Below are positions 1 through 64,000 of a DNA stretch of 64,000 nucleotides, one piece after another. The first letter of the stretch is position 1. Each line of letters opens with the position of its first letter. Source of the DNA: Treponema sp. (GTDB lineage: Bacteria > Spirochaetota > Spirochaetia > Treponematales > Treponemataceae). The stretch spans positions 1 through 64,000 of the forward strand of contig PDOP01000043.1 of the NCBI GenBank assembly GCA_002749205.1, read 5' to 3'. The position numbers were made by a program, and so were the translations under genes. Below the pieces are notes generated by a model. The model saw nothing but the letters and a program-made list of their open reading frames with translations, was not told the DNA's origin and ran no database searches.

Positions 1-19
1 GATGTTTCGTGAAAATAAT

Positions 20-175
20 TTAGCAAGTTTTGGCTTTTGCCAAAACTTGGCAGGGTAATAATCACACAGGACGGGTGATTATTACCCTCCGATAGGGATA
101 TCTTAAGAAATATCGTGGATAGACATCGGTCGCCACGCACGAGTTAAACGAATTGCATTCCAGGGTGGTTTTCTG
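20..175 (+). repeat. TSE-1 structured intergenic element, degenerate/short copy E1
   Basis: Hairpins AAGTTTTGGC-tttt-GCCAAAACTT (25-48) and GGGTAATAATCAC/GTGATTATTACCC (53-65/75-87), outer stem CCGAT/ATCGG (89-93/125-129), tail CCACGCACGAGTTAAACG...GGTTTTCTGC shared with other copies; apical hairpin missing. Confidence 0.5.
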
Positions 176-220
176 CTTAGTATCACGTTCAAGTTTTATG
201 TCGCACGATGAGTTTAGTTT

Positions 221-302
221 GGGGGGGAGCGTAGGATACTTAAAAGATTTTTTTATTAAAAAAATCTTTTAAGAGCCGAAGCGGGGGGGGGAGACACCCC
301 CT
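221..302 (+). repeat. TSE-2 element copy a (G-run / variable palindrome / G-run)
   Basis: GGGGGGG 221-227; stem CTTAAAAGATTTTTTT / AAAAAAATCTTTTAAG (239-254/258-273); GAAGCGGGGGGGGGAGACACCCCCT end matches the other copies. Confidence 0.7.
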
Positions 303-346
303 CAATATAAATTTTAAAGACATTTTTCTTTTAAGACATTTTTCTA

Positions 347-375
347 TTGAACTTTTTTGGTTATTTTAGTATAGT
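347..375 (+). promoter_or_regulatory. sigma-70 type promoter of cysS
   Basis: TTGAAC-17 nt-TATAGT upstream of the cysS ATG at 408. Confidence 0.6.
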
Positions 376-407
376 TATCTGTAATTTTACTGTGCTTAGG
401 GGGTTGC

Positions 408-1874
408 ATGGGCTTGAGATTGTATAATTCATTAGGTTGTAGTATTCAAGAATTTGTGCCTGTAAGTGAAAATAAGGTCGGTTTTTACGGATGTGGCCCT
501 ACTGTCTATAATTATGCACATATAGGAAATTTGCGTGCCTATGTTTTTCAGGATACGCTAAAGCGGGTTTTGAATTTTGCAGGATATGATACGACTCATG
601 TAATGAATATTACCGATGTAGGTCATCTTGCAGGAGACGAAGATGACGGTGAAGATAAAATGTTGCGCTCGGCTAAAGAGCGGGGCAAATCTGTTTTGGA
701 AATTGCCGATTTTTATTCGCGTGCTTTTTTTTACGATTGCGAGAGACTTAATATAAATCGCCCCGACATTGTATGCAAGGCTACCGACCACATAGCCGAT
801 ATGATTGAGCTTATAAAAAAAATCGAAACTAACGGGCATACTTATTTTTCCGGCGGTAATTTATACTATGATATTTCAACATTTCCGGCTTACGGCGAGC
901 TTGCCAATATCAACCTTGATGATTTAAAGGCAGGGGCGAGAATTGCAATTGACGAAAACAAAAAAAACCCTTACGATTTTGTGCTTTGGTTTACAAACAG
1001 TAAATTTGAAAACCATGCCCTACTTTGGGATTCCCCTTGGGGCAGAGGATATCCCGGCTGGCATATTGAATGCTCTGCAATGAGTATGAAGTATTTGGGC
1101 AACCGAATTGATATTCATACCGGCGGTATTGATCATATCAGGGTGCATCACACCAACGAAATTGCACAGTCCGAAGGAGCTACAGGCGAAAAATGGGTGA
1201 ACTACTGGCTCCACAATGAATTCTTGGTAATGGAAAAAGGCAAGATGTCAAAATCCGCCGGTGATTTTCTGATTTTGGACAATTTAATTCAAGAAGGCTT
1301 TGACCCGCTGGATTACCGATTTTTGCTTTTAGGCGGACATTACAGAAGCCAGCTGGCTTTTTCTTGGGCTGCAATGGAAACAGCCAAGAATTCACGAAAA
1401 AGCCTTCTGCAAAGAATTGCGCGCATTGTTGGAAATGCCGGTCCTTCCTTTTTAGAAAGCGTAACAGAACTTAAAAACATCAAGTTTACGGATGCCGTAT
1501 CCACAATGAAAACAAATGCCGGAAAAGAATACATACAAAAGTTTTTTGACGCTTTAAAAGATGATCTTTCGACACCTAAGGCTATTTCGGTATTGCAAGT
1601 TGCCATAAAAGACAAAAACATGCAGGAAAATGAAATACTAACCTTTATTGCTATATGCGATTCAGTGCTGGGATTAAATTTAATTGAAACAGCTGTTTCA
1701 ATTGCCAAAAATGAAGATACTGTTGACCCTGAAATTGATGCTTTGGTTGAATTGCGTAATGAGGCAAAACTGAATAAAAATTACCAACTTGCCGATGATA
1801 TTCGTGATAAGCTTAAAGCAAGGGGAATTGTTCTGGAGGACAGCCCAAACGGAACAAAATGGAAAAAAATATAA
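408..1874 (+). CDS. cysS: cysteinyl-tRNA synthetase
   Basis: 488 aa ORF; YGCGPTVYNYAHIGNLR, GWHIECSAMS, HTGGIDHIRVHHTNEIAQSE, KMSKS motifs. Confidence 0.97.
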   Translation: MGLRLYNSLGCSIQEFVPVSENKVGFYGCGPTVYNYAHIGNLRAYVFQDTLKRVLNFAGYDTTHVMNITDVGHLAGDEDDGEDKMLRSAKERGKSVLEIADFYSRAFFYDCERLNINRPDIVCKATDHIADMIELIKKIETNGHTYFSGGNLYYDISTFPAYGELANINLDDLKAGARIAIDENKKNPYDFVLWFTNSKFENHALLWDSPWGRGYPGWHIECSAMSMKYLGNRIDIHTGGIDHIRVHHTNEIAQSEGATGEKWVNYWLHNEFLVMEKGKMSKSAGDFLILDNLIQEGFDPLDYRFLLLGGHYRSQLAFSWAAMETAKNSRKSLLQRIARIVGNAGPSFLESVTELKNIKFTDAVSTMKTNAGKEYIQKFFDALKDDLSTPKAISVLQVAIKDKNMQENEILTFIAICDSVLGLNLIETAVSIAKNEDTVDPEIDALVELRNEAKLNKNYQLADDIRDKLKARGIVLEDSPNGTKWKKI

Positions 1875-1932
1875 AAATAATACTTAATTTTTTTTGGGTT
1901 GTAACATTTTGGAGGTTTTTTTGTTTGATGAT

Positions 1933-2463
1933 ATGAAGATGTTGGATGCAACATCGGAAAATGACTTTAAAACTATATACGAAGAAACAATGAAGACCCT
2001 GTACAGGGTATCTTATAACATTGTTCGTGATGAAAGTGCAGCTGAAGACTTGTGCCATGATGCTTTGATTAAAATGACACAAAAGGAAATGAAGTTCCCT
2101 TCGATAAACGATGCAAAGTATTGGCTTATAAGGGTTGTAAAAAATACTTCGCTAAACCATGCGAAAAGAACCGGAAGGGAGCGTAAGGCCTATGCCAGAG
2201 CTTTCAAAGAGGACACTCGCAAGGTTGAAACCGGCGAGGAAACATTATTGAAAGACGAAACAATCAAAACCGTCAGAGCGGCTGTAGACCTTCTACCCGA
2301 AAAGCTTCGTGTAGTTTTACAGCTAATAGAATATACCGATTTAAATTATAAAGAAATTGGTCGCATATTGGGTATTACCGAGGGTAATGTTAAGGTACGG
2401 GTTTTTAGAGCTCGTGAGCAGTTATCAAAGCTGATAGGAGAAACAGATGTCTATTTGTCCTGA
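1933..2463 (+). CDS. ECF-type RNA polymerase sigma factor
   Basis: ORF 1894-2463, likely ATG 1933; region 2 (YNIVRDESAAEDLCHDALIK) and region 4 (LNYKEIGRILGITEGNVKVRVFRAREQL). Confidence 0.9.
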   Translation: MKMLDATSENDFKTIYEETMKTLYRVSYNIVRDESAAEDLCHDALIKMTQKEMKFPSINDAKYWLIRVVKNTSLNHAKRTGRERKAYARAFKEDTRKVETGEETLLKDETIKTVRAAVDLLPEKLRVVLQLIEYTDLNYKEIGRILGITEGNVKVRVFRAREQLSKLIGETDVYLS

Positions 2464-3097
2464 TAAAATTATTTATTCCGAGTATTTAGATGATGAGCTT
2501 CCATCTCCATGGAAAGAAAAAATGGAAAAGCACATTAAAGAATGTGCGGATTGCGACTCAACTTTGAAAAAATTTACAATGATAAGTGAGGCAATGCACT
2601 CAGATGATGTATCAGAAAATTTTGATTCTGATGCTTCTTACGAAAGATTAAAAGTTAAATTTAAACAAGGATATACAACATATATACCGGAAACAAGGTC
2701 TCAATCTTTTTGGAAATCTTCAATTAAACTACCCCTGCCGGCTATTGCAGCCGCTGTATTGGCAGTTGTATTATTACCGACTGTATTCTTTGTGTCAAAA
2801 AACCAAAATATAGGGAAACAACAGTTTTTTGCTCAAAACTACCCGCCATTTTTTCCTTCTTCACAAGCAGGTTATAATGTTTCTGAAACATCAAATCCTG
2901 CCATGAATACAGGAGGGTTTTCTTCAAGTATTCGTGAATTTACGAATATGTATATGCCGTCTTCAAACGAATCAGAGGATATTATAATCATAAAAATACC
3001 GTCATCAAAACTTAATACCTTAAATGGCAATATAGATTTGAAGTCTTTACTATCCGATGAGCAAACTTCGATCACAACTAAAGAACCCTCAGAATAA
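2447..3097 (+). CDS. anti-sigma factor with zinc-finger-like N-terminus and one TM helix
   Basis: Overlaps the sigma gene by 17 nt; YLDDELPSPWKEKMEKHIKECADCDSTL; hydrophobic LPAIAAAVLAVVLLPTVFF. Confidence 0.8.
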   Translation: MSICPDKIIYSEYLDDELPSPWKEKMEKHIKECADCDSTLKKFTMISEAMHSDDVSENFDSDASYERLKVKFKQGYTTYIPETRSQSFWKSSIKLPLPAIAAAVLAVVLLPTVFFVSKNQNIGKQQFFAQNYPPFFPSSQAGYNVSETSNPAMNTGGFSSSIREFTNMYMPSSNESEDIIIIKIPSSKLNTLNGNIDLKSLLSDEQTSITTKEPSE

Positions 3098-4767
3098 TGA
3101 ATTGGTTTTCGTATTATTTTAAAAAATCATCTCTGTTTAGATTCCTGTGTTTTTGGATTTTTTTGGGAATTGTTTCTTTTATAATATACTTTTTACTTCA
3201 AATTACAACAGGAAAAACTCCGGAGATTATATCCGTTACACCTCATATTGTTTCAGATGATGATACTGTAAAAATAAAAGGCATTAACTTTGGAGACAAA
3301 GAAGATGAATCTATTCTACATATTGGAAATCTATTCATTTCATCTTTTAACTGCACTTCTTGGTCAGATACCGAAATAGTATTTAAAACACCAAAAAATT
3401 TTGATACGGCACTTTTAGATGTATCCGTAAAAGGAAAGGTTTCATTACCGGTTATGCTGACAGCAAAAAATCGCTTACCTGTTATTTCCGAAAATAAACA
3501 GTTTTCTGCAGCACCCGAAATAACATCATTAAGTGCAGGCAGAGGAACGGTTGGCACATTGCTGAGTATTTACGGAAGCGGTTTCGGAAACTCCAGAGAA
3601 AATTCACAAGTTATTTTTACAAAACAATCTGAAAACATTCTAAAATCTACGGGGATTTCGGGACTTACAGGAGCATCATGCTCCGAATCCGAGTTTGACT
3701 TTATAAAATGGTCTGATTCAGAAATAAAAATAAGAGTGCCCGATGCAGCTGTAACAGGTAATATAGTTGTGGTAACAGGTTTTTCAATGAGTAATCCTGT
3801 TCCATTTATGGTTTCAAATAAAATAGGAAAAAAAGAGCTTACAAATAAACGAACCTATGTTCTTGTTTCAGAAGCAACCTTCTCTAATTTCAAATGTAAA
3901 GAAAACAACAATTTATTTGTTTCAGTACCTATTCCTCCTGTAAGTTATAGACAAAATAAGGTCAAACTTTTAACAACCAAGCCCCAAGCCTTTGCCCTTA
4001 ATTATCAAGGTGGAATTATACATAAATTTGAAAACCTAAACTCTCAATCAAAAATATCCATTTATCAAGAATACAGTATTGATACCTACGATGTTACAAC
4101 GAAGGTCAATCCGGTTAATGTGCATGCAAGAATAAAGTTAAAGCCTGAAATTTTGATTTATACAAAGCCTGATATGTACATTCCATCAAATGATGAAGAA
4201 ATAAAAAAACTCTCTGCAGAAATTATAAAGGGGCGTAAAAACCCATACAATAACGCAAAACTTATTCACGAATACATTATAAAAAATATACAGCCAAAAC
4301 CACTATCAACAACAACTAATTTTGAAACTTCTTTATTGTCGGCTATTGAACAAAAGGTTGCAGATTCGTATGATATAGCAATAATGTTCTGTGCCCTTGC
4401 AAGAGCCGCAAATATTCCTGCCGTACCAATTGCAGGAATTATGGTAGACTTAAATCAAAAGTCACACACGCATTTTTGGGCGGAATTTTATATTGACGGC
4501 TTGGGCTGGATTCCTGTTGACCCTGCGTTGTCATTAGGACTTCCTTTTGCCACAGCAAAAGAGAAATTACCAAGAACTTTTGGTTATCTTGACGGGTATC
4601 ATATAGCATTTTCCCGCGGAATAATGCCACAAACCCAGATGACACCGGGAGGAAAAATGGTACGCAAGCAAAGAAGTTATGCCTTGCGTCAGTATTTTGA
4701 AGAAACATCAAAAATTACAGCGTATACCTCATTTTGGGGAATACCAAAAGTAATAACAATTTATTAA
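3097..4767 (+). CDS. membrane-anchored IPT/TIG-domain and transglutaminase-like protein
   Basis: Starts on the stop codon of the anti-sigma gene (TAATG); two IPT/TIG-like segments; transglutaminase-like SYDIAIMFCALARAANIPAVPIAGI...HFWAEFYIDGLGWIPVDPALS. Confidence 0.8.
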   Translation: MNWFSYYFKKSSLFRFLCFWIFLGIVSFIIYFLLQITTGKTPEIISVTPHIVSDDDTVKIKGINFGDKEDESILHIGNLFISSFNCTSWSDTEIVFKTPKNFDTALLDVSVKGKVSLPVMLTAKNRLPVISENKQFSAAPEITSLSAGRGTVGTLLSIYGSGFGNSRENSQVIFTKQSENILKSTGISGLTGASCSESEFDFIKWSDSEIKIRVPDAAVTGNIVVVTGFSMSNPVPFMVSNKIGKKELTNKRTYVLVSEATFSNFKCKENNNLFVSVPIPPVSYRQNKVKLLTTKPQAFALNYQGGIIHKFENLNSQSKISIYQEYSIDTYDVTTKVNPVNVHARIKLKPEILIYTKPDMYIPSNDEEIKKLSAEIIKGRKNPYNNAKLIHEYIIKNIQPKPLSTTTNFETSLLSAIEQKVADSYDIAIMFCALARAANIPAVPIAGIMVDLNQKSHTHFWAEFYIDGLGWIPVDPALSLGLPFATAKEKLPRTFGYLDGYHIAFSRGIMPQTQMTPGGKMVRKQRSYALRQYFEETSKITAYTSFWGIPKVITIY

Positions 4768-4816
4768 TTTTAGCACTTAAATAAATGTGCTAAAGCTGTT
4801 TTATAAAGGGGAAAAT

Positions 4817-5512
4817 ATGGTAACTGTTTTATCTGTTGGAGGCTCTATCGTAGCACCCGAAAAACCTGATATTGAATTTTTAACATCTTTTTCAAAAGTA
4901 ATTCGTGAATGGTTGCAAGAAGACTCAACACGAAAAATCATACTGGTAATAGGCGGAGGCGGCCCTGCAAGAGCATACCAAAAAGCCTACAGAGAAGTAT
5001 GCAAAGCATTTTCAACCGAAAGCATCAATGATGAGGCCGACTGGATAGGCATCACAGCAACATACTTAAATGCACAACTTATAAAAGCAATTTTTTCAGA
5101 CCTATGCCCCAATCCCGTAGTATATAATCCCACGGAAGTAAGTATTTTTTCAGGTCAAGTCTTAGTTGCCTCAGGCTGGAAGCCGGGTTTTTCTACCGAC
5201 AATGATGCAGTACTTCTGGCTGAAAGATTTTCTGCAGACAGAGTAGTAAATTTATCAAACATTGCAAAAGTCTACACTGATGATCCTAACACTAACCCGA
5301 ATGCAAAACCAATTGATTCTATATCTTGGGACGATTTTATCAAAATTGTCGGCACGGATTGGATACCCGGTAAAAATCTTCCATTTGACCCCATTGCAAG
5401 TGCCAGAGCAAAAAAAATGGGCTTAGAAGTAATATGTGCCGCAGGTAAAAACATCGAAAACTTAAAAGCTATTTTGAATAATAAAAAATTTGAAGGTACA
5501 AAAATAAGCTAA
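4817..5512 (+). CDS. pyrH: UMP kinase (amino acid kinase family)
   Basis: [63 protein letters not shown] aagggga; ATG 4817 preferred over 4787. Confidence 0.85.
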
Positions 5513-5513
5513 A

Positions 5514-6026
5514 ATGAACTATTACGATATCTTAGGCGTTCCCAAAAATGCAAGTGATGATGAAATAAAAAAAGCGTACAGAAACCTTGCCAAAAAATAT
5601 CACCCTGACCAAAATCAGGGCAATAAAGATGCAGAAGATAAATTCAAAAAAATAAATGATGCTTATTCCGTATTATCCGATCCTCAAAAGCGCTCCGACT
5701 ACGATTTTAGCGGGTACAGAGATGACTACACATCACAGAGAACATACCGTAACACAAACTCCGAATTTGAAGAAGAATTCCGCTCATTTTGGAACGAATA
5801 CCAAAGAACAGCATATAATACAAATAAACAAAATCGCAGATATACAAAAAGCGATGCTCTGTCAATGTTGTTAGCAGGTGCCGTTATGGTATTTTTAGGG
5901 TTAATATCATTTAGATTGTTGATATTTTTCGGTTTTTTTGGACTAGCTACTTCATTCCTGTTGATTTCAGGTGGTATTACCCGCATTTCAAAAGCATGGA
6001 CAATTCTAAAAGGTGAAAAGGGATAA
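5514..6026 (+). CDS. DnaJ-domain protein with C-terminal TM segments
   Basis: [32 protein letters not shown], hydrophobic C-terminus. Confidence 0.9.
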
Positions 6027-6033
6027 ACCGAAA

Positions 6034-6252
6034 CTATCGCTCTCTAAAAATTATTCTTCCCCTGTTTAAGTCATAGGGAGATAATGCTATTTTTACATTA
6101 TCACCGGGGACAATTTTAATATAGTGCTTGCGCATCTTTCCTGATAAATGAGCAAGAATTACATGCCCGTTTTTTAGCTCTACACGAAACATCGTATTAG
6201 GTAGGGCTTCCACTACTTTACCTTCAACCTCAATTGCTTCTTCTTTTTCCAC
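6034..6252 (-). CDS. infA: translation initiation factor IF-1
   Basis: 72 aa; [64 protein letters not shown]. Confidence 0.95.
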
Positions 6253-6437
6253 AAAGCCTCCATAAAATAAACTAAAAAATACTAATCAATTTTTAAAAAC
6301 CGATTGTATTTTTTATAATTTCATTGTATAATTATAGCTACTTTTCTATTTTTGTCAATATGATATAGAAAACTTAATTAAACGGGTTACATTACCTGTT
6401 TTATAAAAACTATGTCATATTCAATGAAGGAGCTGAT

Positions 6438-6794
6438 ATGGATCAAAAATTTATTGATGAAATGCGTAATAAGTTATTACATACGAAAAAAGAAATTCTT
6501 GCCGCCCTTGACCAAAAAAACGATGATTTCAAAGAAATTATAAAAAATGATACCCCAAAAGACTTTGCTGATATTGCATCATCGTATACAGATCAACAAA
6601 TCCTTGAAGTAATGGGCTCACAAGATTTGAAAAGAATACAACAAATTAATTCAGCTTTAATGCGTATACAAGACGGCAAATACGGCCGATGTATAAAATG
6701 CAAAAAATATATTCCTGAAGATAGATTAAAGGCACTGCCATACGCATTAAAGTGCATTGCTTGCAAAGAAGCAGACGAAAAAAAGAAAGTATAA
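6438..6794 (+). CDS. DksA/TraR family zinc-finger protein
   Basis: CIKCKKYIPEDRLKALPYALKCIACK; RBS gaaggag. Confidence 0.9.
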   Translation: MDQKFIDEMRNKLLHTKKEILAALDQKNDDFKEIIKNDTPKDFADIASSYTDQQILEVMGSQDLKRIQQINSALMRIQDGKYGRCIKCKKYIPEDRLKALPYALKCIACKEADEKKKV

Positions 6795-6815
6795 CTCTGT
6801 ATCTTAAAAATAACT

Positions 6816-6990
6816 TTTTATCGCTCCCGCTCTACAACCCGACGGGCTAGCATAATCTTCTGTCCTTTACTGAAAAATAAAAATATCGTCTCTAACAGAG
6901 CCGACTTTTCTTAAATAAAAATCGGACAGAAGGATAGACAAGCCCGTCCAAATCAGGTTAAATATTTTGCGAATAAGGCCGGTATCCTGC
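6816..6990 (+). repeat. TSE-1 structured element copy E2
   Basis: Outer GACGGGCT/AGCCCGTC (6841-6848/6941-6948); inner TTCTGTCC/GGACAGAA (6858-6865/6924-6931); apical CG-T-CTCT-aac-AGAG-C-CG (6887-6903); tail AAATCAGGTTAA...CCGGTATCCTGC. Confidence 0.85.
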
Positions 6991-7090
6991 TTAAAAAAGA
7001 TAATTTTAAAAAAAAGTAACTATTTATGTATTGCTTTGTTGTATACATGTTAATATTTATATATCAATATATTAGTTTTGGAGGAATTTT

Positions 7091-7678
7091 ATGAAAAAAA
7101 TATTTTTGCTATCATTATTGGCTGTAACTTTAAGTTTTCAACTTGTTGCAGGCTCTTTGGATTTTTTAAAGCCGGGTGAATATGCCTATTTTTTTGACCG
7201 CCGTGATGAAGGAGAAGTCTATTATACAGGCATTACCTACTTGCCGAAACAATCGGGGAAAAGTAAGGCCTTTTTGGTTAGATGGATAAATCTAAAAACA
7301 AAAGATGAATTAATTTTCACAATGCTTGTTGATGACAGCACCAAAGAACTGCGTGGAGATAAAATATTAGGTGAATACGGACAGGACATTCCGTTCAACA
7401 ATATGATGAAAAACATTGCCATCGACTTTATATATATGCTTCAGTTTTATATCAACAATGCCTATAGAATTGAAAATGACATAAATTTAATATATAAAGC
7501 ACCAAATGTATACGGAAGACAGTTGGCTACCGAATCTTCACCACGATTCAAGGTTTTAAGATTAGGCAAACTTGTAGAAAACTCAAGCCCGCCTGCTTGT
7601 GTATTTGAAATTGACAGAATGGGCGATTTAAAAACAGCAAGCGATATAAAAAAGTTTAAAAAATACATGCCAAAATAA
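7091..7678 (+). CDS. secreted hypothetical protein
   Basis: 195 aa, N-terminal signal peptide, RBS ttggagg. Confidence 0.75.
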   Translation: MKKIFLLSLLAVTLSFQLVAGSLDFLKPGEYAYFFDRRDEGEVYYTGITYLPKQSGKSKAFLVRWINLKTKDELIFTMLVDDSTKELRGDKILGEYGQDIPFNNMMKNIAIDFIYMLQFYINNAYRIENDINLIYKAPNVYGRQLATESSPRFKVLRLGKLVENSSPPACVFEIDRMGDLKTASDIKKFKKYMPK

Positions 7679-7698
7679 CGTAAAGTCTGTCGGTAAAT

Positions 7699-9051
7699 TT
7701 AATTGCATCTATATTTTTCCTTTAATTTACCGGCAATTTCTAAAAGCTGTTTTCTATTATTTTGTGCAGGGTCATCTAAGACTGTTTGCAAAAGATCGTA
7801 GAGAATTCTTCCAACCATCTTTCCCTTTGGCACGCCTATTTTAATTAAATCATTACCGTTCACGGTTAAGTCCTTTAAGCCCAAGACATTACTTTCACTC
7901 AAAACCGTATCTATCCGCTCAGCAAATTCTGAAAGCAAAATTGGGGGAACCGGTTCTCCTTGAAGCCCAAAAGTATCAGCCTGCCTTAAAGCAAATAGGT
8001 CATCAATATTTTCCCTGCCAACCCTCGCAATAAATCGCCTGACTGTAGAGCTCTTCCAATTTTCTTCATAGTGAAACATATGCTCTCTTATCAACAGCAC
8101 AACCTTATCTATCAGCCGATTTGGAAATTTAAGACGCTTTAGAATTTTACCTGTCAGCTTAGCCCCCTTGACCTCATGCCTGTAAAATGTAAAATTCCCG
8201 TAACTGTCCTGCGCCCGAGTTTGAGGTTTTGCAATATCGTGGAATAATCCTGAAAGACGCAAATGAAGCTCAGGGGGCGTTTGATTACAGACCAAAAAAC
8301 TATGATCTAAAACATCAAAGCGATGCATACCCTTTTGTTCAACACCCCTGCATTCGGACAATTCAGGTATAATAATTTTTAGAAGCCCCGTAGACTCCAA
8401 CAACCTTAACCCTATTATAGGTTTTTCCGAAAGCAATATTTTGGAAAATTCATCTCTAACCCTTTCAATTGATACAGATTTAATATTTTCATGCAGTTTA
8501 GAAATGGCATCAAAGGTTTTTTCTTCAATTTGGAAATTCAATTTTGTTGCAAATCTTACTGCCCGCATCAACCTGAGAGCATCTTCAGAAAAGCGTTTAT
8601 CAGGGTTTCCGACTGTTTGAATTATACATTTTTTTAAATCAGATGCTCCGTTAAACGGGTCGACAATATTACCTTTTGGCAAAGATACAGCCATTGCATT
8701 CACAGTAAAATCACGCCTGGATAAATCTTCTTCGATTGATGCAACATAGTTTACATTATCAGGGTGTCTTGCATCACTGTAATCTCCATCGGCTCGAAAA
8801 GTTGTACATTCTATGTTTAATCCCTTATAAAGAATTGTAACTGTTCCGTGAGCAATCCCTGTCGGTAACACTTTTTTAAAAATACGCATAACATCTTCAG
8901 GTTTTGCATCAGATGCTAAATCATAATCCGGCGGTTTTTTACCAAGAAAAAAATCGCGAACAGCACCTCCAACCAAAAATACTTGAAATCCTGCCCCATG
9001 AAAAATTGAAGCAACTTCTTTTAATTTATAGGGGACATTAAACTTTTTCAT
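7699..9051 (-). CDS. cca: CCA tRNA nucleotidyltransferase / poly(A) polymerase family
   Basis: FLVGGAVRDFFLGKKPPDYDLASDAKPE, RRDFTVNAMAVS, HD-domain FHDIAKP. Confidence 0.92.
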   Translation of the reverse strand: MKKFNVPYKLKEVASIFHGAGFQVFLVGGAVRDFFLGKKPPDYDLASDAKPEDVMRIFKKVLPTGIAHGTVTILYKGLNIECTTFRADGDYSDARHPDNVNYVASIEEDLSRRDFTVNAMAVSLPKGNIVDPFNGASDLKKCIIQTVGNPDKRFSEDALRLMRAVRFATKLNFQIEEKTFDAISKLHENIKSVSIERVRDEFSKILLSEKPIIGLRLLESTGLLKIIIPELSECRGVEQKGMHRFDVLDHSFLVCNQTPPELHLRLSGLFHDIAKPQTRAQDSYGNFTFYRHEVKGAKLTGKILKRLKFPNRLIDKVVLLIREHMFHYEENWKSSTVRRFIARVGRENIDDLFALRQADTFGLQGEPVPPILLSEFAERIDTVLSESNVLGLKDLTVNGNDLIKIGVPKGKMVGRILYDLLQTVLDDPAQNNRKQLLEIAGKLKEKYRCN

Positions 9052-9090
9052 AAAAACAGTATACAAAATTTATTCCAAAAAAAAAAGAGA

Positions 9091-9150
9091 AATTTGAGGA
9101 AATTGCTAAAGTAACTCACCTTTTGCAAGCGGCTCATTTTAATAAAAAAT
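9091..9150. repeat. TSE-3 intergenic repeat (TGAGTTAC loop / CAATTTCCTCA motif)
   Basis: TTGAGGAAATTGCTAAAGTAACTCACCTTTTGCAAGCGGCTCA; reverse complement shares TGAGTTAC and CAATTTCCTCA with 42366-42484 and 63846-63956. Confidence 0.55.
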
Positions 9151-9179
9151 TTTAAAATAAATCCAAAACAGTTCTTAAC

Positions 9180-9317
9180 ATGTATGATTTTGTAGACGCA
9201 TTAGAGCTTGAAAAACAGGAAAAAGATATTTTTATGTATGGTTTTTTATACTACTTAAGAGTTAGTCTGAGCTCGAAAAAAGAAACAGAAAACCGGACTG
9301 CTAAGGGAAAGGAATGA
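9180..9317 (+). CDS. small hypothetical ORF, possible gene remnant (not in ORF track)
   Basis: ATG 9180 to TGA 9317: MYDFVDALELEKQEKDIFMYGFLYYLRVSLSSKKETENRTAKGKE; no clear RBS; its 3' end runs into copy E3. Confidence 0.35.
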   Translation: MYDFVDALELEKQEKDIFMYGFLYYLRVSLSSKKETENRTAKGKE

Positions 9318-9558
9318 AGTATTTTTTGAAAATACTTCATTCCTTCGCTGCTAATATCGTTGCGCGTGCGTGGCGAAAACCGTCTATCCTTTCGTCCGCT
9401 CAAAATTTAAAAAGAAAAGGTGGTTGTAGCGAAAGCGGAAAACACCGATTAAGAAAAACATATAAGGACGAAAGATTATGCGGTTGGAGCGGGTTGCAAA
9501 GTAAAGTGTTGTGGAAACAACAATTTAATACTGTTTCTCATTTCAACACTTTACTTTA
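9286..9558 (-). repeat. TSE-1 structured element copy E3
   Basis: Inner CTTTCGTCC/GGACGAAAG (9389-9397/9466-9474); outer AACCG/CGGTT (9378-9382/9481-9485); apical GGTG-[G.A]-TT..AA/CACC (9419-9446); extra hairpins GGAATGAAGTATTTT/AAAATACTTCATTCC (9311-9325/9329-9343) and AAAGTAAAGTGTTG/CAACACTTTACTTT (9498-9511/9544-9557). Confidence 0.8.
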
Positions 9559-9565
9559 TATTTTT

Positions 9566-10453
9566 TTATGTAATTGATGCCGAATAAATTCCTTTGATTG
9601 AATCGGCAATTGTTGTGTTAAACTCAGAGTCGCTTTGATTTGCATTTAAACCTTCGGCGAGTGCTCTCGAAAAACTTGCAATCATTCCGTTGTTTTTTGA
9701 AAGTAAATCGTTTGCTTCTGCTCGAGGGTATCCGCCTGACAATGCTACCACGCGTACAACTTGAGGGTGCTTTGTGAATTCTTGATAAAGATTAGCCTCA
9801 GTCGGAATCGAAAGTTTGAACATTACCATTAAGTCGTTAGGCAAACTTTCAAGATGTGCGACAAGCTCTTTTTTTAAGATTTCTTCACATTTTGCTTTAT
9901 CGGGTGATTTAATGTCCACTTCAGGCTCGATGATTGGCACAAGACCCGCTTTTGCAATTTGAATGCCAAATTCAAACTGTTGGTCGACAATCGCCTTAAT
10001 ACCTTCTGCATTTGCCTCTTTTATAACAGAGCGCATTTTTGTACCGAAGATATTCTTTTCTTTGGCACGCTTTAGAGTTGCGTCCAAATTTGGAATCGGC
10101 TTCATAAGCTGAACACCGTTATTCAAATCGGCAAGCCCTTTGTCAACTTTTAAGAATGGCAGAATTTTTTTCTTTTCCCACAAAAAGTCTGCGGTAGGCA
10201 TTCCCATGATTTCCCGTTCCATTGTTTGTTCAAATAATATGGCACCTAAAATACTGTCTGAATTAAATGCTTCACTTGTAATAATTCTTGTGCGCATTTC
10301 ATGTACAAGGTCGAACATTTTATCTTCACCTGAATATGCACTTTCCGAAATACCGTAAGCCGCCAAAGCCTTAGGCGTACTTCCACCGCTTTGGTCAAGT
10401 GCAGCAATAAAACCTTTGTCATTTTTCATGCGGTTAAGTTTTACACTATCCAT
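9566..10453 (-). CDS. class I fructose-bisphosphate aldolase
   Basis: [42 protein letters not shown] ggaggtat before ATG 10453. Confidence 0.9.
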
Positions 10454-10535
10454 AAATACCTCCAAAATATTATGTAATCTAATTTTATTATAACATATTG
10501 TTCAATTCTGTCAAGAACCATTTAAAATTTTTGAA

Positions 10536-10630
10536 AGGGGGTGTATCCCCCTAGCTCCAAAAAACGCCGGTCTTTTGCAAGTGGCTCCGGTTATGTTTTT
10601 TTTAACGGCGTTGTTTTTCCGCTACCCCCC
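10536..10630 (-). repeat. TSE-2 element copy b
   Basis: AGGGGGTGTATCCCCCT 10536-10552; AACGCCG/CGGCGTT 10563-10569/10606-10612; GTTTTTCCGCTACCCCCC 10613-10630. Confidence 0.75.
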
Positions 10631-10799
10631 AAAGTAAAAGACAGCTATACATAAAGTCAACGATACACTACACTATTACAAAGCGAAATGTTTTTTTCAT
10701 AAAACTTCAATATAAACTTAAATATAAAATGACAGAAGCCCTATAATAAATAGTGCCGCTATCTATTGAAAAAAAAAATTATTTATGTTAGTTTGCATT

Positions 10800-12656
10800 A
10801 TGCAAAAAGGTTTTGTTGTTTTATATAAAAATAAACCTGCCGTCATTAAAGAATCAGTGGCAGATAAAATTATAATTGAATTACAAGATGGAGAAAAAAA
10901 AGTTAGAAATAAAGATGTTGAAATTTTAAGTAAGTTTCCGGTAACAAATTTAAAAGCTTTATTAAATGCTACAATAAGCGAGCCTGACTTTTCCGATGTG
11001 TTTGAATTTTTTGAAAATGAAGAGCCGACCTTTGATGAAATTGTCGAATTAGTTTGGGGGAAGTATTTACCGGAGCAAATTTGGAAAATTTGGCAAACTG
11101 TTTCCGATTCTGTTTATTTTGAAACAAGCATACCGACTGCACCCATTAAAATAAGAAACCAATCCGAAATTGATGAATTAAAATCAAAACAAGAAGAAAA
11201 AGCCAATCATGAAGAAAAATATATAAAATTTATTGATGTGCTAAAAAAGCAATTAAAAAAAACTGAAGATGATTTTAATTCAACATTGCTTTTAAAAGAA
11301 TTCCCGTCATTCCTACAGGAAATTGAATCGTTTGCATTGGGCAAAATGGAAAAATCCAAAGTTCTTTCCGATGCAAAAGTTAAACAAACCCCTGAAAACG
11401 CACATGATGTTTTAATTAAACTTGGATATTGGAATATCGAAAAAAACCCGTATCCTGCAAGATACGGCTGCTCGGTAAATGATTCAAAAGAAAAAATTAT
11501 TCCACCTGATTTTAATAAACCTTTTTTGGATTTAACAAGCCTGACTGCCTATGCAATAGACAACCGGGGCAGTACTGATCCTGACGATGCTGTTTGTTAT
11601 GACGGAAAATATCTTTGGATTCATGTCGCAAATCCGGCAGAAACCGTAACCTGCGATTCTACAAGCGATTTATCAGCGCGAAAAAGAGGGGTAACTCTAT
11701 ACATTCCTGATGGCACGGCAAGAATGCTCGGCTCTGATGCCGTTAAATATTATGCCTTAGGATTAACCGAACAATGTTATGCCCTATCGTTTAGACTTGA
11801 ATTAAATGACAACTTTGAAATTGAGAATACCGAAATTATGCGTACAAAAATAACCGTAAAGCGAATGACATACGATGAAGCGGAGGCGAAAAAAGACAGC
11901 AAAGAATTAAAACCCCTGTTTGATATTGCAAATTCACTTTTTGAAAGACGCATAAAAAATGGAGCAGTATCAATTCAAATGCCTGAGGTCTACATAAGGG
12001 TAATGGACAAAACGGTCTGTATTACGCCTTCGGCAATTCTTAGCTCACAGGCTATGATTAGAGAGATGATGCTAATAGCAGGTGAGGCAGGTGCAACTTT
12101 TGCATTCAAAAACCGAATACCGTTTCAATATGTAAGTCAGGAGCAACCTACCCTCCCAAATGATTTGCCTGAAGGACTCGCCGGTGAATATAAAAAACGC
12201 AAGTCTATGAAATCCAGAACCGTATCTACAACTCCGTCAAAACACGCCGCTTTAGGTATAAGTATGTATGCACAGGTTACAAGCCCGCTTAGACGATACG
12301 GAGACTTGGTTTCTCATCAGCAATTACTAAAATTTATTGACGGTGAAAGTCTAATTCCAAAAGATGATTTTCTGCACAGAATTGCACTCGGCGATCAGGC
12401 TACACGACAGGCAATACTAGCCACCCGCTCTTCAAAACTGCACTGGACGCTTGTATACATGCAGCAAAACCCGAATATAACCTATGAAGCCATAGTTCTC
12501 GAAAATACCGTTAATTACACACATATAATAATTCCCGAGCTTGCTTTTGAATATAATATTAAACTGAAATCAAAAAAAATGCTAAACGAAAAATTAAATG
12601 TCCGTACAGAAAGCGTAAATATCCCGTTTCAAAATGTTGTCCTTAAAGAAGTTTAA
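10800..12656 (+). CDS. RNB-domain exoribonuclease (RNase II/R family)
   Basis: LTAYAIDNRGSTDPDDAVCYDGKYLWIHVANPAE; AQVTSPLRRYGDLVSHQQL; ATG 10800 preferred. Confidence 0.9.
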   Translation: MQKGFVVLYKNKPAVIKESVADKIIIELQDGEKKVRNKDVEILSKFPVTNLKALLNATISEPDFSDVFEFFENEEPTFDEIVELVWGKYLPEQIWKIWQTVSDSVYFETSIPTAPIKIRNQSEIDELKSKQEEKANHEEKYIKFIDVLKKQLKKTEDDFNSTLLLKEFPSFLQEIESFALGKMEKSKVLSDAKVKQTPENAHDVLIKLGYWNIEKNPYPARYGCSVNDSKEKIIPPDFNKPFLDLTSLTAYAIDNRGSTDPDDAVCYDGKYLWIHVANPAETVTCDSTSDLSARKRGVTLYIPDGTARMLGSDAVKYYALGLTEQCYALSFRLELNDNFEIENTEIMRTKITVKRMTYDEAEAKKDSKELKPLFDIANSLFERRIKNGAVSIQMPEVYIRVMDKTVCITPSAILSSQAMIREMMLIAGEAGATFAFKNRIPFQYVSQEQPTLPNDLPEGLAGEYKKRKSMKSRTVSTTPSKHAALGISMYAQVTSPLRRYGDLVSHQQLLKFIDGESLIPKDDFLHRIALGDQATRQAILATRSSKLHWTLVYMQQNPNITYEAIVLENTVNYTHIIIPELAFEYNIKLKSKKMLNEKLNVRTESVNIPFQNVVLKEV

Positions 12657-12858
12657 AGTCCCAAAAAACAGTTAAAACATCTGTATTTTAAAGGTTTTTA
12701 TCAAAAAAACTTCATTTAAACGACTATATTCAAATAAAACACTTGCATCTTTTTTAAAAATCTGCTAAAGTTGTTTGTGGTTGTAAAGTAAGTAAATAAG
12801 CTGCTTTTTTTTGAGCATTTTAAAAAATGCCTCAAAATATGACTACTTATTGATTTTT

Positions 12859-13170
12859 ATGCAAAACAAAGATGAAAATTTTTTCATAAAAACTTCTGAT
12901 GTGCCTATTGAGTCGTTAAGTCGTGAACAAAAGGCTAAATTAAACAGAAAAGGCAATAAGCACTTTAATTCAGGTGATATTGCTTCGGCTGCCAGAATTT
13001 TTATGACAACCGGATATTCTGATGGGCTTTCTCGAATTGGCGATTATTACATGCTAAAAAATGAAAAGCTGACTGCATTAAAATATTACAAACTTGCTCA
13101 TAATAAAGCGAATGTAGATTTAATTGTTGAAGAAATTGCACAATTAATAAAAGTCATGATTAACAATTAG
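12859..13170 (+). CDS. hypothetical protein
   Basis: ORF 12811-13170, likely start ATG 12859; 9 nt upstream of the TPR gene. Confidence 0.65.
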   Translation: MQNKDENFFIKTSDVPIESLSREQKAKLNRKGNKHFNSGDIASAARIFMTTGYSDGLSRIGDYYMLKNEKLTALKYYKLAHNKANVDLIVEEIAQLIKVMINN

Positions 13171-13178
13171 GAGAAAAT

Positions 13179-14405
13179 ATGTTTGGCTTTGATTGGAAAA
13201 ATAAAAAAAATAAAGCACAATCTGAAAATAAAGAAGGTTTAATCACAAAGCAAGAAGATGACTTCAGCATGGTTGGAACACCGGAATTTGAAAAAAGCGA
13301 TAAACCTGAAAATGAAAAAACAGAAAAAGAAAAACTTCTTGACCAAATTGCAGAAATCTCAAAACAAGGCTATGCATTTTTAAAAGAAAACGACACGGCT
13401 AATGCAACTATAGAATTTAAGCGCATACTGACATTAGACGAGCATAATAACTATGCACTGGTAGGCTTGGGAGATGCAGCCAGAAAAGAACATAAATGCG
13501 AAGATGCCATAAAATACTACACAGAGTGTTTAACTCATCATCCTGATAATAATTATGCACTTTTTGGACTTGCAGATTGTCATAAATTCCTAAAACAATA
13601 CAACAGGGCGATTGAAGTTTGGGAAAAATATTTAAAGTTTGATGACACAAATATTACAGTTTTAACCAGAATTGGAGACTCCTATCGAAAAATCCGAAAT
13701 TTTGACAATGCAAAAAGGTTATATCAAAGAGTTCTGGAATTATCAGAAGAAAACTCCTATGCCTTAATAGGTTTAGGACATCTTTATTATGATTTCAAAA
13801 AATACCGTGAAGCCTTGGGATATTGGCAAAAAGTGCTTGAAATAAGCGGAGATCATGTAGATATTAGAATCTTAACCTCAATCGGCAACTGTTACCGAAA
13901 AATAAAACAATTCGACAAAGGCGTTCCATTCTTTCAAGATGCCTTGAAACGCGACGAGGATAATTTCTATGCTTTGTTCGGACTTGCCGATTGTTATCGA
14001 GGGTTAAATCAGCAAAGTCAGTCTATACAATACTGGAACAGAATACTGGAGCAGGATCCAAACAACAAGGTTATACTGACAAGGGTCGGAGATGCTTACA
14101 GAAACAAAAAAGAATACAAAAAGGCAGAAGAGTGCTATCAAAGAGCATTGGACATTGCTTATGATTCTTATGCTATGCTGGGATTGGCAATATTAAAAAA
14201 ACGACAGGGTATGTACGAAGAAGCAATCACCAGTTTATTACAACTAATACAAGCAGATAGAAAAAACTATCGTGTTTATTTAGAGCTTGCAGATTGCTAT
14301 ATTCAAACAAACCGAAAAAGCGATGCAATCAATATATTAAAAACATTCAAACAATTTGGAATTAGAAATCAAGCAATAAACGAGCTGTATGATTCGCTTT
14401 TATAG
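13179..14405 (+). CDS. TPR repeat protein
   Basis: Repeated YALxGLADCxR / YxRALELD pattern; RBS aggag. Confidence 0.9.
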   Translation: MFGFDWKNKKNKAQSENKEGLITKQEDDFSMVGTPEFEKSDKPENEKTEKEKLLDQIAEISKQGYAFLKENDTANATIEFKRILTLDEHNNYALVGLGDAARKEHKCEDAIKYYTECLTHHPDNNYALFGLADCHKFLKQYNRAIEVWEKYLKFDDTNITVLTRIGDSYRKIRNFDNAKRLYQRVLELSEENSYALIGLGHLYYDFKKYREALGYWQKVLEISGDHVDIRILTSIGNCYRKIKQFDKGVPFFQDALKRDEDNFYALFGLADCYRGLNQQSQSIQYWNRILEQDPNNKVILTRVGDAYRNKKEYKKAEECYQRALDIAYDSYAMLGLAILKKRQGMYEEAITSLLQLIQADRKNYRVYLELADCYIQTNRKSDAINILKTFKQFGIRNQAINELYDSLL

Positions 14406-14423
14406 CCCTGAGGAATACATGTT

Positions 14424-15461
14424 TTGAACAACACTAACATCAAATCACTTTCGGGAATGCTTCCGACAGAGATAGTTAATGAATGTAATCTAAAACAAAA
14501 TTTCAGAGGGCAACAAATTTTTGAAAACATCGCAAAGGGTGTTGCAAATATTTCAGAGCTTACAAACCTGTCCATTAAGGAGCGCGAAAGACTCTCTGAA
14601 AAATTTGCAGTTAGAGAAACAGTTGTTGAGGACAAACTAATTGACCCTGACGGAACAGTAAAGCTTGTTATAAACTTAAATGACGGCAACAAAGTTGAAA
14701 CCGTCCTTTTAGAAGATAAATCCAAAAGAAAAACAGCATGCCTTTCCTCACAAGCAGGGTGTCCTCTTGCCTGCTCATTCTGTAAAACAGGGCAGTTGGG
14801 GTTTTCAAGAAATCTTGATGCGAGTGAAATAGTCGAACAATTTTTTTATCTGGAGCAATCCGTTGGTAAACTTGATAACATAGTTTTTATGGGTATGGGA
14901 GAGCCATTACTTAATTTAAACGAATTAAAAAAAGCGATAGCAATACTATCCCACCCCAAAGGGCGTAATTTTTCAAAACGGCGTATCACAGTTTCAACAG
15001 CCGGAGTCATAAAGGGAATTTACGAACTAACAGATACATTACCTGAAATTAAGCTTGCCGTTTCACTGACTACAGCAGACCAAGACCTCAGAGCAAAACT
15101 CATGCCGGTTGAAAAAAACAACCCGTTAAATGAATTAAAAACAGCAATAAAATATTATAATCAAAAAACAAAAAAGCGTGTAACTCTCGAAGTTGCATTG
15201 ATGCACAATGTAAACAGCAGTTTTAAATCTGCAAAAAAAATCATTGATTTTACCGATAGCTTAAATGTACATATAAACTTAATACCATGGAACCCTATTC
15301 CTGAGCTTAATTTCAAAAGCCCGACCCACAGCGAGCTTTTAAATTTTGAAAAATATCTTACCGATGCAGGGCTCAATGTAACCAAACGATTAAGTCGGGG
15401 ACAAAAAATTGGAGGGGCATGCGGACAACTCGGTAAAACAAATATTAGCCAAGACAGCTAA
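14424..15461 (+). CDS. rlmN: 23S rRNA (adenine2503-C2)-methyltransferase, radical SAM
   Basis: ACLSSQAGCPLACSFCKTGQLGFSRNL, FMGMGEPLLN; TTG start. Confidence 0.95.
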   Translation: MNNTNIKSLSGMLPTEIVNECNLKQNFRGQQIFENIAKGVANISELTNLSIKERERLSEKFAVRETVVEDKLIDPDGTVKLVINLNDGNKVETVLLEDKSKRKTACLSSQAGCPLACSFCKTGQLGFSRNLDASEIVEQFFYLEQSVGKLDNIVFMGMGEPLLNLNELKKAIAILSHPKGRNFSKRRITVSTAGVIKGIYELTDTLPEIKLAVSLTTADQDLRAKLMPVEKNNPLNELKTAIKYYNQKTKKRVTLEVALMHNVNSSFKSAKKIIDFTDSLNVHINLIPWNPIPELNFKSPTHSELLNFEKYLTDAGLNVTKRLSRGQKIGGACGQLGKTNISQDS

Positions 15462-15475
15462 ACACAATTAGAATG

Positions 15476-17728
15476 TTATTTTCGGGTGTGTTTTGTATTT
15501 ACTGCCCTGCGTTGTTTTTGCCTTTCATCTTGTTGCTTTTTAGAATGCTTTTTTAAAGCTTCAATTTTTTGTGGATTATAAAAACCCTCTTTCCAATTGA
15601 ATTTAGATGTATCCGGTAAAGGCATGGCATTTTTACAGGCATTGAGAATTAACCGATAATTATGCCGTTCCACCGAAGTATGAGAAAAATCAATTAAATA
15701 CTTTTTCAGCCCCTTTTTTGCAAGCAGCCCTGTTCTTTCCGTAATTGAAAAAGGCTTTTCCGGTAACACAAAAGCCGCAGAAGGTGTCGAAAAAGCTCTA
15801 AATTCTTCACCGGTTTTATCTGAAAAATATAAAAAGTCATATTTTTCCGGTAATTTTTGCCTGATACGAAACAAAACAGGATATGCAAAAACGGGACATA
15901 AAACTTCGCTTCTGTCTTTTAATTTAAATGTTTGTTCAATATTATCTTGTGAATTCTCAATGGGCGAAACAAACTTATTCAAACCATTTTCTGTCAACCA
16001 GGAAGCCGACCACTTATTAAACGAATAAAGATAAGGACCTGCAATTAAATTAAGGCTCTTGTTTCGCAACATTGAAATATGCCCCGGATTATTTAAAACA
16101 AACTGCTTATACCCGTTTTCAATCAAGCAATTAAGCTTTTTTGAAAGCGCCGACTCGATTTCCTGAGGCAAAAAAGGATCAAGTGAAATCAAAACTTCTG
16201 ACCTTGCAAATGGTATCATAGCGGCTGTATTATTGGATAAAAGAGCGTTTTCGGTATCTTCATTAAGATTTATAATTACACGCACCGGTTTATCAATTAA
16301 AAGCGCATGAACATCGCGTATTGATGAAACTTGAACATAATAACCGTCAGGAAAAGGATTGTTTCCTCTTTTTTTTGAGCGATGCTTTTTGCCATTTTCA
16401 TTTCTTTTATCATCATTTTGTAGAGCAGAGTTTAAATCAAGCTCAATATCGGGCATGCCTGCTCTTTGAGGGCGTTTTTTATACTTCGTTAAACTCTTAG
16501 GCAATATATTCGAATATCTTTTTGTCATCGCTTTAGTTTGTAAAAGATAAACATTATCGTCTATCCCAAACTGTACCGGTATTTGTATCCAGCTTTTACC
16601 GTTTGCCGTTTTGACATCTTGTATTTTCCAACTTTCACGCACCGTATCGTTTTTTGAATGTAAGCGAAGCGAATCGCCTATAACGGGGATAAACCCACTG
16701 CCGCCTGTAAAAAAAGCATAATGAACCTTGCGTTTTAAATTATCCTCCCCTTTTGCGGAAACTTCTTGAATATCAAACTTTTTTGTTTCAGAAACTTTTC
16801 CTAAATACAAACCTGTGCCGGCAGCCTGTTTTGGATTGAGTACAGAATCAAGTTTTTTAGTTACAAGCATAAAAGAAGTTTTTGAGCGAGCAAAATCATT
16901 AGCCAGAATTCTTTTTCCATGCTCAATAGCGGCTTTTGCATCAGAATGATAATTATCAATAACATATCTGTAGGCAGACACAACCGTACCAACATATTCG
17001 GCACTCTTCATTCTGCCTTCAATCTTAAACGAATTTACACCGGCATCTATAAGCTCAGGAATATAATCCAAAAGCTGTAAATCATAGGGCGAAAAATAAA
17101 AGCCCGACTGCTTTTTATCGCCTTTGTCTATGTTATATATCCGCCTGCATGCTTGTGTACACATTCCTCTGTTTGCAGACTTACCGCCCAAAAAACTTGA
17201 AAACATACAAAGCCCCGACTCACTTATACAAAGAGCTCCATGCACAAACATTTCAAGCTCGCATGATGTATACTGCTTAATCTCTCTGATTTCGTTTAAT
17301 GAAAGCTCCCTTGCCAAAACCACTCTGGAGACCCCGAAACGGCTCATCGCATTGGCTGACTTTGCACTTGCAATATTCATCTGTGTTGAAGCATGTATAT
17401 TTAAATCAGGAAAATATTCGCGTATCATTTTTACAACGCCAAAATCCTGAACAATAACCCCGTCAGGTCCGACTGAATTCAAAAATTTCAATAGCGAAAA
17501 AAGCTCCGCCGTTTCATCATCGGTAATCACTGTGTTCACGGTTACATAAACCTTTTTATTTCTTTTATGCAATGCCTCAACAGTCGCCTGAAACTGAGCC
17601 CAAGAAAAATTGGAAGAGCGCATTCTGGCATTAAAACTTTTCAAACCAAGATAAACGGCATCAGCACCTTCACTGACCGCAGCATTCATCGCCTCCACAC
17701 TACCTGCGGGCGCCAATAATTCCACCAT
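15476..17728 (-). CDS. U32 family peptidase
   Basis: MVELLAPAGSVEAMNAAVSEGADAVYLGLKSFNAR; ELEMFVHGALCISESGLCMFSSFLGGKSANRGMCTQACRR; RBS aaggag. Confidence 0.92.
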   Translation of the reverse strand: MVELLAPAGSVEAMNAAVSEGADAVYLGLKSFNARMRSSNFSWAQFQATVEALHKRNKKVYVTVNTVITDDETAELFSLLKFLNSVGPDGVIVQDFGVVKMIREYFPDLNIHASTQMNIASAKSANAMSRFGVSRVVLARELSLNEIREIKQYTSCELEMFVHGALCISESGLCMFSSFLGGKSANRGMCTQACRRIYNIDKGDKKQSGFYFSPYDLQLLDYIPELIDAGVNSFKIEGRMKSAEYVGTVVSAYRYVIDNYHSDAKAAIEHGKRILANDFARSKTSFMLVTKKLDSVLNPKQAAGTGLYLGKVSETKKFDIQEVSAKGEDNLKRKVHYAFFTGGSGFIPVIGDSLRLHSKNDTVRESWKIQDVKTANGKSWIQIPVQFGIDDNVYLLQTKAMTKRYSNILPKSLTKYKKRPQRAGMPDIELDLNSALQNDDKRNENGKKHRSKKRGNNPFPDGYYVQVSSIRDVHALLIDKPVRVIINLNEDTENALLSNNTAAMIPFARSEVLISLDPFLPQEIESALSKKLNCLIENGYKQFVLNNPGHISMLRNKSLNLIAGPYLYSFNKWSASWLTENGLNKFVSPIENSQDNIEQTFKLKDRSEVLCPVFAYPVLFRIRQKLPEKYDFLYFSDKTGEEFRAFSTPSAAFVLPEKPFSITERTGLLAKKGLKKYLIDFSHTSVERHNYRLILNACKNAMPLPDTSKFNWKEGFYNPQKIEALKKHSKKQQDERQKQRRAVNTKHTRK

Positions 17729-17807
17729 AAAAACTCCTTGAACCAAAACCGAATTATACACTAAAAACAAACTTTAATAAAGTGCAAAAATATACTTTTT
17801 ATTTTAA

Positions 17808-17936
17808 GAGGGGGAGCCTCCCCCTCGCTTGCAAAAAATTGCCTTTTTTCTTTTTTTAAATTATATCGAGTCTTCGTCCCTACAGCCTCGATTTCTTATA
17901 AATTTAAGCAAGGCAATTGTTTTTCCGCTACCCCCC
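17808..17936 (-). repeat. TSE-2 element copy c
   Basis: GAGGGGGAGCCTCCCCCTC 17808-17826; AATTGCCTT/AAGGCAATT 17837-17845/17910-17918; inner ATCGAG/CTCGAT; TTTTCCGCTACCCCCC to 17936. Confidence 0.75.
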
Positions 17937-18047
17937 AACGATTCATTATAGTGCTACATAAAGGGCACGATATACTCTTAAGTCGCTTGCAAAAGCCGGG
18001 TTAGTTTTCCAATTTCCTCTCATTAGTTTTAAGACGAGATATTAAGA

Positions 18048-18254
18048 AGAATACCGGCGTGCTATACAAACTCGGTTAACCTGATTTTAAGCTCGCCGTT
18101 ATCCTTTTGTTTGATTGGTTTATTCAGTTAAAAGCGGCTCATTTTGAGACGCTGATTATTATGGCAGAAAAAAACAAAAGATTTAAGGCGAGCGCCGGTT
18201 GCAGAGCATTAAATCTTGAAGGATTTTACAAATCCTTCAAGATTTAATAGCGAT
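18048..18254 (-). repeat. TSE-1 structured element copy E4
   Basis: GCTCGCC/GGCGAGC 18091-18097/18187-18193; TTTTGTTT/AAACAAAA 18105-18112/18172-18179; apical GCG-G-CTC..GAG-A-CGC 18134-18152; extra hairpin TTAAATCTTGAAGGATTT/AAATCCTTCAAGATTTAA 18209-18226/18230-18247. Confidence 0.87.
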
Positions 18255-18394
18255 AAAAATTTAAAAATAATGCAAAATTTCCATCAAAAAGCTAAAAAAT
18301 CCATAAATTATTGATTTTTTTTAAAAAAGCACTAAACACTATCCTGAAAATATGATATAATATACTGTATAATTGATACTAAAGAGGTGGTGAG

Positions 18395-18529
18395 ATGGCA
18401 TATAAACTTAATGGCGCGAAATTTGAAACAATGGAAGAGCTGATTATGGCCTTATATCCGATGTTCGCAGACCAGATGAGTGAAGATGAATTTAAAGCTT
18501 ATGCTAATGAAAATGCAGAGCAAAGCTAA
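18395..18529 (+). CDS. 44-aa small protein (not in ORF track)
   Basis: ATG 18395 to TAA 18529: MAYKLNGAKFETMEELIMALYPMFADQMSEDEFKAYANENAEQS; strong RBS gaggtggtgag; AT-rich TATAAT-like sequence upstream. Confidence 0.75.
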   Translation: MAYKLNGAKFETMEELIMALYPMFADQMSEDEFKAYANENAEQS

Positions 18530-18604
18530 TTTTTTAAGCTGCTGGTTTAATGTACCGCTCTAAACTGCGTGGCCGTAATGTGGTTTGGAGCTTTTTCCCA
18601 GGTT

Positions 18605-21600
18605 TTAAACGGAAGTTTCTTCCAACAATTCAAACAGTTTTTCCTTTTTATATTTTGACTTCTCCTGTAGATTCAAGGCTTCATAGTACATGTTGGCATA
18701 AAATCTTAAGTCTTCTATTTGGTTTTCGGTTTGGCATTCGCCTTCAAAGTTTACTATCAAGTTGGAAACTGTGGAAACAAAGGTAAGCATTTCAATGGCT
18801 TCTTTTTCAAACCACAACTCACCCTCCCATTCATTGACATTCAACAATCCGGCAAAATAAGGATCTGCAAACCAAGCATGAATCACAGCACTAAGGCTTT
18901 TCTTTTTTAAGCGAGTGTCTTCAAGTGTCAGCATATTTTTAATTAGGTATATAATCTGAGAAGACTGTTTAGGTACTGCCCCCTTTTCTTCTATGATTTT
19001 AACCAGCACTCCGTCCAAATTCCAGTAGGAAATAAGATTTGCCGTATCCTTTCCTGTACCCGAAGTCGTTATGCTTTTAAGTGCGTATAAAACAGCGCTT
19101 GAGCTGTATACCATAATATTTTTTCTGTCAGCAAACAGTTTTGTTTTTATTGCTTTCAAGTATTTATTTTCTTTTGATGTAAGTTTTGTGGATACGGCAA
19201 AGGTATCGGTTCCAAAAGCCATAAAGCATTTCATTATCCTGCAAAACTCCGTATAAATTTCCTCAGCCGAAATTTCTTCGATTTTAACTTTTTGCGAAAT
19301 CATTGCTTTTTCCGTATCAACTTCTTTTTTAAATTTACAGGCTGTTTCAAAAAATGCAATCACCTTTGATTGTATTTTTTGAGTAAAGGCTTTAGTTTTC
19401 TCCTTTACAAGTTCCGTTTTTCCCTTTAATTCAGCATCATTAAGTATTTCAACAATCCCGTTAAAATAATCATCATCCAAAAAATCTGCAAGAACCTTAT
19501 GAAGCTCTGCAAAAACAAGATGTTTTAAAGCGTTGTCAATGTTTTCAACACCGGCTCCGGCAAGGTTTTCATAAAGTTTTTTGTATGTTTTTTCTTTTGT
19601 ATCCTCTACTTCATATATATCCCAAAAAACTTGACATTGAAAACCGTCCAATGCGGCATAAAAACCTTTAGTTGCCAGCTCCTTATTACTCCTAATATAC
19701 CATTTTTGTGTTCGTTGCTCTTTGAATATAGTGAAAAAATTTTCTTTTTCCGTTAATTTCAAGGCCGGTAAAAGTCGTTTTTGTGCGGTTTGTTTTTCTC
19801 CGCCGGGTGCTTTTACTGCATAGGCGGCAGACATTTGTATCCAACCAAAAGCTCTTTCATAAGTATTGTTGTAAATAACTATTGAACGATGCCCATGGCA
19901 ATAATTTGACCAAGCAAATACATTTTCGTTTACAAGATCATTATTCCAAAAATCAAACAAGAAAAAATTTTCAACACCTGAAAAAATATACCTGCGACGA
20001 ATTAATGGAAATATTTCTTTTTTATGCCTTTCAATAAGTCCAAGATTTGCTTCTTCATTATAGTATGCCTTTCTATACTCCATACCATACTTTTCTTCAA
20101 ATCCTTCAATTTGGCCATGTCCGAACATTGGAAGACCGGGCATTGTTATCATCATAGTACATACCCCGAAGTATTTATCACCTGTTCCGAATTGGGCAAG
20201 GGCTGTATCTTCATCAGGGTTATTCATAAAATTAACATAGCGTTTCAAAACTTCACGGTCAAATTCCATTGTGTTTTTAATTGTTGCCCGATATTTTTCA
20301 TTTTCTTCTTTTTTGAGCATATTCATAAATGCGGAATTATATACCCTGTGCATTCCAAGAGTACGAACAAAATAGCCTTCCATCATCCAAAAAGCTTCCG
20401 CAAGCAGTAATGTATCGGGCAACTCGGCTGTACATCTGTCAACCAGCTCTCTCCAAAACTCAACAGGAATTTTCTGATTAAACTCCTCGTTAGTCAATGC
20501 GAACCTTGAGCGACTTGCAATATCGCCACCTACACCAGGTTGCGGATACCATAATCGCTGTATATGCTTTTTTGCAAGTACCATAGCCGCATCTAAACGA
20601 ATAATCTGAAAGTTTTTAGCAACATTTAATATTTCCTGAATAACAGCTTCCCTTGTTTGCGGGTTAAGAAAGTCAAGTTGAGCCGTATCGTTCCACGGCA
20701 ATCCCGTGCCGTCATTACCGTGATAAATATATCGTACATCGCCTGTATGATGGTCAACCCGCTTAAAAACAACAGCACAATCCTGCTTGGAATAATAATG
20801 GTCTTCCAAATAAACCCCTACCCTCTCATCATGACAGAGGTCTTCAGATGAAAAGCCGTAAGAAGGAAATGGGGCATCTTTAACCTGCATAAACAAATCG
20901 GGACGCTCTATAACCCACTTTGAATCCATACCGGTATGATTAGGCACCATATCGGCGGCAACTCGAATACCGTATTTTTTTGCACGCTCTTTTAAATCAA
21001 TCAAGGATGACCAGCCACCAAGCTCTTCAGCAATTTCATAAGAAGCCAAACTGTAAGCACTGGCTGCCGCTTCAGGATTACCGCATATTTGCTTAATTCT
21101 GGCACTTGCCTTAGATCGCTCCCAAAGACCTATTAACCATAAAGCATTAAACCCGGCAGATGAAAGCTCCAACAACTCTTCGTCAGGTATTTGTGACAGT
21201 TGCGTTATTTTTCTGGCGTATTTCTTACTCAATTGGTCAAGCCACACAAGTGTGCTTTTAGCAATTAAAACAACATTCGGCATCCAATCTTTGTCATCTG
21301 AAAATTTTTCATATTCTTCCAATATATTTTCAAAGTGATAAACAGGAGTACTTTCAGGTGTTCCGGGAAGCCAACCAAGTTTTTCTTCTTCCGCAATTAA
21401 GTCAAGTCCGCTTAAAAGAAGAGTAAGCCATTCACCCAATAAATCTTTCCAGTTTTGCAAAACATACTCTAGCTGACCTTTTATACTAAAGGGTGAAAAT
21501 TCAGCAGGGGCTTTAAGAAATGAAATTAAATCTTTGTTTTCATTCCCAAGCACCTGCTCACTTGAAAATTCTTTAAATGCTCTCCAAAACTTAGAGTATG

Positions 21601-22186
21601 CTTTTTCGTTTCGTAAATTATTTTCATTAAAAAGAAGAGAAAAAGGCTCAAAAGCAGGATTATCATTTGCCAATCTAAGCATCAACAGCTCTTCCAAAGC
21701 AATTAACTTATTTTCAACACCGGAAGCAGGATCTACACCCATTAGCCAATCTTTGGCGGAAATATTTTTTTTATATACTTCTACAGACGGGAACTCATTG
21801 CAAAAAACAAGTAATAAATCAAAAAGAGGATTTTCAGAATCTGACTTTTTTAATAACTCCTCATTTATATAATTATACGCATTTTCAAAAAATTGAGGAT
21901 TTTTATCTCTTCGATAAATTCTACAAACATAATGAAAAATTTCATCAAGTAAGCCCATACCGTTAAGCTCGCCTGATTTTAAAAATGAAGTCGCTCTTCC
22001 TTCTTCTTCAATGCCTTCATTTTTTAATACCTGGTTAAAATTGTAAACAAATTTATGAATTTCAACAACATCACGAATAATTACATTACCTGTTGAGGAA
22101 AAAAGTGAATTATCGATTTTACATTTTTTACGAATATCCGCATTGATATGAAATTCCATTTTTTGCAAAAAACTATTTTGAACCAT
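18605..22186 (-). CDS. GH13 alpha-amylase family protein, unusually large (about 1190 aa)
   Basis: YGIRVAADMVPNHTGMDSKW, FQIIRLDAAMVLAKKHIQRLW, LLAEAFWMMEGYFVRTLGMHRVYNSAFM. Confidence 0.85.
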   Translation of the reverse strand: MVQNSFLQKMEFHINADIRKKCKIDNSLFSSTGNVIIRDVVEIHKFVYNFNQVLKNEGIEEEGRATSFLKSGELNGMGLLDEIFHYVCRIYRRDKNPQFFENAYNYINEELLKKSDSENPLFDLLLVFCNEFPSVEVYKKNISAKDWLMGVDPASGVENKLIALEELLMLRLANDNPAFEPFSLLFNENNLRNEKAYSKFWRAFKEFSSEQVLGNENKDLISFLKAPAEFSPFSIKGQLEYVLQNWKDLLGEWLTLLLSGLDLIAEEEKLGWLPGTPESTPVYHFENILEEYEKFSDDKDWMPNVVLIAKSTLVWLDQLSKKYARKITQLSQIPDEELLELSSAGFNALWLIGLWERSKASARIKQICGNPEAAASAYSLASYEIAEELGGWSSLIDLKERAKKYGIRVAADMVPNHTGMDSKWVIERPDLFMQVKDAPFPSYGFSSEDLCHDERVGVYLEDHYYSKQDCAVVFKRVDHHTGDVRYIYHGNDGTGLPWNDTAQLDFLNPQTREAVIQEILNVAKNFQIIRLDAAMVLAKKHIQRLWYPQPGVGGDIASRSRFALTNEEFNQKIPVEFWRELVDRCTAELPDTLLLAEAFWMMEGYFVRTLGMHRVYNSAFMNMLKKEENEKYRATIKNTMEFDREVLKRYVNFMNNPDEDTALAQFGTGDKYFGVCTMMITMPGLPMFGHGQIEGFEEKYGMEYRKAYYNEEANLGLIERHKKEIFPLIRRRYIFSGVENFFLFDFWNNDLVNENVFAWSNYCHGHRSIVIYNNTYERAFGWIQMSAAYAVKAPGGEKQTAQKRLLPALKLTEKENFFTIFKEQRTQKWYIRSNKELATKGFYAALDGFQCQVFWDIYEVEDTKEKTYKKLYENLAGAGVENIDNALKHLVFAELHKVLADFLDDDYFNGIVEILNDAELKGKTELVKEKTKAFTQKIQSKVIAFFETACKFKKEVDTEKAMISQKVKIEEISAEEIYTEFCRIMKCFMAFGTDTFAVSTKLTSKENKYLKAIKTKLFADRKNIMVYSSSAVLYALKSITTSGTGKDTANLISYWNLDGVLVKIIEEKGAVPKQSSQIIYLIKNMLTLEDTRLKKKSLSAVIHAWFADPYFAGLLNVNEWEGELWFEKEAIEMLTFVSTVSNLIVNFEGECQTENQIEDLRFYANMYYEALNLQEKSKYKKEKLFELLEETSV

Positions 22187-22275
22187 GCGCAACCCTCGCT
22201 CTACAGTATATCACAAAACCAAAATAAATGAAAGGTGAAAAATCAATCATAATCAAGACAGCAACAAAAAAAGGG

Positions 22276-23115
22276 CTATTTTTTTCGATTAATTTTTCTG
22301 CCTTTTAAAAATGCTCGTAATCCAAAAAATACAACTCCGGCAATAATAAACACAGGCCAAATTGTTATAAGTCCTATCAAAAGATTATAAAATCCGCGAG
22401 CACCTTTTTTTAAAGCATACAAAACATCATTTAAAAAACCGGTATTTGTACTACTTTCGCCATAGTAATAATATCTAATATTGATTGTACTATAGCCAAC
22501 CTGATTACTCAAATACCTGAGTTGCCCTTCCAGTGATTCTATATCGGAGCGAAGCATCTGTATTTGATTTTCAATTTCCAGAATATCTTTTACATCCCTT
22601 GCCTGCTTTAAAATCTGCAAATAACGCTCTTCAGCTTCTTTCTTTACCCGCAATCTGGCATCCATATCAACAAAATGAGTTGTAACATCATCTGTCGATA
22701 TTTCCTTTCTGTCAAAACGCTTAATACCCTCTGAAATACTCGCAATAAAAGCATCAAACGATTTAGCAGGAATTCTTACAGTTATGGAAACATCAACACG
22801 CCCGCCACGGTCTTCCGATGATTCATTTGCAACATAACCTTTATGCTTTTTTATAGCCAGATTGATATTCTCGGCAGATGCCTTTACATCATCTGTTTTA
22901 AATGTCAAAAAAGCATTTTTAATTAACTTCTTTTCCACATAAACAGCCGGCTCCCCCATATCATCATCTAAACTGCGAACTTCTTCAGCTTCTTCATAGT
23001 TATCAAAGCCCGCCTCACTTTTTGCCATATTTCCGCCTGAATTATAATCAGCGGATTTAGAGCAACCGATAAATAACAAACACAAAAGAACCAAAACCCA
23101 AATATTTTTTTTCAT
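22276..23115 (-). CDS. DUF4349-like lipoprotein
   Basis: MKKNIWVLVLLCLLFIGCSKS lipobox; long coiled coil EIENQIQMLRSDIESLEGQLRYLSNQVGYSTINI; ATG 23115 preferred. Confidence 0.8.
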   Translation of the reverse strand: MKKNIWVLVLLCLLFIGCSKSADYNSGGNMAKSEAGFDNYEEAEEVRSLDDDMGEPAVYVEKKLIKNAFLTFKTDDVKASAENINLAIKKHKGYVANESSEDRGGRVDVSITVRIPAKSFDAFIASISEGIKRFDRKEISTDDVTTHFVDMDARLRVKKEAEERYLQILKQARDVKDILEIENQIQMLRSDIESLEGQLRYLSNQVGYSTINIRYYYYGESSTNTGFLNDVLYALKKGARGFYNLLIGLITIWPVFIIAGVVFFGLRAFLKGRKINRKK

Positions 23116-23146
23116 AAAAACTCCTGTAAAAAAAACTATGCAAAAT

Positions 23147-23866
23147 CTACTCGTTCCAATAATAAGAATCAGGATAAATTCGCTTTCCGAAAATATCAGT
23201 CCCAACCCGAATTAAAGTCGAGCCTTCCTCAATTGCAACTTCCAAATCGCCGGACATTCCCATAGACATAACATCCATAACGACATTTTTAAAATGCCTG
23301 TCAATAATATCATGTCGCACTTCCTGCAATAGCTTAAAACACTTTCTTACCTTTTCAGAATCATCGGTAAAAAGCCCAATTGTCATCAACCCCTTAATAT
23401 TCAAGTGAGGCATCTTTGAAATTTCAAAAACCAAGTCCAACGCTTCAGTAGGTTTACATCCAAACTTACTTTCTTCGGCAGATGTATTTACCTGAACCAA
23501 AATATCCAACACCCTACCTTCGCTTTCCAATCGCCGATTTATCTTTTCTGCAAGACTTAACCTGTCTATCGATTGAACACATTGAACACGCGGAATTACA
23601 TCTTTAATTTTATTACTCTGCAAATGCCCGATAAAATGGCTCTCATGCGGAACCGGCGAAAGAGCCTCGTACTTTTCCACCAACTCCTGCGACTTATTTT
23701 CGCCAATTAAAAATTCGCCACACGAAAAAGCCTTCAAAATACGCTCCGGCTCAACAGTTTTTGTGGCCATTAACAACCGCACTTCATCAACTTCCCGTCC
23801 GGCATTCTTGCAAGCTCTTGCCATTCTTTTACGAATTACCGCCAAGTTTTCCTTTATCGTATCCAT
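23147..23866 (-). CDS. YggS/PROSC family PLP-binding protein
   Basis: LLMATKTVEPERILKAF; GENKSQELVEKYE; HFIGHLQSNKIKDVIPRVQCVQSIDRLSLAEKI; MSMGMSGDLEVAIEEGSTLIRVGTDIFGKR. Confidence 0.93.
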   Translation of the reverse strand: MDTIKENLAVIRKRMARACKNAGREVDEVRLLMATKTVEPERILKAFSCGEFLIGENKSQELVEKYEALSPVPHESHFIGHLQSNKIKDVIPRVQCVQSIDRLSLAEKINRRLESEGRVLDILVQVNTSAEESKFGCKPTEALDLVFEISKMPHLNIKGLMTIGLFTDDSEKVRKCFKLLQEVRHDIIDRHFKNVVMDVMSMGMSGDLEVAIEEGSTLIRVGTDIFGKRIYPDSYYWNE

Positions 23867-23919
23867 AAAAATAACTTAACAAAAAACAAAAAAATATTCA
23901 ACCGGCTTTATATTTAATT

Positions 23920-24152
23920 TTTAAACGCTTGAAATGTTAATTGAATACCCAAAAGGATTGATAAATACTTACAACATTTCAAGCGTGCAACCCGACGGGC
24001 TTGCATAACCTTTTTGTCTCTACCGTTTAGTTCCAATCGCTGTTCTACGCTTTCGCTTCGACCGCTCTTATCTGATGTACCAATCGACAAAAAGTGTAGA
24101 CTAAGCCCGTCCACGCACGCACTATCGTACTGACTAACAGTCCGGTATGCTT
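23920..24152 (+). repeat. TSE-1 structured element copy E5
   Basis: GACGGGCTT/AAGCCCGTC 23994-24002/24103-24111; TTTTTGTC/GACAAAAA 24011-24018/24086-24093; extra hairpin ACGCTTGAAATGTT/AACATTTCAAGCGT 23925-23938/23973-23986. Confidence 0.83.
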
Positions 24153-24203
24153 ATAAAAATCACGGCTTCCAAAAATTTTAGTTTTATCTTGAATTATTTA
24201 TTT

Positions 24204-25229
24204 TTACCAAATCGAATTATGTATTTCCGTAAAACCGGCTATTCGTCCTATATCAACTTTACGCCCGTTTGCATCAAGCATCCAACCTGTAAAATATCCG
24301 ACAAATTGCCTAAAAGCAATTTCAGTAATTGGCTTTGCATGAAGTTGCTCTTTATGCTCTCCTGAAGGCTCAAAATTAAGACAAACTTCACGCTTTCCTT
24401 CATCATGAATTGTCCATGTCTTAAACGGATCATTAGCGTCAAAATCGAATATAATGCAAGAGTGTCTTTTTCGTTTTTTGTTTATCCAAACTGCATTTTC
24501 AGGATAAAAAGATTCATTTACAAGGGTTGCAAAATTAACACCAATCGGCAATTTTTCTGAATTATATCCCCCGAAGCAGCACCAATACCAATTTGTTTCC
24601 CGCTTTGGATAACCGCCACTCCAGTCATACACACAAGTAACATCATTCTCAGAATCAGAAAGGAGTTTTCCGTTGAATGTAATTTTGATTTTACTTGGCT
24701 TCAAAGAAGGGTATTTTTCCGTAAACATCCACGCAGTAGTCGTAACAGGATTTATCACCCTCAAAGGCTCATCATCTAAACTGTATGAAAAGTATGCTTT
24801 AATTATTAACTTCGATTCAAAATTAGCATTTATGCTAAACTCTTTTTTATTATGCGATTTTATAATAGAACATTCGCTTTTACTGTCTTTGAAGTTAATT
24901 ATATAATCATCGGGATTTCTGTCAAATTGCAATTTTTTTGTCGGAAGCATAAATCGCCTGTTAAAATAATATTTCTGATTTTTTTTAAGGTCATAGTAAA
25001 AAGTAAAGATATTTTTTGCGTATGAAAGGTCTACTATTCCAATTCCGATAACAAAATCAGAAGAAGAAAACCCAATATAGTTAAACTGATGATACTTAAA
25101 CTTTTTTTTAAGACCTTTTATTTCTTTACCGAAAAGATTGTATAATTTAAAATCTTTATAGTTCCAGTCTATTAAAGAATCAATTACTCCGTAATTTACT
25201 TTATTTCCGTCATTTATCAGTTTTATCAT
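24204..25229 (-). CDS. DUF2804-like protein
   Basis: NLFGKEIKGLKKKFKYHQFNYIGFSSSDFVIGIGIVDLSYAKNIFTFYYD; KRETNWYWCCFGG; RBS ggaggg. Confidence 0.75.
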   Translation of the reverse strand: MIKLINDGNKVNYGVIDSLIDWNYKDFKLYNLFGKEIKGLKKKFKYHQFNYIGFSSSDFVIGIGIVDLSYAKNIFTFYYDLKKNQKYYFNRRFMLPTKKLQFDRNPDDYIINFKDSKSECSIIKSHNKKEFSINANFESKLIIKAYFSYSLDDEPLRVINPVTTTAWMFTEKYPSLKPSKIKITFNGKLLSDSENDVTCVYDWSGGYPKRETNWYWCCFGGYNSEKLPIGVNFATLVNESFYPENAVWINKKRKRHSCIIFDFDANDPFKTWTIHDEGKREVCLNFEPSGEHKEQLHAKPITEIAFRQFVGYFTGWMLDANGRKVDIGRIAGFTEIHNSIW

Positions 25230-25291
25230 TTTCCCTCCGATTGATTACTTAAAATTATAAACCATTATCCCCTGTTTTGCAATAGAGGATA

Positions 25292-25466
25292 TCAGAATAC
25301 CAGAGAGTTACCCAAATTTGTTTAACATGATTTTAAGCTCGCCGTTATCCTTTTTGGCGTTTAAAATAATAACACAAGCCGGTCGCCGGTAGAAGAACGG
25401 CAAATCAAAATAATCAAAAAAGCCAAAAAGATTTAAGGCGAGCGCGGGTTGCAGAGCGATAGCGAC
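25292..25466 (-). repeat. TSE-1 structured element copy E6
   Basis: GCTCGCC/GGCGAGC 25337-25343/25437-25443; TTTTTGGC/GCCAAAAA 25351-25358/25422-25429; apical GCCG-G-TC..GA-A-CGGC 25378-25401. Confidence 0.85.
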
Positions 25467-25565
25467 AATATTTTTTTATTATTATTTAGTTTTTTTAAAA
25501 AAAATTTACAACTATTCAATAATTTTGTTAAGTTTCTTGTTTTTAAGTCGATACATAAATATCGG

Positions 25566-25645
25566 CGACCGGTTCCCCTCCCACCCTCCGGTAGTCGAGA
25601 GCCTGATGGGCGGGTCGGTTTGTTTCAAACCGGCTCTTTTTTTTT
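25566..25645 (+). terminator. GC-rich hairpin plus possible pseudoknot ending in an intrinsic terminator
   Basis: CGGTTTG-ttt-CAAACCG 25616-25632 followed by nine T; upstream hairpin CGACCGG..CCG/GTCG 25566-25597. Confidence 0.6.
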
Positions 25646-25663
25646 GTAGTTTTGTTTTTTTTA

Positions 25664-25692
25664 TTGACATAAACGAATTTTTTTTGCATACT
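25664..25692 (+). promoter_or_regulatory. promoter of the HAD gene, leaderless geometry
   Basis: TTGACA-17 nt-CATACT ending 7 nt before ATG 25700; no RBS. Confidence 0.6.
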
Positions 25693-25699
25693 CTCACTT

Positions 25700-26809
25700 A
25701 TGAATTTAGATAAACTTAACTGGTTACCTTTTAACAGAGAGCGACTTAATAAAATGATTGCAGAAAATGCAAATCAAGACAACTACGCTGTTTTGGATTG
25801 GGATTATACCTGTGTTTTTTATGATACACAGGACAGCCTGTTTATTTATCAGACTGATAATCTTTTATTCAAATTAACTCCGGCTCGATTTTCAAAGGTT
25901 ATTAGGCATAATATCCCTCAGGATAAACCGCTTGGACTGCAAAACGATTTAGGAAAAGAGCTTACTGCCGAGCTTTTATCAAAAGATTTGGACTATCTTT
26001 ACGAATTTTTATATCACCGGTTTGAAGGGCTGGGCGGGAATTTGCCTTTATCTGAAATCAAAAATATGCCGGAATTTAATGACTTTCGGGTCAAGCTCTT
26101 TTTACTGATGTGCGGGGGACATCGTGTTGCAAAAGTAGATATTGGACAACTTGTTTCTACAGGCTTTAATTTAGACGAATACAATGCAATTGCAGAGTCT
26201 TCAATAGACTTTGCTTTAAAGGCAAAATTGGACACGGCTTTTCTTGCTTCAACCGACAGTGGCAATGCGGGCAAATGCAGTATTAGACGACAAGAGGGAA
26301 TTCGCTCACAAGTTGAAATACAAAACTTAATTAAAGTTTTTAAGGAAAACGGAATAGAAACCTATATTTGCACGGCATCACAAATCGATAATATCAGAGT
26401 TTTCGCAAGCCTTCCAAAATACGGGTATAATATAAAACCCGAAAATGTTTTTGGACAAAGACGGGTAATTGACAAAAACAATATAATTACCGTAGAAGAC
26501 GATTTCAGTTTAGGTTACACACACGGACCCGGCAAGGCGGAAACTATTAAAAATTGCATTATGCAAAAACATAAAAGCAAGCCACCTGTCTTAATAGCAG
26601 GAGACAGTGACGGCGACTTTTATATGATGAATGAATTTAAGGATTCTTCTCTGCTTTTAATTTTTGACAAAAACCAAAGTGAAATGACAAAAATCTATCA
26701 GTTCATACAAAAAGGAATAAACACCCGTGAAGATATGAATACAAGCATCATTGTCCAATCACGAGATAATACAACCGGATTATTTTCAAAGTCAGATAAA
26801 ACAAGATAG
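25700..26809 (+). CDS. HAD superfamily phosphatase (phosphoserine/phosphorylcholine phosphatase-like)
   Basis: YAVLDWDYTCVFYDTQDSLFIYQ; FKENGIETYICTASQIDNIRVFA; VLIAGDSDGDFYMM. Confidence 0.8.
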   Translation: MNLDKLNWLPFNRERLNKMIAENANQDNYAVLDWDYTCVFYDTQDSLFIYQTDNLLFKLTPARFSKVIRHNIPQDKPLGLQNDLGKELTAELLSKDLDYLYEFLYHRFEGLGGNLPLSEIKNMPEFNDFRVKLFLLMCGGHRVAKVDIGQLVSTGFNLDEYNAIAESSIDFALKAKLDTAFLASTDSGNAGKCSIRRQEGIRSQVEIQNLIKVFKENGIETYICTASQIDNIRVFASLPKYGYNIKPENVFGQRRVIDKNNIITVEDDFSLGYTHGPGKAETIKNCIMQKHKSKPPVLIAGDSDGDFYMMNEFKDSSLLLIFDKNQSEMTKIYQFIQKGINTREDMNTSIIVQSRDNTTGLFSKSDKTR

Positions 26810-26820
26810 CGATAAGTAAA

Positions 26821-26847
26821 AGAGCCTTTCCTGTGTGGAAAGGCTCT
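26821..26847. terminator. hairpin between convergent genes
   Basis: AGAGCCTTTCC-tgtgt-GGAAAGGCTCT; T-run on the minus strand. Confidence 0.65.
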
Positions 26848-26871
26848 TGATTTATTCTATTCTACGGGGAT

Positions 26872-28173
26872 TTATTTATCCTTTTTGTTTTTGTTCATAA
26901 CTATTTGCTTCCACGCAAATAATCCGAGCGAAACACCTATTACCCCATAAGCAACCGTAGTTCTAAAGAATTCTCCCAATTGGGGGTCTCCAAACAAATT
27001 CAAACCGGCTTTAGGCGATACAATAAACAATGTATGGAAAAGCAACACACCTAAGAAAGCTTGTCCTACTGTTGCTCTTGAAACAGACGCTCCACCTATA
27101 AGAAGAGCGGCAACGGCAAACAATGCCACCTGTTTATGTGAGCCGTATGTGTTCAGCGTTCCAAAGTTTTGAAGGAAGATAATATGCCCCCATGCAGCAA
27201 ACATTGTAGAGAGTATAATTGCAAGAACCCGAACTCGCTTTATGTTAATACCGGAGACTTCAGCTATGTGCATATTATGACCGACCGCTCTGAATGTTTG
27301 CCCAAGCTTTGTTTTTAGGAATATAATATTAAACACAGCAAAAGCCGCAACTATAAGAGCCGTAAATACCGATATTTTAACCCTTTTAAGCATAAGTATA
27401 GATCTTGGCATTGATTTTCCCGAAAACACAACCACTGCACTGAATACACAAAGCGCTATCAAAATAGCCAGATTAAAGATATTCTTTTTTTGATTACCCT
27501 TTTTCTTTATTAGCTGATATACATAAAAACCTATGGCTAATAAAGATATTACCAAAAGCATTGTAAACAAAGGCCACTGAATAATGTGATCCAGTGATTT
27601 TCCTATTCCAACAATCTCTCCTGCATCATTTTTTACATTCAGGTTAATAGTATTTCTAAGACCTACGCCTCCTGATATAACCAACGCTCCTGATACAGGT
27701 ATGACAGTACCAACCAAAAACAAGAATATAAGCTGATAAATACCGTCAGCAAAAAAACCGGTTATCATCGAAGCAATCATTTCCTGACCTATCGTTTTAT
27801 TCAGCATTCTTCCGATTAGCCATCCCAGAAGTATAGCAAGAGGTGTTGCAATAACAAAAACAGTTGCAAGCCCTAAAAAAGTAGGTATCTTAAAATACGC
27901 AACTATTATAATTGCGACCTGAGCGGCCATCGCACCAATTGTTATACTGAAGTTAAGTCCCATTCCCGCTACAACAGGAATTAACAAAGCAAGAACCAAA
28001 AAAGAATTTCTGGTAAGACGCTCTGTAACAGCCGATATTAACATAAACGGTTGCTCTTTTGAAGCAATTATAGCCAAAACACATATAACTGAAAACAAAA
28101 TAGTTACTATATTGTCTATCAAGAAATCTTTTATATTCGCTTTTTTGTCAAGATTATTATTCAATTTTTCCAT
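26872..28173 (-). CDS. ABC transporter permease
   Basis: Polytopic; GHNMHIAEVSGINIKRVRVLAIILSTMFAAWGHIIF; overlaps next gene by 1 nt. Confidence 0.85.
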   Translation of the reverse strand: MEKLNNNLDKKANIKDFLIDNIVTILFSVICVLAIIASKEQPFMLISAVTERLTRNSFLVLALLIPVVAGMGLNFSITIGAMAAQVAIIIVAYFKIPTFLGLATVFVIATPLAILLGWLIGRMLNKTIGQEMIASMITGFFADGIYQLIFLFLVGTVIPVSGALVISGGVGLRNTINLNVKNDAGEIVGIGKSLDHIIQWPLFTMLLVISLLAIGFYVYQLIKKKGNQKKNIFNLAILIALCVFSAVVVFSGKSMPRSILMLKRVKISVFTALIVAAFAVFNIIFLKTKLGQTFRAVGHNMHIAEVSGINIKRVRVLAIILSTMFAAWGHIIFLQNFGTLNTYGSHKQVALFAVAALLIGGASVSRATVGQAFLGVLLFHTLFIVSPKAGLNLFGDPQLGEFFRTTVAYGVIGVSLGLFAWKQIVMNKNKKDK

Positions 28174-29210
28174 TACTTACTTTCCTTTCCTTGTGTCAAC
28201 GCATAGAGTATAATACCATTTTGTACTATCATTCTGATTACTTCCGATAAGTTGCCTTCTGTTATAAAACTCTGTGCTACAGGTAAAGCAATTGTCAACA
28301 TACCTTGGAATAAAATAGTTCCGAGAATGGCATGTGAAATATTTGCTTTTCGTGCATCTGCACCGCCTATAAGAACTGCGGCAACAGCAGGAAAAGCCAT
28401 CATCAAAGGTGCTTGATACAACTGAGCATATCCAAATGATTGGGAATATACAATTATACCTATAGCCGCAAATACTGTTGACAGTACTGTTCCAAGAATT
28501 CTATATTTATCAACATTCAAACCGGACGACTTTGCAAACAGAGGATTTTCTCCGACTGTCCTCATAGCATATCCGAATTTTGTTCTGGAAAAACCATAAT
28601 ACAACAAACATATAAACACTACAAACAATATAAGCCCTGTAGGTATGGTTACACCACCAATATTAAATGCAGCAAAGTCATTAAGAACCTGCCCTATTGA
28701 AGACTCAACCGACACAACATTTCTTAACCCTCTACCCATAGGCCAACGCATTGCATTGGATGCAAAAGGATACACAATCCATATAATCGAAAACAGGGAG
28801 ACAATTGAAAATCCGACATAAGTCGAAACCAGCATTTCCGAGCCTTTGATTTTATTCAAAAGTAGTCCATAAAGAATTCCGAAGGCAATAGCCAACGGAA
28901 CAGCTATTACTAAAGCTACCATAAGTCCATAAAAACCGGCTACTTGAAGCTCTACCGTATAAAGTGTTCCAAACAGCCCCGCAATTATACCAATGGGTAT
29001 ACCAAAATTTAATCCCGTACCGCATCTAATACTAGGTACCATTGCCAAAACCAACAACATATTCATACCAATTCTGACAATAGAATCAGAAACCAATGAA
29101 TTGATCGGCAGTTTATTTGTAATCGCCAGAACCCAAAGCAGAATAAAAAATGCAGTGATAATTATTCGAGGCAACCCGACTTTTTTTACAAATTCATTAA
29201 CATTTGTCAT
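28173..29210 (-). CDS. ABC transporter permease
   Basis: Polytopic; RTVGENPLFAKSSGLNVDKYRILGTVLSTVFAAIGI. Confidence 0.85.
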   Translation of the reverse strand: MTNVNEFVKKVGLPRIIITAFFILLWVLAITNKLPINSLVSDSIVRIGMNMLLVLAMVPSIRCGTGLNFGIPIGIIAGLFGTLYTVELQVAGFYGLMVALVIAVPLAIAFGILYGLLLNKIKGSEMLVSTYVGFSIVSLFSIIWIVYPFASNAMRWPMGRGLRNVVSVESSIGQVLNDFAAFNIGGVTIPTGLILFVVFICLLYYGFSRTKFGYAMRTVGENPLFAKSSGLNVDKYRILGTVLSTVFAAIGIIVYSQSFGYAQLYQAPLMMAFPAVAAVLIGGADARKANISHAILGTILFQGMLTIALPVAQSFITEGNLSEVIRMIVQNGIILYALTQGKESK

Positions 29211-30802
29211 TTGTTCCCCTTCTTCTTATTTTTCTTGTAATCTCCGGACATCATAAGCCCAAAGTCAACATCAGGTGCATCAGGTTTTAAGATACCTTCC
29301 AATTTGCCTTCAGTTATAATTGCAATTCTGTCACAAACAGACCTCAACTCCGCAAGCTCACTTGAAGTTACAATAACAGTAGTGTTATTTTCATTAGCAA
29401 GCTTAACCAAATAATCAAGAACGAGTTTTTTCGCCCCTATATCAATACCTCTTGTAGGCTCGGATACAAACAATAATTTTGGTTTCAATGTTAAAGCTCT
29501 CGCCAAACAAACCTTTTGTTGATTGCCGCCACTTAACCTTCGGGTATGCTGTGTAGGCCCCGTGCATCTTATATCCAATTGTTTTATCATATCGTTGGCA
29601 TGCTTTCTTATAGCGGCACCATTAGCCCAAATACCGCGTAAAAACCCGTTTTTTATTTGCATACTAGTAAGGACAATATTATTCTCAATTGAATCATTAA
29701 GCAAAAGTCCTACACCCTTTCTGTCTTCAGAGACATAAGCTACGCCCCGTTTTAGCGTATCTTTTGTATCGCCGAGTTTTAAAGGCTCACCTTCAAAAAT
29801 AACATTACCCTTTGCAGGATAAAGTCCTAAAATACCGTTTGCTACACCTATTTTTCCGTGTCCTGCAAGTCCTGCAAAACCGAAGATTTCACCTTTTTTA
29901 ATTTCAATGTCTATACCCTTAACCTCTTCACCGGGCATATCAACATAGAAATTTTCAATCTTCAAGACATCTTCCGCATTTGCAAATTTATCTTCCTGCC
30001 CCATGTCTTTATTTTGTATTGATATTTCTCTGCCAACCATCAATGCGGCAATATCTTCAACTGTTACATCAGATGTTTTCAATGTATCAACATGCTCGCC
30101 ATCTCGTATTACAGTCAGGTTATCCGTTACCGATACAACCTCATCAAGACGGTGTGTAATAAACAGAATACCGATTCCCGTACTCGAGAGTTTTTTCATA
30201 GTAGTTAACAAGTCAGCCGCTTCACTTTCAGTAAGTACAGCAGTAGGCTCATCAAAAACTAAGAGCTTTATACCTTTTTTATCTATTTCTCTGGCTATTT
30301 CCAAAAACTGCTTATGCCCTATCGGAAGTACTTTTATCAAAGTATCTTCATCAATATTCAATCCGACATTTTCAATAGCGGCTTTGGCTTCTTCGCCCAT
30401 TATTTTCTTATCCAAAAATTCAAAATCTGGGTTTTTAAATATCTTACCAAGGAAGTTAGGTCTTGTTTTTTCACGATTAAGCTTAATGTTTTCGGTTGCG
30501 GAAAAATCCTTTATCAGCATTAACTCCTGATGAACCATACCGACACCCAAGTTCATAACATCAGTTGCACCCTTTTGATGAACTTGCTTTCCGTCAATAT
30601 AAACCTCTCCCTCAAATCCACCTGTATCATGAATTACTCGCATTCCGAACAAGATGTTCATCAATGTTGATTTTCCGGCACCGTTTTCGCCGACTATTGC
30701 GTGTATTTCACCGGGCTTTATTTTTAAATCAACACCCTTTAAAACTTGATTACCGTAATAATCTTTTTTAATATTTTTCATTTCAAGAACATATTCACTC
30801 AC
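29207..30802 (-). CDS. ABC transporter ATPase, duplicated (sugar/nucleoside type)
   Basis: Two ABC cassettes; GENGAGKSTLMNILFG, LSGGNQQKVCLARAL. Confidence 0.93.
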   Translation of the reverse strand: MSEYVLEMKNIKKDYYGNQVLKGVDLKIKPGEIHAIVGENGAGKSTLMNILFGMRVIHDTGGFEGEVYIDGKQVHQKGATDVMNLGVGMVHQELMLIKDFSATENIKLNREKTRPNFLGKIFKNPDFEFLDKKIMGEEAKAAIENVGLNIDEDTLIKVLPIGHKQFLEIAREIDKKGIKLLVFDEPTAVLTESEAADLLTTMKKLSSTGIGILFITHRLDEVVSVTDNLTVIRDGEHVDTLKTSDVTVEDIAALMVGREISIQNKDMGQEDKFANAEDVLKIENFYVDMPGEEVKGIDIEIKKGEIFGFAGLAGHGKIGVANGILGLYPAKGNVIFEGEPLKLGDTKDTLKRGVAYVSEDRKGVGLLLNDSIENNIVLTSMQIKNGFLRGIWANGAAIRKHANDMIKQLDIRCTGPTQHTRRLSGGNQQKVCLARALTLKPKLLFVSEPTRGIDIGAKKLVLDYLVKLANENNTTVIVTSSELAELRSVCDRIAIITEGKLEGILKPDAPDVDFGLMMSGDYKKNKKKGNK

Positions 30803-30824
30803 AATTATACCACCTACAATAATA

Positions 30825-30853
30825 CGAGGCTATCTAAAAAAAAGATAACCTCG
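30825..30853 (-). terminator. intercistronic stem-loop between binding-protein and ATPase genes
   Basis: CGAGGcTATCT-aaaaaaa-AGATAaCCTCG, no long T-run; attenuator or RNA-stabilising hairpin. Confidence 0.55.
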
Positions 30854-30883
30854 CTGTTTTATACTTTGTTCTTTTTACTAAAT

Positions 30884-32044
30884 TTAGAAATTAACATAAT
30901 CGATTAACACGAAGATGTAGTTTTTGTATAACTTGCCATTGTCATTTAATGGTTCATACTCAACTTTAACACCTGCATATTCATCGAAGTATTTCTTAAT
31001 ATTACCCATATCAAATTTTTCCGTAAAATCGCCTTGGATATAACCCTTACAATATTCAGCACCTGCTTCAATGAACATCATGGCAACAGGAATAGCCCAT
31101 GTAGACATTCTGCCTGTCATATCACCTGCGGCTGTTACTTTTCTGATTTCATCAACCAAGAAAGGAATATCACCTTGCTTTGTTTCAGGGATTTTAATAT
31201 TAAGAGCAGAAGGGAAACCGTGATATGGTGATGGACAACATGGCTGTGGATAAATTGCTTTTCCTTCAAATACAGCCTTGATTAGAGGTACTTGAAGACC
31301 ACAGTTAGTTGAGAAAAACGCTGTGTCTTTTCCGTATTTTTCAATCAACCTTGGAGTATCTTCCAGAATAAACTGCTGTGCGGCTGAAAGACCTGCATCA
31401 CTTGTTGGGTCTAAAGCTGTAGCGTCAACAAATTGAATACCGTTCTTTTCACAGTTTTCTCTGAACAAATCTCTTCTTGCCGCCAATAAAGCGTATGACA
31501 TGTGTCGTGGGAATGTATAATGAACAAAAGTTTTTGCTCCCATTTTTTTTGCCTGCTCTATTACAGTATGTCCCATTGCCAATTCGTTAGCCGCAAATAC
31601 TATATCAGCTCTTGCGGCAATACTACCGGGATCTTCACCGGGTGTTCCTACCAAAATTAACAAATCAGGATTAATTTCTCTGGCTTTATCAATTGCGGCA
31701 GATGTTCCGGGAACACCTTGGCAGATAATCAAAGCACCAACATCAGGGTCTGCGGCCATTGACGCAAGGTTAGCAACAGTTGTTTCCTGCTCATCTTGAA
31801 ACTTATCAGGATAAGTCATCAGAATAACATGCTCATCACCGTACTTTTTCAATACATTCTGTGCGGCACGATACTCTTCTTCGTTCTGAGCAACAGTACC
31901 GGTCATAATACCGATCTTCCATGGTTTTTCCATACTTGAACCACTTGATGCAGAAGTTGAACCTGAATCCGTAGCATTGTCTTTGTTACAAGCAACGAAC
32001 ATAAAAGAAACCAGTACCAATAAGGTCATAATCTTTTTAAACAT
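30884..32044 (-). CDS. ABC-type binding lipoprotein, DUF3798-like
   Basis: Lipobox FMFVACNKD; KPWKIGIMTGTVAQNEEEYRAAQNVLKKYG...HYTFPRHMSYALLAARRDLFRENCEKNGIQF. Confidence 0.8.
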   Translation of the reverse strand: MFKKIMTLLVLVSFMFVACNKDNATDSGSTSASSGSSMEKPWKIGIMTGTVAQNEEEYRAAQNVLKKYGDEHVILMTYPDKFQDEQETTVANLASMAADPDVGALIICQGVPGTSAAIDKAREINPDLLILVGTPGEDPGSIAARADIVFAANELAMGHTVIEQAKKMGAKTFVHYTFPRHMSYALLAARRDLFRENCEKNGIQFVDATALDPTSDAGLSAAQQFILEDTPRLIEKYGKDTAFFSTNCGLQVPLIKAVFEGKAIYPQPCCPSPYHGFPSALNIKIPETKQGDIPFLVDEIRKVTAAGDMTGRMSTWAIPVAMMFIEAGAEYCKGYIQGDFTEKFDMGNIKKYFDEYAGVKVEYEPLNDNGKLYKNYIFVLIDYVNF

Positions 32045-32189
32045 TTTTGCCTCCTCATAGTTTAAAAATGTATCACTACAACAAAGATTATATCATACAA
32101 ATCTCAAAATTTCACTACAATAATCAAAAATAACACAAAAAAACTTAAATTTTAGAAGAAATTTTCTATTTTTTATGCAATTTATCAAA

Positions 32190-32380
32190 TTTTGTGCAAC
32201 GCTTCGCTTTTGCCTTCCAACCCCACGAAGTGCTTGTATCTTTTTGACTTTACTTTTGCATTATAAGCAAGTTTTTCCATTTCCATTTCAAACCTTGCAG
32301 ATAGCTTTTATAAGCGTCAAAAAGGATACCGCACTTCTTAAAATCAGCCTATAATTAACACTTTTTCCGCCGGTTTTCTG
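32190..32380 (+). repeat. TSE-1 structured element copy E7
   Basis: GAAGTGC/GCACTTC 32227-32233/32331-32337; TTTTTGAC/GTCAAAAA 32241-32248/32316-32323; apical GCAAG-T-TTT..AAA-C-CTTGC 32267-32298. Confidence 0.87.
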
Positions 32381-32436
32381 ATTGAAAACAGGTTTTCTTA
32401 AAAAAACAAACCGTAGCCGGAACGTGAAGAAAAAAA

Positions 32437-32655
32437 AGAATACCACAGTGCAATGCAGTACGCTAATCGCGTGCGTGGAGCGGCGAAGTCTACATTTTTT
32501 GTCGATTAAAAAAAACAAAAAAGGTGGTCTGAGAAAAGAGCGAAGAACACCGATTAATATATTAACCAAAGACAAAAAAGTTATGCGAGCCGCTCGGGTT
32601 GTCCGCGTGAAATCTTGAAATTGACTTTTAGACAATTTCAAGATTTCACAAGCGA
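32437..32655 (-). repeat. TSE-1 structured element copy E8 (tail-to-tail with E7)
   Basis: GAGCGGC/GCCGCTC 32478-32484/32589-32595; TTTTTTGTC/GACAAAAAA 32495-32503/32571-32579; apical GGTG-G-TCT..AGA-A-CACC 32523-32551; extra hairpin GTGAAATCTTGAAATTG/CAATTTCAAGATTTCAC 32607-32623/32633-32649. Confidence 0.87.
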
Positions 32656-32736
32656 TAAATATTTTATCCACTTCACTTTTTATTGAATTTATGTTAAGCT
32701 GTATGAAGTTTTTAAGACAAGGATGAATCTTCCGTT

Positions 32737-33678
32737 ATGTTGAAATTTATTTTGAAGCGGCTTTTGTACGGGTTTTTTGCGATGTTCACGGTTGCAAGTA
32801 TTACTTTTTTTTTAATGCGCATTATTCCCGGAAATCCGATTGAAACGATTGCGGAGGATTTACCTGAAAGCAGGCGTGCCGAGTTGTATCAGCAGTACGG
32901 ATATAATCAACCTCTTGTTACACAATATGCAATGTTTCTAAAAAATATATTCACAAAAGGCGATTTTGGCACCTCGCTTTATTATCGCGGCAGAAAGGTT
33001 ACCGATGTGATTTTGACACATGCGCCCGTTTCCGCAAAATTGGGTTTGCAGGCATTGCTGTTCGGAGTTACAACCGGTATTGTATTCGGTATTATCGCAG
33101 CGGCAAATAAGGGGCGAAAGTTGGATTACGCCGTGATTTTAATTGCAATTATAGGTATTTCCGTACCGAGTTTTGTAATGGGACAATTGTTGCAGTATTA
33201 CTTTGGCATTAAGTATAACATTTTGCCGATAACCGGTTGGGGCAGTTTTAAATATACGGTACTGCCGTCTTTGGCATTGGCGATAGGGCCTATTGCAAAG
33301 TATTCCCGCTATATGCGCTCAAGCTATTTGGATATTATAAATCAGGACTATATTTTAACGGCACGGGCAAAGGGGGCAAAAAAGAGCAGAATAATACGGA
33401 GCCACATTTTACGAAACGCTTCCCTTCCGATTATCACGATGCTTGGACCTCAAATTGCTTTTGCGTTTACAGGGACATTCATTATAGAAAGTATATTTTC
33501 CGTGCCGGGTTTGGGCTCGTATTTTGTAAGCTCAATTTCAGAGCGAGATTATACAATGGTAATGGGACAAACAGTGTTTATCGCTTTTTTGTATATTACT
33601 TCGTTGATTATTGTGGATATTGTTTATGCCTTGGTCGACCCAAGAATTAAAGCGGGTATAACCGGTAAGACTAGGTAG
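32737..33678 (+). CDS. oppB: oligopeptide/dipeptide ABC transporter permease
   Basis: MLKFILKRLLYGFFAMFTVASITFFLMRIIPGNP; YILTARAKGAKKSRIIRSHILRNASLPIIT. Confidence 0.9.
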   Translation: MLKFILKRLLYGFFAMFTVASITFFLMRIIPGNPIETIAEDLPESRRAELYQQYGYNQPLVTQYAMFLKNIFTKGDFGTSLYYRGRKVTDVILTHAPVSAKLGLQALLFGVTTGIVFGIIAAANKGRKLDYAVILIAIIGISVPSFVMGQLLQYYFGIKYNILPITGWGSFKYTVLPSLALAIGPIAKYSRYMRSSYLDIINQDYILTARAKGAKKSRIIRSHILRNASLPIITMLGPQIAFAFTGTFIIESIFSVPGLGSYFVSSISERDYTMVMGQTVFIAFLYITSLIIVDIVYALVDPRIKAGITGKTR

Positions 33679-33706
33679 AAAAAATAATATAAATAGGACA
33701 AATACG

Positions 33707-34678
33707 ATGGAAACAAAAACCATGCACAATGTAAAAGAAACAAAATCCTGCCTTGACTTTCTTGAATTGACAGAAGAGGATTTTCAGCCGGTTAAATACA
33801 ACAAAAGCAACCTGCAAGTTACGATAGCAGGCATAGGCTTTTGGGAAGATGTTGGACGCAGATTAAAAAAAAGTAAGCGTGCTTGGTTTTCTGTTATTGT
33901 GCTGTCAGTTGTTTTGCTTATCTGTTTAATCGGCCCGATTATTAAAGGAAGCTCAGGTTCTCAAACAAATTTGCAATTAAAAAACATAAGCCCTTCTTTA
34001 CAATTTTGGTTTGGCACAGATGATTTAGGCAGAGATTTATTTACACGGGTTTGCTTAGGCGGAAGGGTTTCACTTTTAATTGCGATACTCGGTGCTGTTA
34101 TCGATATGACAATAGGCTTGATATACGGCGGTATTGCAGCCTATGCAGGCGGCCTTGTAGACAATATTATGATGCGTATTGTGGAAATACTTTCGAGCAT
34201 ACCGTATTTAATTGTTGCTGTTTTGATTTCTTTAATTTTCGGTAAAGGTATTTTTTCAATTATAATTGCCATGACTATTACCGGTTGGTGTTTTACGGCA
34301 AGACTTGTTCGCGGGCAAATCCTTCAAATAAAAAATCAGGATTTCGTTTTGGCGGCGAAAGCACTCGGCACAAAACCTTTAAAGATTATTTTAAAACATT
34401 TAATACCCAACACAGTCAGCATTATGATTATTGCTTTAACTTTCGATATTCCCTCTTTTATTTTCGGCGAAGCTTTTTTATCCTATATTGGCTTGGGTAT
34501 TCAACCGCCTCATACAAGCTGGGGTGTACTTGCCGCAAATGCACAAGGAGCAATGTTGTTTTATCCGTATCAACTATTTTTTCCGGCATTATTTATCAGC
34601 TTAACTATTCTGTCTTTGCACATTATAGGTGATGCCCTTCGTGATGCCATGGATCCGCATTTAAGGAAAAATAAATAA
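33707..34678 (+). CDS. oppC: oligopeptide/dipeptide ABC transporter permease
   Basis: FGTDDLGRDLFTRVCLGGRVSLLI; FVLAAKALGTKPLKIILKHLIPN. Confidence 0.9.
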   Translation: METKTMHNVKETKSCLDFLELTEEDFQPVKYNKSNLQVTIAGIGFWEDVGRRLKKSKRAWFSVIVLSVVLLICLIGPIIKGSSGSQTNLQLKNISPSLQFWFGTDDLGRDLFTRVCLGGRVSLLIAILGAVIDMTIGLIYGGIAAYAGGLVDNIMMRIVEILSSIPYLIVAVLISLIFGKGIFSIIIAMTITGWCFTARLVRGQILQIKNQDFVLAAKALGTKPLKIILKHLIPNTVSIMIIALTFDIPSFIFGEAFLSYIGLGIQPPHTSWGVLAANAQGAMLFYPYQLFFPALFISLTILSLHIIGDALRDAMDPHLRKNK

Positions 34679-35667
34679 TGCCTATTCTACAAATAAAAGA
34701 TTTAGCCGTAACATTTCAAACCTACGCCGGCACAATCTATGCCGTAAACGGAATTTCATTCGATGTGCATAAAGACGAAACACTGGTCATAGTTGGAGAA
34801 TCGGGCTGTGGAAAAACAGTTACTGCACAATCTATAATGAGATTACTTCCCGGAAAAAAAACAGCAGTCAGTAAAAATTCACAAATCATTTTTGAAAATA
34901 AAAATATTTTAGATTTCAGCGAAAACGAAATGGAAGAAATACGGGGCAATGAAATTTCAATGATATTCCAAGACCCTCTAAGCTATTTAAATCCGACTAT
35001 GCAAATCGGCAAGCAAATTATGGAAAGCATTTTAATTCATCAAAATGTAAGCAAAGATGAGGCAAAAAAAAGAGCGCTCCGACTTTTAGAGCTTGCACAA
35101 ATTTCAAGCCCGCAAAAAAGACTAAAACAGTATCCACATGAATTTTCAGGCGGTATGAGGCAGCGAGTAATGATTGCAATAGCCTTGGCTTGTAATCCGA
35201 AAATACTAATTGCCGATGAGCCTACAACCGCTTTAGATGTAACAATTCAAGCAGAAATACTTGAGTTAATTCAAAACCTCAAAACCGAAACAAACACGGC
35301 AGTTATTTTAATTACACACGACTTAGGCGTTGCCGCAGAAATTGGCGACAGAATTCAAGTTATGTATGCAGGCGAAATTGTAGAGCGCGGAAGTGCAAAA
35401 GACATTTTCAAAGCCCCCTCTCATCCATACACTCAAGCATTGTTGAATTCAGTACCCTCATTGACGCAATTAAAAAACAATGCACTTTACGCACCGGAAG
35501 GCTCGCATCCTGATATGTTAAAAAAGCCGACATCATGTCCCTTTGCTCCCCGATGCAATAGGTGCATGCAAATTTGCTTAAAGCACGCCCCCCTTGAGTT
35601 TAATGTTGGCGGAGAGCATTCGGTTGCATGCTGGCTAATGTATAAACGCGGACAAGATATCCACTAA
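34678..35667 (+). CDS. oppD: oligopeptide ABC transporter ATPase
   Basis: [40 protein letters not shown]-terminal [14 protein letters not shown]. Confidence 0.92.
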
Positions 35668-35689
35668 TGCTTTAACACAATCAAAAAAA

Positions 35690-36997
35690 TTACCACCAAT
35701 CAAATTCTATTTCATCACTGAATTTTTTTACATGAATAAATTTCAGTTTACCTGTAAGGATGTCGTATATTCCAAGCCTTCGTTTGGTGCTATTATTGCC
35801 ATACATATCGAGTATGTAAAGCTTACCGTCTCGCTTTCCCAAAATTTTTTTTGGCCCGTAAAAGCCCGTAACCGTTTTAAGCAGCTTAAAATCGGGAAGC
35901 GAATACATTTGCATTTTAGACCAATTTGTAGATGACATGCCAAAAGATGATAAAAGGACATACGCTATATCTCCGTCAACTATAAAATCGCTTCTAACCA
36001 TATAGCCACCGCTTTCATTAGTAATGACAAACTTTTTTAAAACCCTGTTTATATCAAATTTGTCTATACAGTAAAAAATATGAATCGTATCAAAATTGGT
36101 CGTTGTTCTATTGTAGGTAAGAATATAGTTATTACCCACGGATATTTCTTTCATGTAAGAAGGGAAAGTTGCTCCCTGCATTTTTTCGCCGAATGATTCC
36201 CAAAAAACGGGCTGTTTTGTAAGAATTTTATTGTCGATGTAATAGAGCATATTTTCTTCAGTGTCAATACAAGCACTTGTAGTTTGATCATGAAGCTTCA
36301 TTTTTAATGAAGAACCATAGTCGGCAATATACATCCCCCCTGGAGGGGTACCATCATAAGAAAGATACAAAAGTCTACCGTATTTATCAAATAAAATTTC
36401 ACACATACTAGATTGTCTCCATATACCATCATTTTTAAAAACAAGACCGTCCTTTTTTTCGGGGTTTGCAACAGCAAAAAAAGTATGTTTACTAGGAGGT
36501 CCGGATAGATTTTCACCCGGCAATATTATATGCGGCTTTATATCTTCTACTGTAAGGGTAATCACGCTGTTTGTATACTGCTCAATTGTAACGGCCTTAG
36601 CCCTTGCGATATATGTGCAAACAGAGTTCATAAGCTTTAGCTCTATGTCAAAACCCTGCCCCGATTTTATTCCGCCGGGGACTGTTATCGAATCTTTCGA
36701 TATAACCAAATCTTCTTTTTTGTATGTTTTAACTTCGTTTGTGTATTGTCTAATTTTTAAAATTACGGCATTTGCATCCGTAAGGTTAGGAATTACTGCA
36801 TGCCCTTCGGTGATACTCCTTCCGGCGGAAAGGGTCAGGGTAAGGTCGTTCGGGTTTTCAAGCTCCAGTTTACAGCCGGAAAACAGCAATAAAAATAGAG
36901 TGAATATTAAAAGAAGGGAGAGAGGGTTTGTTTGTTTGTTTGTTTGTTTGTTTGTTTGTTTGTTTGTTTGTTTGTTTGTTTGTTTGGTCAATTTCAT
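35690..36997 (-). CDS. putative phase-variable lipoprotein, propeller-like
   Basis: ATG 36997: MKLTKQTN(KQTN)nPLSLLLIFTLFLLLFSGC lipobox; CAAA repeat immediately after the start codon; repetitive beta-rich body. Confidence 0.8.
   Translation of the reverse strand: MKLTKQTNKQTNKQTNKQTNKQTNPLSLLLIFTLFLLLFSGCKLELENPNDLTLTLSAGRSITEGHAVIPNLTDANAVILKIRQYTNEVKTYKKEDLVISKDSITVPGGIKSGQGFDIELKLMNSVCTYIARAKAVTIEQYTNSVITLTVEDIKPHIILPGENLSGPPSKHTFFAVANPEKKDGLVFKNDGIWRQSSMCEILFDKYGRLLYLSYDGTPPGGMYIADYGSSLKMKLHDQTTSACIDTEENMLYYIDNKILTKQPVFWESFGEKMQGATFPSYMKEISVGNNYILTYNRTTTNFDTIHIFYCIDKFDINRVLKKFVITNESGGYMVRSDFIVDGDIAYVLLSSFGMSSTNWSKMQMYSLPDFKLLKTVTGFYGPKKILGKRDGKLYILDMYGNNSTKRRLGIYDILTGKLKFIHVKKFSDEIEFDWW
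36927..36986 (-). repeat. tetranucleotide SSR (CAAA)15 on minus strand, (TTTG)15 on plus
   Basis: 60 nt perfect tandem tract inside the 5' coding region. Confidence 0.97.
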
Positions 36998-37049
36998 ACT
37001 TTTTAGGGTGAAATTTTCATTGGTCATTGACACATTTTGCCAACCGTAA

Positions 37050-37078
37050 TTGACCAATAAAACAACTTATGCTATAAT
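37050..37078 (+). promoter_or_regulatory. near-consensus promoter for oppF
   Basis: TTGACC-17 nt-TATAAT, 34 nt before ATG 37113. Confidence 0.75.
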
Positions 37079-37112
37079 TGCCGAATGCAAAACACAGGAC
37101 TTTTAAAAATCA

Positions 37113-38105
37113 ATGAATGAGTCTTTTATTTTAACCCGGTCACAAAAAAACAAAACTCCGCTTGTCGAGGTAAGAAATTTAAAAAAATATTTCAAACTCA
37201 ATTTTAAAGAAAGCATTTATGCTGTTGATGATGTCAGTTTCAGTATCGAAAAAGGCGAAACTGTAGGCATAGTCGGCGAATCGGGCTGTGGAAAAACAAC
37301 TTTGGGCAGAAGTATTTTAAACTTATACAAGCCAACATCAGGTCAAGTTATTTTTGACGGAAAAGATTTAAGTCTTGCATCAAAAAAAGAAGCACACGCA
37401 ATTAAAAAAAGAATGCAAATTATTTTGCAGGATCCTTACGCTTCGTTTAACCCCCGAATGACAATTTCACAAATTATTTGTGAAGGAATGGATGCTCATA
37501 AAATTTTTAAAACAAAACATGAAAAACAAGAAGCCGTTTATTTTCTATTGCAAACAGTCGGCTTGGCACCGGAGCATGCAAACAGATTTCCACACGAATT
37601 TTCAGGCGGACAACGACAAAGAATAGGCATTGCCAGAGCGTTGGCAGTAAATCCCGACTTTATTGTTTGTGATGAGCCTATTTCTTCGTTAGATGTTTCA
37701 ATCCAAGCACAAATTATAAACCTTCTGACACGACTTCAGCGCGAGTTTAACATGACCTATCTGTTCATTGCACATGACCTTTCGGTGGTAAAATATATTT
37801 CAAACAAAGTCGGAGTTATGTATTTGGGAAAAATAATCGAATTCGCAGACAGCAATTCATTATATAAAAACCCGCTACACCCCTACTCGCAAGCACTCAT
37901 TTCCGCCATTCCGAGTACGGATTTAGACGACCCCATGATGAAACGGCGAATTCATCTGAACGGAGAAATCAGCAACGCTATCAATCCTCCAACAGGATGT
38001 CGGTTTTATAAAAGATGCCCTATGGCAAAAGACATCTGTAAATCCGCCTACCCTGAATTAAAAGAAACCTGCAAAGGGCATTTTGTAGCCTGCCATTTAA
38101 TTTAG
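37113..38105 (+). CDS. oppF: oligopeptide ABC transporter ATPase
   Basis: [43 protein letters not shown]. Confidence 0.92.
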   Translation: MNESFILTRSQKNKTPLVEVRNLKKYFKLNFKESIYAVDDVSFSIEKGETVGIVGESGCGKTTLGRSILNLYKPTSGQVIFDGKDLSLASKKEAHAIKKRMQIILQDPYASFNPRMTISQIICEGMDAHKIFKTKHEKQEAVYFLLQTVGLAPEHANRFPHEFSGGQRQRIGIARALAVNPDFIVCDEPISSLDVSIQAQIINLLTRLQREFNMTYLFIAHDLSVVKYISNKVGVMYLGKIIEFADSNSLYKNPLHPYSQALISAIPSTDLDDPMMKRRIHLNGEISNAINPPTGCRFYKRCPMAKDICKSAYPELKETCKGHFVACHLI

Positions 38106-38131
38106 ATTTAAAAAAACTAAATCAAAAAGCC

Positions 38132-39067
38132 TTATTTATTTTTGTTTATAAAATGCAAAAACCGTTTGGGCATTTTTATTTTAAGCCTTAACTTTTTTTT
38201 CGCATCCGGCTCCGTAAAAACAGCTTTAACCGCATGAAGCATAAAACCGTCATCGGACTTTTTTCCGTAAAGGCTGTCGCCCACAACAGATAGCCCCAAA
38301 AAATTAGCATGCAAACGAATTTGATGTGTTCTTCCGGTATAAATCCTAAACAGCACCAATGAATATTTACCGAATGTTTTTAACACCCTGTACTTTGAAT
38401 ATGCAAACTTGCCTTTTGTCAAATCAGATGAAGCTTTAAATTTGCGTGCATTTGATTTTAACCTAAAAACAGAAGTTTTTATATTTCCCTGCGACATAGC
38501 AGGAATACCGGATAAAATAGCCAAATAATATTTTTTTACACACCGCTTTTTAAATTCGCTTTTTAAAAAATTTTGCGTCTTATAATTTCGTGCCGTAATA
38601 ATCAACCCCGATGTATCTTTATCGAGACGATGCACAATTCCGCGTCTTATAGATTCATCTGTCAACTCAAGCGACATAGTTGAAAACTCGTCTTTATAAT
38701 CCGACACATTCCTGCGATAATACTCAAGTGCATTTACTAAAGTATGCCTGTAATTTCCGCAAGCAAGATGAGTTACCATACCGGAGGGTTTATTTACAAC
38801 AATTATGTTTTTATCTTCATACACAATTTTTAACTTCAAATTTTCAGGCTGTATTACAGTCGGTATCGGATTTTCCCATTTCAGCTCAACCTCATCGCCA
38901 TTAAACACATTTTTGGAAAGTTTGGTTTTCACACCATTTAGCTTTAACTCAACCAACCCCGCCTTTAACTTTGAGCGAACCATACCGGCAATTTTACCGG
39001 TACAAAAAACATCAAGGCGAACAGGCTCCTCAAGACCATCGGCTTTTAAAAAAAAGTTTTCTACCAC
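38132..39067 (-). CDS. RluA family pseudouridine synthase
   Basis: RRGIVHRLDKDTSGLIITAR; GRTHQIRLHANFLGLSVVGDSLYG. Confidence 0.93.
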   Translation of the reverse strand: MVENFFLKADGLEEPVRLDVFCTGKIAGMVRSKLKAGLVELKLNGVKTKLSKNVFNGDEVELKWENPIPTVIQPENLKLKIVYEDKNIIVVNKPSGMVTHLACGNYRHTLVNALEYYRRNVSDYKDEFSTMSLELTDESIRRGIVHRLDKDTSGLIITARNYKTQNFLKSEFKKRCVKKYYLAILSGIPAMSQGNIKTSVFRLKSNARKFKASSDLTKGKFAYSKYRVLKTFGKYSLVLFRIYTGRTHQIRLHANFLGLSVVGDSLYGKKSDDGFMLHAVKAVFTEPDAKKKLRLKIKMPKRFLHFINKNK

Positions 39068-39070
39068 AAA

Positions 39071-39586
39071 CTACTCTCCGGCTTCTTCTTCAGAAGGCAA
39101 CTTAACGCCCGCCTCATCAGTAATGATTGGAATAATTTGAATCGGCTCCTCTTGAATTAGATTTTCCCTTTCAAGTTTTTTTGCTTCAATATCCCGTTTT
39201 ATCGCTCTATAACAAACATCAAACAAAGCAATGCCCAAAGAAATACCGACAGCCGTACCGAATATTTTTATCTGCTCATCTTGTGTCAGCGAAACAGATA
39301 TATTTGCATTTTTCATAGACCACGGATAATAACGAGGATCCCCACTGTATTTTATAGAGCGGGAAATATCATAAGTCCAAAAAGAAAGCATAGTAACAAA
39401 AGGCAAAGCACCAAAAGTCAAAATCTCAAAACGGCGAATTTCTCTTTGCCACAACGGAAACTCATCTTTCGTATAAGGCTCCGAAACCCTGTCAATTTCC
39501 GAATCATCTTCACAGAAAACCTGTATCGGAAACAACAAAAAAACAAAAAGCAAAACTGAAAATAATTTTACTGAAAAACACTTCAT
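39071..39586 (-). CDS. exported/membrane hypothetical protein
   Basis: Signal peptide, two hydrophobic segments; 3 nt upstream of the RluA-family gene. Confidence 0.65.
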   Translation of the reverse strand: MKCFSVKLFSVLLFVFLLFPIQVFCEDDSEIDRVSEPYTKDEFPLWQREIRRFEILTFGALPFVTMLSFWTYDISRSIKYSGDPRYYPWSMKNANISVSLTQDEQIKIFGTAVGISLGIALFDVCYRAIKRDIEAKKLERENLIQEEPIQIIPIITDEAGVKLPSEEEAGE

Positions 39587-39639
39587 ACAACTTTTGAATT
39601 ATAGCATTATTTTTATAAACATACAAGCGTCAAATTTTT

Positions 39640-39820
39640 TAAGTGCAACGCTTACGCTTTTGCATCCACCCCTCGCCTGCCTTAAATCTTTTGTTTTTTT
39701 CTTATAAAAGCAATCGCCGTCTAATTACCATTAGCCGGCTTTATTTCTAAACACAATCAAACAAAAGGATATCGGCAGTCTCAAAATCAGAATAAGCGTA
39801 CTGTTTTCATTTTGGGATTT
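39640..39820 (+). repeat. TSE-1 structured element copy E9
   Basis: CTGCC/GGCAG 39677-39681/39774-39778; TTTTGTTT/AAACAAAA 39689-39696/39759-39766; apical GCCG-T-CTAAT-tacc-ATTAG-C-CGGC 39716-39739. Confidence 0.85.
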
Positions 39821-39862
39821 TATGAAAAATCATCACGCACCGTCTTTAAATCATTTTATCCT

Positions 39863-41203
39863 TTAAAATACTTTTGAAAAAGCAATACCATCGGAGTATG
39901 TTTTTAAACATCTCTCTCTGGCAACCTTATGCTCTACAATGGGAGCAGGATATGATGGCGTATTGAACTCGGGAACCCACCTTTTGATATACTCAAAATT
40001 AGAATCAAACTTTTTCAACTGCATACTTGGATTAAAAACGCGAAAATAAGGAGCCGCATCACAACCTGTTCCGGCAGCCCATTGCCAATTACCGTTATTT
40101 GCACAAAGATCAAAATCTAAAAGCTTTTCTGCAAAATATTTTTCACCCCAACGCCAATCAATAAGCAGATGCTTACATAAAAAACTTGCAACGACCATTC
40201 TGACTCTATTATGCATGTAGCCGGTTTTATTAAGCTCACGCATTCCCGCATCAACCAGCAGGTAGCCGGTTTTACCGTTTTTCCATTTTTCAAATTCCTC
40301 TCTATTATTTCGCCATTGTATCGCATCATACTTTTTTTTGAAAGAAGCATGAGCAACACTTGGAAAATGAAACAATATCTGCATAAAAAACTCCCGCCAA
40401 ATCAGTTCCGACAAAAAAGCCTCATTATGCATTATGCTCTTAATTATTTTTCTAATACTCACTGTACCAAATCTAAGATGTACGGATAAATAAGAAGTTC
40501 CATTTAAAGCCGGAAAATCTCGTATGCCTTTATAATTTTCCAAATTATCCAATTTATAATCTTTTACTTTTATTTCCGATTTTAAAAATCCAAATTCTTC
40601 ACGACTTGGAAAATTATACTCTACCTGAAAAGGATATTTAAAAAAGTTTAAATCATTTTTTATTATTGTATTATACTCCTTTAGAGCAATAGTTTGAAAA
40701 ATACTCATCCACTTATTCTTGTATGGCGTAAAAACTGTATAAGGAGTTCCGTCATTTTTTAATACTTCGTTTTTTGCAAAAATAACTTGATCTTTGCATA
40801 ACTTAAAAAGAATGTTATGAGTTAAAAGTAAATCCGAAATTGACTTATCCCGCATAATTGCATAAGGCTCATAATCTTCATTTGCATACACAGCCCTGAC
40901 ATTAAACTCATTTAATATATTTTTCCATACTTCAAGCACATTCCCTTTTTTACAATAAATTACACTATTGTATTTTCCTAAAGCCTTATTCAAAATCACA
41001 AGACTGTCGTAAATAAACGAAATTCTAGCATCATTTTCGGGTAAGTTGCAAATAATATCTGTGTCAAAAATAAAAAGCGGTAATACAGGCAAACCGATAT
41101 TCAAAGCTTCGTATAAACCAAAATTATCCTCTAAGCGTAAATCACGTCTAAACCAAAAAATACAGACACTGTTTTTTTTATCTTGAATAATTTTTTTCAT
41201 CAT
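39863..41203 (-). CDS. phr: deoxyribodipyrimidine photolyase / cryptochrome family
   Basis: VCIFWFRRDLRLEDNFGLYEAL; GYLLVDAGMRELNKTGYMHNRVRMVVASFLCKHLLIDWRWGEKYFAEKLLDFDLCANNGNWQWAAGTGCDAAPYFRVFNP. Confidence 0.95.
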   Translation of the reverse strand: MMKKIIQDKKNSVCIFWFRRDLRLEDNFGLYEALNIGLPVLPLFIFDTDIICNLPENDARISFIYDSLVILNKALGKYNSVIYCKKGNVLEVWKNILNEFNVRAVYANEDYEPYAIMRDKSISDLLLTHNILFKLCKDQVIFAKNEVLKNDGTPYTVFTPYKNKWMSIFQTIALKEYNTIIKNDLNFFKYPFQVEYNFPSREEFGFLKSEIKVKDYKLDNLENYKGIRDFPALNGTSYLSVHLRFGTVSIRKIIKSIMHNEAFLSELIWREFFMQILFHFPSVAHASFKKKYDAIQWRNNREEFEKWKNGKTGYLLVDAGMRELNKTGYMHNRVRMVVASFLCKHLLIDWRWGEKYFAEKLLDFDLCANNGNWQWAAGTGCDAAPYFRVFNPSMQLKKFDSNFEYIKRWVPEFNTPSYPAPIVEHKVARERCLKTYSDGIAFSKVF

Positions 41204-41387
41204 TATATAATAGTTCCTTAATGATTATTGTACACAACAAAATTATTCTAGCACAAGTAAGAAAAAAAAACAATCTTAAAATATCATTTCTAAAATCGCC
41301 TGATACATAAAAAAATTGTAATGCAATCAGCTTTTTTTTGTAAACATTTCTATTGTTTTTTTGCTTTCTTTTTAGTAATATATATTT

Positions 41388-42326
41388 ATGATAGATGCAA
41401 AAATAACTGACGAAAAACTTTTAACTCATCTAAACAGTCTAAAAAATAACGGAATGACAATTTTTACACTCGCAGAAAACACCATTCGAGGTGCAATTTT
41501 TGACGCAACATTGTTTGTAAACAAAATGAGAGTGCAACATAACTTGGGTATTCTGGAAACCTATATTTTAGGGCAAGCAGGAATCTGTACTGCTCTTTTA
41601 ATTCCCACAATGAAAGGACATGACCGCACCGTTTTTAGATACGATACAAAAGGCCCTGTGGCAGGTTTTAGCTTGGAAGCCTTTAGCGAAGGCAGGGTAA
41701 GAGGCTATCTTTTTAAAAACCCTATCCAAATTGAAAAACCGCTTGAATCCTGGGATGTAAGTCCGTTTCTTGGAGACGGAATTGTTTCTGTTGTTCGATT
41801 TCCGGAAGGTGCAAGAGTTCCTACAACCGGCACTACTGAAATTATTCACAAAAATATTCCGCTTGATTTGGCTGAATACTTTTTAAAATCAGAGCAAACT
41901 AAAACCGCCTTCCATGCAAGTATAAAATTTGATACCGAAGGGCGTGTACTCGGTGCCGGTGGAATGTATCTTCAGGCAATGCCCGATGCCTCTTTAGAAG
42001 ACCTGCAAATTAGTGAGCAAGCATTTTCTGCATGTCCTTCATTGGGAGAATGGTATTCGGAAGGCGGAGATAACGAAGACATTGCAGTCGGTTTGTTTCG
42101 CCAACTAAAACCAAAACTACTTTTAACCCGCGATGTAATTTTTCACTGTCCTTGCTCTTACGAGAAATTTCTGGGACACCTAAAAAGTTTTTCTACAGAT
42201 GAGCTTAATAATATCTGCAAAACAAACCCAGACCCGGTTGAAGTATACTGCCATAACTGCTCTTCAACTTACGAGTATTCAAAAAATACAATACAAAAAA
42301 TAATAAACTCCACTAACCAAGAATAA
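41388..42326 (+). CDS. hslO: Hsp33 redox-regulated chaperone
   Basis: CPCSYEKFLGHLKSF...VEVYCHNCSSTYEYS (CxC..CxxC pattern). Confidence 0.9.
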   Translation: MIDAKITDEKLLTHLNSLKNNGMTIFTLAENTIRGAIFDATLFVNKMRVQHNLGILETYILGQAGICTALLIPTMKGHDRTVFRYDTKGPVAGFSLEAFSEGRVRGYLFKNPIQIEKPLESWDVSPFLGDGIVSVVRFPEGARVPTTGTTEIIHKNIPLDLAEYFLKSEQTKTAFHASIKFDTEGRVLGAGGMYLQAMPDASLEDLQISEQAFSACPSLGEWYSEGGDNEDIAVGLFRQLKPKLLLTRDVIFHCPCSYEKFLGHLKSFSTDELNNICKTNPDPVEVYCHNCSSTYEYSKNTIQKIINSTNQE

Positions 42327-42365
42327 AGCTATTTTAATTTAATCTTATGTCTCACGATCAGTTCA

Positions 42366-42484
42366 GGCACTTTTAAAAATTGAGTTACTTTTAAAAGTGC
42401 CTTAAAAAGAAGCTCATTGCATTGCGGTTTTTAGTAGATTTTGGAAGAAATTACACAATTCGTCTGACTTTTCCAATTTCCTCA
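42366..42484 (+). repeat. TSE-3 intergenic repeat
   Basis: GGCACTTTTAAAA-attgagttac-TTTTAAAAGTGCC 42366-42401, then AAAGAAGCTCATTGCATTGC...GAAATTACACAATTCGTCTGAC...CAATTTCCTCA, similar to 63846-63956. Confidence 0.7.
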
Positions 42485-42511
42485 GTTTTATGTTAATCGT
42501 CAATAAAAATT

Positions 42512-42594
42512 GGGGGGTAGCGGAAAAACAACTGTTTTTGCAAGTGTTTCACTTGCAAAAACAGTTTTTTGAAGCGAGGGGGATACACCCCCTT
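42512..42594 (+). repeat. TSE-2 element copy d
   Basis: GGGGGGTAGCGGAAAAACA; perfect 17-bp stem AACTGTTTTTGCAAGTG-ttt-CACTTGCAAAAACAGTT 42530-42566; GAAGCGAGGGGGATACACCCCCTTT. Confidence 0.85.
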
Positions 42595-42676
42595 TAAAAT
42601 AAAATAGAGCCAAGTCATTATATTTTACTTGACAAATTAAATTTTTAAGTATAAAATATTTTAATAGGAGAGACAC

Positions 42677-43705
42677 ATGGCAAAGTCAATAGGTATAAAA
42701 TTAGCAGACGGAAGTTTTTATCCCATTCTGGAAAATGGGGCAGTCCACCAAGAGCTTGAATTAACTACTGTACGCGATAATCAGGAGACAGTTCAAATTG
42801 ATTTATTCAGAAAGAACGATGATGCTTTGCCTGAGTATATAGGCTCCTTAATGGTTGAAGGAATTGCCGAAAAAGATGCGGGGGAAGCTACAATTAGCTT
42901 AAACCTAAACATTGATGAAGACAATAATCTTTCGGCAGAAGCTGTCGATTTGGATTCAAATGCCAAGCAGGCATTAAAGGTTTCTCTTGAGCCGGCCGGA
43001 GAAATCGGCGAAAATACAGATTTTGATTTAATTGATTCACAAGCCTCACTTGAAGAAACTCAGACGGATTTTGATTATAATTTTTCACCCGACTTTGACG
43101 ATGAAGATAATGAAAAAACAAAAGGCTCGGGATTGCCAAAATGGCTTTTGGCATTATTTTTGTTGGCGGGAATTGCCGCTTTGGTAATAGCGGTATTGCT
43201 GTTTACGCGTGGCTGTAGAGTAAAAGACCCTGCTGCCGAGCTTAACAAAAAGGAACCTGTTGCAACAAAACCGGCTGATACTACAACAAGCATTCCGCCA
43301 ACACCGAGTGCGAATGAACAAGCCAAGAAAGCAGAAGAAGCCAAGAAAGCAGAAGATGCCAAGAAAGCTGAAGAAGCCAAGAAAGCTGAAGAAGCCAAAA
43401 AGGATGAAGAAGCCAAGAAAGCTGAAGATGCCAAAAAGGATGAAGAAGCCAAGAAAGCAGAAGATGCCAAGAAAGCTGAAGATGCCAAGAAAGCTGAAGA
43501 TGCCAAAAAGGCTAAAAAAACACCTATTGAAAAAACAGCTTCGGGTGCGGTCAGATATAAACTCAAATGGGGAGATACATTATGGGACTTATCTGAAACA
43601 TTTTATAAAACCCCGTGGGACTATAAAAAAATAGCTGACTACAACAATATAAAAAATCCGAGTCATGTTATCGCGGGAACTTATATAAATATTCCGCCTA
43701 AATAA
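42677..43705 (+). CDS. LysM-domain membrane protein with TolA-like AKKAEE/AKKAED repeat
   Basis: TM GLPKWLLALFLLAGIAALVIAVLLFTRG; C-terminal LysM YKLKWGDTLWDLSETFYKTPWDYKKIADYNNIKNPSHVIAGTYINIP. Confidence 0.88.
   Translation: MAKSIGIKLADGSFYPILENGAVHQELELTTVRDNQETVQIDLFRKNDDALPEYIGSLMVEGIAEKDAGEATISLNLNIDEDNNLSAEAVDLDSNAKQALKVSLEPAGEIGENTDFDLIDSQASLEETQTDFDYNFSPDFDDEDNEKTKGSGLPKWLLALFLLAGIAALVIAVLLFTRGCRVKDPAAELNKKEPVATKPADTTTSIPPTPSANEQAKKAEEAKKAEDAKKAEEAKKAEEAKKDEEAKKAEDAKKDEEAKKAEDAKKAEDAKKAEDAKKAKKTPIEKTASGAVRYKLKWGDTLWDLSETFYKTPWDYKKIADYNNIKNPSHVIAGTYINIPPK
43322..43519 (+). repeat. 11 x 18-nt in-frame tandem repeat (AKK[A/D]E[E/D])
   Basis: Unit GCCAAGAAAGCTGAAGAT with variants, 11 hexapeptides. 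Confidence 0.95.
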
Positions 43706-43736
43706 CACATAAAACAGAATTGAAAGGCGACTTATT

Positions 43737-45818
43737 ATGAAATTAAAACCAAAACTCTACTCAATCAAAAAGAGTTTTTTGACGTTTGTTTTTTTTGCAA
43801 TCTTTGTATTCCCCGTTTCCTGTATGGGCAGAACCGATCAACAAATACGAAAGTCAATTTTATCTGCAATTGACAGTAATGACTTTTCAAGCTTTCTTAA
43901 TCCTAAGCATAAACTATTGTCAGAGCTGGAAGGTTTAAATGACGGAAGCCTTTTTTATACCGGCACTCATCTGCAAGATAGAGGTTACACTCAAGATGCA
44001 ATAAAATATTTTAGATACGGGGCAAAAAAATACGAAATGCCATACCAACTTTTATGCGAAGATGCTTTGTATAAAATAACAGACGATAAAGAAAAAATAA
44101 ATATTTTAAAAAAACGGCTTAACAAAGCAAAGTCCTCCGGCGATAAAGAAAAAATAACCGAGTTGGAAGATGTTTTAAACATATTATTTTTTCAGCAAGG
44201 TAAGTATGAAAATCTTACAAAAGAAATTCCTATAATTTTTGCAGAGACAAAACTGAATGAAGAGCTTATAACCGCTTTCACCGGTTTTTCGGAAAAAACC
44301 ACTTCCGTTAAAACAAACTTGCCTGAACAGTTTTTCGATATTACGAATGCCAGAATTCTTTTTTACAAAAAACATTACCCAAAAGCATGGATTTCTGCAA
44401 AAAAAATACTGGAGTCTGAAAGTCTTGATAACCTATCAAGACAAATTATATCTGATTTTGGGCGAGTCGCTATTTATGGTGCAACCGATTTTGTAAATGC
44501 CGCAAATATTTTTGAAACACTTTTTTTAAAAGCAGAAAAGATTGGAAATATAAAAAGCGATTTACTTTTTGTGTTAAGTTTTTATACTGCAAGACTTTAT
44601 ACAAAATCAGGAAACAGTTTTTATAATCTGGCAATCCACTATTTTAAAAAAGCTGAAGAAAATGCTACATCAAATTATGATTATGATAATGCACTTTGGT
44701 ATCGACTGGATACGATGCGATTGGACAGCTTCAATGATTACTTTGCTGAATTAAAAAGGTCAACACATCTTTGGCGAAATTCATACTGGTACGAAGATTT
44801 GGTTGACAGTCTGATAGTGGATTTTACAAAACAAGAAGATGAAGTATCATTGCAAGAATTAAAGAATGCTCTCGATGCTACCAAACTTCAGGAAGCAAAG
44901 GCTCGGCTATCGTATATTATTGCAAGAACAGGTAATCCTGAAAACAAAACTAAAAATTTTGAACTCGCCTTTGAAAATAATCATAACTCTTTATACTACA
45001 AGGTTATGGCATCGTATTTTCTAAACAAGCCTACTTCCTATAAAGGCTATTCGATTAAGACAAAGCGAGAAACTAACCCGGACTTTTCGGAAGACGAAGC
45101 TACGAGAATTTTGCGAGGATATGTAAAGTATAAACTTTACAGACACATATACAGCCAAATGAAAATTTTACACCCAAATATTTCTCCCGATGAGGCAATG
45201 AAATTTTCACAAAGCCTAAACGATGCCGGATATTATGCCTCAAGCATGAGCTGTATGCAGTTTGCTATGCGAGCTGAAGGAGCAAAAATTAACAACAGAC
45301 ACTTAAAATTAGCATACCCGAGACCTTGGCTTTCAATAGTGCGAAAATATACAAAAAAATACAATGTGCCTGAATACATTATGTTCGCATTGATGCGCTC
45401 TGAAAGTTTCTTTAAGCCAAGTGTAATTTCACATGCGGGGGCTATTGGTTTAACCCAGCTTATGAGACCAACTGCCGCAGATGTTGCCGGAAGATTAAAG
45501 ATAGACAAATATGATTTAAATAACCCTGATACAAATATTCACTTTGGCACATTTTATTTTTCTAATATGATTGAAAGGCATGACGATAAAATTATGCAAG
45601 CCATTTTTGCATACAATGCAGGGCCGGGTAGTGTTAGAAGATGGAAAAGAAAATTTGGCAACATATGTGATGATTTAATTTTGGAGAAAATGCCTTTCGC
45701 TGAAACCAGAGGATATGGTCGAAGAGTAATGGCGACTGCTGTTATTTATGCGAATCTTTACTACGGTAAATCTGCCGATTATGTCGTTCGGGAAATATTT
45801 CCCGATTTTAATAAATAA
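43737..45818 (+). CDS. lytic murein transglycosylase (Slt-like)
   Basis: FALMRSESFFKPSVISHAGAIGLTQLMRPTAADVAGRL; AIFAYNAGPGSVRRWKRK. Confidence 0.9.
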   Translation: MKLKPKLYSIKKSFLTFVFFAIFVFPVSCMGRTDQQIRKSILSAIDSNDFSSFLNPKHKLLSELEGLNDGSLFYTGTHLQDRGYTQDAIKYFRYGAKKYEMPYQLLCEDALYKITDDKEKINILKKRLNKAKSSGDKEKITELEDVLNILFFQQGKYENLTKEIPIIFAETKLNEELITAFTGFSEKTTSVKTNLPEQFFDITNARILFYKKHYPKAWISAKKILESESLDNLSRQIISDFGRVAIYGATDFVNAANIFETLFLKAEKIGNIKSDLLFVLSFYTARLYTKSGNSFYNLAIHYFKKAEENATSNYDYDNALWYRLDTMRLDSFNDYFAELKRSTHLWRNSYWYEDLVDSLIVDFTKQEDEVSLQELKNALDATKLQEAKARLSYIIARTGNPENKTKNFELAFENNHNSLYYKVMASYFLNKPTSYKGYSIKTKRETNPDFSEDEATRILRGYVKYKLYRHIYSQMKILHPNISPDEAMKFSQSLNDAGYYASSMSCMQFAMRAEGAKINNRHLKLAYPRPWLSIVRKYTKKYNVPEYIMFALMRSESFFKPSVISHAGAIGLTQLMRPTAADVAGRLKIDKYDLNNPDTNIHFGTFYFSNMIERHDDKIMQAIFAYNAGPGSVRRWKRKFGNICDDLILEKMPFAETRGYGRRVMATAVIYANLYYGKSADYVVREIFPDFNK

Positions 45819-45890
45819 CGCATCATTGCAAATGGCTCATAATACAAAAAAACTCATTAACAAGGCAAATTCAACATTTTTTGAGTATTT

Positions 45891-45939
45891 TTGACACACT
45901 TAACCGGAAAATTTGACACAGTTTATTACAATTGACACA
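45891..45939 (+). promoter_or_regulatory. three phased TTGACACA boxes (candidate bEBP upstream activating sites)
   Basis: TTGACACA at 45891, 45913 and 45932 (start-to-start 22 and 19 nt). Confidence 0.6.
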
Positions 45940-46040
45940 GGTATTTTATTAATACTGTATTTTTTAAAGTTTTCACCCGTAAATTTACCTCAAAACAGAT
46001 GATTTTTAGCTGTAAATAGCCTATTTTATAATATAAAACT

Positions 46041-46056
46041 TGGCACGATTATTGCT
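46041..46056 (+). promoter_or_regulatory. sigma-54 (RpoN) -24/-12 promoter of hsp20
   Basis: TGGCAC-GATTA-TTGCT, exact GG-N10-GC spacing. Confidence 0.8.
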
Positions 46057-46102
46057 ATTTATTTAATAAACAACAAACAACTTACATTTTGGAGGTAAGA
46101 AT

Positions 46103-46537
46103 ATGAAAAACACATTATCAATTTTTAGTCCGGGTTTTGCCGATGAGCTGATTTCCGACTTGAATACAGGTTTTGGAATGTTTGCTCCCGTAAAAAGAGC
46201 AATGCCCAGTGTAGATGTACGCGAAACAGAAGATGCTTACATCATGGATATTGAGTTACCCGGTTTAGATGAAAAAGATGTGGAATTAAATCTACACGAC
46301 AAAGTTCTCACAATTTCTTCAAACAAAATAATTGAAAATGAAAAAAAGAGTGATGAAAAATTGGGAGAATATTTAATCCGAGAACGAACCTCACAATCGT
46401 TTTCAAGAAAATTTACACTCCCTGAAGACATCAATTCTGAAGATGTAAAGGCAGAATTTGAAAAGGGCATTTTAACTATAAATATTCCGAGAAAGCCGGA
46501 AACAAAGCCCCGTAAGATTTCCATAACCAAAAAGTAA
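46103..46537 (+). CDS. Hsp20/alpha-crystallin small heat shock protein
   Basis: PSVDVRETEDAYIMDIELPGLDEKDVELNLHDKVLTISS...FEKGILTINIPRKPE; RBS ttggagg. Confidence 0.95.
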   Translation: MKNTLSIFSPGFADELISDLNTGFGMFAPVKRAMPSVDVRETEDAYIMDIELPGLDEKDVELNLHDKVLTISSNKIIENEKKSDEKLGEYLIRERTSQSFSRKFTLPEDINSEDVKAEFEKGILTINIPRKPETKPRKISITKK

Positions 46538-46554
46538 TTGTAAATTAAAAAAAA

Positions 46555-46588
46555 GCCGAGATAAAACATTATCTCGGCTTTTTTTTTT
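46555..46588. terminator. bidirectional intrinsic terminator
   Basis: GCCGAGATAA-aaca-TTATCTCGGC flanked by A-run and T-run between convergent genes. Confidence 0.9.
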
Positions 46589-47567
46589 AATTCACTTGGT
46601 TTTTAATGTTACCGCTCAAAAAAGATTTTAGATTTTCAACAAGAATTTCACTCATTCTTTTTCGTGCTTCAAATGTTTGCCAAGCCAAATGCGGGGTTAT
46701 TACACAGTTTGGAGCGCCTAAAAGCGGATTATCCGCAGACGGCGGCTCAGTCGAAAGTACATCTGTTCCGTAGCCTGCAAGAGTTTTTTCTTTAAGAGCT
46801 TTTGATACTGCTATTTCGTCTACTATAGGCCCGCGAGCCGTGTTTATAATATATGCGGTGTTTTTTATTTTAGACAATGTACTCGAATTGATAAGATGAT
46901 ATGTAGCGTCATTTAGAGGGCAATTCAAAGTTATAAAGTCCGCAATGGAAAAAAGCTCGTTAAGTTCAACCTGTTTTGCCGATGATAATTCGGGAACAGT
47001 TTTTCGAGAACGATTTGAATAAACAACATTCATTCCCAAAGAAATACCGATACGGGCAACAGCTTGTCCGATATTTCCAAAGCCGACAATTCCCAATGTT
47101 TTTCCGACAAGCTCGTACACAGGAAAAGATTGATAGCAAAAGTGTTTTGAGTTTGACCATTTGCCTTCATGAACTTCATCGCTGTGTTTTTGAACATTCC
47201 ACATAAAGTTAAATATAAAAGCAATTGTCAGTTGTGCTACACTGTCGGTGCTGTACGACGGTATGTTGGTTACGACAATTCCGGCATTTTTGGCGGCAAT
47301 TATATCAACAACATTAAAGCCGGTTGCCAAAACTCCAATATATTTTAATTTAGGCAAGGCTGTTATAACTTCTTTTGAAATAACAACTTTGTTTGTAAAA
47401 ATAATTTCACAATCGTTAGCATGTTCAAAAATTTGTTTCTCAGATGTATTATCGTAAATTTTAACATCGCATAGTGTCGATAATTCATTCCATGAAAGGT
47501 CTCCCGGGTTTAATGTATAGCCGTCTAAAACTGCGGCATTAAATTTTGGTAAATTATTCTCAAGCAT
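46587..47567 (-). CDS. D-2-hydroxyacid dehydrogenase
   Basis: GKTLGIVGFGNIGQAVARIGISLGMNV; NTARGPIVDEIAVSKAL; GYGTDVLSTEPPSADNPLL. Confidence 0.93.
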   Translation of the reverse strand: MLENNLPKFNAAVLDGYTLNPGDLSWNELSTLCDVKIYDNTSEKQIFEHANDCEIIFTNKVVISKEVITALPKLKYIGVLATGFNVVDIIAAKNAGIVVTNIPSYSTDSVAQLTIAFIFNFMWNVQKHSDEVHEGKWSNSKHFCYQSFPVYELVGKTLGIVGFGNIGQAVARIGISLGMNVVYSNRSRKTVPELSSAKQVELNELFSIADFITLNCPLNDATYHLINSSTLSKIKNTAYIINTARGPIVDEIAVSKALKEKTLAGYGTDVLSTEPPSADNPLLGAPNCVITPHLAWQTFEARKRMSEILVENLKSFLSGNIKNQVN

Positions 47568-47610
47568 AGTTCCTCCTAAGTGATTTTATACAAAAGTTTA
47601 AAAAATTGCA

Positions 47611-47640
47611 ATTGAGGAAATTGAAAAAGTAAAGTAAACC
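47611..47640. repeat. TSE-3 fragment
   Basis: CAATTGAGGAAATTGAAAAAGTAAAGT resembles 9091-9118. Confidence 0.35.
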
Positions 47641-47659
47641 ATGAATAAATTATTGCGTG

Positions 47660-47862
47660 AATAAAAAAAGAAATCCCAACAAGGTAATCAAAACGATTAA
47701 ACTGATTTGGACATCTTGCCGGTATCCTTTTGTCCGATTAAATTCAGGCAAAAAGACCTTTGACCGGAGGGAAAAGCGTCTATTGTGTTTATAAAAAAGG
47801 ACAAAAGATTTAAGGCAGATGTCGGGTTGGACAGCAAAAGCGAAAGCGTTGCACAAAGTTTA
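47660..47862 (-). repeat. TSE-1 structured element copy E13
   Basis: GACATCT/AGATGTC 47710-47716/47817-47823; TTTTGTCC/GGACAAAA 47728-47735/47799-47806; GGGATTTCTTTT tail like E11. Confidence 0.8.
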
Positions 47863-47888
47863 AATAAAATGTTCTACATAATTTTTTG

Positions 47889-47915
47889 TTAATTTTCGTT
47901 TCTTTTTGCCGATAA
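47889..47915 (+). promoter_or_regulatory. candidate sigma-28 (FliA) promoter
   Basis: TTAA-15 nt-GCCGATAA, upstream of ATG 47934. Confidence 0.5.
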
Positions 47916-47933
47916 ACATTTTGGAGAGGTAAA

Positions 47934-48908
47934 ATGAAAAAAAATTTGACTGTTTTGCTTGTTTTTTGTTTTTTTATAACTGTGTTCGCACAACAAATTC
48001 CGGTTAATTCTTCGGGGTTGCAGTTTTCTATAAATTTTTATGACAGACATATTTATTATCCGGGTGATGGGAACTCTGAGCCTATTCTTGTGCGTGTAAG
48101 TATTACGAATAGCGGAGCATCAACTCTCAGGTTTAAGATGGCAGATGAGCATTCTTTTAGTTTGGATTTTTCGGTAATTGATACGAAGAATAGGTTTGTT
48201 AAACATTCAAGAGATTGGTTAAGAAAGCAGAATTCAAATCGTAAAATTTACTTTAGGGAAGTCAGTCTTGAGCCGGGTGAAACTTATTCGTTTATTGAGA
48301 ATTTAAAAGATTATATTCATTTGGAGTTACCGGGTGTTTATATTTTGCAGTCAAACTTTTTTCCTGAATTAAAGCATAGTCCCGATGCCTCTGATTTTCA
48401 TAATACATCCAACAGGTTGAGTTTTGAAGTGAAACCGGCTCCGGGTCCTGCAGGTTTAGGTTCTATTCCTGTAAGCGAAAACACCGGTGAAGTATTAGAA
48501 GCACAAATGATACCGCCGGATCAAGTTATAACATACATTTTGGCGGCAAGGCAAAAATCAAGATGGGAGCAGTTTTTCTTGTATTTGGATATTGAAAGGA
48601 TGATAGAAAGAAATCCGGCTCGAAATAAGCAATATAAAGCAGAATCGGAAATGGGTAGATACCGAATGATTGAAAATTTCCGCCACGAGTTAAGGCAAGC
48701 AAGAATTGAAAAAGATATTGTGGCAATTCCGGTTGATTTTGAAATTGAAAGAACCACCTATACCGGAACAGAAGCAGAAGTTAGAGTTATCGAATGGTTC
48801 GCTTACAAGGATTTCCGTGAAAAAAAGAGATTTACATATTATCTTTCATCACGGGACGGAATTTGGACAGTTTACGATTATGTTGTTGAAAACTTAGGAA
48901 CAGAGTAA
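47934..48908 (+). CDS. secreted hypothetical protein
   Basis: Signal peptide MKKNLTVLLVFCFFITVFAQQ; RBS ttggagagg. Confidence 0.8.
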   Translation: MKKNLTVLLVFCFFITVFAQQIPVNSSGLQFSINFYDRHIYYPGDGNSEPILVRVSITNSGASTLRFKMADEHSFSLDFSVIDTKNRFVKHSRDWLRKQNSNRKIYFREVSLEPGETYSFIENLKDYIHLELPGVYILQSNFFPELKHSPDASDFHNTSNRLSFEVKPAPGPAGLGSIPVSENTGEVLEAQMIPPDQVITYILAARQKSRWEQFFLYLDIERMIERNPARNKQYKAESEMGRYRMIENFRHELRQARIEKDIVAIPVDFEIERTTYTGTEAEVRVIEWFAYKDFREKKRFTYYLSSRDGIWTVYDYVVENLGTE

Positions 48909-48970
48909 TAGATCTACTTGCAAAAGTCAGATGAGTTTTGCAAGTTTTTCAATATTCTTTGAGGTAAATA

Positions 48971-49705
48971 ATGAAGGTAATGTTGATTTCTGAAAATATA
49001 AAAAGCTGTGAAAAAGTTATCAGGATAATTGAAAAGCACAACATTGCTTTGGTAAATTACAGGTTTCCGATGAAGGCATTGGACAATATAGAAGAAATTT
49101 CACCCGATGTTGTCATCATAAATGCAATTAATTTTCCCAGACATTGGAAAGTTATAGTTCAATATATAAACACGTATATCAAAAAAGTAGATGAGTACAA
49201 ATATCCGACGATTATATTACTTATAAACAATTCATTCAAAAATGATGATTTTGATAAAGCGTCACATTTAAATATCGATACTTTTATCAATATCGAAGAC
49301 GAAAAGCCTGATGAATACGAGAAGTTAAATCATATTTTTGCCTGCAAAGAAAAAGGAAAAGAGGAAATGAAAGCGATAAATTTTTTATTCACTGAGCCTA
49401 AATCAAATAAAATTGTTACAGGAACCGTAAACGACATAGCAGACAATTCAATCAGATTTTTACCGGAGAATTCCGAAACCGTATTCAATTTAAAAGCCGG
49501 TGAAATTTTAAGCAATACTCTTCTTCAAATCGGAAAAAATCGTTTTACTCCACAATGTAAAGTTACAAATAAAAACGGGAATTTGTTTGAATTTTCATTT
49601 GAGGGTATTACAAGGGTAGAAAAAAAGCTAATCAATAATAAGTTAAATCATTTTAAAATAGGCAAAAATATGACCAGCACCAGCATTCCAAATACAACCA
49701 GATAA
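48971..49705 (+). CDS. degenerate receiver-like plus PilZ-like domain protein
   Basis: MKVMLISENIKSCEKVIRIIEK...; C-terminal VTGTVNDIADNSIRFLPEN...CKVTNKNGNLFEFSFEGI; RBS gaggtaa. Confidence 0.6.
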   Translation: MKVMLISENIKSCEKVIRIIEKHNIALVNYRFPMKALDNIEEISPDVVIINAINFPRHWKVIVQYINTYIKKVDEYKYPTIILLINNSFKNDDFDKASHLNIDTFINIEDEKPDEYEKLNHIFACKEKGKEEMKAINFLFTEPKSNKIVTGTVNDIADNSIRFLPENSETVFNLKAGEILSNTLLQIGKNRFTPQCKVTNKNGNLFEFSFEGITRVEKKLINNKLNHFKIGKNMTSTSIPNTTR

Positions 49706-50001
49706 ATCCATAAAGGCAATCTTTCATCATCGGAAATATTGATTTGAGCACCTCTTTCGCTTCGGCTTAATCTTAGAGAAAATCGTTTTTTTGACTTTTT
49801 TGTTTCTTTTTGTCTTGTCCCTTTATGCACAGCATACCCGCATTTTGGACACCCCCCTTTAAACTTGGATTCTGCACCGGTAAATCCACATTGAGGACAT
49901 TTAATAGACGCAAAAAACCTGCCGCAATGAGGGCAAATTTTTGTATTTCGCTTTACCTCATTACCGCAGAATTCACAAAAAAATTTGGGTATCTTACTCA
50001 T
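49648..50001 (-). CDS. zinc-ribbon protein with C-terminal TM helix
   Basis: FFCEFCGNEVKRNTKICPHCGRFFASIKCPQCGFTGAESKFKGGCPKCG. Confidence 0.85.
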   Translation of the reverse strand: MSKIPKFFCEFCGNEVKRNTKICPHCGRFFASIKCPQCGFTGAESKFKGGCPKCGYAVHKGTRQKETKKSKKRFSLRLSRSERGAQINISDDERLPLWIYLVVFGMLVLVIFLPILK

Positions 50002-50240
50002 TAAGAGCTACAACCGCTGCATGAGCCGCAAGATTTTCCGCTGCATTCAGAAGAAGATGATTTTGCGGCGGAGTCATTAACATAAAAACCTGAGCCTTTA
50101 AAATTTGCACAAAAGCTGGTAATGACCCTCTTGGATTTTTTACCGCATTTAGGGCATTCTGCTGTAGGCTCGTCAGACATTTTTTGAAAAACATCAAAAT
50201 TGTGATTGCATGAACTGCATGAATATTCGTAAGTTGGCAT
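50001..50240 (-). CDS. FmdB family zinc-ribbon protein
   Basis: MPTYEYSCSSCNHNFDVFQKMSDEPTAECPKCGKKSKRVITSFCANFKGSGFYVND. Confidence 0.93.
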   Translation of the reverse strand: MPTYEYSCSSCNHNFDVFQKMSDEPTAECPKCGKKSKRVITSFCANFKGSGFYVNDSAAKSSSSECSGKSCGSCSGCSS

Positions 50241-50291
50241 TTTTATATCCTCATAAATTTAGACAGATAATTTTATTCTATCCACATTTTT

Positions 50292-51137
50292 TTAATAAAC
50301 TTCTTTTAAAAGGTAGGCAAGGTCAGCATAACTAATTTTGCCGTTTTCAACTTTCACCAAGTAATCTTCGATCTTTATCTCACCGTCAAGCATTCTACTT
50401 AATATCATGGCAAGGGCTGCTGTCGTTCCTTTATTACCTGTTTTTGCAATAAACGAATATGTATATATTTCATCATCTTTTTGATTGAAAAAATACACTT
50501 CGATAGTTTTTACCGGAAGCCCCAAATCCGTTCCCAAAAGTTTAGATATTATAAAATTAGGATTAGCGGAAAACAGGGCAACTCCGTTTTTTTCGCCTAA
50601 AGAAATAAATTTATTAAAATCAGGGCTAAAATCAGGGGCATCAGGATTGCTTATATTTGCAAGTGTCATATCCATATCTCCGGCTTTTTTTTCACCCATG
50701 ACAAGAAACGCAAATTTAGGATGCGGAATAGATACGTCTAAATCATAAGACTCGTAATATTCGTGATTATCTACTGTTGTTTTTTTCTTCCACCCGTAAG
50801 ATTGCTTAAAAATCACATCTGTCAAACCGGCGGGGTATGTTCCGTTTGCACAAACCCTCACTGCCGTATCGCTTCTTTTTTGAAAAAAACCGGAATGGAT
50901 TACATCAGTTTTGTCAATGGCCATTTGTATGTATTTATCCTCTGCCATATCACCTAGTAATGCATCAATAAAAATTTTGTTGTTTTTCACGGGAAGATAC
51001 ATATACAAGTCAGCATCTGAACCGATAACCCCGAATGGCTGAACAGGGTGAGACTTTATCTTCTGTGTTGCACAACTTGATAAAAAGGCAAGTAAAATCA
51101 TTGCCACAATAATTTTGTTAAGATTGCTGTTTTTCAA
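50292..51137 (-). CDS. hypothetical lipoprotein
   Basis: MKNSNLNKIIVAMILLAFLSSCATQ lipobox; overlaps the ileS 3' end by 20 nt. Confidence 0.8.
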   Translation of the reverse strand: MKNSNLNKIIVAMILLAFLSSCATQKIKSHPVQPFGVIGSDADLYMYLPVKNNKIFIDALLGDMAEDKYIQMAIDKTDVIHSGFFQKRSDTAVRVCANGTYPAGLTDVIFKQSYGWKKKTTVDNHEYYESYDLDVSIPHPKFAFLVMGEKKAGDMDMTLANISNPDAPDFSPDFNKFISLGEKNGVALFSANPNFIISKLLGTDLGLPVKTIEVYFFNQKDDEIYTYSFIAKTGNKGTTAALAMILSRMLDGEIKIEDYLVKVENGKISYADLAYLLKEVY

Positions 51138-54100
51138 TACTTAGCCTCCATAATTTATTATCACAATCAACTGTGGTCGAATGTGGTAAGTTAATTTTAG
51201 CAGAAAGCCAATCAGCTTTTGCTGAAAGAGTTTCGCTCATTATGTAATCTTTATGAATCGAAAAAGCTCTTTTTAATGCTTCATTTGAAGCTGCATCAGA
51301 TGAATCAGCCCATACCTTCAACTCTATTCGGTCGGTAACCGAAAAACCACATTCTTTTCGTAAATTCTGTATTCCGCGAATTAAGTCTCTCACATATCCT
51401 TCCATCAAAAGCTCATCTGTAAGATAAGTATTTAACGCAATAGTTAAAGTACCATCATTTATTACTTTCAAAGATTCTTTTTCAATTCTGTTTACAATTA
51501 AATTATCGGTATTAAGATCAAAAGTTTTACCGTCTACTTCCAAACTTAAAACAGAGCCATCTATTACATTCTGAATATCATTAGAGCTTAGATCCTCTAT
51601 TAGCTTAGCAGCCTTCTTCATTGATGAGCCGAGCAATTTTCCAAGTACCTTAAAGTTAGCTTTTGCGGAATACTCAACAAGCTCGTCTTCTTTTTCATGA
51701 AAAACAATTTCCTTGACATTAAGCTCTTCCATAATGCTGTCCTGCATTTCAAGCAATACTTTTTTTTCGGTAGAATTTTTGGTAACAATTTCGACAGCTT
51801 TAAGCGGTTGCCTTATCTTCAAATTAAACTGATACCGCAAAGAGCGCCCCATTGAAATAGCTTTTTGAACCGTTTCCATTTTAAATTCAAGCGCTTCATC
51901 TCTGATGTTTTCGTTGTACTCAGGATAATCCGCAAGATGAACAGACTGAGCATCATCTTCTGTTTTTAAGTTCTGCCAGATGCTTTCCGTAATAAACGGT
52001 ATAATAGGAGCCGCTACCAAAACAAATGTCTTTAACGCTCTATACAGAGTTCCGTAAGCCTGAATTTTATCCGAATCATTTTCGCTTTTCCAAAAGCGGC
52101 GTCTTGACCTTCGTATATACCAATTATTTAATAAATCAATATAAGTTACAATAGGATCAATTGCCGAAAATAAATCATAATCATCAAGGGATTGAGTAAC
52201 ATCTAAAACCAATTTTTCCGTAACGGATAAAATCCACAAATCAAGAGGGTTATTCAACTCTGAAACAAACTCAGCCGTTGAGATTGTAGGAGATTGAAAT
52301 CCGTCTATATTTGCGTATGTTACAAAAAAACTGTAACTGTTCCAAAGCGGAATTAATACATCTTTTAAAACATCTCGCACTCCGTCATCTGAAAACTTTA
52401 AATCATCTGCTTTAACAACGGGTGAATGCAATAAAAACATTCTAAGAGCATCGGCACCGAACTTATTTATAACTTCAACAGGGTCGGTGTAATTTTTAAG
52501 AGACTTCGACATTTTCCTGCCATCGGAAGCAAGAATTAAACCGTTTACAATACAGTTCATAAAAGCCGGCTCATCAAAAATAGCGGTTGAAAGAACCGTC
52601 AACAAATAAAACCAACCTCTTGTTTGATCCAAACCCTCAGAAATAAAATCAGCAGGAAAATGTTTATCAAATTTTTCCTTATTTTCAAACGGATAATGTT
52701 GTTGTGCATAAGGCATGGAACCTGACTCAAACCAACAATCAAGAACCTCAGAGACTCTGTGCATCTTATCGCCACATTCACAAGGAACAGTAATTTTATC
52801 GACAAACTGTTTATGCAAATCTTCCGGCATTTCTCCCGAAAGCTCTTTTAGCTCTGCCCTACTTCCAATACAAATCTTTTTTCCGCAAGACGGACATTTC
52901 CAAACAGGAATAGGATTACCCCAAAATCGGTTTCTGCTTATTGCCCAATCTCTTGCGCCCTCAAGCCATTTTCCGAAACGACCTGCTTTTATATGAGCCG
53001 GTTGCCAGTTAATCTTTGAATTTGCCTTCAAAAGATTTGGTTTAAACTTTTCAACTGCAACAAACCAACTTCCGATTGCTCTGTAAATCAAAGGGCTCGA
53101 ACATCTCCAACAATGAGGATACGCATGTAAAATTTGATCCCGCTTAAAAAGTTTATTTTCATCTTTGAGCTTTGCAATTATTGCCTTATCGGCAGACTTT
53201 ACAAAAACACCCTTATAATCAGAAACTTCTTCTGTAAACTTACACTCTTCATCAATGGGAGAGACAGTCGGAACACCTGTATTCTTAAATATCCTGTTAT
53301 CGTCTTCACCGAAACCGGGAGCCGTATGAACAATACCTGTACCGTCTTCCGTTGAAACAAAATCACCAATTAAAACTCTAAAAGCCCCCTGTCCTGCATC
53401 TTTGGAAGAGCCGTCCTTATTTGCACCCAACTTGGCAAAATACGGAAACAAAGGCTCGTATCTCAAGCCTTCCAAATCAGAGCCTTTAAACTTTTTAAGA
53501 ACCTCAATATTTGCATCTTCTTTATAATAAGCGGCAATACGACTTTCGGCTATAATAAACAGCTCACCCTCGCAAGAAGCATCTTTAACCAAACAGTAAT
53601 CAATATCGGCGCCTACCGCCAACCCTAAATTAGACGGCAATGTCCACGGCGTTGTTGTCCAAGCAAGCAAATACGCATCAGCAATTTCATCATCGGATAA
53701 AACACCATCAGCCGGAAAAGAATCAACCGCGAATTTCACTTTAAACTTAACTGTAATTGCAGGGTCATACACATCTTTATAACCGCCTAAATTAAGCTCA
53801 TGGTTTGACAAAACAGTCGAGCAACGAGGACAATAAGGCAAAATATAATGCCCCTCATAAATTAAGCCCTTATCCCAGAGTTGCTTAAAAACCCACCAAA
53901 TTGTCTCCATAAAATCAGGATCCATCGTCTTATAATCATTTTCAAAATCGACCCATCGTCCAAGCCGCGTAATGGTTTGCTCCCATTCATTAACATAGCG
54001 TAAAACACTTTCCCGACAAGCATTATTAAAATTCTCAACACCGTATTTTTCAATATCAGTTTTTGAATTAAGTCCCAACTCCTGCTCAATCAAATTCTCA

Positions 54101-54378
54101 ACAGGTAAACCATGACAATCCCAACCAAACCTACGCTCAACCTTCATTCCTTTCATAGTCTTATATCTTGGAATCAAATCTTTCACCGTAGACGGCACAA
54201 AATGACCGTAATGAGGCAAACCGGTTGCAAAAGGAGGGCCGTCAAAAAAAACAAATTCTTTACAGCCCTCACGATTTGAAACAGACTTCTTGAAAATTCC
54301 ATTTTCTTTCCAAAACTTTAAGATCTCTTCTTCCTGCTTTGGAAAATTAACCTTAGAATTCACATCTTTATACATCAA
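51118..54378 (-). CDS. ileS: isoleucyl-tRNA synthetase
   Basis: FFDGPPFATGLPHYGHFVPSTVKD, GWDCHGLPVE, GLILASDGRKMSKSLKNY. Confidence 0.97.
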   Translation of the reverse strand: MMYKDVNSKVNFPKQEEEILKFWKENGIFKKSVSNREGCKEFVFFDGPPFATGLPHYGHFVPSTVKDLIPRYKTMKGMKVERRFGWDCHGLPVENLIEQELGLNSKTDIEKYGVENFNNACRESVLRYVNEWEQTITRLGRWVDFENDYKTMDPDFMETIWWVFKQLWDKGLIYEGHYILPYCPRCSTVLSNHELNLGGYKDVYDPAITVKFKVKFAVDSFPADGVLSDDEIADAYLLAWTTTPWTLPSNLGLAVGADIDYCLVKDASCEGELFIIAESRIAAYYKEDANIEVLKKFKGSDLEGLRYEPLFPYFAKLGANKDGSSKDAGQGAFRVLIGDFVSTEDGTGIVHTAPGFGEDDNRIFKNTGVPTVSPIDEECKFTEEVSDYKGVFVKSADKAIIAKLKDENKLFKRDQILHAYPHCWRCSSPLIYRAIGSWFVAVEKFKPNLLKANSKINWQPAHIKAGRFGKWLEGARDWAISRNRFWGNPIPVWKCPSCGKKICIGSRAELKELSGEMPEDLHKQFVDKITVPCECGDKMHRVSEVLDCWFESGSMPYAQQHYPFENKEKFDKHFPADFISEGLDQTRGWFYLLTVLSTAIFDEPAFMNCIVNGLILASDGRKMSKSLKNYTDPVEVINKFGADALRMFLLHSPVVKADDLKFSDDGVRDVLKDVLIPLWNSYSFFVTYANIDGFQSPTISTAEFVSELNNPLDLWILSVTEKLVLDVTQSLDDYDLFSAIDPIVTYIDLLNNWYIRRSRRRFWKSENDSDKIQAYGTLYRALKTFVLVAAPIIPFITESIWQNLKTEDDAQSVHLADYPEYNENIRDEALEFKMETVQKAISMGRSLRYQFNLKIRQPLKAVEIVTKNSTEKKVLLEMQDSIMEELNVKEIVFHEKEDELVEYSAKANFKVLGKLLGSSMKKAAKLIEDLSSNDIQNVIDGSVLSLEVDGKTFDLNTDNLIVNRIEKESLKVINDGTLTIALNTYLTDELLMEGYVRDLIRGIQNLRKECGFSVTDRIELKVWADSSDAASNEALKRAFSIHKDYIMSETLSAKADWLSAKINLPHSTTVDCDNKLWRLSIEKQQS

Positions 54379-54473
54379 AAACTCCTAATCAAAAATAACC
54401 CCGAATTATATCATTTTTTCTTAAAAATTTCCAGTACTTCGCGACTGATTTTAAAGCTTATATAATAATAAAT

Positions 54474-54656
54474 TATGCAACGCTTGCGCTTTTGCATTTC
54501 AACCCTCGCCTGCCTTAAATCTTTTGTTTTCTTCTTCTAAAAACGATCACCGTCTCACTACCGTGAGCCGGCTCTACTTTTTAATACACAAAACAAAAGG
54601 ATACCGGCAGGCTTCAAAATCAGGTTAAGTATTCTGAAAATCCGGCCGGTTTTCTG
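54474..54656 (+). repeat. TSE-1 structured element copy E10 (representative)
   Basis: GCCTGCC/GGCAGGC 54508-54514/54606-54612; TTTTGTTT/AAACAAAA 54522-54529/54591-54598; apical CCG-T-CTCAC-tacc-GTGAG-C-CGG 54550-54571; tail CAAAATCAGGTTAA...CCGGTTTTCTG. Confidence 0.9.
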
Positions 54657-54695
54657 AACATAAGAGATTTTTGTTTACAACCGCCTGTCGAGGGA

Positions 54696-54825
54696 GGGGG
54701 TAGCGGAAAAACAATTGTCATGTTTAAATTAAGGTTGTAGGTTTTCTCTGACGGTTAGGAAGAGAAAACTCATGTAAATAATTTACATGGCAATTTTTTG
54801 CAAGCGAGGGGGAGGCTTCCCCCTC
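54696..54825 (+). repeat. TSE-2 element copy e
   Basis: GGGGGTAGCGGAAAAACAATTG; AATTG-t-CATGT / ACATG-g-CAATT 54713-54723/54785-54795; inner GTTTTCTCT/AGAGAAAAC; GCGAGGGGGAGGCTTCCCCCTC. Confidence 0.8.
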
Positions 54826-54857
54826 TTAAAAAAAATTTGAATATTTTTTTAACAGCC

Positions 54858-54886
54858 TTGAAAGGTTTTTCTAATTTGCATATATT
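54858..54886 (+). promoter_or_regulatory. promoter of nth, leaderless geometry
   Basis: TTGAAA-17 nt-TATATT ending 7 nt before ATG 54894. Confidence 0.65.
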
Positions 54887-54893
54887 CTTAATT

Positions 54894-55526
54894 ATGTTGT
54901 TGGATAAAAATAAGGTTTACGAAGTTTTTAAGCGTTGGGAAAAGCGAGATGCAAATCCGAAAGGAGAACTTCGATACACAAATATTTTTACGCTGCTTGT
55001 GGCAGTTGTAATGTCTGCGCAGGCAACAGATGTTGGGGTAAACAAAGCTACTGAAAAGCTATTTGCAGTTGCAAACTCGGCGGAAGCAATGGTTGAGCTT
55101 GGAGAAGAAAAGTTAAAGGGATTGATTAAAACGATAAATTATTATCCTACAAAGGCAAAGCGAATTATTGCATTAAGTAAAATTATAAAAGACGAGTATG
55201 ACGGGATTGTCCCCGATAACAGAGAGGCGTTGATACGGCTTCCGGGGGTCGGGCGTAAAACGGCAAATGTTGTTTTGAATATTGGTTTTGGAAAACCGAC
55301 CATTGCCGTTGACACTCATATTTTAAGGACATCACAAAGGCTCGGATTTTCAAGCGCTAAGACACCCGTTAAGGTCGAAGAAGATTTAATTAAAATCACG
55401 CCTAAAAAATATCTCATGCACGCACACCATTGGATTTTACTGCATGGCAGATATATATGCAAGGCACGCACACCCGACTGTCAAAACTGCTTTTTGGAAG
55501 ATTTATGTATGAAAAATAATTTGTAA
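54894..55526 (+). CDS. nth: endonuclease III
   Basis: ALIRLPGVGRKTANVVLNIGFGKPTIAVDTHILRTSQRLG; 4Fe-4S CKARTPDCQNCFLEDLC; ATG 54894 preferred, since the 54798 start lies in a TSE-2 copy. Confidence 0.95.
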   Translation: MLLDKNKVYEVFKRWEKRDANPKGELRYTNIFTLLVAVVMSAQATDVGVNKATEKLFAVANSAEAMVELGEEKLKGLIKTINYYPTKAKRIIALSKIIKDEYDGIVPDNREALIRLPGVGRKTANVVLNIGFGKPTIAVDTHILRTSQRLGFSSAKTPVKVEEDLIKITPKKYLMHAHHWILLHGRYICKARTPDCQNCFLEDLCMKNNL

Positions 55527-55573
55527 TCCGCCTTAAAGGTCAATTGCAAAATACAACTGACCTTTATTAACGG

Positions 55574-56809
55574 TTATACTATTGCACCTGAAGACTGTCC
55601 GGGCTTTTTAAATTTAATAATTGCAGTTCCTTTCTTTTTGCCGCAGGTAAATGACAAAATTGCAGGTGCAATGAACAGTGAAGAATACGCACCAATTACA
55701 ATACCCACAATTAACGCAAGCGCAAAATTCTGTATTCCGCCGGTTGTAAATATATACAATGCAACCATGGCAGAAAGCGTTGTTAAACTCGTAATAATAC
55801 TTCGACCCAAAACAGCCGAAAGCGAACGATTAAGAATTTCAACACCGATTAAATTAGGGAACAGTCTTGTGTTTTCTCTGACCCGGTCGAAAAGAACAAC
55901 CGTGTTGTTAATTGAATATCCGATAATCGTCAACAATGCCGCAACAACCAATGTCGAAAATTCAATTTGCATCCAAACAATGAATGCCGTCATTATTGTA
56001 ACATCATGTATAAGAGCCAAAACACTTGCCATAGCGAAGTCCCACTTAAAACGAATCATAACATACAGGAAAATAAGTACAACTGCAAACAGCACAAGTA
56101 TGACAGATTGCCTTACAAGTGAGCTTGAATACTGTGAGCCGGCAAAATCGGTACTCAAATACGCAAAGTTATCATTTCCGTAAGCGGCATTCAAAGCCGT
56201 TGTTAATTTTCTGTTTAAGACTTCACTACTGTTTTCGGTTTTGCCGTCATCTCTGAGTCTTAATTGGAAAGTTCGATCTTTAGGAGTTCCAACCTGTTGC
56301 ACGGAAATACCTTTGATTGATGCAAGAGTATTTCTGACTTGGTCTGCAGATACAACAGGTAAACTGTCATCTGAATAATGCAGTACAAACGGTTTTTCCG
56401 AAAGCCTTGATAATTGTTGACTGCCGGCAAAAACACTTGAAAGCTGTACTGAAGCATCGCCTATCAAAGTAACTGACAAACCTTCAAGCTCGGAAGCCTT
56501 TTGAACAAAACTACCCAAGGTGCCGTATTCGGCAAACAAAAATGTTTCAACCTCATTTTCAGAGTCAACAGAGGTTATAACCAAGTATAACCCTTTATCG
56601 TCCTGCGAAAATGAAACATTTTTTGGGCCGATATATGTTATCTTCAATGCAGTAGGTGCCAACTTTATTTTTGCTATATAGCCGGCTTGAAAGTCAATAC
56701 CTAAGTTTAACCCCTTTGTATACATTCCAAATATGCCTGCACCAATCAATGCAAGGCTTAAAATAATTGCAACAAAAAATAATTTGCTAAATTTATAAAT
56801 TTTGCTCAT
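55574..56809 (-). CDS. secF: protein translocase subunit SecF
   Basis: GLNLGIDFQAGYI; YSINNTVVLFDRVRENTRL; RSIITSLTTL. Confidence 0.93.
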   Translation of the reverse strand: MSKIYKFSKLFFVAIILSLALIGAGIFGMYTKGLNLGIDFQAGYIAKIKLAPTALKITYIGPKNVSFSQDDKGLYLVITSVDSENEVETFLFAEYGTLGSFVQKASELEGLSVTLIGDASVQLSSVFAGSQQLSRLSEKPFVLHYSDDSLPVVSADQVRNTLASIKGISVQQVGTPKDRTFQLRLRDDGKTENSSEVLNRKLTTALNAAYGNDNFAYLSTDFAGSQYSSSLVRQSVILVLFAVVLIFLYVMIRFKWDFAMASVLALIHDVTIMTAFIVWMQIEFSTLVVAALLTIIGYSINNTVVLFDRVRENTRLFPNLIGVEILNRSLSAVLGRSIITSLTTLSAMVALYIFTTGGIQNFALALIVGIVIGAYSSLFIAPAILSFTCGKKKGTAIIKFKKPGQSSGAIV

Positions 56810-58644
56810 TAGTTATATTTCCTCCAGCTCATTCTTATTTTCTTCAAGCCGAGCGTTTGTGTACCAAAATCAAAAATAAGTCTTGAAACAAACAAGGCAG
56901 TAAATACAGATGAAACAACACCTATAGATAAACTGTATGCAAATCCCTTAATTGGACCTGAGCCCAAGACCGACAAGAATACTGCCGCAATAAATGTTGT
57001 AACATTGGAGTCCATAATCGCCCAAAAGGCTTGGTCAAAGCCGGCTTCAATTGCCGCAGCTCTCGATTTGCCTAATTTCAACTCTTCTTTAATTCTTTCA
57101 AATATAACGACATTTGCATCAACTGCCATACCGATAGTCAAAATCATACCGGCGATACTTGGTAAACTCAATGTCATATTAAAGGCTGAAAGAACACTGA
57201 ACATTATGTATAAGTTTAAAACCTGTGCAATACAAGCATTTATACCTGCCTCCAAATAGTAAACCAGCATAAATACCAAAACAGCAATCAAGCCCCAAAA
57301 CAAAGCCATAACACCTTGATCTATTGCCTGTTTTCCCATAGTCGCACCAACACTTTGCTGGCTTTCCAAACTCAATGGAACATTCAACCATGCAGACCTC
57401 AAAACAGTTTTAAGGTTTTCTGCTTCCTTGGCGGAAAACCCGCTAATAGAGCCGCTTGCACCAATCTCTGTATTTATGACAGGGGCAGACTTAACTTTAT
57501 TGTCGGAAACGATAGCTAACCTCTTTCCCGTGTTTTCTCGGGTCAATTTCCTGAAAATTTCGGCACCTTCCGAATCAAGTGAAAACAGAACAAGCGGCTC
57601 GCCTGTAGTAGGGTCAGTAACGGTTCTTACCTCGGTAAGGTATCTGCCCTCCAATCCGGGTTTTTTCTTTATTACCAAAAAAGGCTCGTCTTCGTTTCTT
57701 TCATCAACACCGTAAGCATCTTTTTTATAAACACCCAAAAGCATTGTATCTTCAGGGATAATAGAAGGATCGAGCAAATTATAATTGGCATCAAATGTTT
57801 TACCGGGGTTAGCCGCATAATATGAGCGGAATGTTTTAGTTGCTTCATTATCAACTATGTGAAAAGCCAAAAGACCGCGACCCATAATGATTGAGTTAAT
57901 TTGGTCGGTATCAGTAGCACCGGGCAACTCCACATAAATTCTGTCTTCGCCCTGTTGTCTTATAATAGGCTCCGATAAACCGAACTTGTCGATTCTGCCC
58001 CGCAATGTTTCAATTGCCAAACTCATGGCATCTTTTTTTGCCTGAGCTACATCGATATTCTTTTTATCATCGACAGTTTTGGCTTTATCGTCTTTAGACT
58101 CTTTTGACTTACCGTCATCAGCAACCGACTCGCTTTTTTTAACGGCAGTAATCGAATCCAAATCAGCTTTAATAATCAAACTCATACCGCCGGATAAATC
58201 CAAGCCCAGCTTTACTGCCCCTGCCTGATGACTTTTGGTTTTTAAAATTGATTCTCTGTAATAATCTTCCAAAAGAGGTCGCAACTCATCTCGAACCTGT
58301 TGCTCTGAGCCGGCGGGGAATGATGCAACCAAATCAATCGCCGTCCATGATTCAGGCATTGATTTGTTCATTTTTTTTCTGTTTTGTTTTGCCTTTTTAA
58401 TCACGGCACTGTACTTTTGCTCATCTACCGAATCAGTCGAACCGGCCTTTGCCGCATCAATCAACTCGTTGACATCGTCTTGAGCCATGTTAATTGCATA
58501 ATCCCTGATTTTTTCTCTTGAGCCGAAAGCCAAAGAAGAATCTTTTTTGTCCGTTAAAAAATACCATCTTACAGTCGGGTATAAGAACATAAAACACATA
58601 CCCAAAACCGCTATAATGACAAACAGTCTACTAGTTTTTCTCAT
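56809..58644 (-). CDS. secD: protein translocase subunit SecD
   Basis: KLGLDLSGGMSLIIKAD; GLSEPIIRQQGEDRIYVELPGATD; GMAVDANVVIFERIKEE. Confidence 0.95.
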   Translation of the reverse strand: MRKTSRLFVIIAVLGMCFMFLYPTVRWYFLTDKKDSSLAFGSREKIRDYAINMAQDDVNELIDAAKAGSTDSVDEQKYSAVIKKAKQNRKKMNKSMPESWTAIDLVASFPAGSEQQVRDELRPLLEDYYRESILKTKSHQAGAVKLGLDLSGGMSLIIKADLDSITAVKKSESVADDGKSKESKDDKAKTVDDKKNIDVAQAKKDAMSLAIETLRGRIDKFGLSEPIIRQQGEDRIYVELPGATDTDQINSIIMGRGLLAFHIVDNEATKTFRSYYAANPGKTFDANYNLLDPSIIPEDTMLLGVYKKDAYGVDERNEDEPFLVIKKKPGLEGRYLTEVRTVTDPTTGEPLVLFSLDSEGAEIFRKLTRENTGKRLAIVSDNKVKSAPVINTEIGASGSISGFSAKEAENLKTVLRSAWLNVPLSLESQQSVGATMGKQAIDQGVMALFWGLIAVLVFMLVYYLEAGINACIAQVLNLYIMFSVLSAFNMTLSLPSIAGMILTIGMAVDANVVIFERIKEELKLGKSRAAAIEAGFDQAFWAIMDSNVTTFIAAVFLSVLGSGPIKGFAYSLSIGVVSSVFTALFVSRLIFDFGTQTLGLKKIRMSWRKYN

Positions 58645-58680
58645 ATAATAAAAATCTCCAACACAGAATAATCATATTAT

Positions 58681-58750
58681 TGAGGAGCTTGCCAAAGTGA
58701 TTTACTTAAATACAGTCGAAGTAAACTAAACCTTTGCAAGCGACTCAGTT
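58681..58750. repeat. TSE-3-like fragment
   Basis: GCTTGCCAAAGTGATTTACTT...AAGTAAACTAAACCTTTGCAAGCGACTCAG inverted repeat with TTGCAAGCGACTCA motif. Confidence 0.4.
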
Positions 58751-58755
58751 TTGAA

Positions 58756-59097
58756 TTAACTTTTAGCTTTTTCTTCAGAAGTGGTGTTTGTTGTCGTATT
58801 TTTTGGATTGACAACCGAACCAATAGCAGAGCGGTTAATTTCAATTTTGCAATTATCATCAACTTTGATGATAATCGACTTTTCTTTCAATGAACTGATA
58901 ACACCGTGAATACCGCCAATTGTAATAATCTTGTCGCCTTTTTTGGCTTCGGAGATCATCTGTTGCATTCTTTTTTGCTCTTTCTTTTGAGGTCGAATCA
59001 ACAAAAAATAAAAAATAGCAAAAAGGGCTGCCATTGTAACAAGCATGGATATACTGCCAAAACCGCTTGCACCCTGTAATAATGAAATAAAACTCAT
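58756..59097 (-). CDS. yajC: preprotein translocase subunit YajC
   Basis: FAIFYFLLIRPQKKEQKRMQQMISEAKKGDKIITIGGIHGVI. Confidence 0.93.
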   Translation of the reverse strand: MSFISLLQGASGFGSISMLVTMAALFAIFYFLLIRPQKKEQKRMQQMISEAKKGDKIITIGGIHGVISSLKEKSIIIKVDDNCKIEINRSAIGSVVNPKNTTTNTTSEEKAKS

Positions 59098-59259
59098 AAA
59101 TATATCCTTAAAAATAAAATAATACTAAACAAACTATCATTAAATTCTTTTTAAGTCAAGAGGGATGATTAAAAAAAAGTTAAAGCAATTTTAAAAGCAC
59201 AAAAAAAAGCAGGACTAACACCCTGCTCTTTCAACATTAAACTATCCAAGTTTAAAATC

Positions 59260-59463
59260 TTAATAATTTCTATTGGATTTTCTGCTTTTTTTCATAAGCT
59301 TTCGGCGGAGAGCTTTTTGCTTACGATTTTTGATAGTCGAAGGCTTTTCGTAATATTCACGCTTTTTCCACTCTCGAATTATACCCTCTTTTTCAACTTG
59401 ACGCTTAAAGCGTTTCAACGCTTTTTCTAAATTTTCAGTATCGTCAACTAAAACATGTGCCAT
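59260..59463 (-). CDS. rpsU: 30S ribosomal protein S21
   Basis: [47 protein letters not shown]. Confidence 0.95.
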
Positions 59464-59559
59464 TCTTACATCACCTCCCCTCGGCTTAGGATAATCGACA
59501 CTATACCATATTTTAAAAAAAAATGCAAGTAGCTCAAGTAGCTTAATGATAATATGTTT

Positions 59560-59726
59560 AAAGCAACCCTCGCCGGACTTAAATCTTTCTTCCTTATATG
59601 ATGATTATAATCGTTGTCTAAGTATAGCCAACTTTTCTTAAATTTTAATCGGAAGAAAGGATATCGTCCGGCTCAAAATCAGGTTAAACGATTTATTGGG
59701 CAATAAAGGGATTTCTTTTGATAACC
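59560..59726 (+). repeat. TSE-1 structured element copy E11
   Basis: GCCGGAC/GTCCGGC 59572-59578/59666-59672; CTTTCTTCC/GGAAGAAAG 59585-59593/59651-59659; apical GTTG-T-CTA-agta-TAG-C-CAAC 59613-59632. Confidence 0.88.
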
Positions 59727-59935
59727 ACGACCTGCGTTAGCGATTGTAGGAACGTCTGCCGTGTTTTTTAAAAACACGGCAGACGGATCCATTTTGCACA
59801 ATAATTTATTGTGCAAAATTAGCCGAAGCGATAGCGGAGTTCCGAAATGAGCGGCGGTTTGATTTAAGAAAAACTTTTATTTTTTTAATCTCAAACCGCA
59901 ACGCCCAAATGAATTATTTTCATTCAATAAGTCGT

Positions 59936-62233
59936 TTATTGGCTTTGCATCAAATTTCCAACGGTTGTAATTTCATAACCTTCTTCAAGCAATGCGATTA
60001 TCAAAAGCTCAAGCGAAGTATAAAGATAGTCCGCACGCGGAGCACCTGTCTTGCCTATGTAAATCGGTATAATGGAACCGTTTTTAACAGTGTCAAGTAT
60101 GTCGGCTATTATTTCCAAAGAGGGCTTATATAATTTCGGATGTGAATTATTATTCTCACTCGTTATCCAGTCGGGTACTTGAATATCGGGGACTATAAAA
60201 GTATAACCGGCCCAACGCCCCGCTTCAAGTATTGTCGGCGATAAAATATAAAAAGGGCTGTGCCAAATCAAAGACAACTCATATCCGGTTGCGTTGTAAA
60301 AGTTATCTTCGTTTCTTGCCAAACCGGCTCTGATAAAATTCCCGTCAATTCGGTAATTACTGTCGCTGAAATTCCATGTTGAAAAAAACATCGAGCCGCA
60401 TTGATGAGATGCCGCTGGTATTTCAGAAATCAGTTTCGGATTCGCTCCAATTGCTTCGCCATTTATAAAGAATGTAGCTTTAATGTTGTATTTATCCAGA
60501 ATGTAAAGCACTTGTGCAAGTCCTTCCGTAGTTTGCATTACATCGAATACAAGGGCGATTTTATTATTAAGCCTGTTACCGTTGGAAAACACACCTTTTT
60601 GCTGTTGTATTGTTTTTGAAAAATCTGTTTTTTTGGTCGGAGCTTTTATGTTTTCCGAAATCAGGCTTACGGTACTGTTTTCGTTTAAGGAGCGAACAAA
60701 AATCATATTCTTAAAATCACCGAAACCTGAATCTACATATACCCTGTAATTTAGGCTTCGGCTGTTTTTTTTATTTAGTTTTTTTTCATTGTCATCCGCA
60801 AGTATCCATTTTTTATCGCCGGCATATTTTATAATTTTAGAGACATTAGTTTTCATTCCGGTTGCATCCTCTACAGAAGCTGCCAAAACTGTTTTACCTG
60901 TTTTATCCCATGAAAAATCTTCTACTTCAGATAAAGTGATTATATCTACTGAGTTAGTCTTTGTATTAACTTTTAAAACCGCATTATCGGTTCCTGCAAA
61001 AAAAATATTGTCATTACCCCAACACGAAGAGATTATATTTTTTGTATGAACAACAGTAGCCGTTTTTTCTGTCCCGATATCATAAATCTCAAGACCTCTA
61101 TTGGTTTTTACGGCTATATGGGTTCCGGCCGGATTGGCACTTAAAATTTCCGCCTTGTTTAACTCTTCAAGTTTTTTAAAATTGTCTTTGCCCAATGTCC
61201 AAGTTTGAAAAGTTTTTTTTCCCGATTCAATTCCCGAAACAGATATAATCGGAATTTCTTTTTTCCAAAACACATCAACAAACGCCGTTGTTTCAGGCAA
61301 AAGCAAATACGGAATAATATTATTTCCTGCTGCAAATTTTAACGAATTAGAATCAGCTTTTAAAAGATAAACATGTCTTTTATTACGTACAAAAAGAATT
61401 GATTTTCCGGTTTCCGAAATAAACAAATCATCGTCTGCAGGATTTACAGCAAAAGGTAAATTACCGATTGATTGTCCGATACTGACCAATGAGTTATACA
61501 ACACCCGGGTAAGTATCTCCGTAGAGCTTATCCTGTAAACAGATGAGCCTGAAACAAACAAAAAATCACCCGACTTAAGCCATTTAATTGCAGAAATATT
61601 TCCCTCGCCCAATTTACACAGTGGCTTGGTTTTAGTTTGTGAAAGCCACGAAGGACGGGCAAAATATAAAATTGAATTTACCTCATAAATAAATGCAGAA
61701 GAATCCGCAGCCCATAAAACCGGCTTTGCATTTAAGGGAACATTTTCAGAAAGTGTAAATTGTTTATTAATTTTTGTATCGTATAAAACCAACTTACCCA
61801 ACACGCCGGATTTAGCTTCAACAAAACTTACCCAACGAGAATTAGGGCTTGTTTGCATTCGCATAAACATTCGCGAATTGGATTTTGCCTTTAAGTCAAA
61901 ATTTGAAAACACGCTGTCTTTAATTACTCTGCCTGTATTCACATCAACAGTTAAAAGCCCGAAGCGGTTCATAATTTGAAGAATTGCCCCGTTATCAAAA
62001 GATTCTACCGCTTCGGGAAAAAAAGTCAATTGTTCAAATCCGGCGGAATTATGATTTTTCAAAAACAGAGTATCAAACTCTTTACCGTTATAAGTTTCAG
62101 ATTTTACGACAAAAAGCAAGTCTCCGTTATCGTTCATATCAAAATCAGTAAAAGTGATTTGTGAAAAAGCATTTGAAACCGACAACGAAAATAAAATACT
62201 AACTATGCAAAAAATCCTAACGATATTTTTCAA
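59936..62233 (-). CDS. exported protein: N-terminal propeller-like region plus C-terminal polysaccharide-deacetylase-like domain
   Basis: Signal peptide; KIALVFDVMQTTEGLAQVLYILDKYNIKATFFINGEAIGANPKLISEI...HQCGSMFFSTWNFSDSNY. Confidence 0.78.
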   Translation of the reverse strand: MKNIVRIFCIVSILFSLSVSNAFSQITFTDFDMNDNGDLLFVVKSETYNGKEFDTLFLKNHNSAGFEQLTFFPEAVESFDNGAILQIMNRFGLLTVDVNTGRVIKDSVFSNFDLKAKSNSRMFMRMQTSPNSRWVSFVEAKSGVLGKLVLYDTKINKQFTLSENVPLNAKPVLWAADSSAFIYEVNSILYFARPSWLSQTKTKPLCKLGEGNISAIKWLKSGDFLFVSGSSVYRISSTEILTRVLYNSLVSIGQSIGNLPFAVNPADDDLFISETGKSILFVRNKRHVYLLKADSNSLKFAAGNNIIPYLLLPETTAFVDVFWKKEIPIISVSGIESGKKTFQTWTLGKDNFKKLEELNKAEILSANPAGTHIAVKTNRGLEIYDIGTEKTATVVHTKNIISSCWGNDNIFFAGTDNAVLKVNTKTNSVDIITLSEVEDFSWDKTGKTVLAASVEDATGMKTNVSKIIKYAGDKKWILADDNEKKLNKKNSRSLNYRVYVDSGFGDFKNMIFVRSLNENSTVSLISENIKAPTKKTDFSKTIQQQKGVFSNGNRLNNKIALVFDVMQTTEGLAQVLYILDKYNIKATFFINGEAIGANPKLISEIPAASHQCGSMFFSTWNFSDSNYRIDGNFIRAGLARNEDNFYNATGYELSLIWHSPFYILSPTILEAGRWAGYTFIVPDIQVPDWITSENNNSHPKLYKPSLEIIADILDTVKNGSIIPIYIGKTGAPRADYLYTSLELLIIALLEEGYEITTVGNLMQSQ

Positions 62234-62248
62234 TTACAACGCTCTCCT

Positions 62249-62482
62249 TCAGTCAGCAAAATCATCTAAAAATATATCCAAATCAGTTTCCAGTTGTAAA
62301 AGATCTTTTTCAATTTTGAGAATTTTCTTATTTACAATACCACTTTGAATTTCATGCAGCTTATCAAAAACCGTATCAACCTGCTCAAAATCAAGCTCCT
62401 GAACTTCAGACTGTCTAAAACTGTCTTCTACCCTGCCGCCCCCAAAAGAGTCAAAAAGTTTAATTATATCTTCACTGTTCAT
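62249..62482 (-). CDS. hypothetical protein
   Basis: 77 aa, acidic, coiled-coil-like; next to the 62495 ORF. Confidence 0.6.
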   Translation of the reverse strand: MNSEDIIKLFDSFGGGRVEDSFRQSEVQELDFEQVDTVFDKLHEIQSGIVNKKILKIEKDLLQLETDLDIFLDDFAD

Positions 62483-62494
62483 CTTTCCCTCAAC

Positions 62495-63085
62495 TTAACT
62501 TAAAAGACCTTTCACTGTTTTCCAAAATTCATCGGAAGCAATTTCTCCGTTTATAAAATCCTTAATTGCTTTTTGCAATTTTACGGGAAACCTCTCCCAA
62601 TACTTGGCAGACCAATCACCCATTGCGTCTCTAAGCCCTTTATTTTCGGCATCTGACATTTTGCCTATACCGTAACTTACAAACTGATGAGTCATATCAA
62701 GCATCACGGATTTTGGTATCCCGTTTATCTTATCACCTTTAGTTATCGGCTTAACATCACCATTATATGAGATATCTTCGGGTATCCATGAATTAAGCAA
62801 CGCTTCTGCCTGCTCACTTGAAAGATTTGGCGCTTCCTTTGCAATTAAATCCGCCGAAAATTTGCGTATCGTATCTGTCATGGTCGACACACTTGCCATA
62901 ATCGTCTTATTTATATTTTCCGCCATCTGTTTTCCGGCTTCCTCTCCGTTTAACATCAAACCGTTAGAAAGCCTATTTTTTCGTTTTTCAACAGCAGCTT
63001 CAAAAACATCAATTTCCCGTGCAGTAGAGCTGTTTAAAATATACTCAAGACTGGCTTCAAAAGCGCTTTTATTTTCCATAAACAA
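62495..63085 (-). CDS. hypothetical protein
   Basis: 196 aa ORF; no recognised motif. Confidence 0.65.
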   Translation of the reverse strand: MFMENKSAFEASLEYILNSSTAREIDVFEAAVEKRKNRLSNGLMLNGEEAGKQMAENINKTIMASVSTMTDTIRKFSADLIAKEAPNLSSEQAEALLNSWIPEDISYNGDVKPITKGDKINGIPKSVMLDMTHQFVSYGIGKMSDAENKGLRDAMGDWSAKYWERFPVKLQKAIKDFINGEIASDEFWKTVKGLLS

Positions 63086-63143
63086 ATTATAACCATTTTT
63101 TTCAATTTTGAAAAGAGTAAAAAGCCGGCATTTTATCTATTTT

Positions 63144-63379
63144 ATCGCAAGCCTTTGAATTGAGCCTGTTTACACAGGCTTCAATTCAAAGGCTTTTGCT
63201 CTCAACCAGCGTCTGACTTAAATCTTTGTTCCTTTAACTGCTTGAAATAATCAAAGTCTCGATAGATACTTTTAGTCTCAATAATCGAGCCTTCTTTTCT
63301 GATTGATAACAAGCGGAACAAAGGATACCGTCAGACTTAAAATCAGTGCAAGCGTAATGTTTATCACGCCGGTTTTCTG
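63144..63379 (+). repeat. TSE-1 structured element copy E12
   Basis: GTCTGAC/GTCAGAC 63211-63217/63330-63336; CTTTGTTCC/GGAACAAAG 63224-63232/63315-63323; apical AAG-T-CTCGAT..ATCGAG-C-CTT 63254-63293; 5' hairpin AGCCTTTGAATTGAGCCTGT..ACAGGCTTCAATTCAAAGGCTT. Confidence 0.88.
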
Positions 63380-63415
63380 CATAAAACCACGCCAAATTGA
63401 CAGCGACAGTTTTGA

Positions 63416-63739
63416 TTAATCCGGTAACTTTTTTTCATAAGATTCAACTATTTCTTTTATTTCTAAAATCATTTTTTGGTGGCTATCTGCAAGATTTCTG
63501 GCAGTGTTATCATCTAAATACATTGGCAAAAAAAGCTCATGAGGTTGAGATTGAAGAGCTTCGGAAATCTTTCTCAATGATTCTGCAGATACCCATTTTT
63601 GTTCATTTTCTATACTGTTGATAAAAGTAACAGAAAGTTTGGATTTCAGAGACAGGTCAAGTTGTGACATTTTTCTTAATTTGCGAAGTCGCTTTATATT
63701 AAAACTAAGCAAGGCTGCACAAGAATTTTTTTTGTCCAT
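63416..63739 (-). CDS. XRE-family HTH transcriptional regulator
   Basis: LRKLRKMSQLDLSLKSKLSVTFINSIENEQKWVSAESLRKISEALQ. Confidence 0.9.
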   Translation of the reverse strand: MDKKNSCAALLSFNIKRLRKLRKMSQLDLSLKSKLSVTFINSIENEQKWVSAESLRKISEALQSQPHELFLPMYLDDNTARNLADSHQKMILEIKEIVESYEKKLPD

Positions 63740-63845
63740 AGATGCTCTAATTTTACCCTAAAAGGGTATTTTTTTGCAAATATCTACCGGATAAAATTAT
63801 ATACCCCAATAGATTATAAACAGGGAATTTTTTGATTAAAAGAGC

Positions 63846-63956
63846 CTCTTGCAAAAGTTTAGTTACTTTTGCTCCCAAAGAAGCTCATTTCATTGCACTT
63901 TTTTGGTACATTTTGCAAGAAATTACAAAACTTGTCTGACGTGTGCAATTTCCTCA
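63846..63956 (+). repeat. TSE-3 intergenic repeat
   Basis: GCAAAAG-tttagtta-CTTTTGC (63851-63857/63866-63872), then AAAGAAGCTCATTTCATTGC...GAAATTACAAAACTTGTCTGAC...CAATTTCCTCA as at 42405-42484. Confidence 0.7.
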
Positions 63957-64000
63957 ACCATAAAAATAACTCTTTTTATTTAAGTAAAAATAAAATATCA

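Follow-up and report, generated by a model that had tools for sequence, protein, structure and literature searches.

We analyzed a 64,000-nucleotide stretch of a Treponema genome (hereafter, the window) and found that TSE-1, which has a core of ~130 bases, is a dispersed noncoding element and not a gene-linked regulator. Sequence comparisons indicate that it very probably represents an amplified lineage within the Flavo-1 superfamily that has diverged strongly. The element is probably a mobile cassette, and the overall explanation that we favor, with modest confidence, is a non-autonomous mobile hairpin cassette of the Flavo-1 lineage that is recognized through its folded strand. The Flavo-1 family is known; the sharing of the core alone, the alternation of strands, the indifference to flanking genes, and the lack of a terminator signature are new. 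With ~200 copies, TSE-1 reveals the folding strand, the ends of the unit, and the independence of the core from its surroundings, which single family members cannot do, and its amplification makes the nature of Flavo-1 directly testable. If the unit is indeed a folded single strand, a shape-defined kind of mobile cassette would be added to bacterial genomics.

Copies of TSE-1 in the window and across the genome

The copy highlighted in the original prediction (E10, 54474–54656) is real, and its hairpin, core, and tail could all be located. Read on the plus strand, a small hairpin (54476–54496, TGCAACGCTTGCGCTTTTGCA), the sequence of which changes from copy to copy, adjoins the core (54500–54628, CAACCC...GGTTAA), the unit common to near-identical copies, and is followed beyond the core by a tail (54629–54656) ending in a conserved CCGGTTTTCTG motif, the rest of the tail being variable and often different between copies with near-identical cores. 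All of these parts are assigned to the minus strand, which is the folded one and on which the hairpin lies on the 3′ side. The core is one long interrupted hairpin consisting, from the outside in, of an AACC/GGTT base, stem X, an internal loop, stem Y (beginning ATC.../...GGAT), 2 A-rich linkers, and an apical hairpin. In E10, the X arm GCCTGCC (54508–54514) pairs with 54606–54612, TTAAATC (54515–54521) faces GGATACC (54599–54605) across the conserved internal loop, the Y arm TTTTGTTTT (54522–54530) pairs with 54590–54598, and the apical hairpin spans 54548–54571, all on the minus strand. The internal loop comes in 2 types, TTAA with AC in 69 copies versus GCATA with AGAC in 71. The predicted GGATACC motif accordingly reads GGATANC in about half of the copies, whereas the others have GGATAGAC opposite GCATAATC.

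A covariance model (R1) built from alignment A1, comprising 35 copies aligned by sequence alone, identified 12 copies in the window at E < 1e-4. Besides E10 (R1 start at 54498, plus strand), R1 matched the plus strand at 6834–6962, 23987–24122, 32217–32353, 39665–39796, 59562–59688, and 63201–63352, the last with an enlarged apical part, and the folded strand of all these copies is the minus strand; the copies at 9359–9498, 18075–18203, 25321–25453, 32463–32603, and 47696–47830 were matched on the minus strand and fold on the plus strand. The window thus contains 12 clear copies, compared with the approximately 13 originally counted; a weaker partial match at 17839 belongs to a second family described below.

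The model also reached beyond the window. In the whole draft assembly of the genome (G000; 1.91 Mb in 69 contigs, 91% complete), all of the best 150 candidates were R1 matches, and for 148 the E-value was ≤ 1.3e-11. We counted 175 distinct copies in ~750 kb around the top R1 matches (first 748 kb read) and ~25 further copies in 356 kb picked for lacking top matches, a total of ~200 copies in the 1.1 Mb read, from which we estimate ~250 for the whole genome. Almost all copies are intergenic: 134 of 140 fall outside open reading frames (ORFs), in sequence of which 85.5% is coding. Between genes in tandem, the strand of the element was split 40 versus 31, which is not significant, and a role as gene-linked regulator was rejected because the orientation of flanking genes has no influence on the element strand. 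The copies are arranged nonrandomly with respect to each other: all 13 pairs with a spacing below 700 bases are arranged tail to tail (in the window, the copies at 32217 and 32463 form such a pair), and of 75 neighbor pairs 0.7–8 kb apart, 59 have their members on opposite strands (p 6e-7), compared with 9 of 16 pairs more than 8 kb apart. This alternation might have arisen, for example, if the DNA separating direct repeats was lost.

In many copies, perfect hairpins whose sequence is private to the copy adjoin the core or sit in the tail. At many core edges these copy-specific hairpins measure 10–23 bp (in the window, for example, at 18204–18250 and 63160–63195), and a subclass displays a conserved ATGTTG...CAACAT within variable arms. 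A small hairpin, GAGAAAAATCA...TGATTTTTCTC, is found in ~12 copies (e.g., G000:C64:80811 and C31:2165), each time at one fixed position within the 3′ tail, and several cores (L029, G000:C45:33185, and G000:C33:1207) are interrupted just before GATAAC/GATAGAC by a hairpin-rich insert ending GGGTGATTATTACCC.

Covariation of the stems and the strand that folds

In the sequence-only MAFFT alignment of 35 copies, 93.9% of stem cells are paired, compared with 75.5% in shuffles, and 19 of the 22 stem pairs have changed on both sides. The covariation score is 0.518, in agreement with the prediction that the 2 arms change together; shuffles score 0.179, and partners slid by 1–3 columns score no higher than 0.127. 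Pair 5 of stem Y (counted from 0), for instance, is TA in 65 copies, CG in 38, GC in 22, and AT in 7. In the Y stem, copy pairs that are ≥88% identical differ by 7 single versus 2 double changes, whereas those that are 80%–88% identical differ by 144 double versus 47 single changes. The lead of single changes in close pairs and of double changes in distant ones reflects stepwise compensation under selection rather than instant copying from arm to arm. The internal loops are also conserved, and there is little mosaicism within the core (2 cases only).

The mismatches in stem Y reveal which strand is constrained. Across 172 copies, on the strand drawn in the original prediction, there are 24 A.C mismatches versus 2 G.T (p 1e-5), the latter sitting in 2 closely related copies. 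An A.C mismatch on the drawn strand corresponds to a wobble on the opposite strand, such that the reverse complement is the folded strand and the strand had been drawn the wrong way round; a cruciform formed by both strands, or pairing free of selection, would be expected to yield A.C and G.T equally often. We are therefore highly confident that selection acts on the fold of one strand. Taken together, the covariation, the mismatch bias, and the stepwise changes uphold the central claim that the fold, rather than the sequence of the arms, is maintained, and place this constraint on one single strand, the fold of which has been preserved by compensatory changes made step by step, mostly by way of G.U intermediates. 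Folding energy was discarded as evidence for the strand, because shuffles show an equal bias, which is accounted for by base composition alone.

The joint change of the arms, the scarcity of intermediates among distant copies, and 2 copy pairs in which X was swapped wholesale would also be compatible with an element that has no selected function and in which template switching or conversion between the arms of a quasi-palindrome keeps them complementary. Such a process, however, should leave A.C and G.T mismatches in equal numbers, and neither the precedence of single over double changes in close pairs, nor the conservation of the internal loops, nor the occurrence of the same fold in other genera fits with it; we regard it as highly implausible.

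Relationship to Flavo-1

A search of the window against Rfam gave no match. The Flavo-1 model (RF01705) in particular does not recognize the window copies at its gathering score (42 bits), nor does it match the copy E10 or, even with E up to 5, any of 15 loci in G000. An exact pattern search over 84,980 species genomes likewise yielded no match, and R1 had no match in 39 relatives, including 7 of the same genus; the same-genus relatives have 70%–72% of the isoleucyl-tRNA synthetase (IleRS) sequence in common with this genome. The impression that TSE-1 is private to one species, which had arisen from these 39 relatives, was dropped once copies and Flavo-1 kin were found in other genera. Specifically, R1 identified 1 copy each in G059 and G062, both of another genus, among 274 genomes of the family. 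A broader model that includes these 2 copies (R2) uncovered further ones in genera g33 and g4, which are laid out alike and also have a variable hairpin adjoining the core. Several of the R2 copies score above gathering with RF01705, which matches the strand that R1 and R2 do not; the Flavo-1 strand in relatives is thus the very strand predicted to fold from the TSE-1 mismatches. Copy numbers outside G000 are lower bounds, owing to strict filters.

The reverse comparison gave the same picture. A covariance model built from alignment A5, which contains copies from other genera only and leaves G000 out (R3), matches TSE-1 in G000, and all 12 copies of the window are among these matches, which always lie on the strand opposite to R1; in the window, the best score belongs to the copy at 32217 (E 3e-12), and the weakest match (32475) reaches only E 0.12. 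Furthermore, G000 contains an intermediate copy (C42:37939–38072), which is recognized by R1 with E 2.5e-11 and by Flavo-1 with 34.8 bits, below the gathering score, as well as 2 Flavo-1 copies above it (C32:5658 and C36:24335). Direct alignment of the C36 copy with the one at 32217 in the window showed that both contain GCGGTATCCTTTTTG...CAAAAAGATACAAGC. The chain of covariance models, the intermediate copy, and R3 tie TSE-1 to Flavo-1, so the earlier statement that no such family had been described fails, even though window copies are invisible to RF01705.

The window also contains, at 54685–54835 (plus strand) and 17798–17935 (minus strand), members of a second dispersed family, GGGGGTAGCGG...GCAAGCGAGGGGG, in which X, Y, and the apical part are arranged as in TSE-1. 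It occurs at ~30 places in this genome, and no convincing copy was found in 30 relatives. A weak match to R3 (17.7 bits) hints that this family, too, could belong to the Flavo-1 superfamily as a further branch. In G002 (C1:2587–2644 kb) and G063 (C1:201–257 kb), Flavo-1 matches cluster on one strand within Rhs-repeat loci that have TD-1 and TD-2 RNAs in their vicinity; a literature search on Treponema palindromic repeats, TD-1, and TD-2 returned no useful account. Separately, a SECIS_4 match (Rfam, 66 bits) at L120:1471–1508 suggests that the genome probably makes a selenoprotein.

The probable unit of spread and comparison with known systems

The median identity between cores is 68%, yet 18 copy pairs have cores that are ≥93% identical. 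Hence, recent spread, which had been considered excluded on the grounds that the arms differ between copies, is not. In one of these pairs (99.2%), C30:80680 and C11:29926, the cores have a single difference in 133 bases and the flanks are unrelated on both sides. C41:11252 and C65:47435 have the core and the tail in common but not the 5′ flank, whereas C21:21976 and C6:19932 have the 5′ side in common but not the tail; in a few pairs (C23:391/C35:20860 and C29:1045/C59:46755), the flanks are also in common. For the 20 most similar pairs, which make up the 2 top identity bins, flank identity averages ~0.62 on the 5′ side and ~0.56 on the 3′ side, compared with 0.46 for random pairs. The closest copies often have the core alone in common, CAACC...GGTTAA, their 5′ hairpins and their 3′ tails being unrelated, and the edges of the shared unit, C|AACC and GGTTAA|, coincide with the base of the hairpin. 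Near-identical cassettes in unrelated surroundings suggest that the folded piece itself spreads. Alternatively, the cores could be old and immobile, some of them having been homogenized by ectopic gene conversion, a process that could likewise transfer cores from one existing site to another. Near-identical cores with the same tail motif in differing flanks would be compatible with this, as would the outcome of our search for empty target sites: none was found, and the tail motif and hairpin almost never occur without the core. However, for RecA-type conversion a median core identity of 68% is low, and the edges coincide with the base of the fold instead of being placed at random, which makes conversion an unlikely source of the pattern.

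If TSE-1 is a mobile cassette, the folded single strand would be recognized by a trans-acting structure-specific enzyme and copied or swapped between sites, while the variable edge hairpins and the tail would be exchanged or inserted separately. We searched the genome for 3 enzyme families, within the limits of an assembly that is 91% complete and in which fragmentation into 69 contigs could hide a linked enzyme. Neither the reverse transcriptase of retrons, group II introns, and diversity-generating retroelements (PF00078) nor the Y1 transposase of REP/RAYT systems (PF01797) was matched in the genome. The tyrosine recombinases (PF00589) comprise only XerC, XerD, and a broken phage-type integrase, with no integron integrase among them. 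We also looked for an autonomous parent, that is, an ORF between 2 cores, and saw none; no gene family with 3 or more copies was present in ~750 kb. Among plasmids and phages, there was no match. As regards the terminal inverted repeats of miniature inverted-repeat transposable elements (MITEs), the ends of TSE-1 carry only AACC/GGTT.

The strand-specific wobbles and the stepwise compensation are classical signs of an RNA fold, and TSE-1 could accordingly be a structured noncoding RNA family, the copies being transcribed and selected for their RNA fold and the amplification being incidental or selfish through RNA. We consider this fairly unlikely. The orientation of the element relative to genes shows no preference, and wobbles occupy only ~2% of stem cells, which is low for RNA. 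The 3′ hairpin was rejected as an intrinsic terminator, since it is followed by A-rich and not T-rich sequence, and the terminator signature is therefore absent; moreover, the reverse transcriptase that would account for copying through RNA was not found. Flavo-1 is an RNA candidate listed by Weinberg 2010 and Rfam and unexplained since 2010 (PMC2864571); Rfam files it as an sRNA, and it has been listed among the most abundant sRNA families. In Flavobacterium psychrophilum, however, Flavo-1 matches lie sense or antisense to transcribed regions, with many outside, and their transcription is inconsistent (PMC9723704). For all these reasons, and given mobility, we lean toward single-stranded DNA rather than RNA as the recognized form, which would become accessible during replication or by extrusion as a hairpin. 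Extended to the Flavo-1 superfamily as a whole, the notion of a primarily mobile cassette of folded single-stranded DNA, as opposed to an RNA family, is a possibility that we put forward only tentatively; such a cassette would be defined by its shape instead of its sequence, and an enzyme would cut it at the hairpin base and copy or swap it from site to site in the genome.

Copies of TSE-1 might also be dispersed sites resembling the attC sites of integrons, the folded strand serving as a tyrosine recombinase substrate and the cores being exchanged site-specifically. As in attC sites, structure is conserved over sequence, one strand folds, the apical part is variable, and AAC...GTT lies at the exact edges of exchange, at the base of the single-strand fold. 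In attC, only one end recombines, whereas both ends of the TSE-1 core act as edges. The genome also yielded no integron integrase, and instead of a single-orientation array with cassettes, the copies are dispersed on alternating strands. The one-strand clusters of Flavo-1 matches in G002 and G063 had made an integron array seem likely there, but these Rhs-repeat loci contain no tyrosine-recombinase motif in the 100 kb read for each. Integrons have been described in Treponema, with an inferred ancestral attC of more than 100 bp (PMC3607928). On balance, an attC-like identity is quite improbable; TSE-1 may work like attC, but we do not file it as such.

Among other known systems, ERIC, BOX, RUP, NEMIS, and further stem-loop repeats and MITEs resemble TSE-1 in comprising many short, intergenic, palindromic, noncoding copies with no obvious enzyme. 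They have been described mainly by conserved sequence, whereas in TSE-1 the arms covary, the fold of one strand is constrained, and the edges of the unit coincide with the base of the fold. The TD-1 and TD-2 RNAs (RF03155 and RF03162) are, like TSE-1, hairpin-rich repeats of treponemes, and in relatives they adjoin homologous elements, but their fold is different and they have no matches in the window. The Flavo-1 RNA has the strand, the ATCC-stem...stem-GAT signature, and the interrupted hairpin in common with TSE-1; homologues in relatives and 2 copies in G000 reach its gathering score, and the profile free of G000 sequences finds TSE-1. TSE-1 differs from Flavo-1 in its ~200 copies, its own outer stem X, its AACC/GGTT base, and its behavior as a dispersed cassette.

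Follow-up and report, generated by a model that had tools for sequence, protein, structure and literature searches.

A short hairpin at positions 59613-59632 of the window, by which we mean the whole 64,000-nt stretch of DNA analysed here, carries one opposed T and C within its stem. The hairpin belongs to a repeat found in many copies in its genome (1.91 Mb, 69 contigs, 91% complete), which judging by its genes is that of a Treponema-like spirochaete, and the question it raises is why a stem whose flanking pairs change from copy to copy should keep a non-pair at one step. A sequence-only reading had called the repeat TSE-1 (F1 in this study) and proposed that the invariant T.C is a recognition determinant for a protein or a recombinase. 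The letters are as that reading gave them, GTTG-T-CTA-agta-TAG-C-CAAC, with the T at 59617 and the C at 59628. For convenience we refer to the strand on which T.C is read as the first-read strand.

F1 is a high-copy intergenic repeat

F1 was surveyed with a covariance model, R1, which we built from 13 copies with the entire middle of the element, apex included, set to N as a guard against bias. R1 matched 178 sites at E<=0.05 across 1.125 Mb of sequence, made up of the window and 60 fetched stretches, and gave at least 117 matches in a first survey of the genome itself. The resulting density of ~1 copy per 6 kb corresponds to roughly 300 copies per genome, a figure that is possibly somewhat high because the 60 stretches were picked around earlier matches. 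Twelve copies lie in the window (Table 1). The element is ~130-190 bp long and has several helices, and the mean pairwise identity among its copies is 52%.

F1 is non-coding and intergenic, with 167 of 172 copies lying outside ORFs of >=90 aa. The classes of intergenic gap that hold F1 are the same as those of gaps overall, and in tandem gaps 49 copies run along the genes versus 42 that run against them. This lack of orientation bias led us to reject F1 as a cis-acting leader of adjoining genes and, together with the intergenic scatter, fits scattered mobile DNA rather than a leader of particular genes. High copy number, intergenic placement and absence of coding sequence are also MITE-like traits. 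Many F1 copies form near-identical pairs, in which the common identity blocks start at the CAACCC edge of the element. The opposite, far edge is placed inexactly, and with the element so delimited the words common to its flanks are no commoner than in shuffled flanks (our assay for a target-site duplication), and no empty sites were found in the fetched part of the genome.

Outside its own genome F1 was found neither in 40 related genomes searched with R1 nor in 30 searched with a second model, R2, and phage records, plasmid records and viral contigs gave no match. An exact split pattern run against the GTDB genome collection returned three matches in unrelated MAGs, which we take to be chance. 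Rfam gave no match at gathering score in the window or in ten F1/F2 loci, on which ground F1 was rejected as a known Rfam RNA family; at a relaxed threshold the locus at 59564-59684 gave chance-like matches only.

Several other features were observed in and around these repeats. Perfect palindromes of unrelated sequence lie at or near the 5' edge (first-read strand) of many F1 copies, for example at window positions 18208-18248 and 59752-59820, and the 3' part of F1 copies has further long palindromes inserted in it, as though these were places where hairpins form or are captured. Downstream of F1 on the first-read strand, as at 6958-7010, conservation extends to a second domain, which reads AGAAAACCGG..ACGCTTAACCTGATTTT on the folded strand and apparently contains a short stem that covaries (GCGT/ACGC or GTGT/ACAC, for example). 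Elsewhere in the window, at 43279-43555, an 18-base tandem repeat array within an ORF encodes a lysine/alanine/glutamate-rich repeat.

Table 1. Copies of F1 and F2 in the window; letters of hairpins and mismatches refer to the folded strand, and the last column gives the covariance models that matched and further remarks.
Feature	Position	Strand	Model or remark
F1 copy with the studied hairpin, closing stem to apex	59564..59684	- (folded strand)	R1 89.1 bits on +; R2 122.5 bits on -
Apical hairpin GUUG-G-CUA..UAG-A-CAAC	59613..59632	-	G opposite C59628, A opposite T59617
F1, apex G.A at 6887-6903	6835..6958	-	R1, R2
F1, long-loop apex G.A at 9419-9446	9369..9496	+	R1
F1, apex G.A at 18134-18152	18079..18201	+	R1, R2
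F1, diverged, probably copy E5 of the sequence-only reading; G.A at 24039-24065, extra base in outer stem	23988..24120	-	R1, R2
F1, apex G.A at 25378-25401	25325..25451	+	R1, R2
F1, apex G.A at 32267-32298	32218..32349	-	R1, R2
F1, apex G.A at 32523-32551	32469..32601	+	R1, R2
F1, apex G.A at 39716-39739	39666..39792	-	R1, R2
F1, alternative apex at 47755-47780, single-base bulge, no G.A	47700..47829	+	R1, R2
F1, apex G.A at 54550-54571	54500..54625	-	R1, R2
F1, long apical stem with G.A at 63254-63293	63203..63348	-	R1, R2
F2 copy (GGGGGTAGCGG frame), same module; hairpin CGAG-G-CU..AG-A-CUCG at 17867-17890	17810..17935	-	R2
F2 frame, different central stem UCU/AGA, no G.A	54696..54834	+	

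The mismatch is present in most copies

Within the window, T.C is clean in ten of the 12 F1 copies. In the copy at 23988 it lies in an irregular stem, and at 47701 the apex differs, reading GAC-G-CTTT..AAAG-GTC with a single-base bulge. Over the genomic copies the apex was scored in two ways. When the best two-part hairpin was chosen with the step treated as an unscored wildcard, T.C was observed in 102 of 156 copies, with T.T second at 10. When hairpins were instead ranked by energy, with bulges and perfect stems permitted as well, T.C was assigned to 74 of 172 copies and a single 5' bulge to 30 of 172 (G in 23, T in 7), while the rest were perfect stems or other classes, often with T.C as a close second. 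In about a sixth of F1 copies a bulged apex takes the place of the mismatch, and this apex may represent an alternative form that is also recognised. The earlier statement that nearly every copy carries T.C is therefore correct for most copies on the wildcard count and too strong in its wording.

The structure probably folds on the opposite strand

A structure selected on one strand tolerates G-T wobble mispairs on that strand and does not tolerate A-C, and the pattern is reversed on the other strand. In the apical stem alone this asymmetry is weak on the first-read strand (10 versus 5, with the same trend as below) and is indecisive, so the long stem was used for the strand call. There, mispairs on the first-read strand were C.A in 17 distinct arm contexts, A.C in 2 and T.G in at most 1 (the sole T.G context being a copy with an apparent inserted base), counts that include related copies and in which the use of distinct contexts lessens the effect of kinship without removing it. 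Because the C.A mispairs of the long stem are U.G wobbles of the opposite strand, the folded strand, as judged from these sequences, is probably the opposite one and not the strand that the sequence-only reading had taken. On that strand T.C becomes a G.A mismatch, set in 5'-G-G-Y-U...A-R-A-C-3'.

Model R2 was built on this opposite strand and used to align 150 copies (alignment A5), in which mispairs were G.U 58 versus A.C 12, the alignment itself being fitted to that strand. An independent hint is provided by a third repeat family, F3, whose outer stem alternates among C-G, U.G and U-A on the same folded strand. The folded molecule is most likely RNA. G.T is better tolerated than A.C in DNA too, and the strand asymmetry is thus also compatible with single-stranded DNA. 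The strand correction matters practically, as assays on the first-proposed strand would use the wrong molecule.

A non-pair is kept inside a covarying helix

In A5, which leans towards its own model R2 (the wildcard count described above was made without it), pairing reaches 99.3% in the long stem (helix 2) and 98.5% in the apical helix (helix 3), with changes on both sides in six of the six apical pairs. At the mismatch step, by contrast, standard pairs make up 7.3% of rows (9 of 123). The structure scored 0.612 for covariation; shuffles gave 0.187, with 0 of 500 reaching the observed score, and slid controls gave <=0.107. On the folded strand, the letter combinations at the step were G.A in 108 rows, A.A in 6, U-A in 6 and G-C in 3, with the other 27 of the 150 rows missing one or both letters, and a restored pair occurs in at least four copies. 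When copies were clustered at 70% identity, G.A was found in 29 of 39 clusters. Tabulated over the genomic copies in both of these ways, as T.C in the wildcard count and as the paired fraction in A5, the step is neither random nor often Watson-Crick, and the view that a non-pair is constrained within a covarying helix is upheld.

The G of the step is kept in 111 of 123 rows, and the second A of A-R-A-C is kept in 127 of the 130 rows with a letter there. Since this A is retained opposite G, A or U and also where no partner is present, we infer that the determinant is the adenosine rather than the mismatch as such.

The mismatched hairpin recurs in two other repeat families

The internal loop adjoining the F1 hairpin is A/U-rich and pseudo-symmetric: read on the folded strand, its two sides share one consensus, GAUUAUAUUUU..AAGAAAA. 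The order of elements in the module is a helix, the A/U-rich internal loop and the hairpin NNNG-G-Y-U-loop-A-R-A-CNNN. Outer and inner pairs of the hairpin vary freely while pairing, and the letters that are kept are G-G-Y-U / A-R-A-C, above all the second A.

R2 also matched repeats other than F1. In the F2 family, with the frame GGGGGTAGCGGAAAAACAATTGCC...GGCAATTTTTTGCAAGCGAGGGGGA..CCCCC, the hairpin is CGAG-G-CU..AG-A-CUCG, preceded by UUUUUAAGAAA and followed by AUAUAAUUU..AAGAAAA; 20 F2 copies carry G.A, including the one at window positions 17810-17935. In F3 the outer stem is UUAAUGCC/GGCGUUAA and the hairpin is AGUG-G-UU..AA-A-CACU, and by inspection nine F3 copies have a genuine G.A, three of which received another automatic label, a shifted reading or one on the opposite strand having scored better. 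Outside the repeat families, the bare motif showed no clear excess in the fetched sequence apart from F3, as judged over 16 letter combinations. That three different outer stems carry the mismatched hairpin together with a similar loop is the best evidence that hairpin and loop form what is probably a recognised unit. The proposal that the mismatch is a recognition determinant is thus well supported by the recurrence of the same motif in two other repeat families.

The F2 frame, GGGGGTAGCGG..AGCGAGGGGGA, ends in a terminator-like GGGGGA..UCCCCC, and its central hairpin is variable. It is present in the window at 17810-17935 (-), 54696-54834 (+), 42513-42583 (+) and 10530-10632 (-) and in relatives (L135-L143). 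The frame was found in 9 of 41 genomes, that of F1 included, in several families of the order, and it has no Rfam match; in other genera of the order its central stems are different ones. The bulged F1 apex (window 47701-47829 and locus L053:7445-7576) has a loop similar to that found in some F2 copies.

Searches for recombinases and known element classes

Searches of the 91%-complete genome gave no match to the Y1 (HUH) transposase family PF01797, for which control genomes were positive, none to reverse transcriptase PF00078, which the missing 9% or a location elsewhere could hold, and none to the IS110 DEDD recombinase PF01548. F1 was rejected as an IS200/IS605 or REP/RAYT element for want of a Y1 transposase in the genome and also for its architecture, as the expected terminal hairpin, conserved in sequence and flanked by a fixed tag, is absent, the stem letters vary freely and the mismatch lies in an internal apical hairpin. 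Candidacy as an IS110 bridge-RNA element failed on the lack of a DEDD recombinase in the genome, and candidacy as a retron or group II intron derivative on the lack of a reverse transcriptase in the part of the genome searched. Integron attC sites have RYYYAAC...GTTRRRY core boxes and a dedicated integrase; the F1 outer stem covaries freely and, compared by eye, misfits such fixed boxes. For the classes searched, the suggestion that a recombinase recognises the mismatch is unsupported, as no Y1/RAYT, reverse transcriptase or IS110 enzyme was detectable in the 91%-complete genome and no duplication or empty site was seen.

A putative recognition module and its alternatives

We propose that the G.A hairpin is the apex of a portable recognition module carried by a high-copy, non-autonomous repeat. 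From the sequence patterns described above, we cautiously favor a reading in which the repeats undergo at least occasional transcription, the transcribed module folds, and one putative trans-acting RNA-binding factor docks on it in all three families, recognising the step centred on the adenosine. The three non-autonomous families would then all depend on this one factor, either for propagation or for the processing or stability of their transcripts. We regard as doubtful the stronger claim that F1, F2 and F3 depend on the same cellular RNA-binding machine via one exchangeable hairpin module, F2 being a family whose frame is also found in other families of the order. If true, it would give bacteria an equivalent of the short elements that subsist on trans-supplied factors.

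The same letters could instead be read in single-stranded DNA, where a recombinase or transposase would recognise the mismatch in the hairpin and move the repeat, as occurs with IS200/IS605, REP/RAYT and integron attC. F1 does behave like mobile DNA, having identity blocks with a sharp 5' edge and copies that are scattered without orientation bias, and RAYT is described in part of the REP literature as recognising single-stranded REP DNA (PMC3733652). Such a reading is distinctly unlikely given that Y1 transposase, reverse transcriptase and IS110 were all absent from the 91%-complete genome search, that neither the comparison of flank words with shuffles nor the fetched part of the genome revealed a duplication or an empty site, and that stem letters vary freely whereas loops are conserved. 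The G.A step might also serve a purely intramolecular purpose in RNA, for example in a tertiary contact or a ribozyme core, with no protein partner. The symmetric purine-containing loop and near-invariant A do resemble internal RNA architecture, and the conserved motif is short and structural. We nevertheless consider this role rather unlikely, as Rfam gave no match at gathering score and only chance-like ones at the relaxed threshold, and as the module recurs on outer stems that are unrelated, so that any contact partner would need to travel along with it.

A further explanation requires no selection at all, the mismatch simply having been inherited from a master copy and not yet lost. Restored and altered steps do exist (U-A 6, A.A 6, G-C 3 in A5). 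However, the mismatch has persisted at a mean identity of 52%, with both sides of every neighbouring pair altered, and it recurs in three families; we give the absence of selection very little credence. Plain inheritance from one master is unlikely because of this low identity and because G.A persists in 29 of the 39 clusters formed at 70%. Returning to the favored reading of a module recognised in trans, high-copy bacterial repeats are usually called selfish with no handle known. Here, a single adenosine in a G.A step is constrained amid covariation and may offer a handle common to three families, and the putative partner is directly testable with a short RNA as bait and a single-base change as control.

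Comparison with known repeat systems

Repeats of related type have been described in other bacteria. In the text available from PMC6542083, bcr1 and other Bacillus cereus repeats are short, intergenic, present in up to 130 copies per genome, group-restricted and endowed with mobile features, and bcr mobility is tied to TTTAT motif repeats; bcr1 is also listed as having conserved secondary structure in the available part of PMC2267715. F1 is like bcr1 in being short, intergenic, high-copy and restricted to one group. Unlike bcr, F1 showed no duplication signal at its flanks. REPs, according to the sections available from PMC3733652, are tagged palindromes of 20-40 bp tied to tyrosine transposases, and P. 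aeruginosa elements of family GTAG-24 have a constant unpaired GA. F1 resembles the GTAG-type REPs as a set of high-copy hairpins, but at ~130-190 bp it is longer and has several helices, and no Y1 transposase was found in its 91%-complete genome.

MITE-like small mobile sequences of bacteria, as presented in the available text of PMC2229807, are non-autonomous and often intergenic, are bounded by terminal inverted repeats and can yield structured RNA that acts on neighbouring transcripts. In contrast to MITEs, F1 has no noticed terminal inverted repeats and no duplication was found, and its conserved part is an internal module. Among spirochaetes, Borrelia plasmids carry structured intergenic RNA motifs, according to the portion available from PMC2674063, and F1 is like these in being intergenic with what is probably a conserved RNA structure. 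The available literature on bcr1, small mobile sequences and REP families, whose coverage here is incomplete, contains no description of a mismatched module common to several families. Judged against these sources, group-restricted, high-copy, structured intergenic repeats are already known, and what appears to be new is the mismatched module that is common to families.
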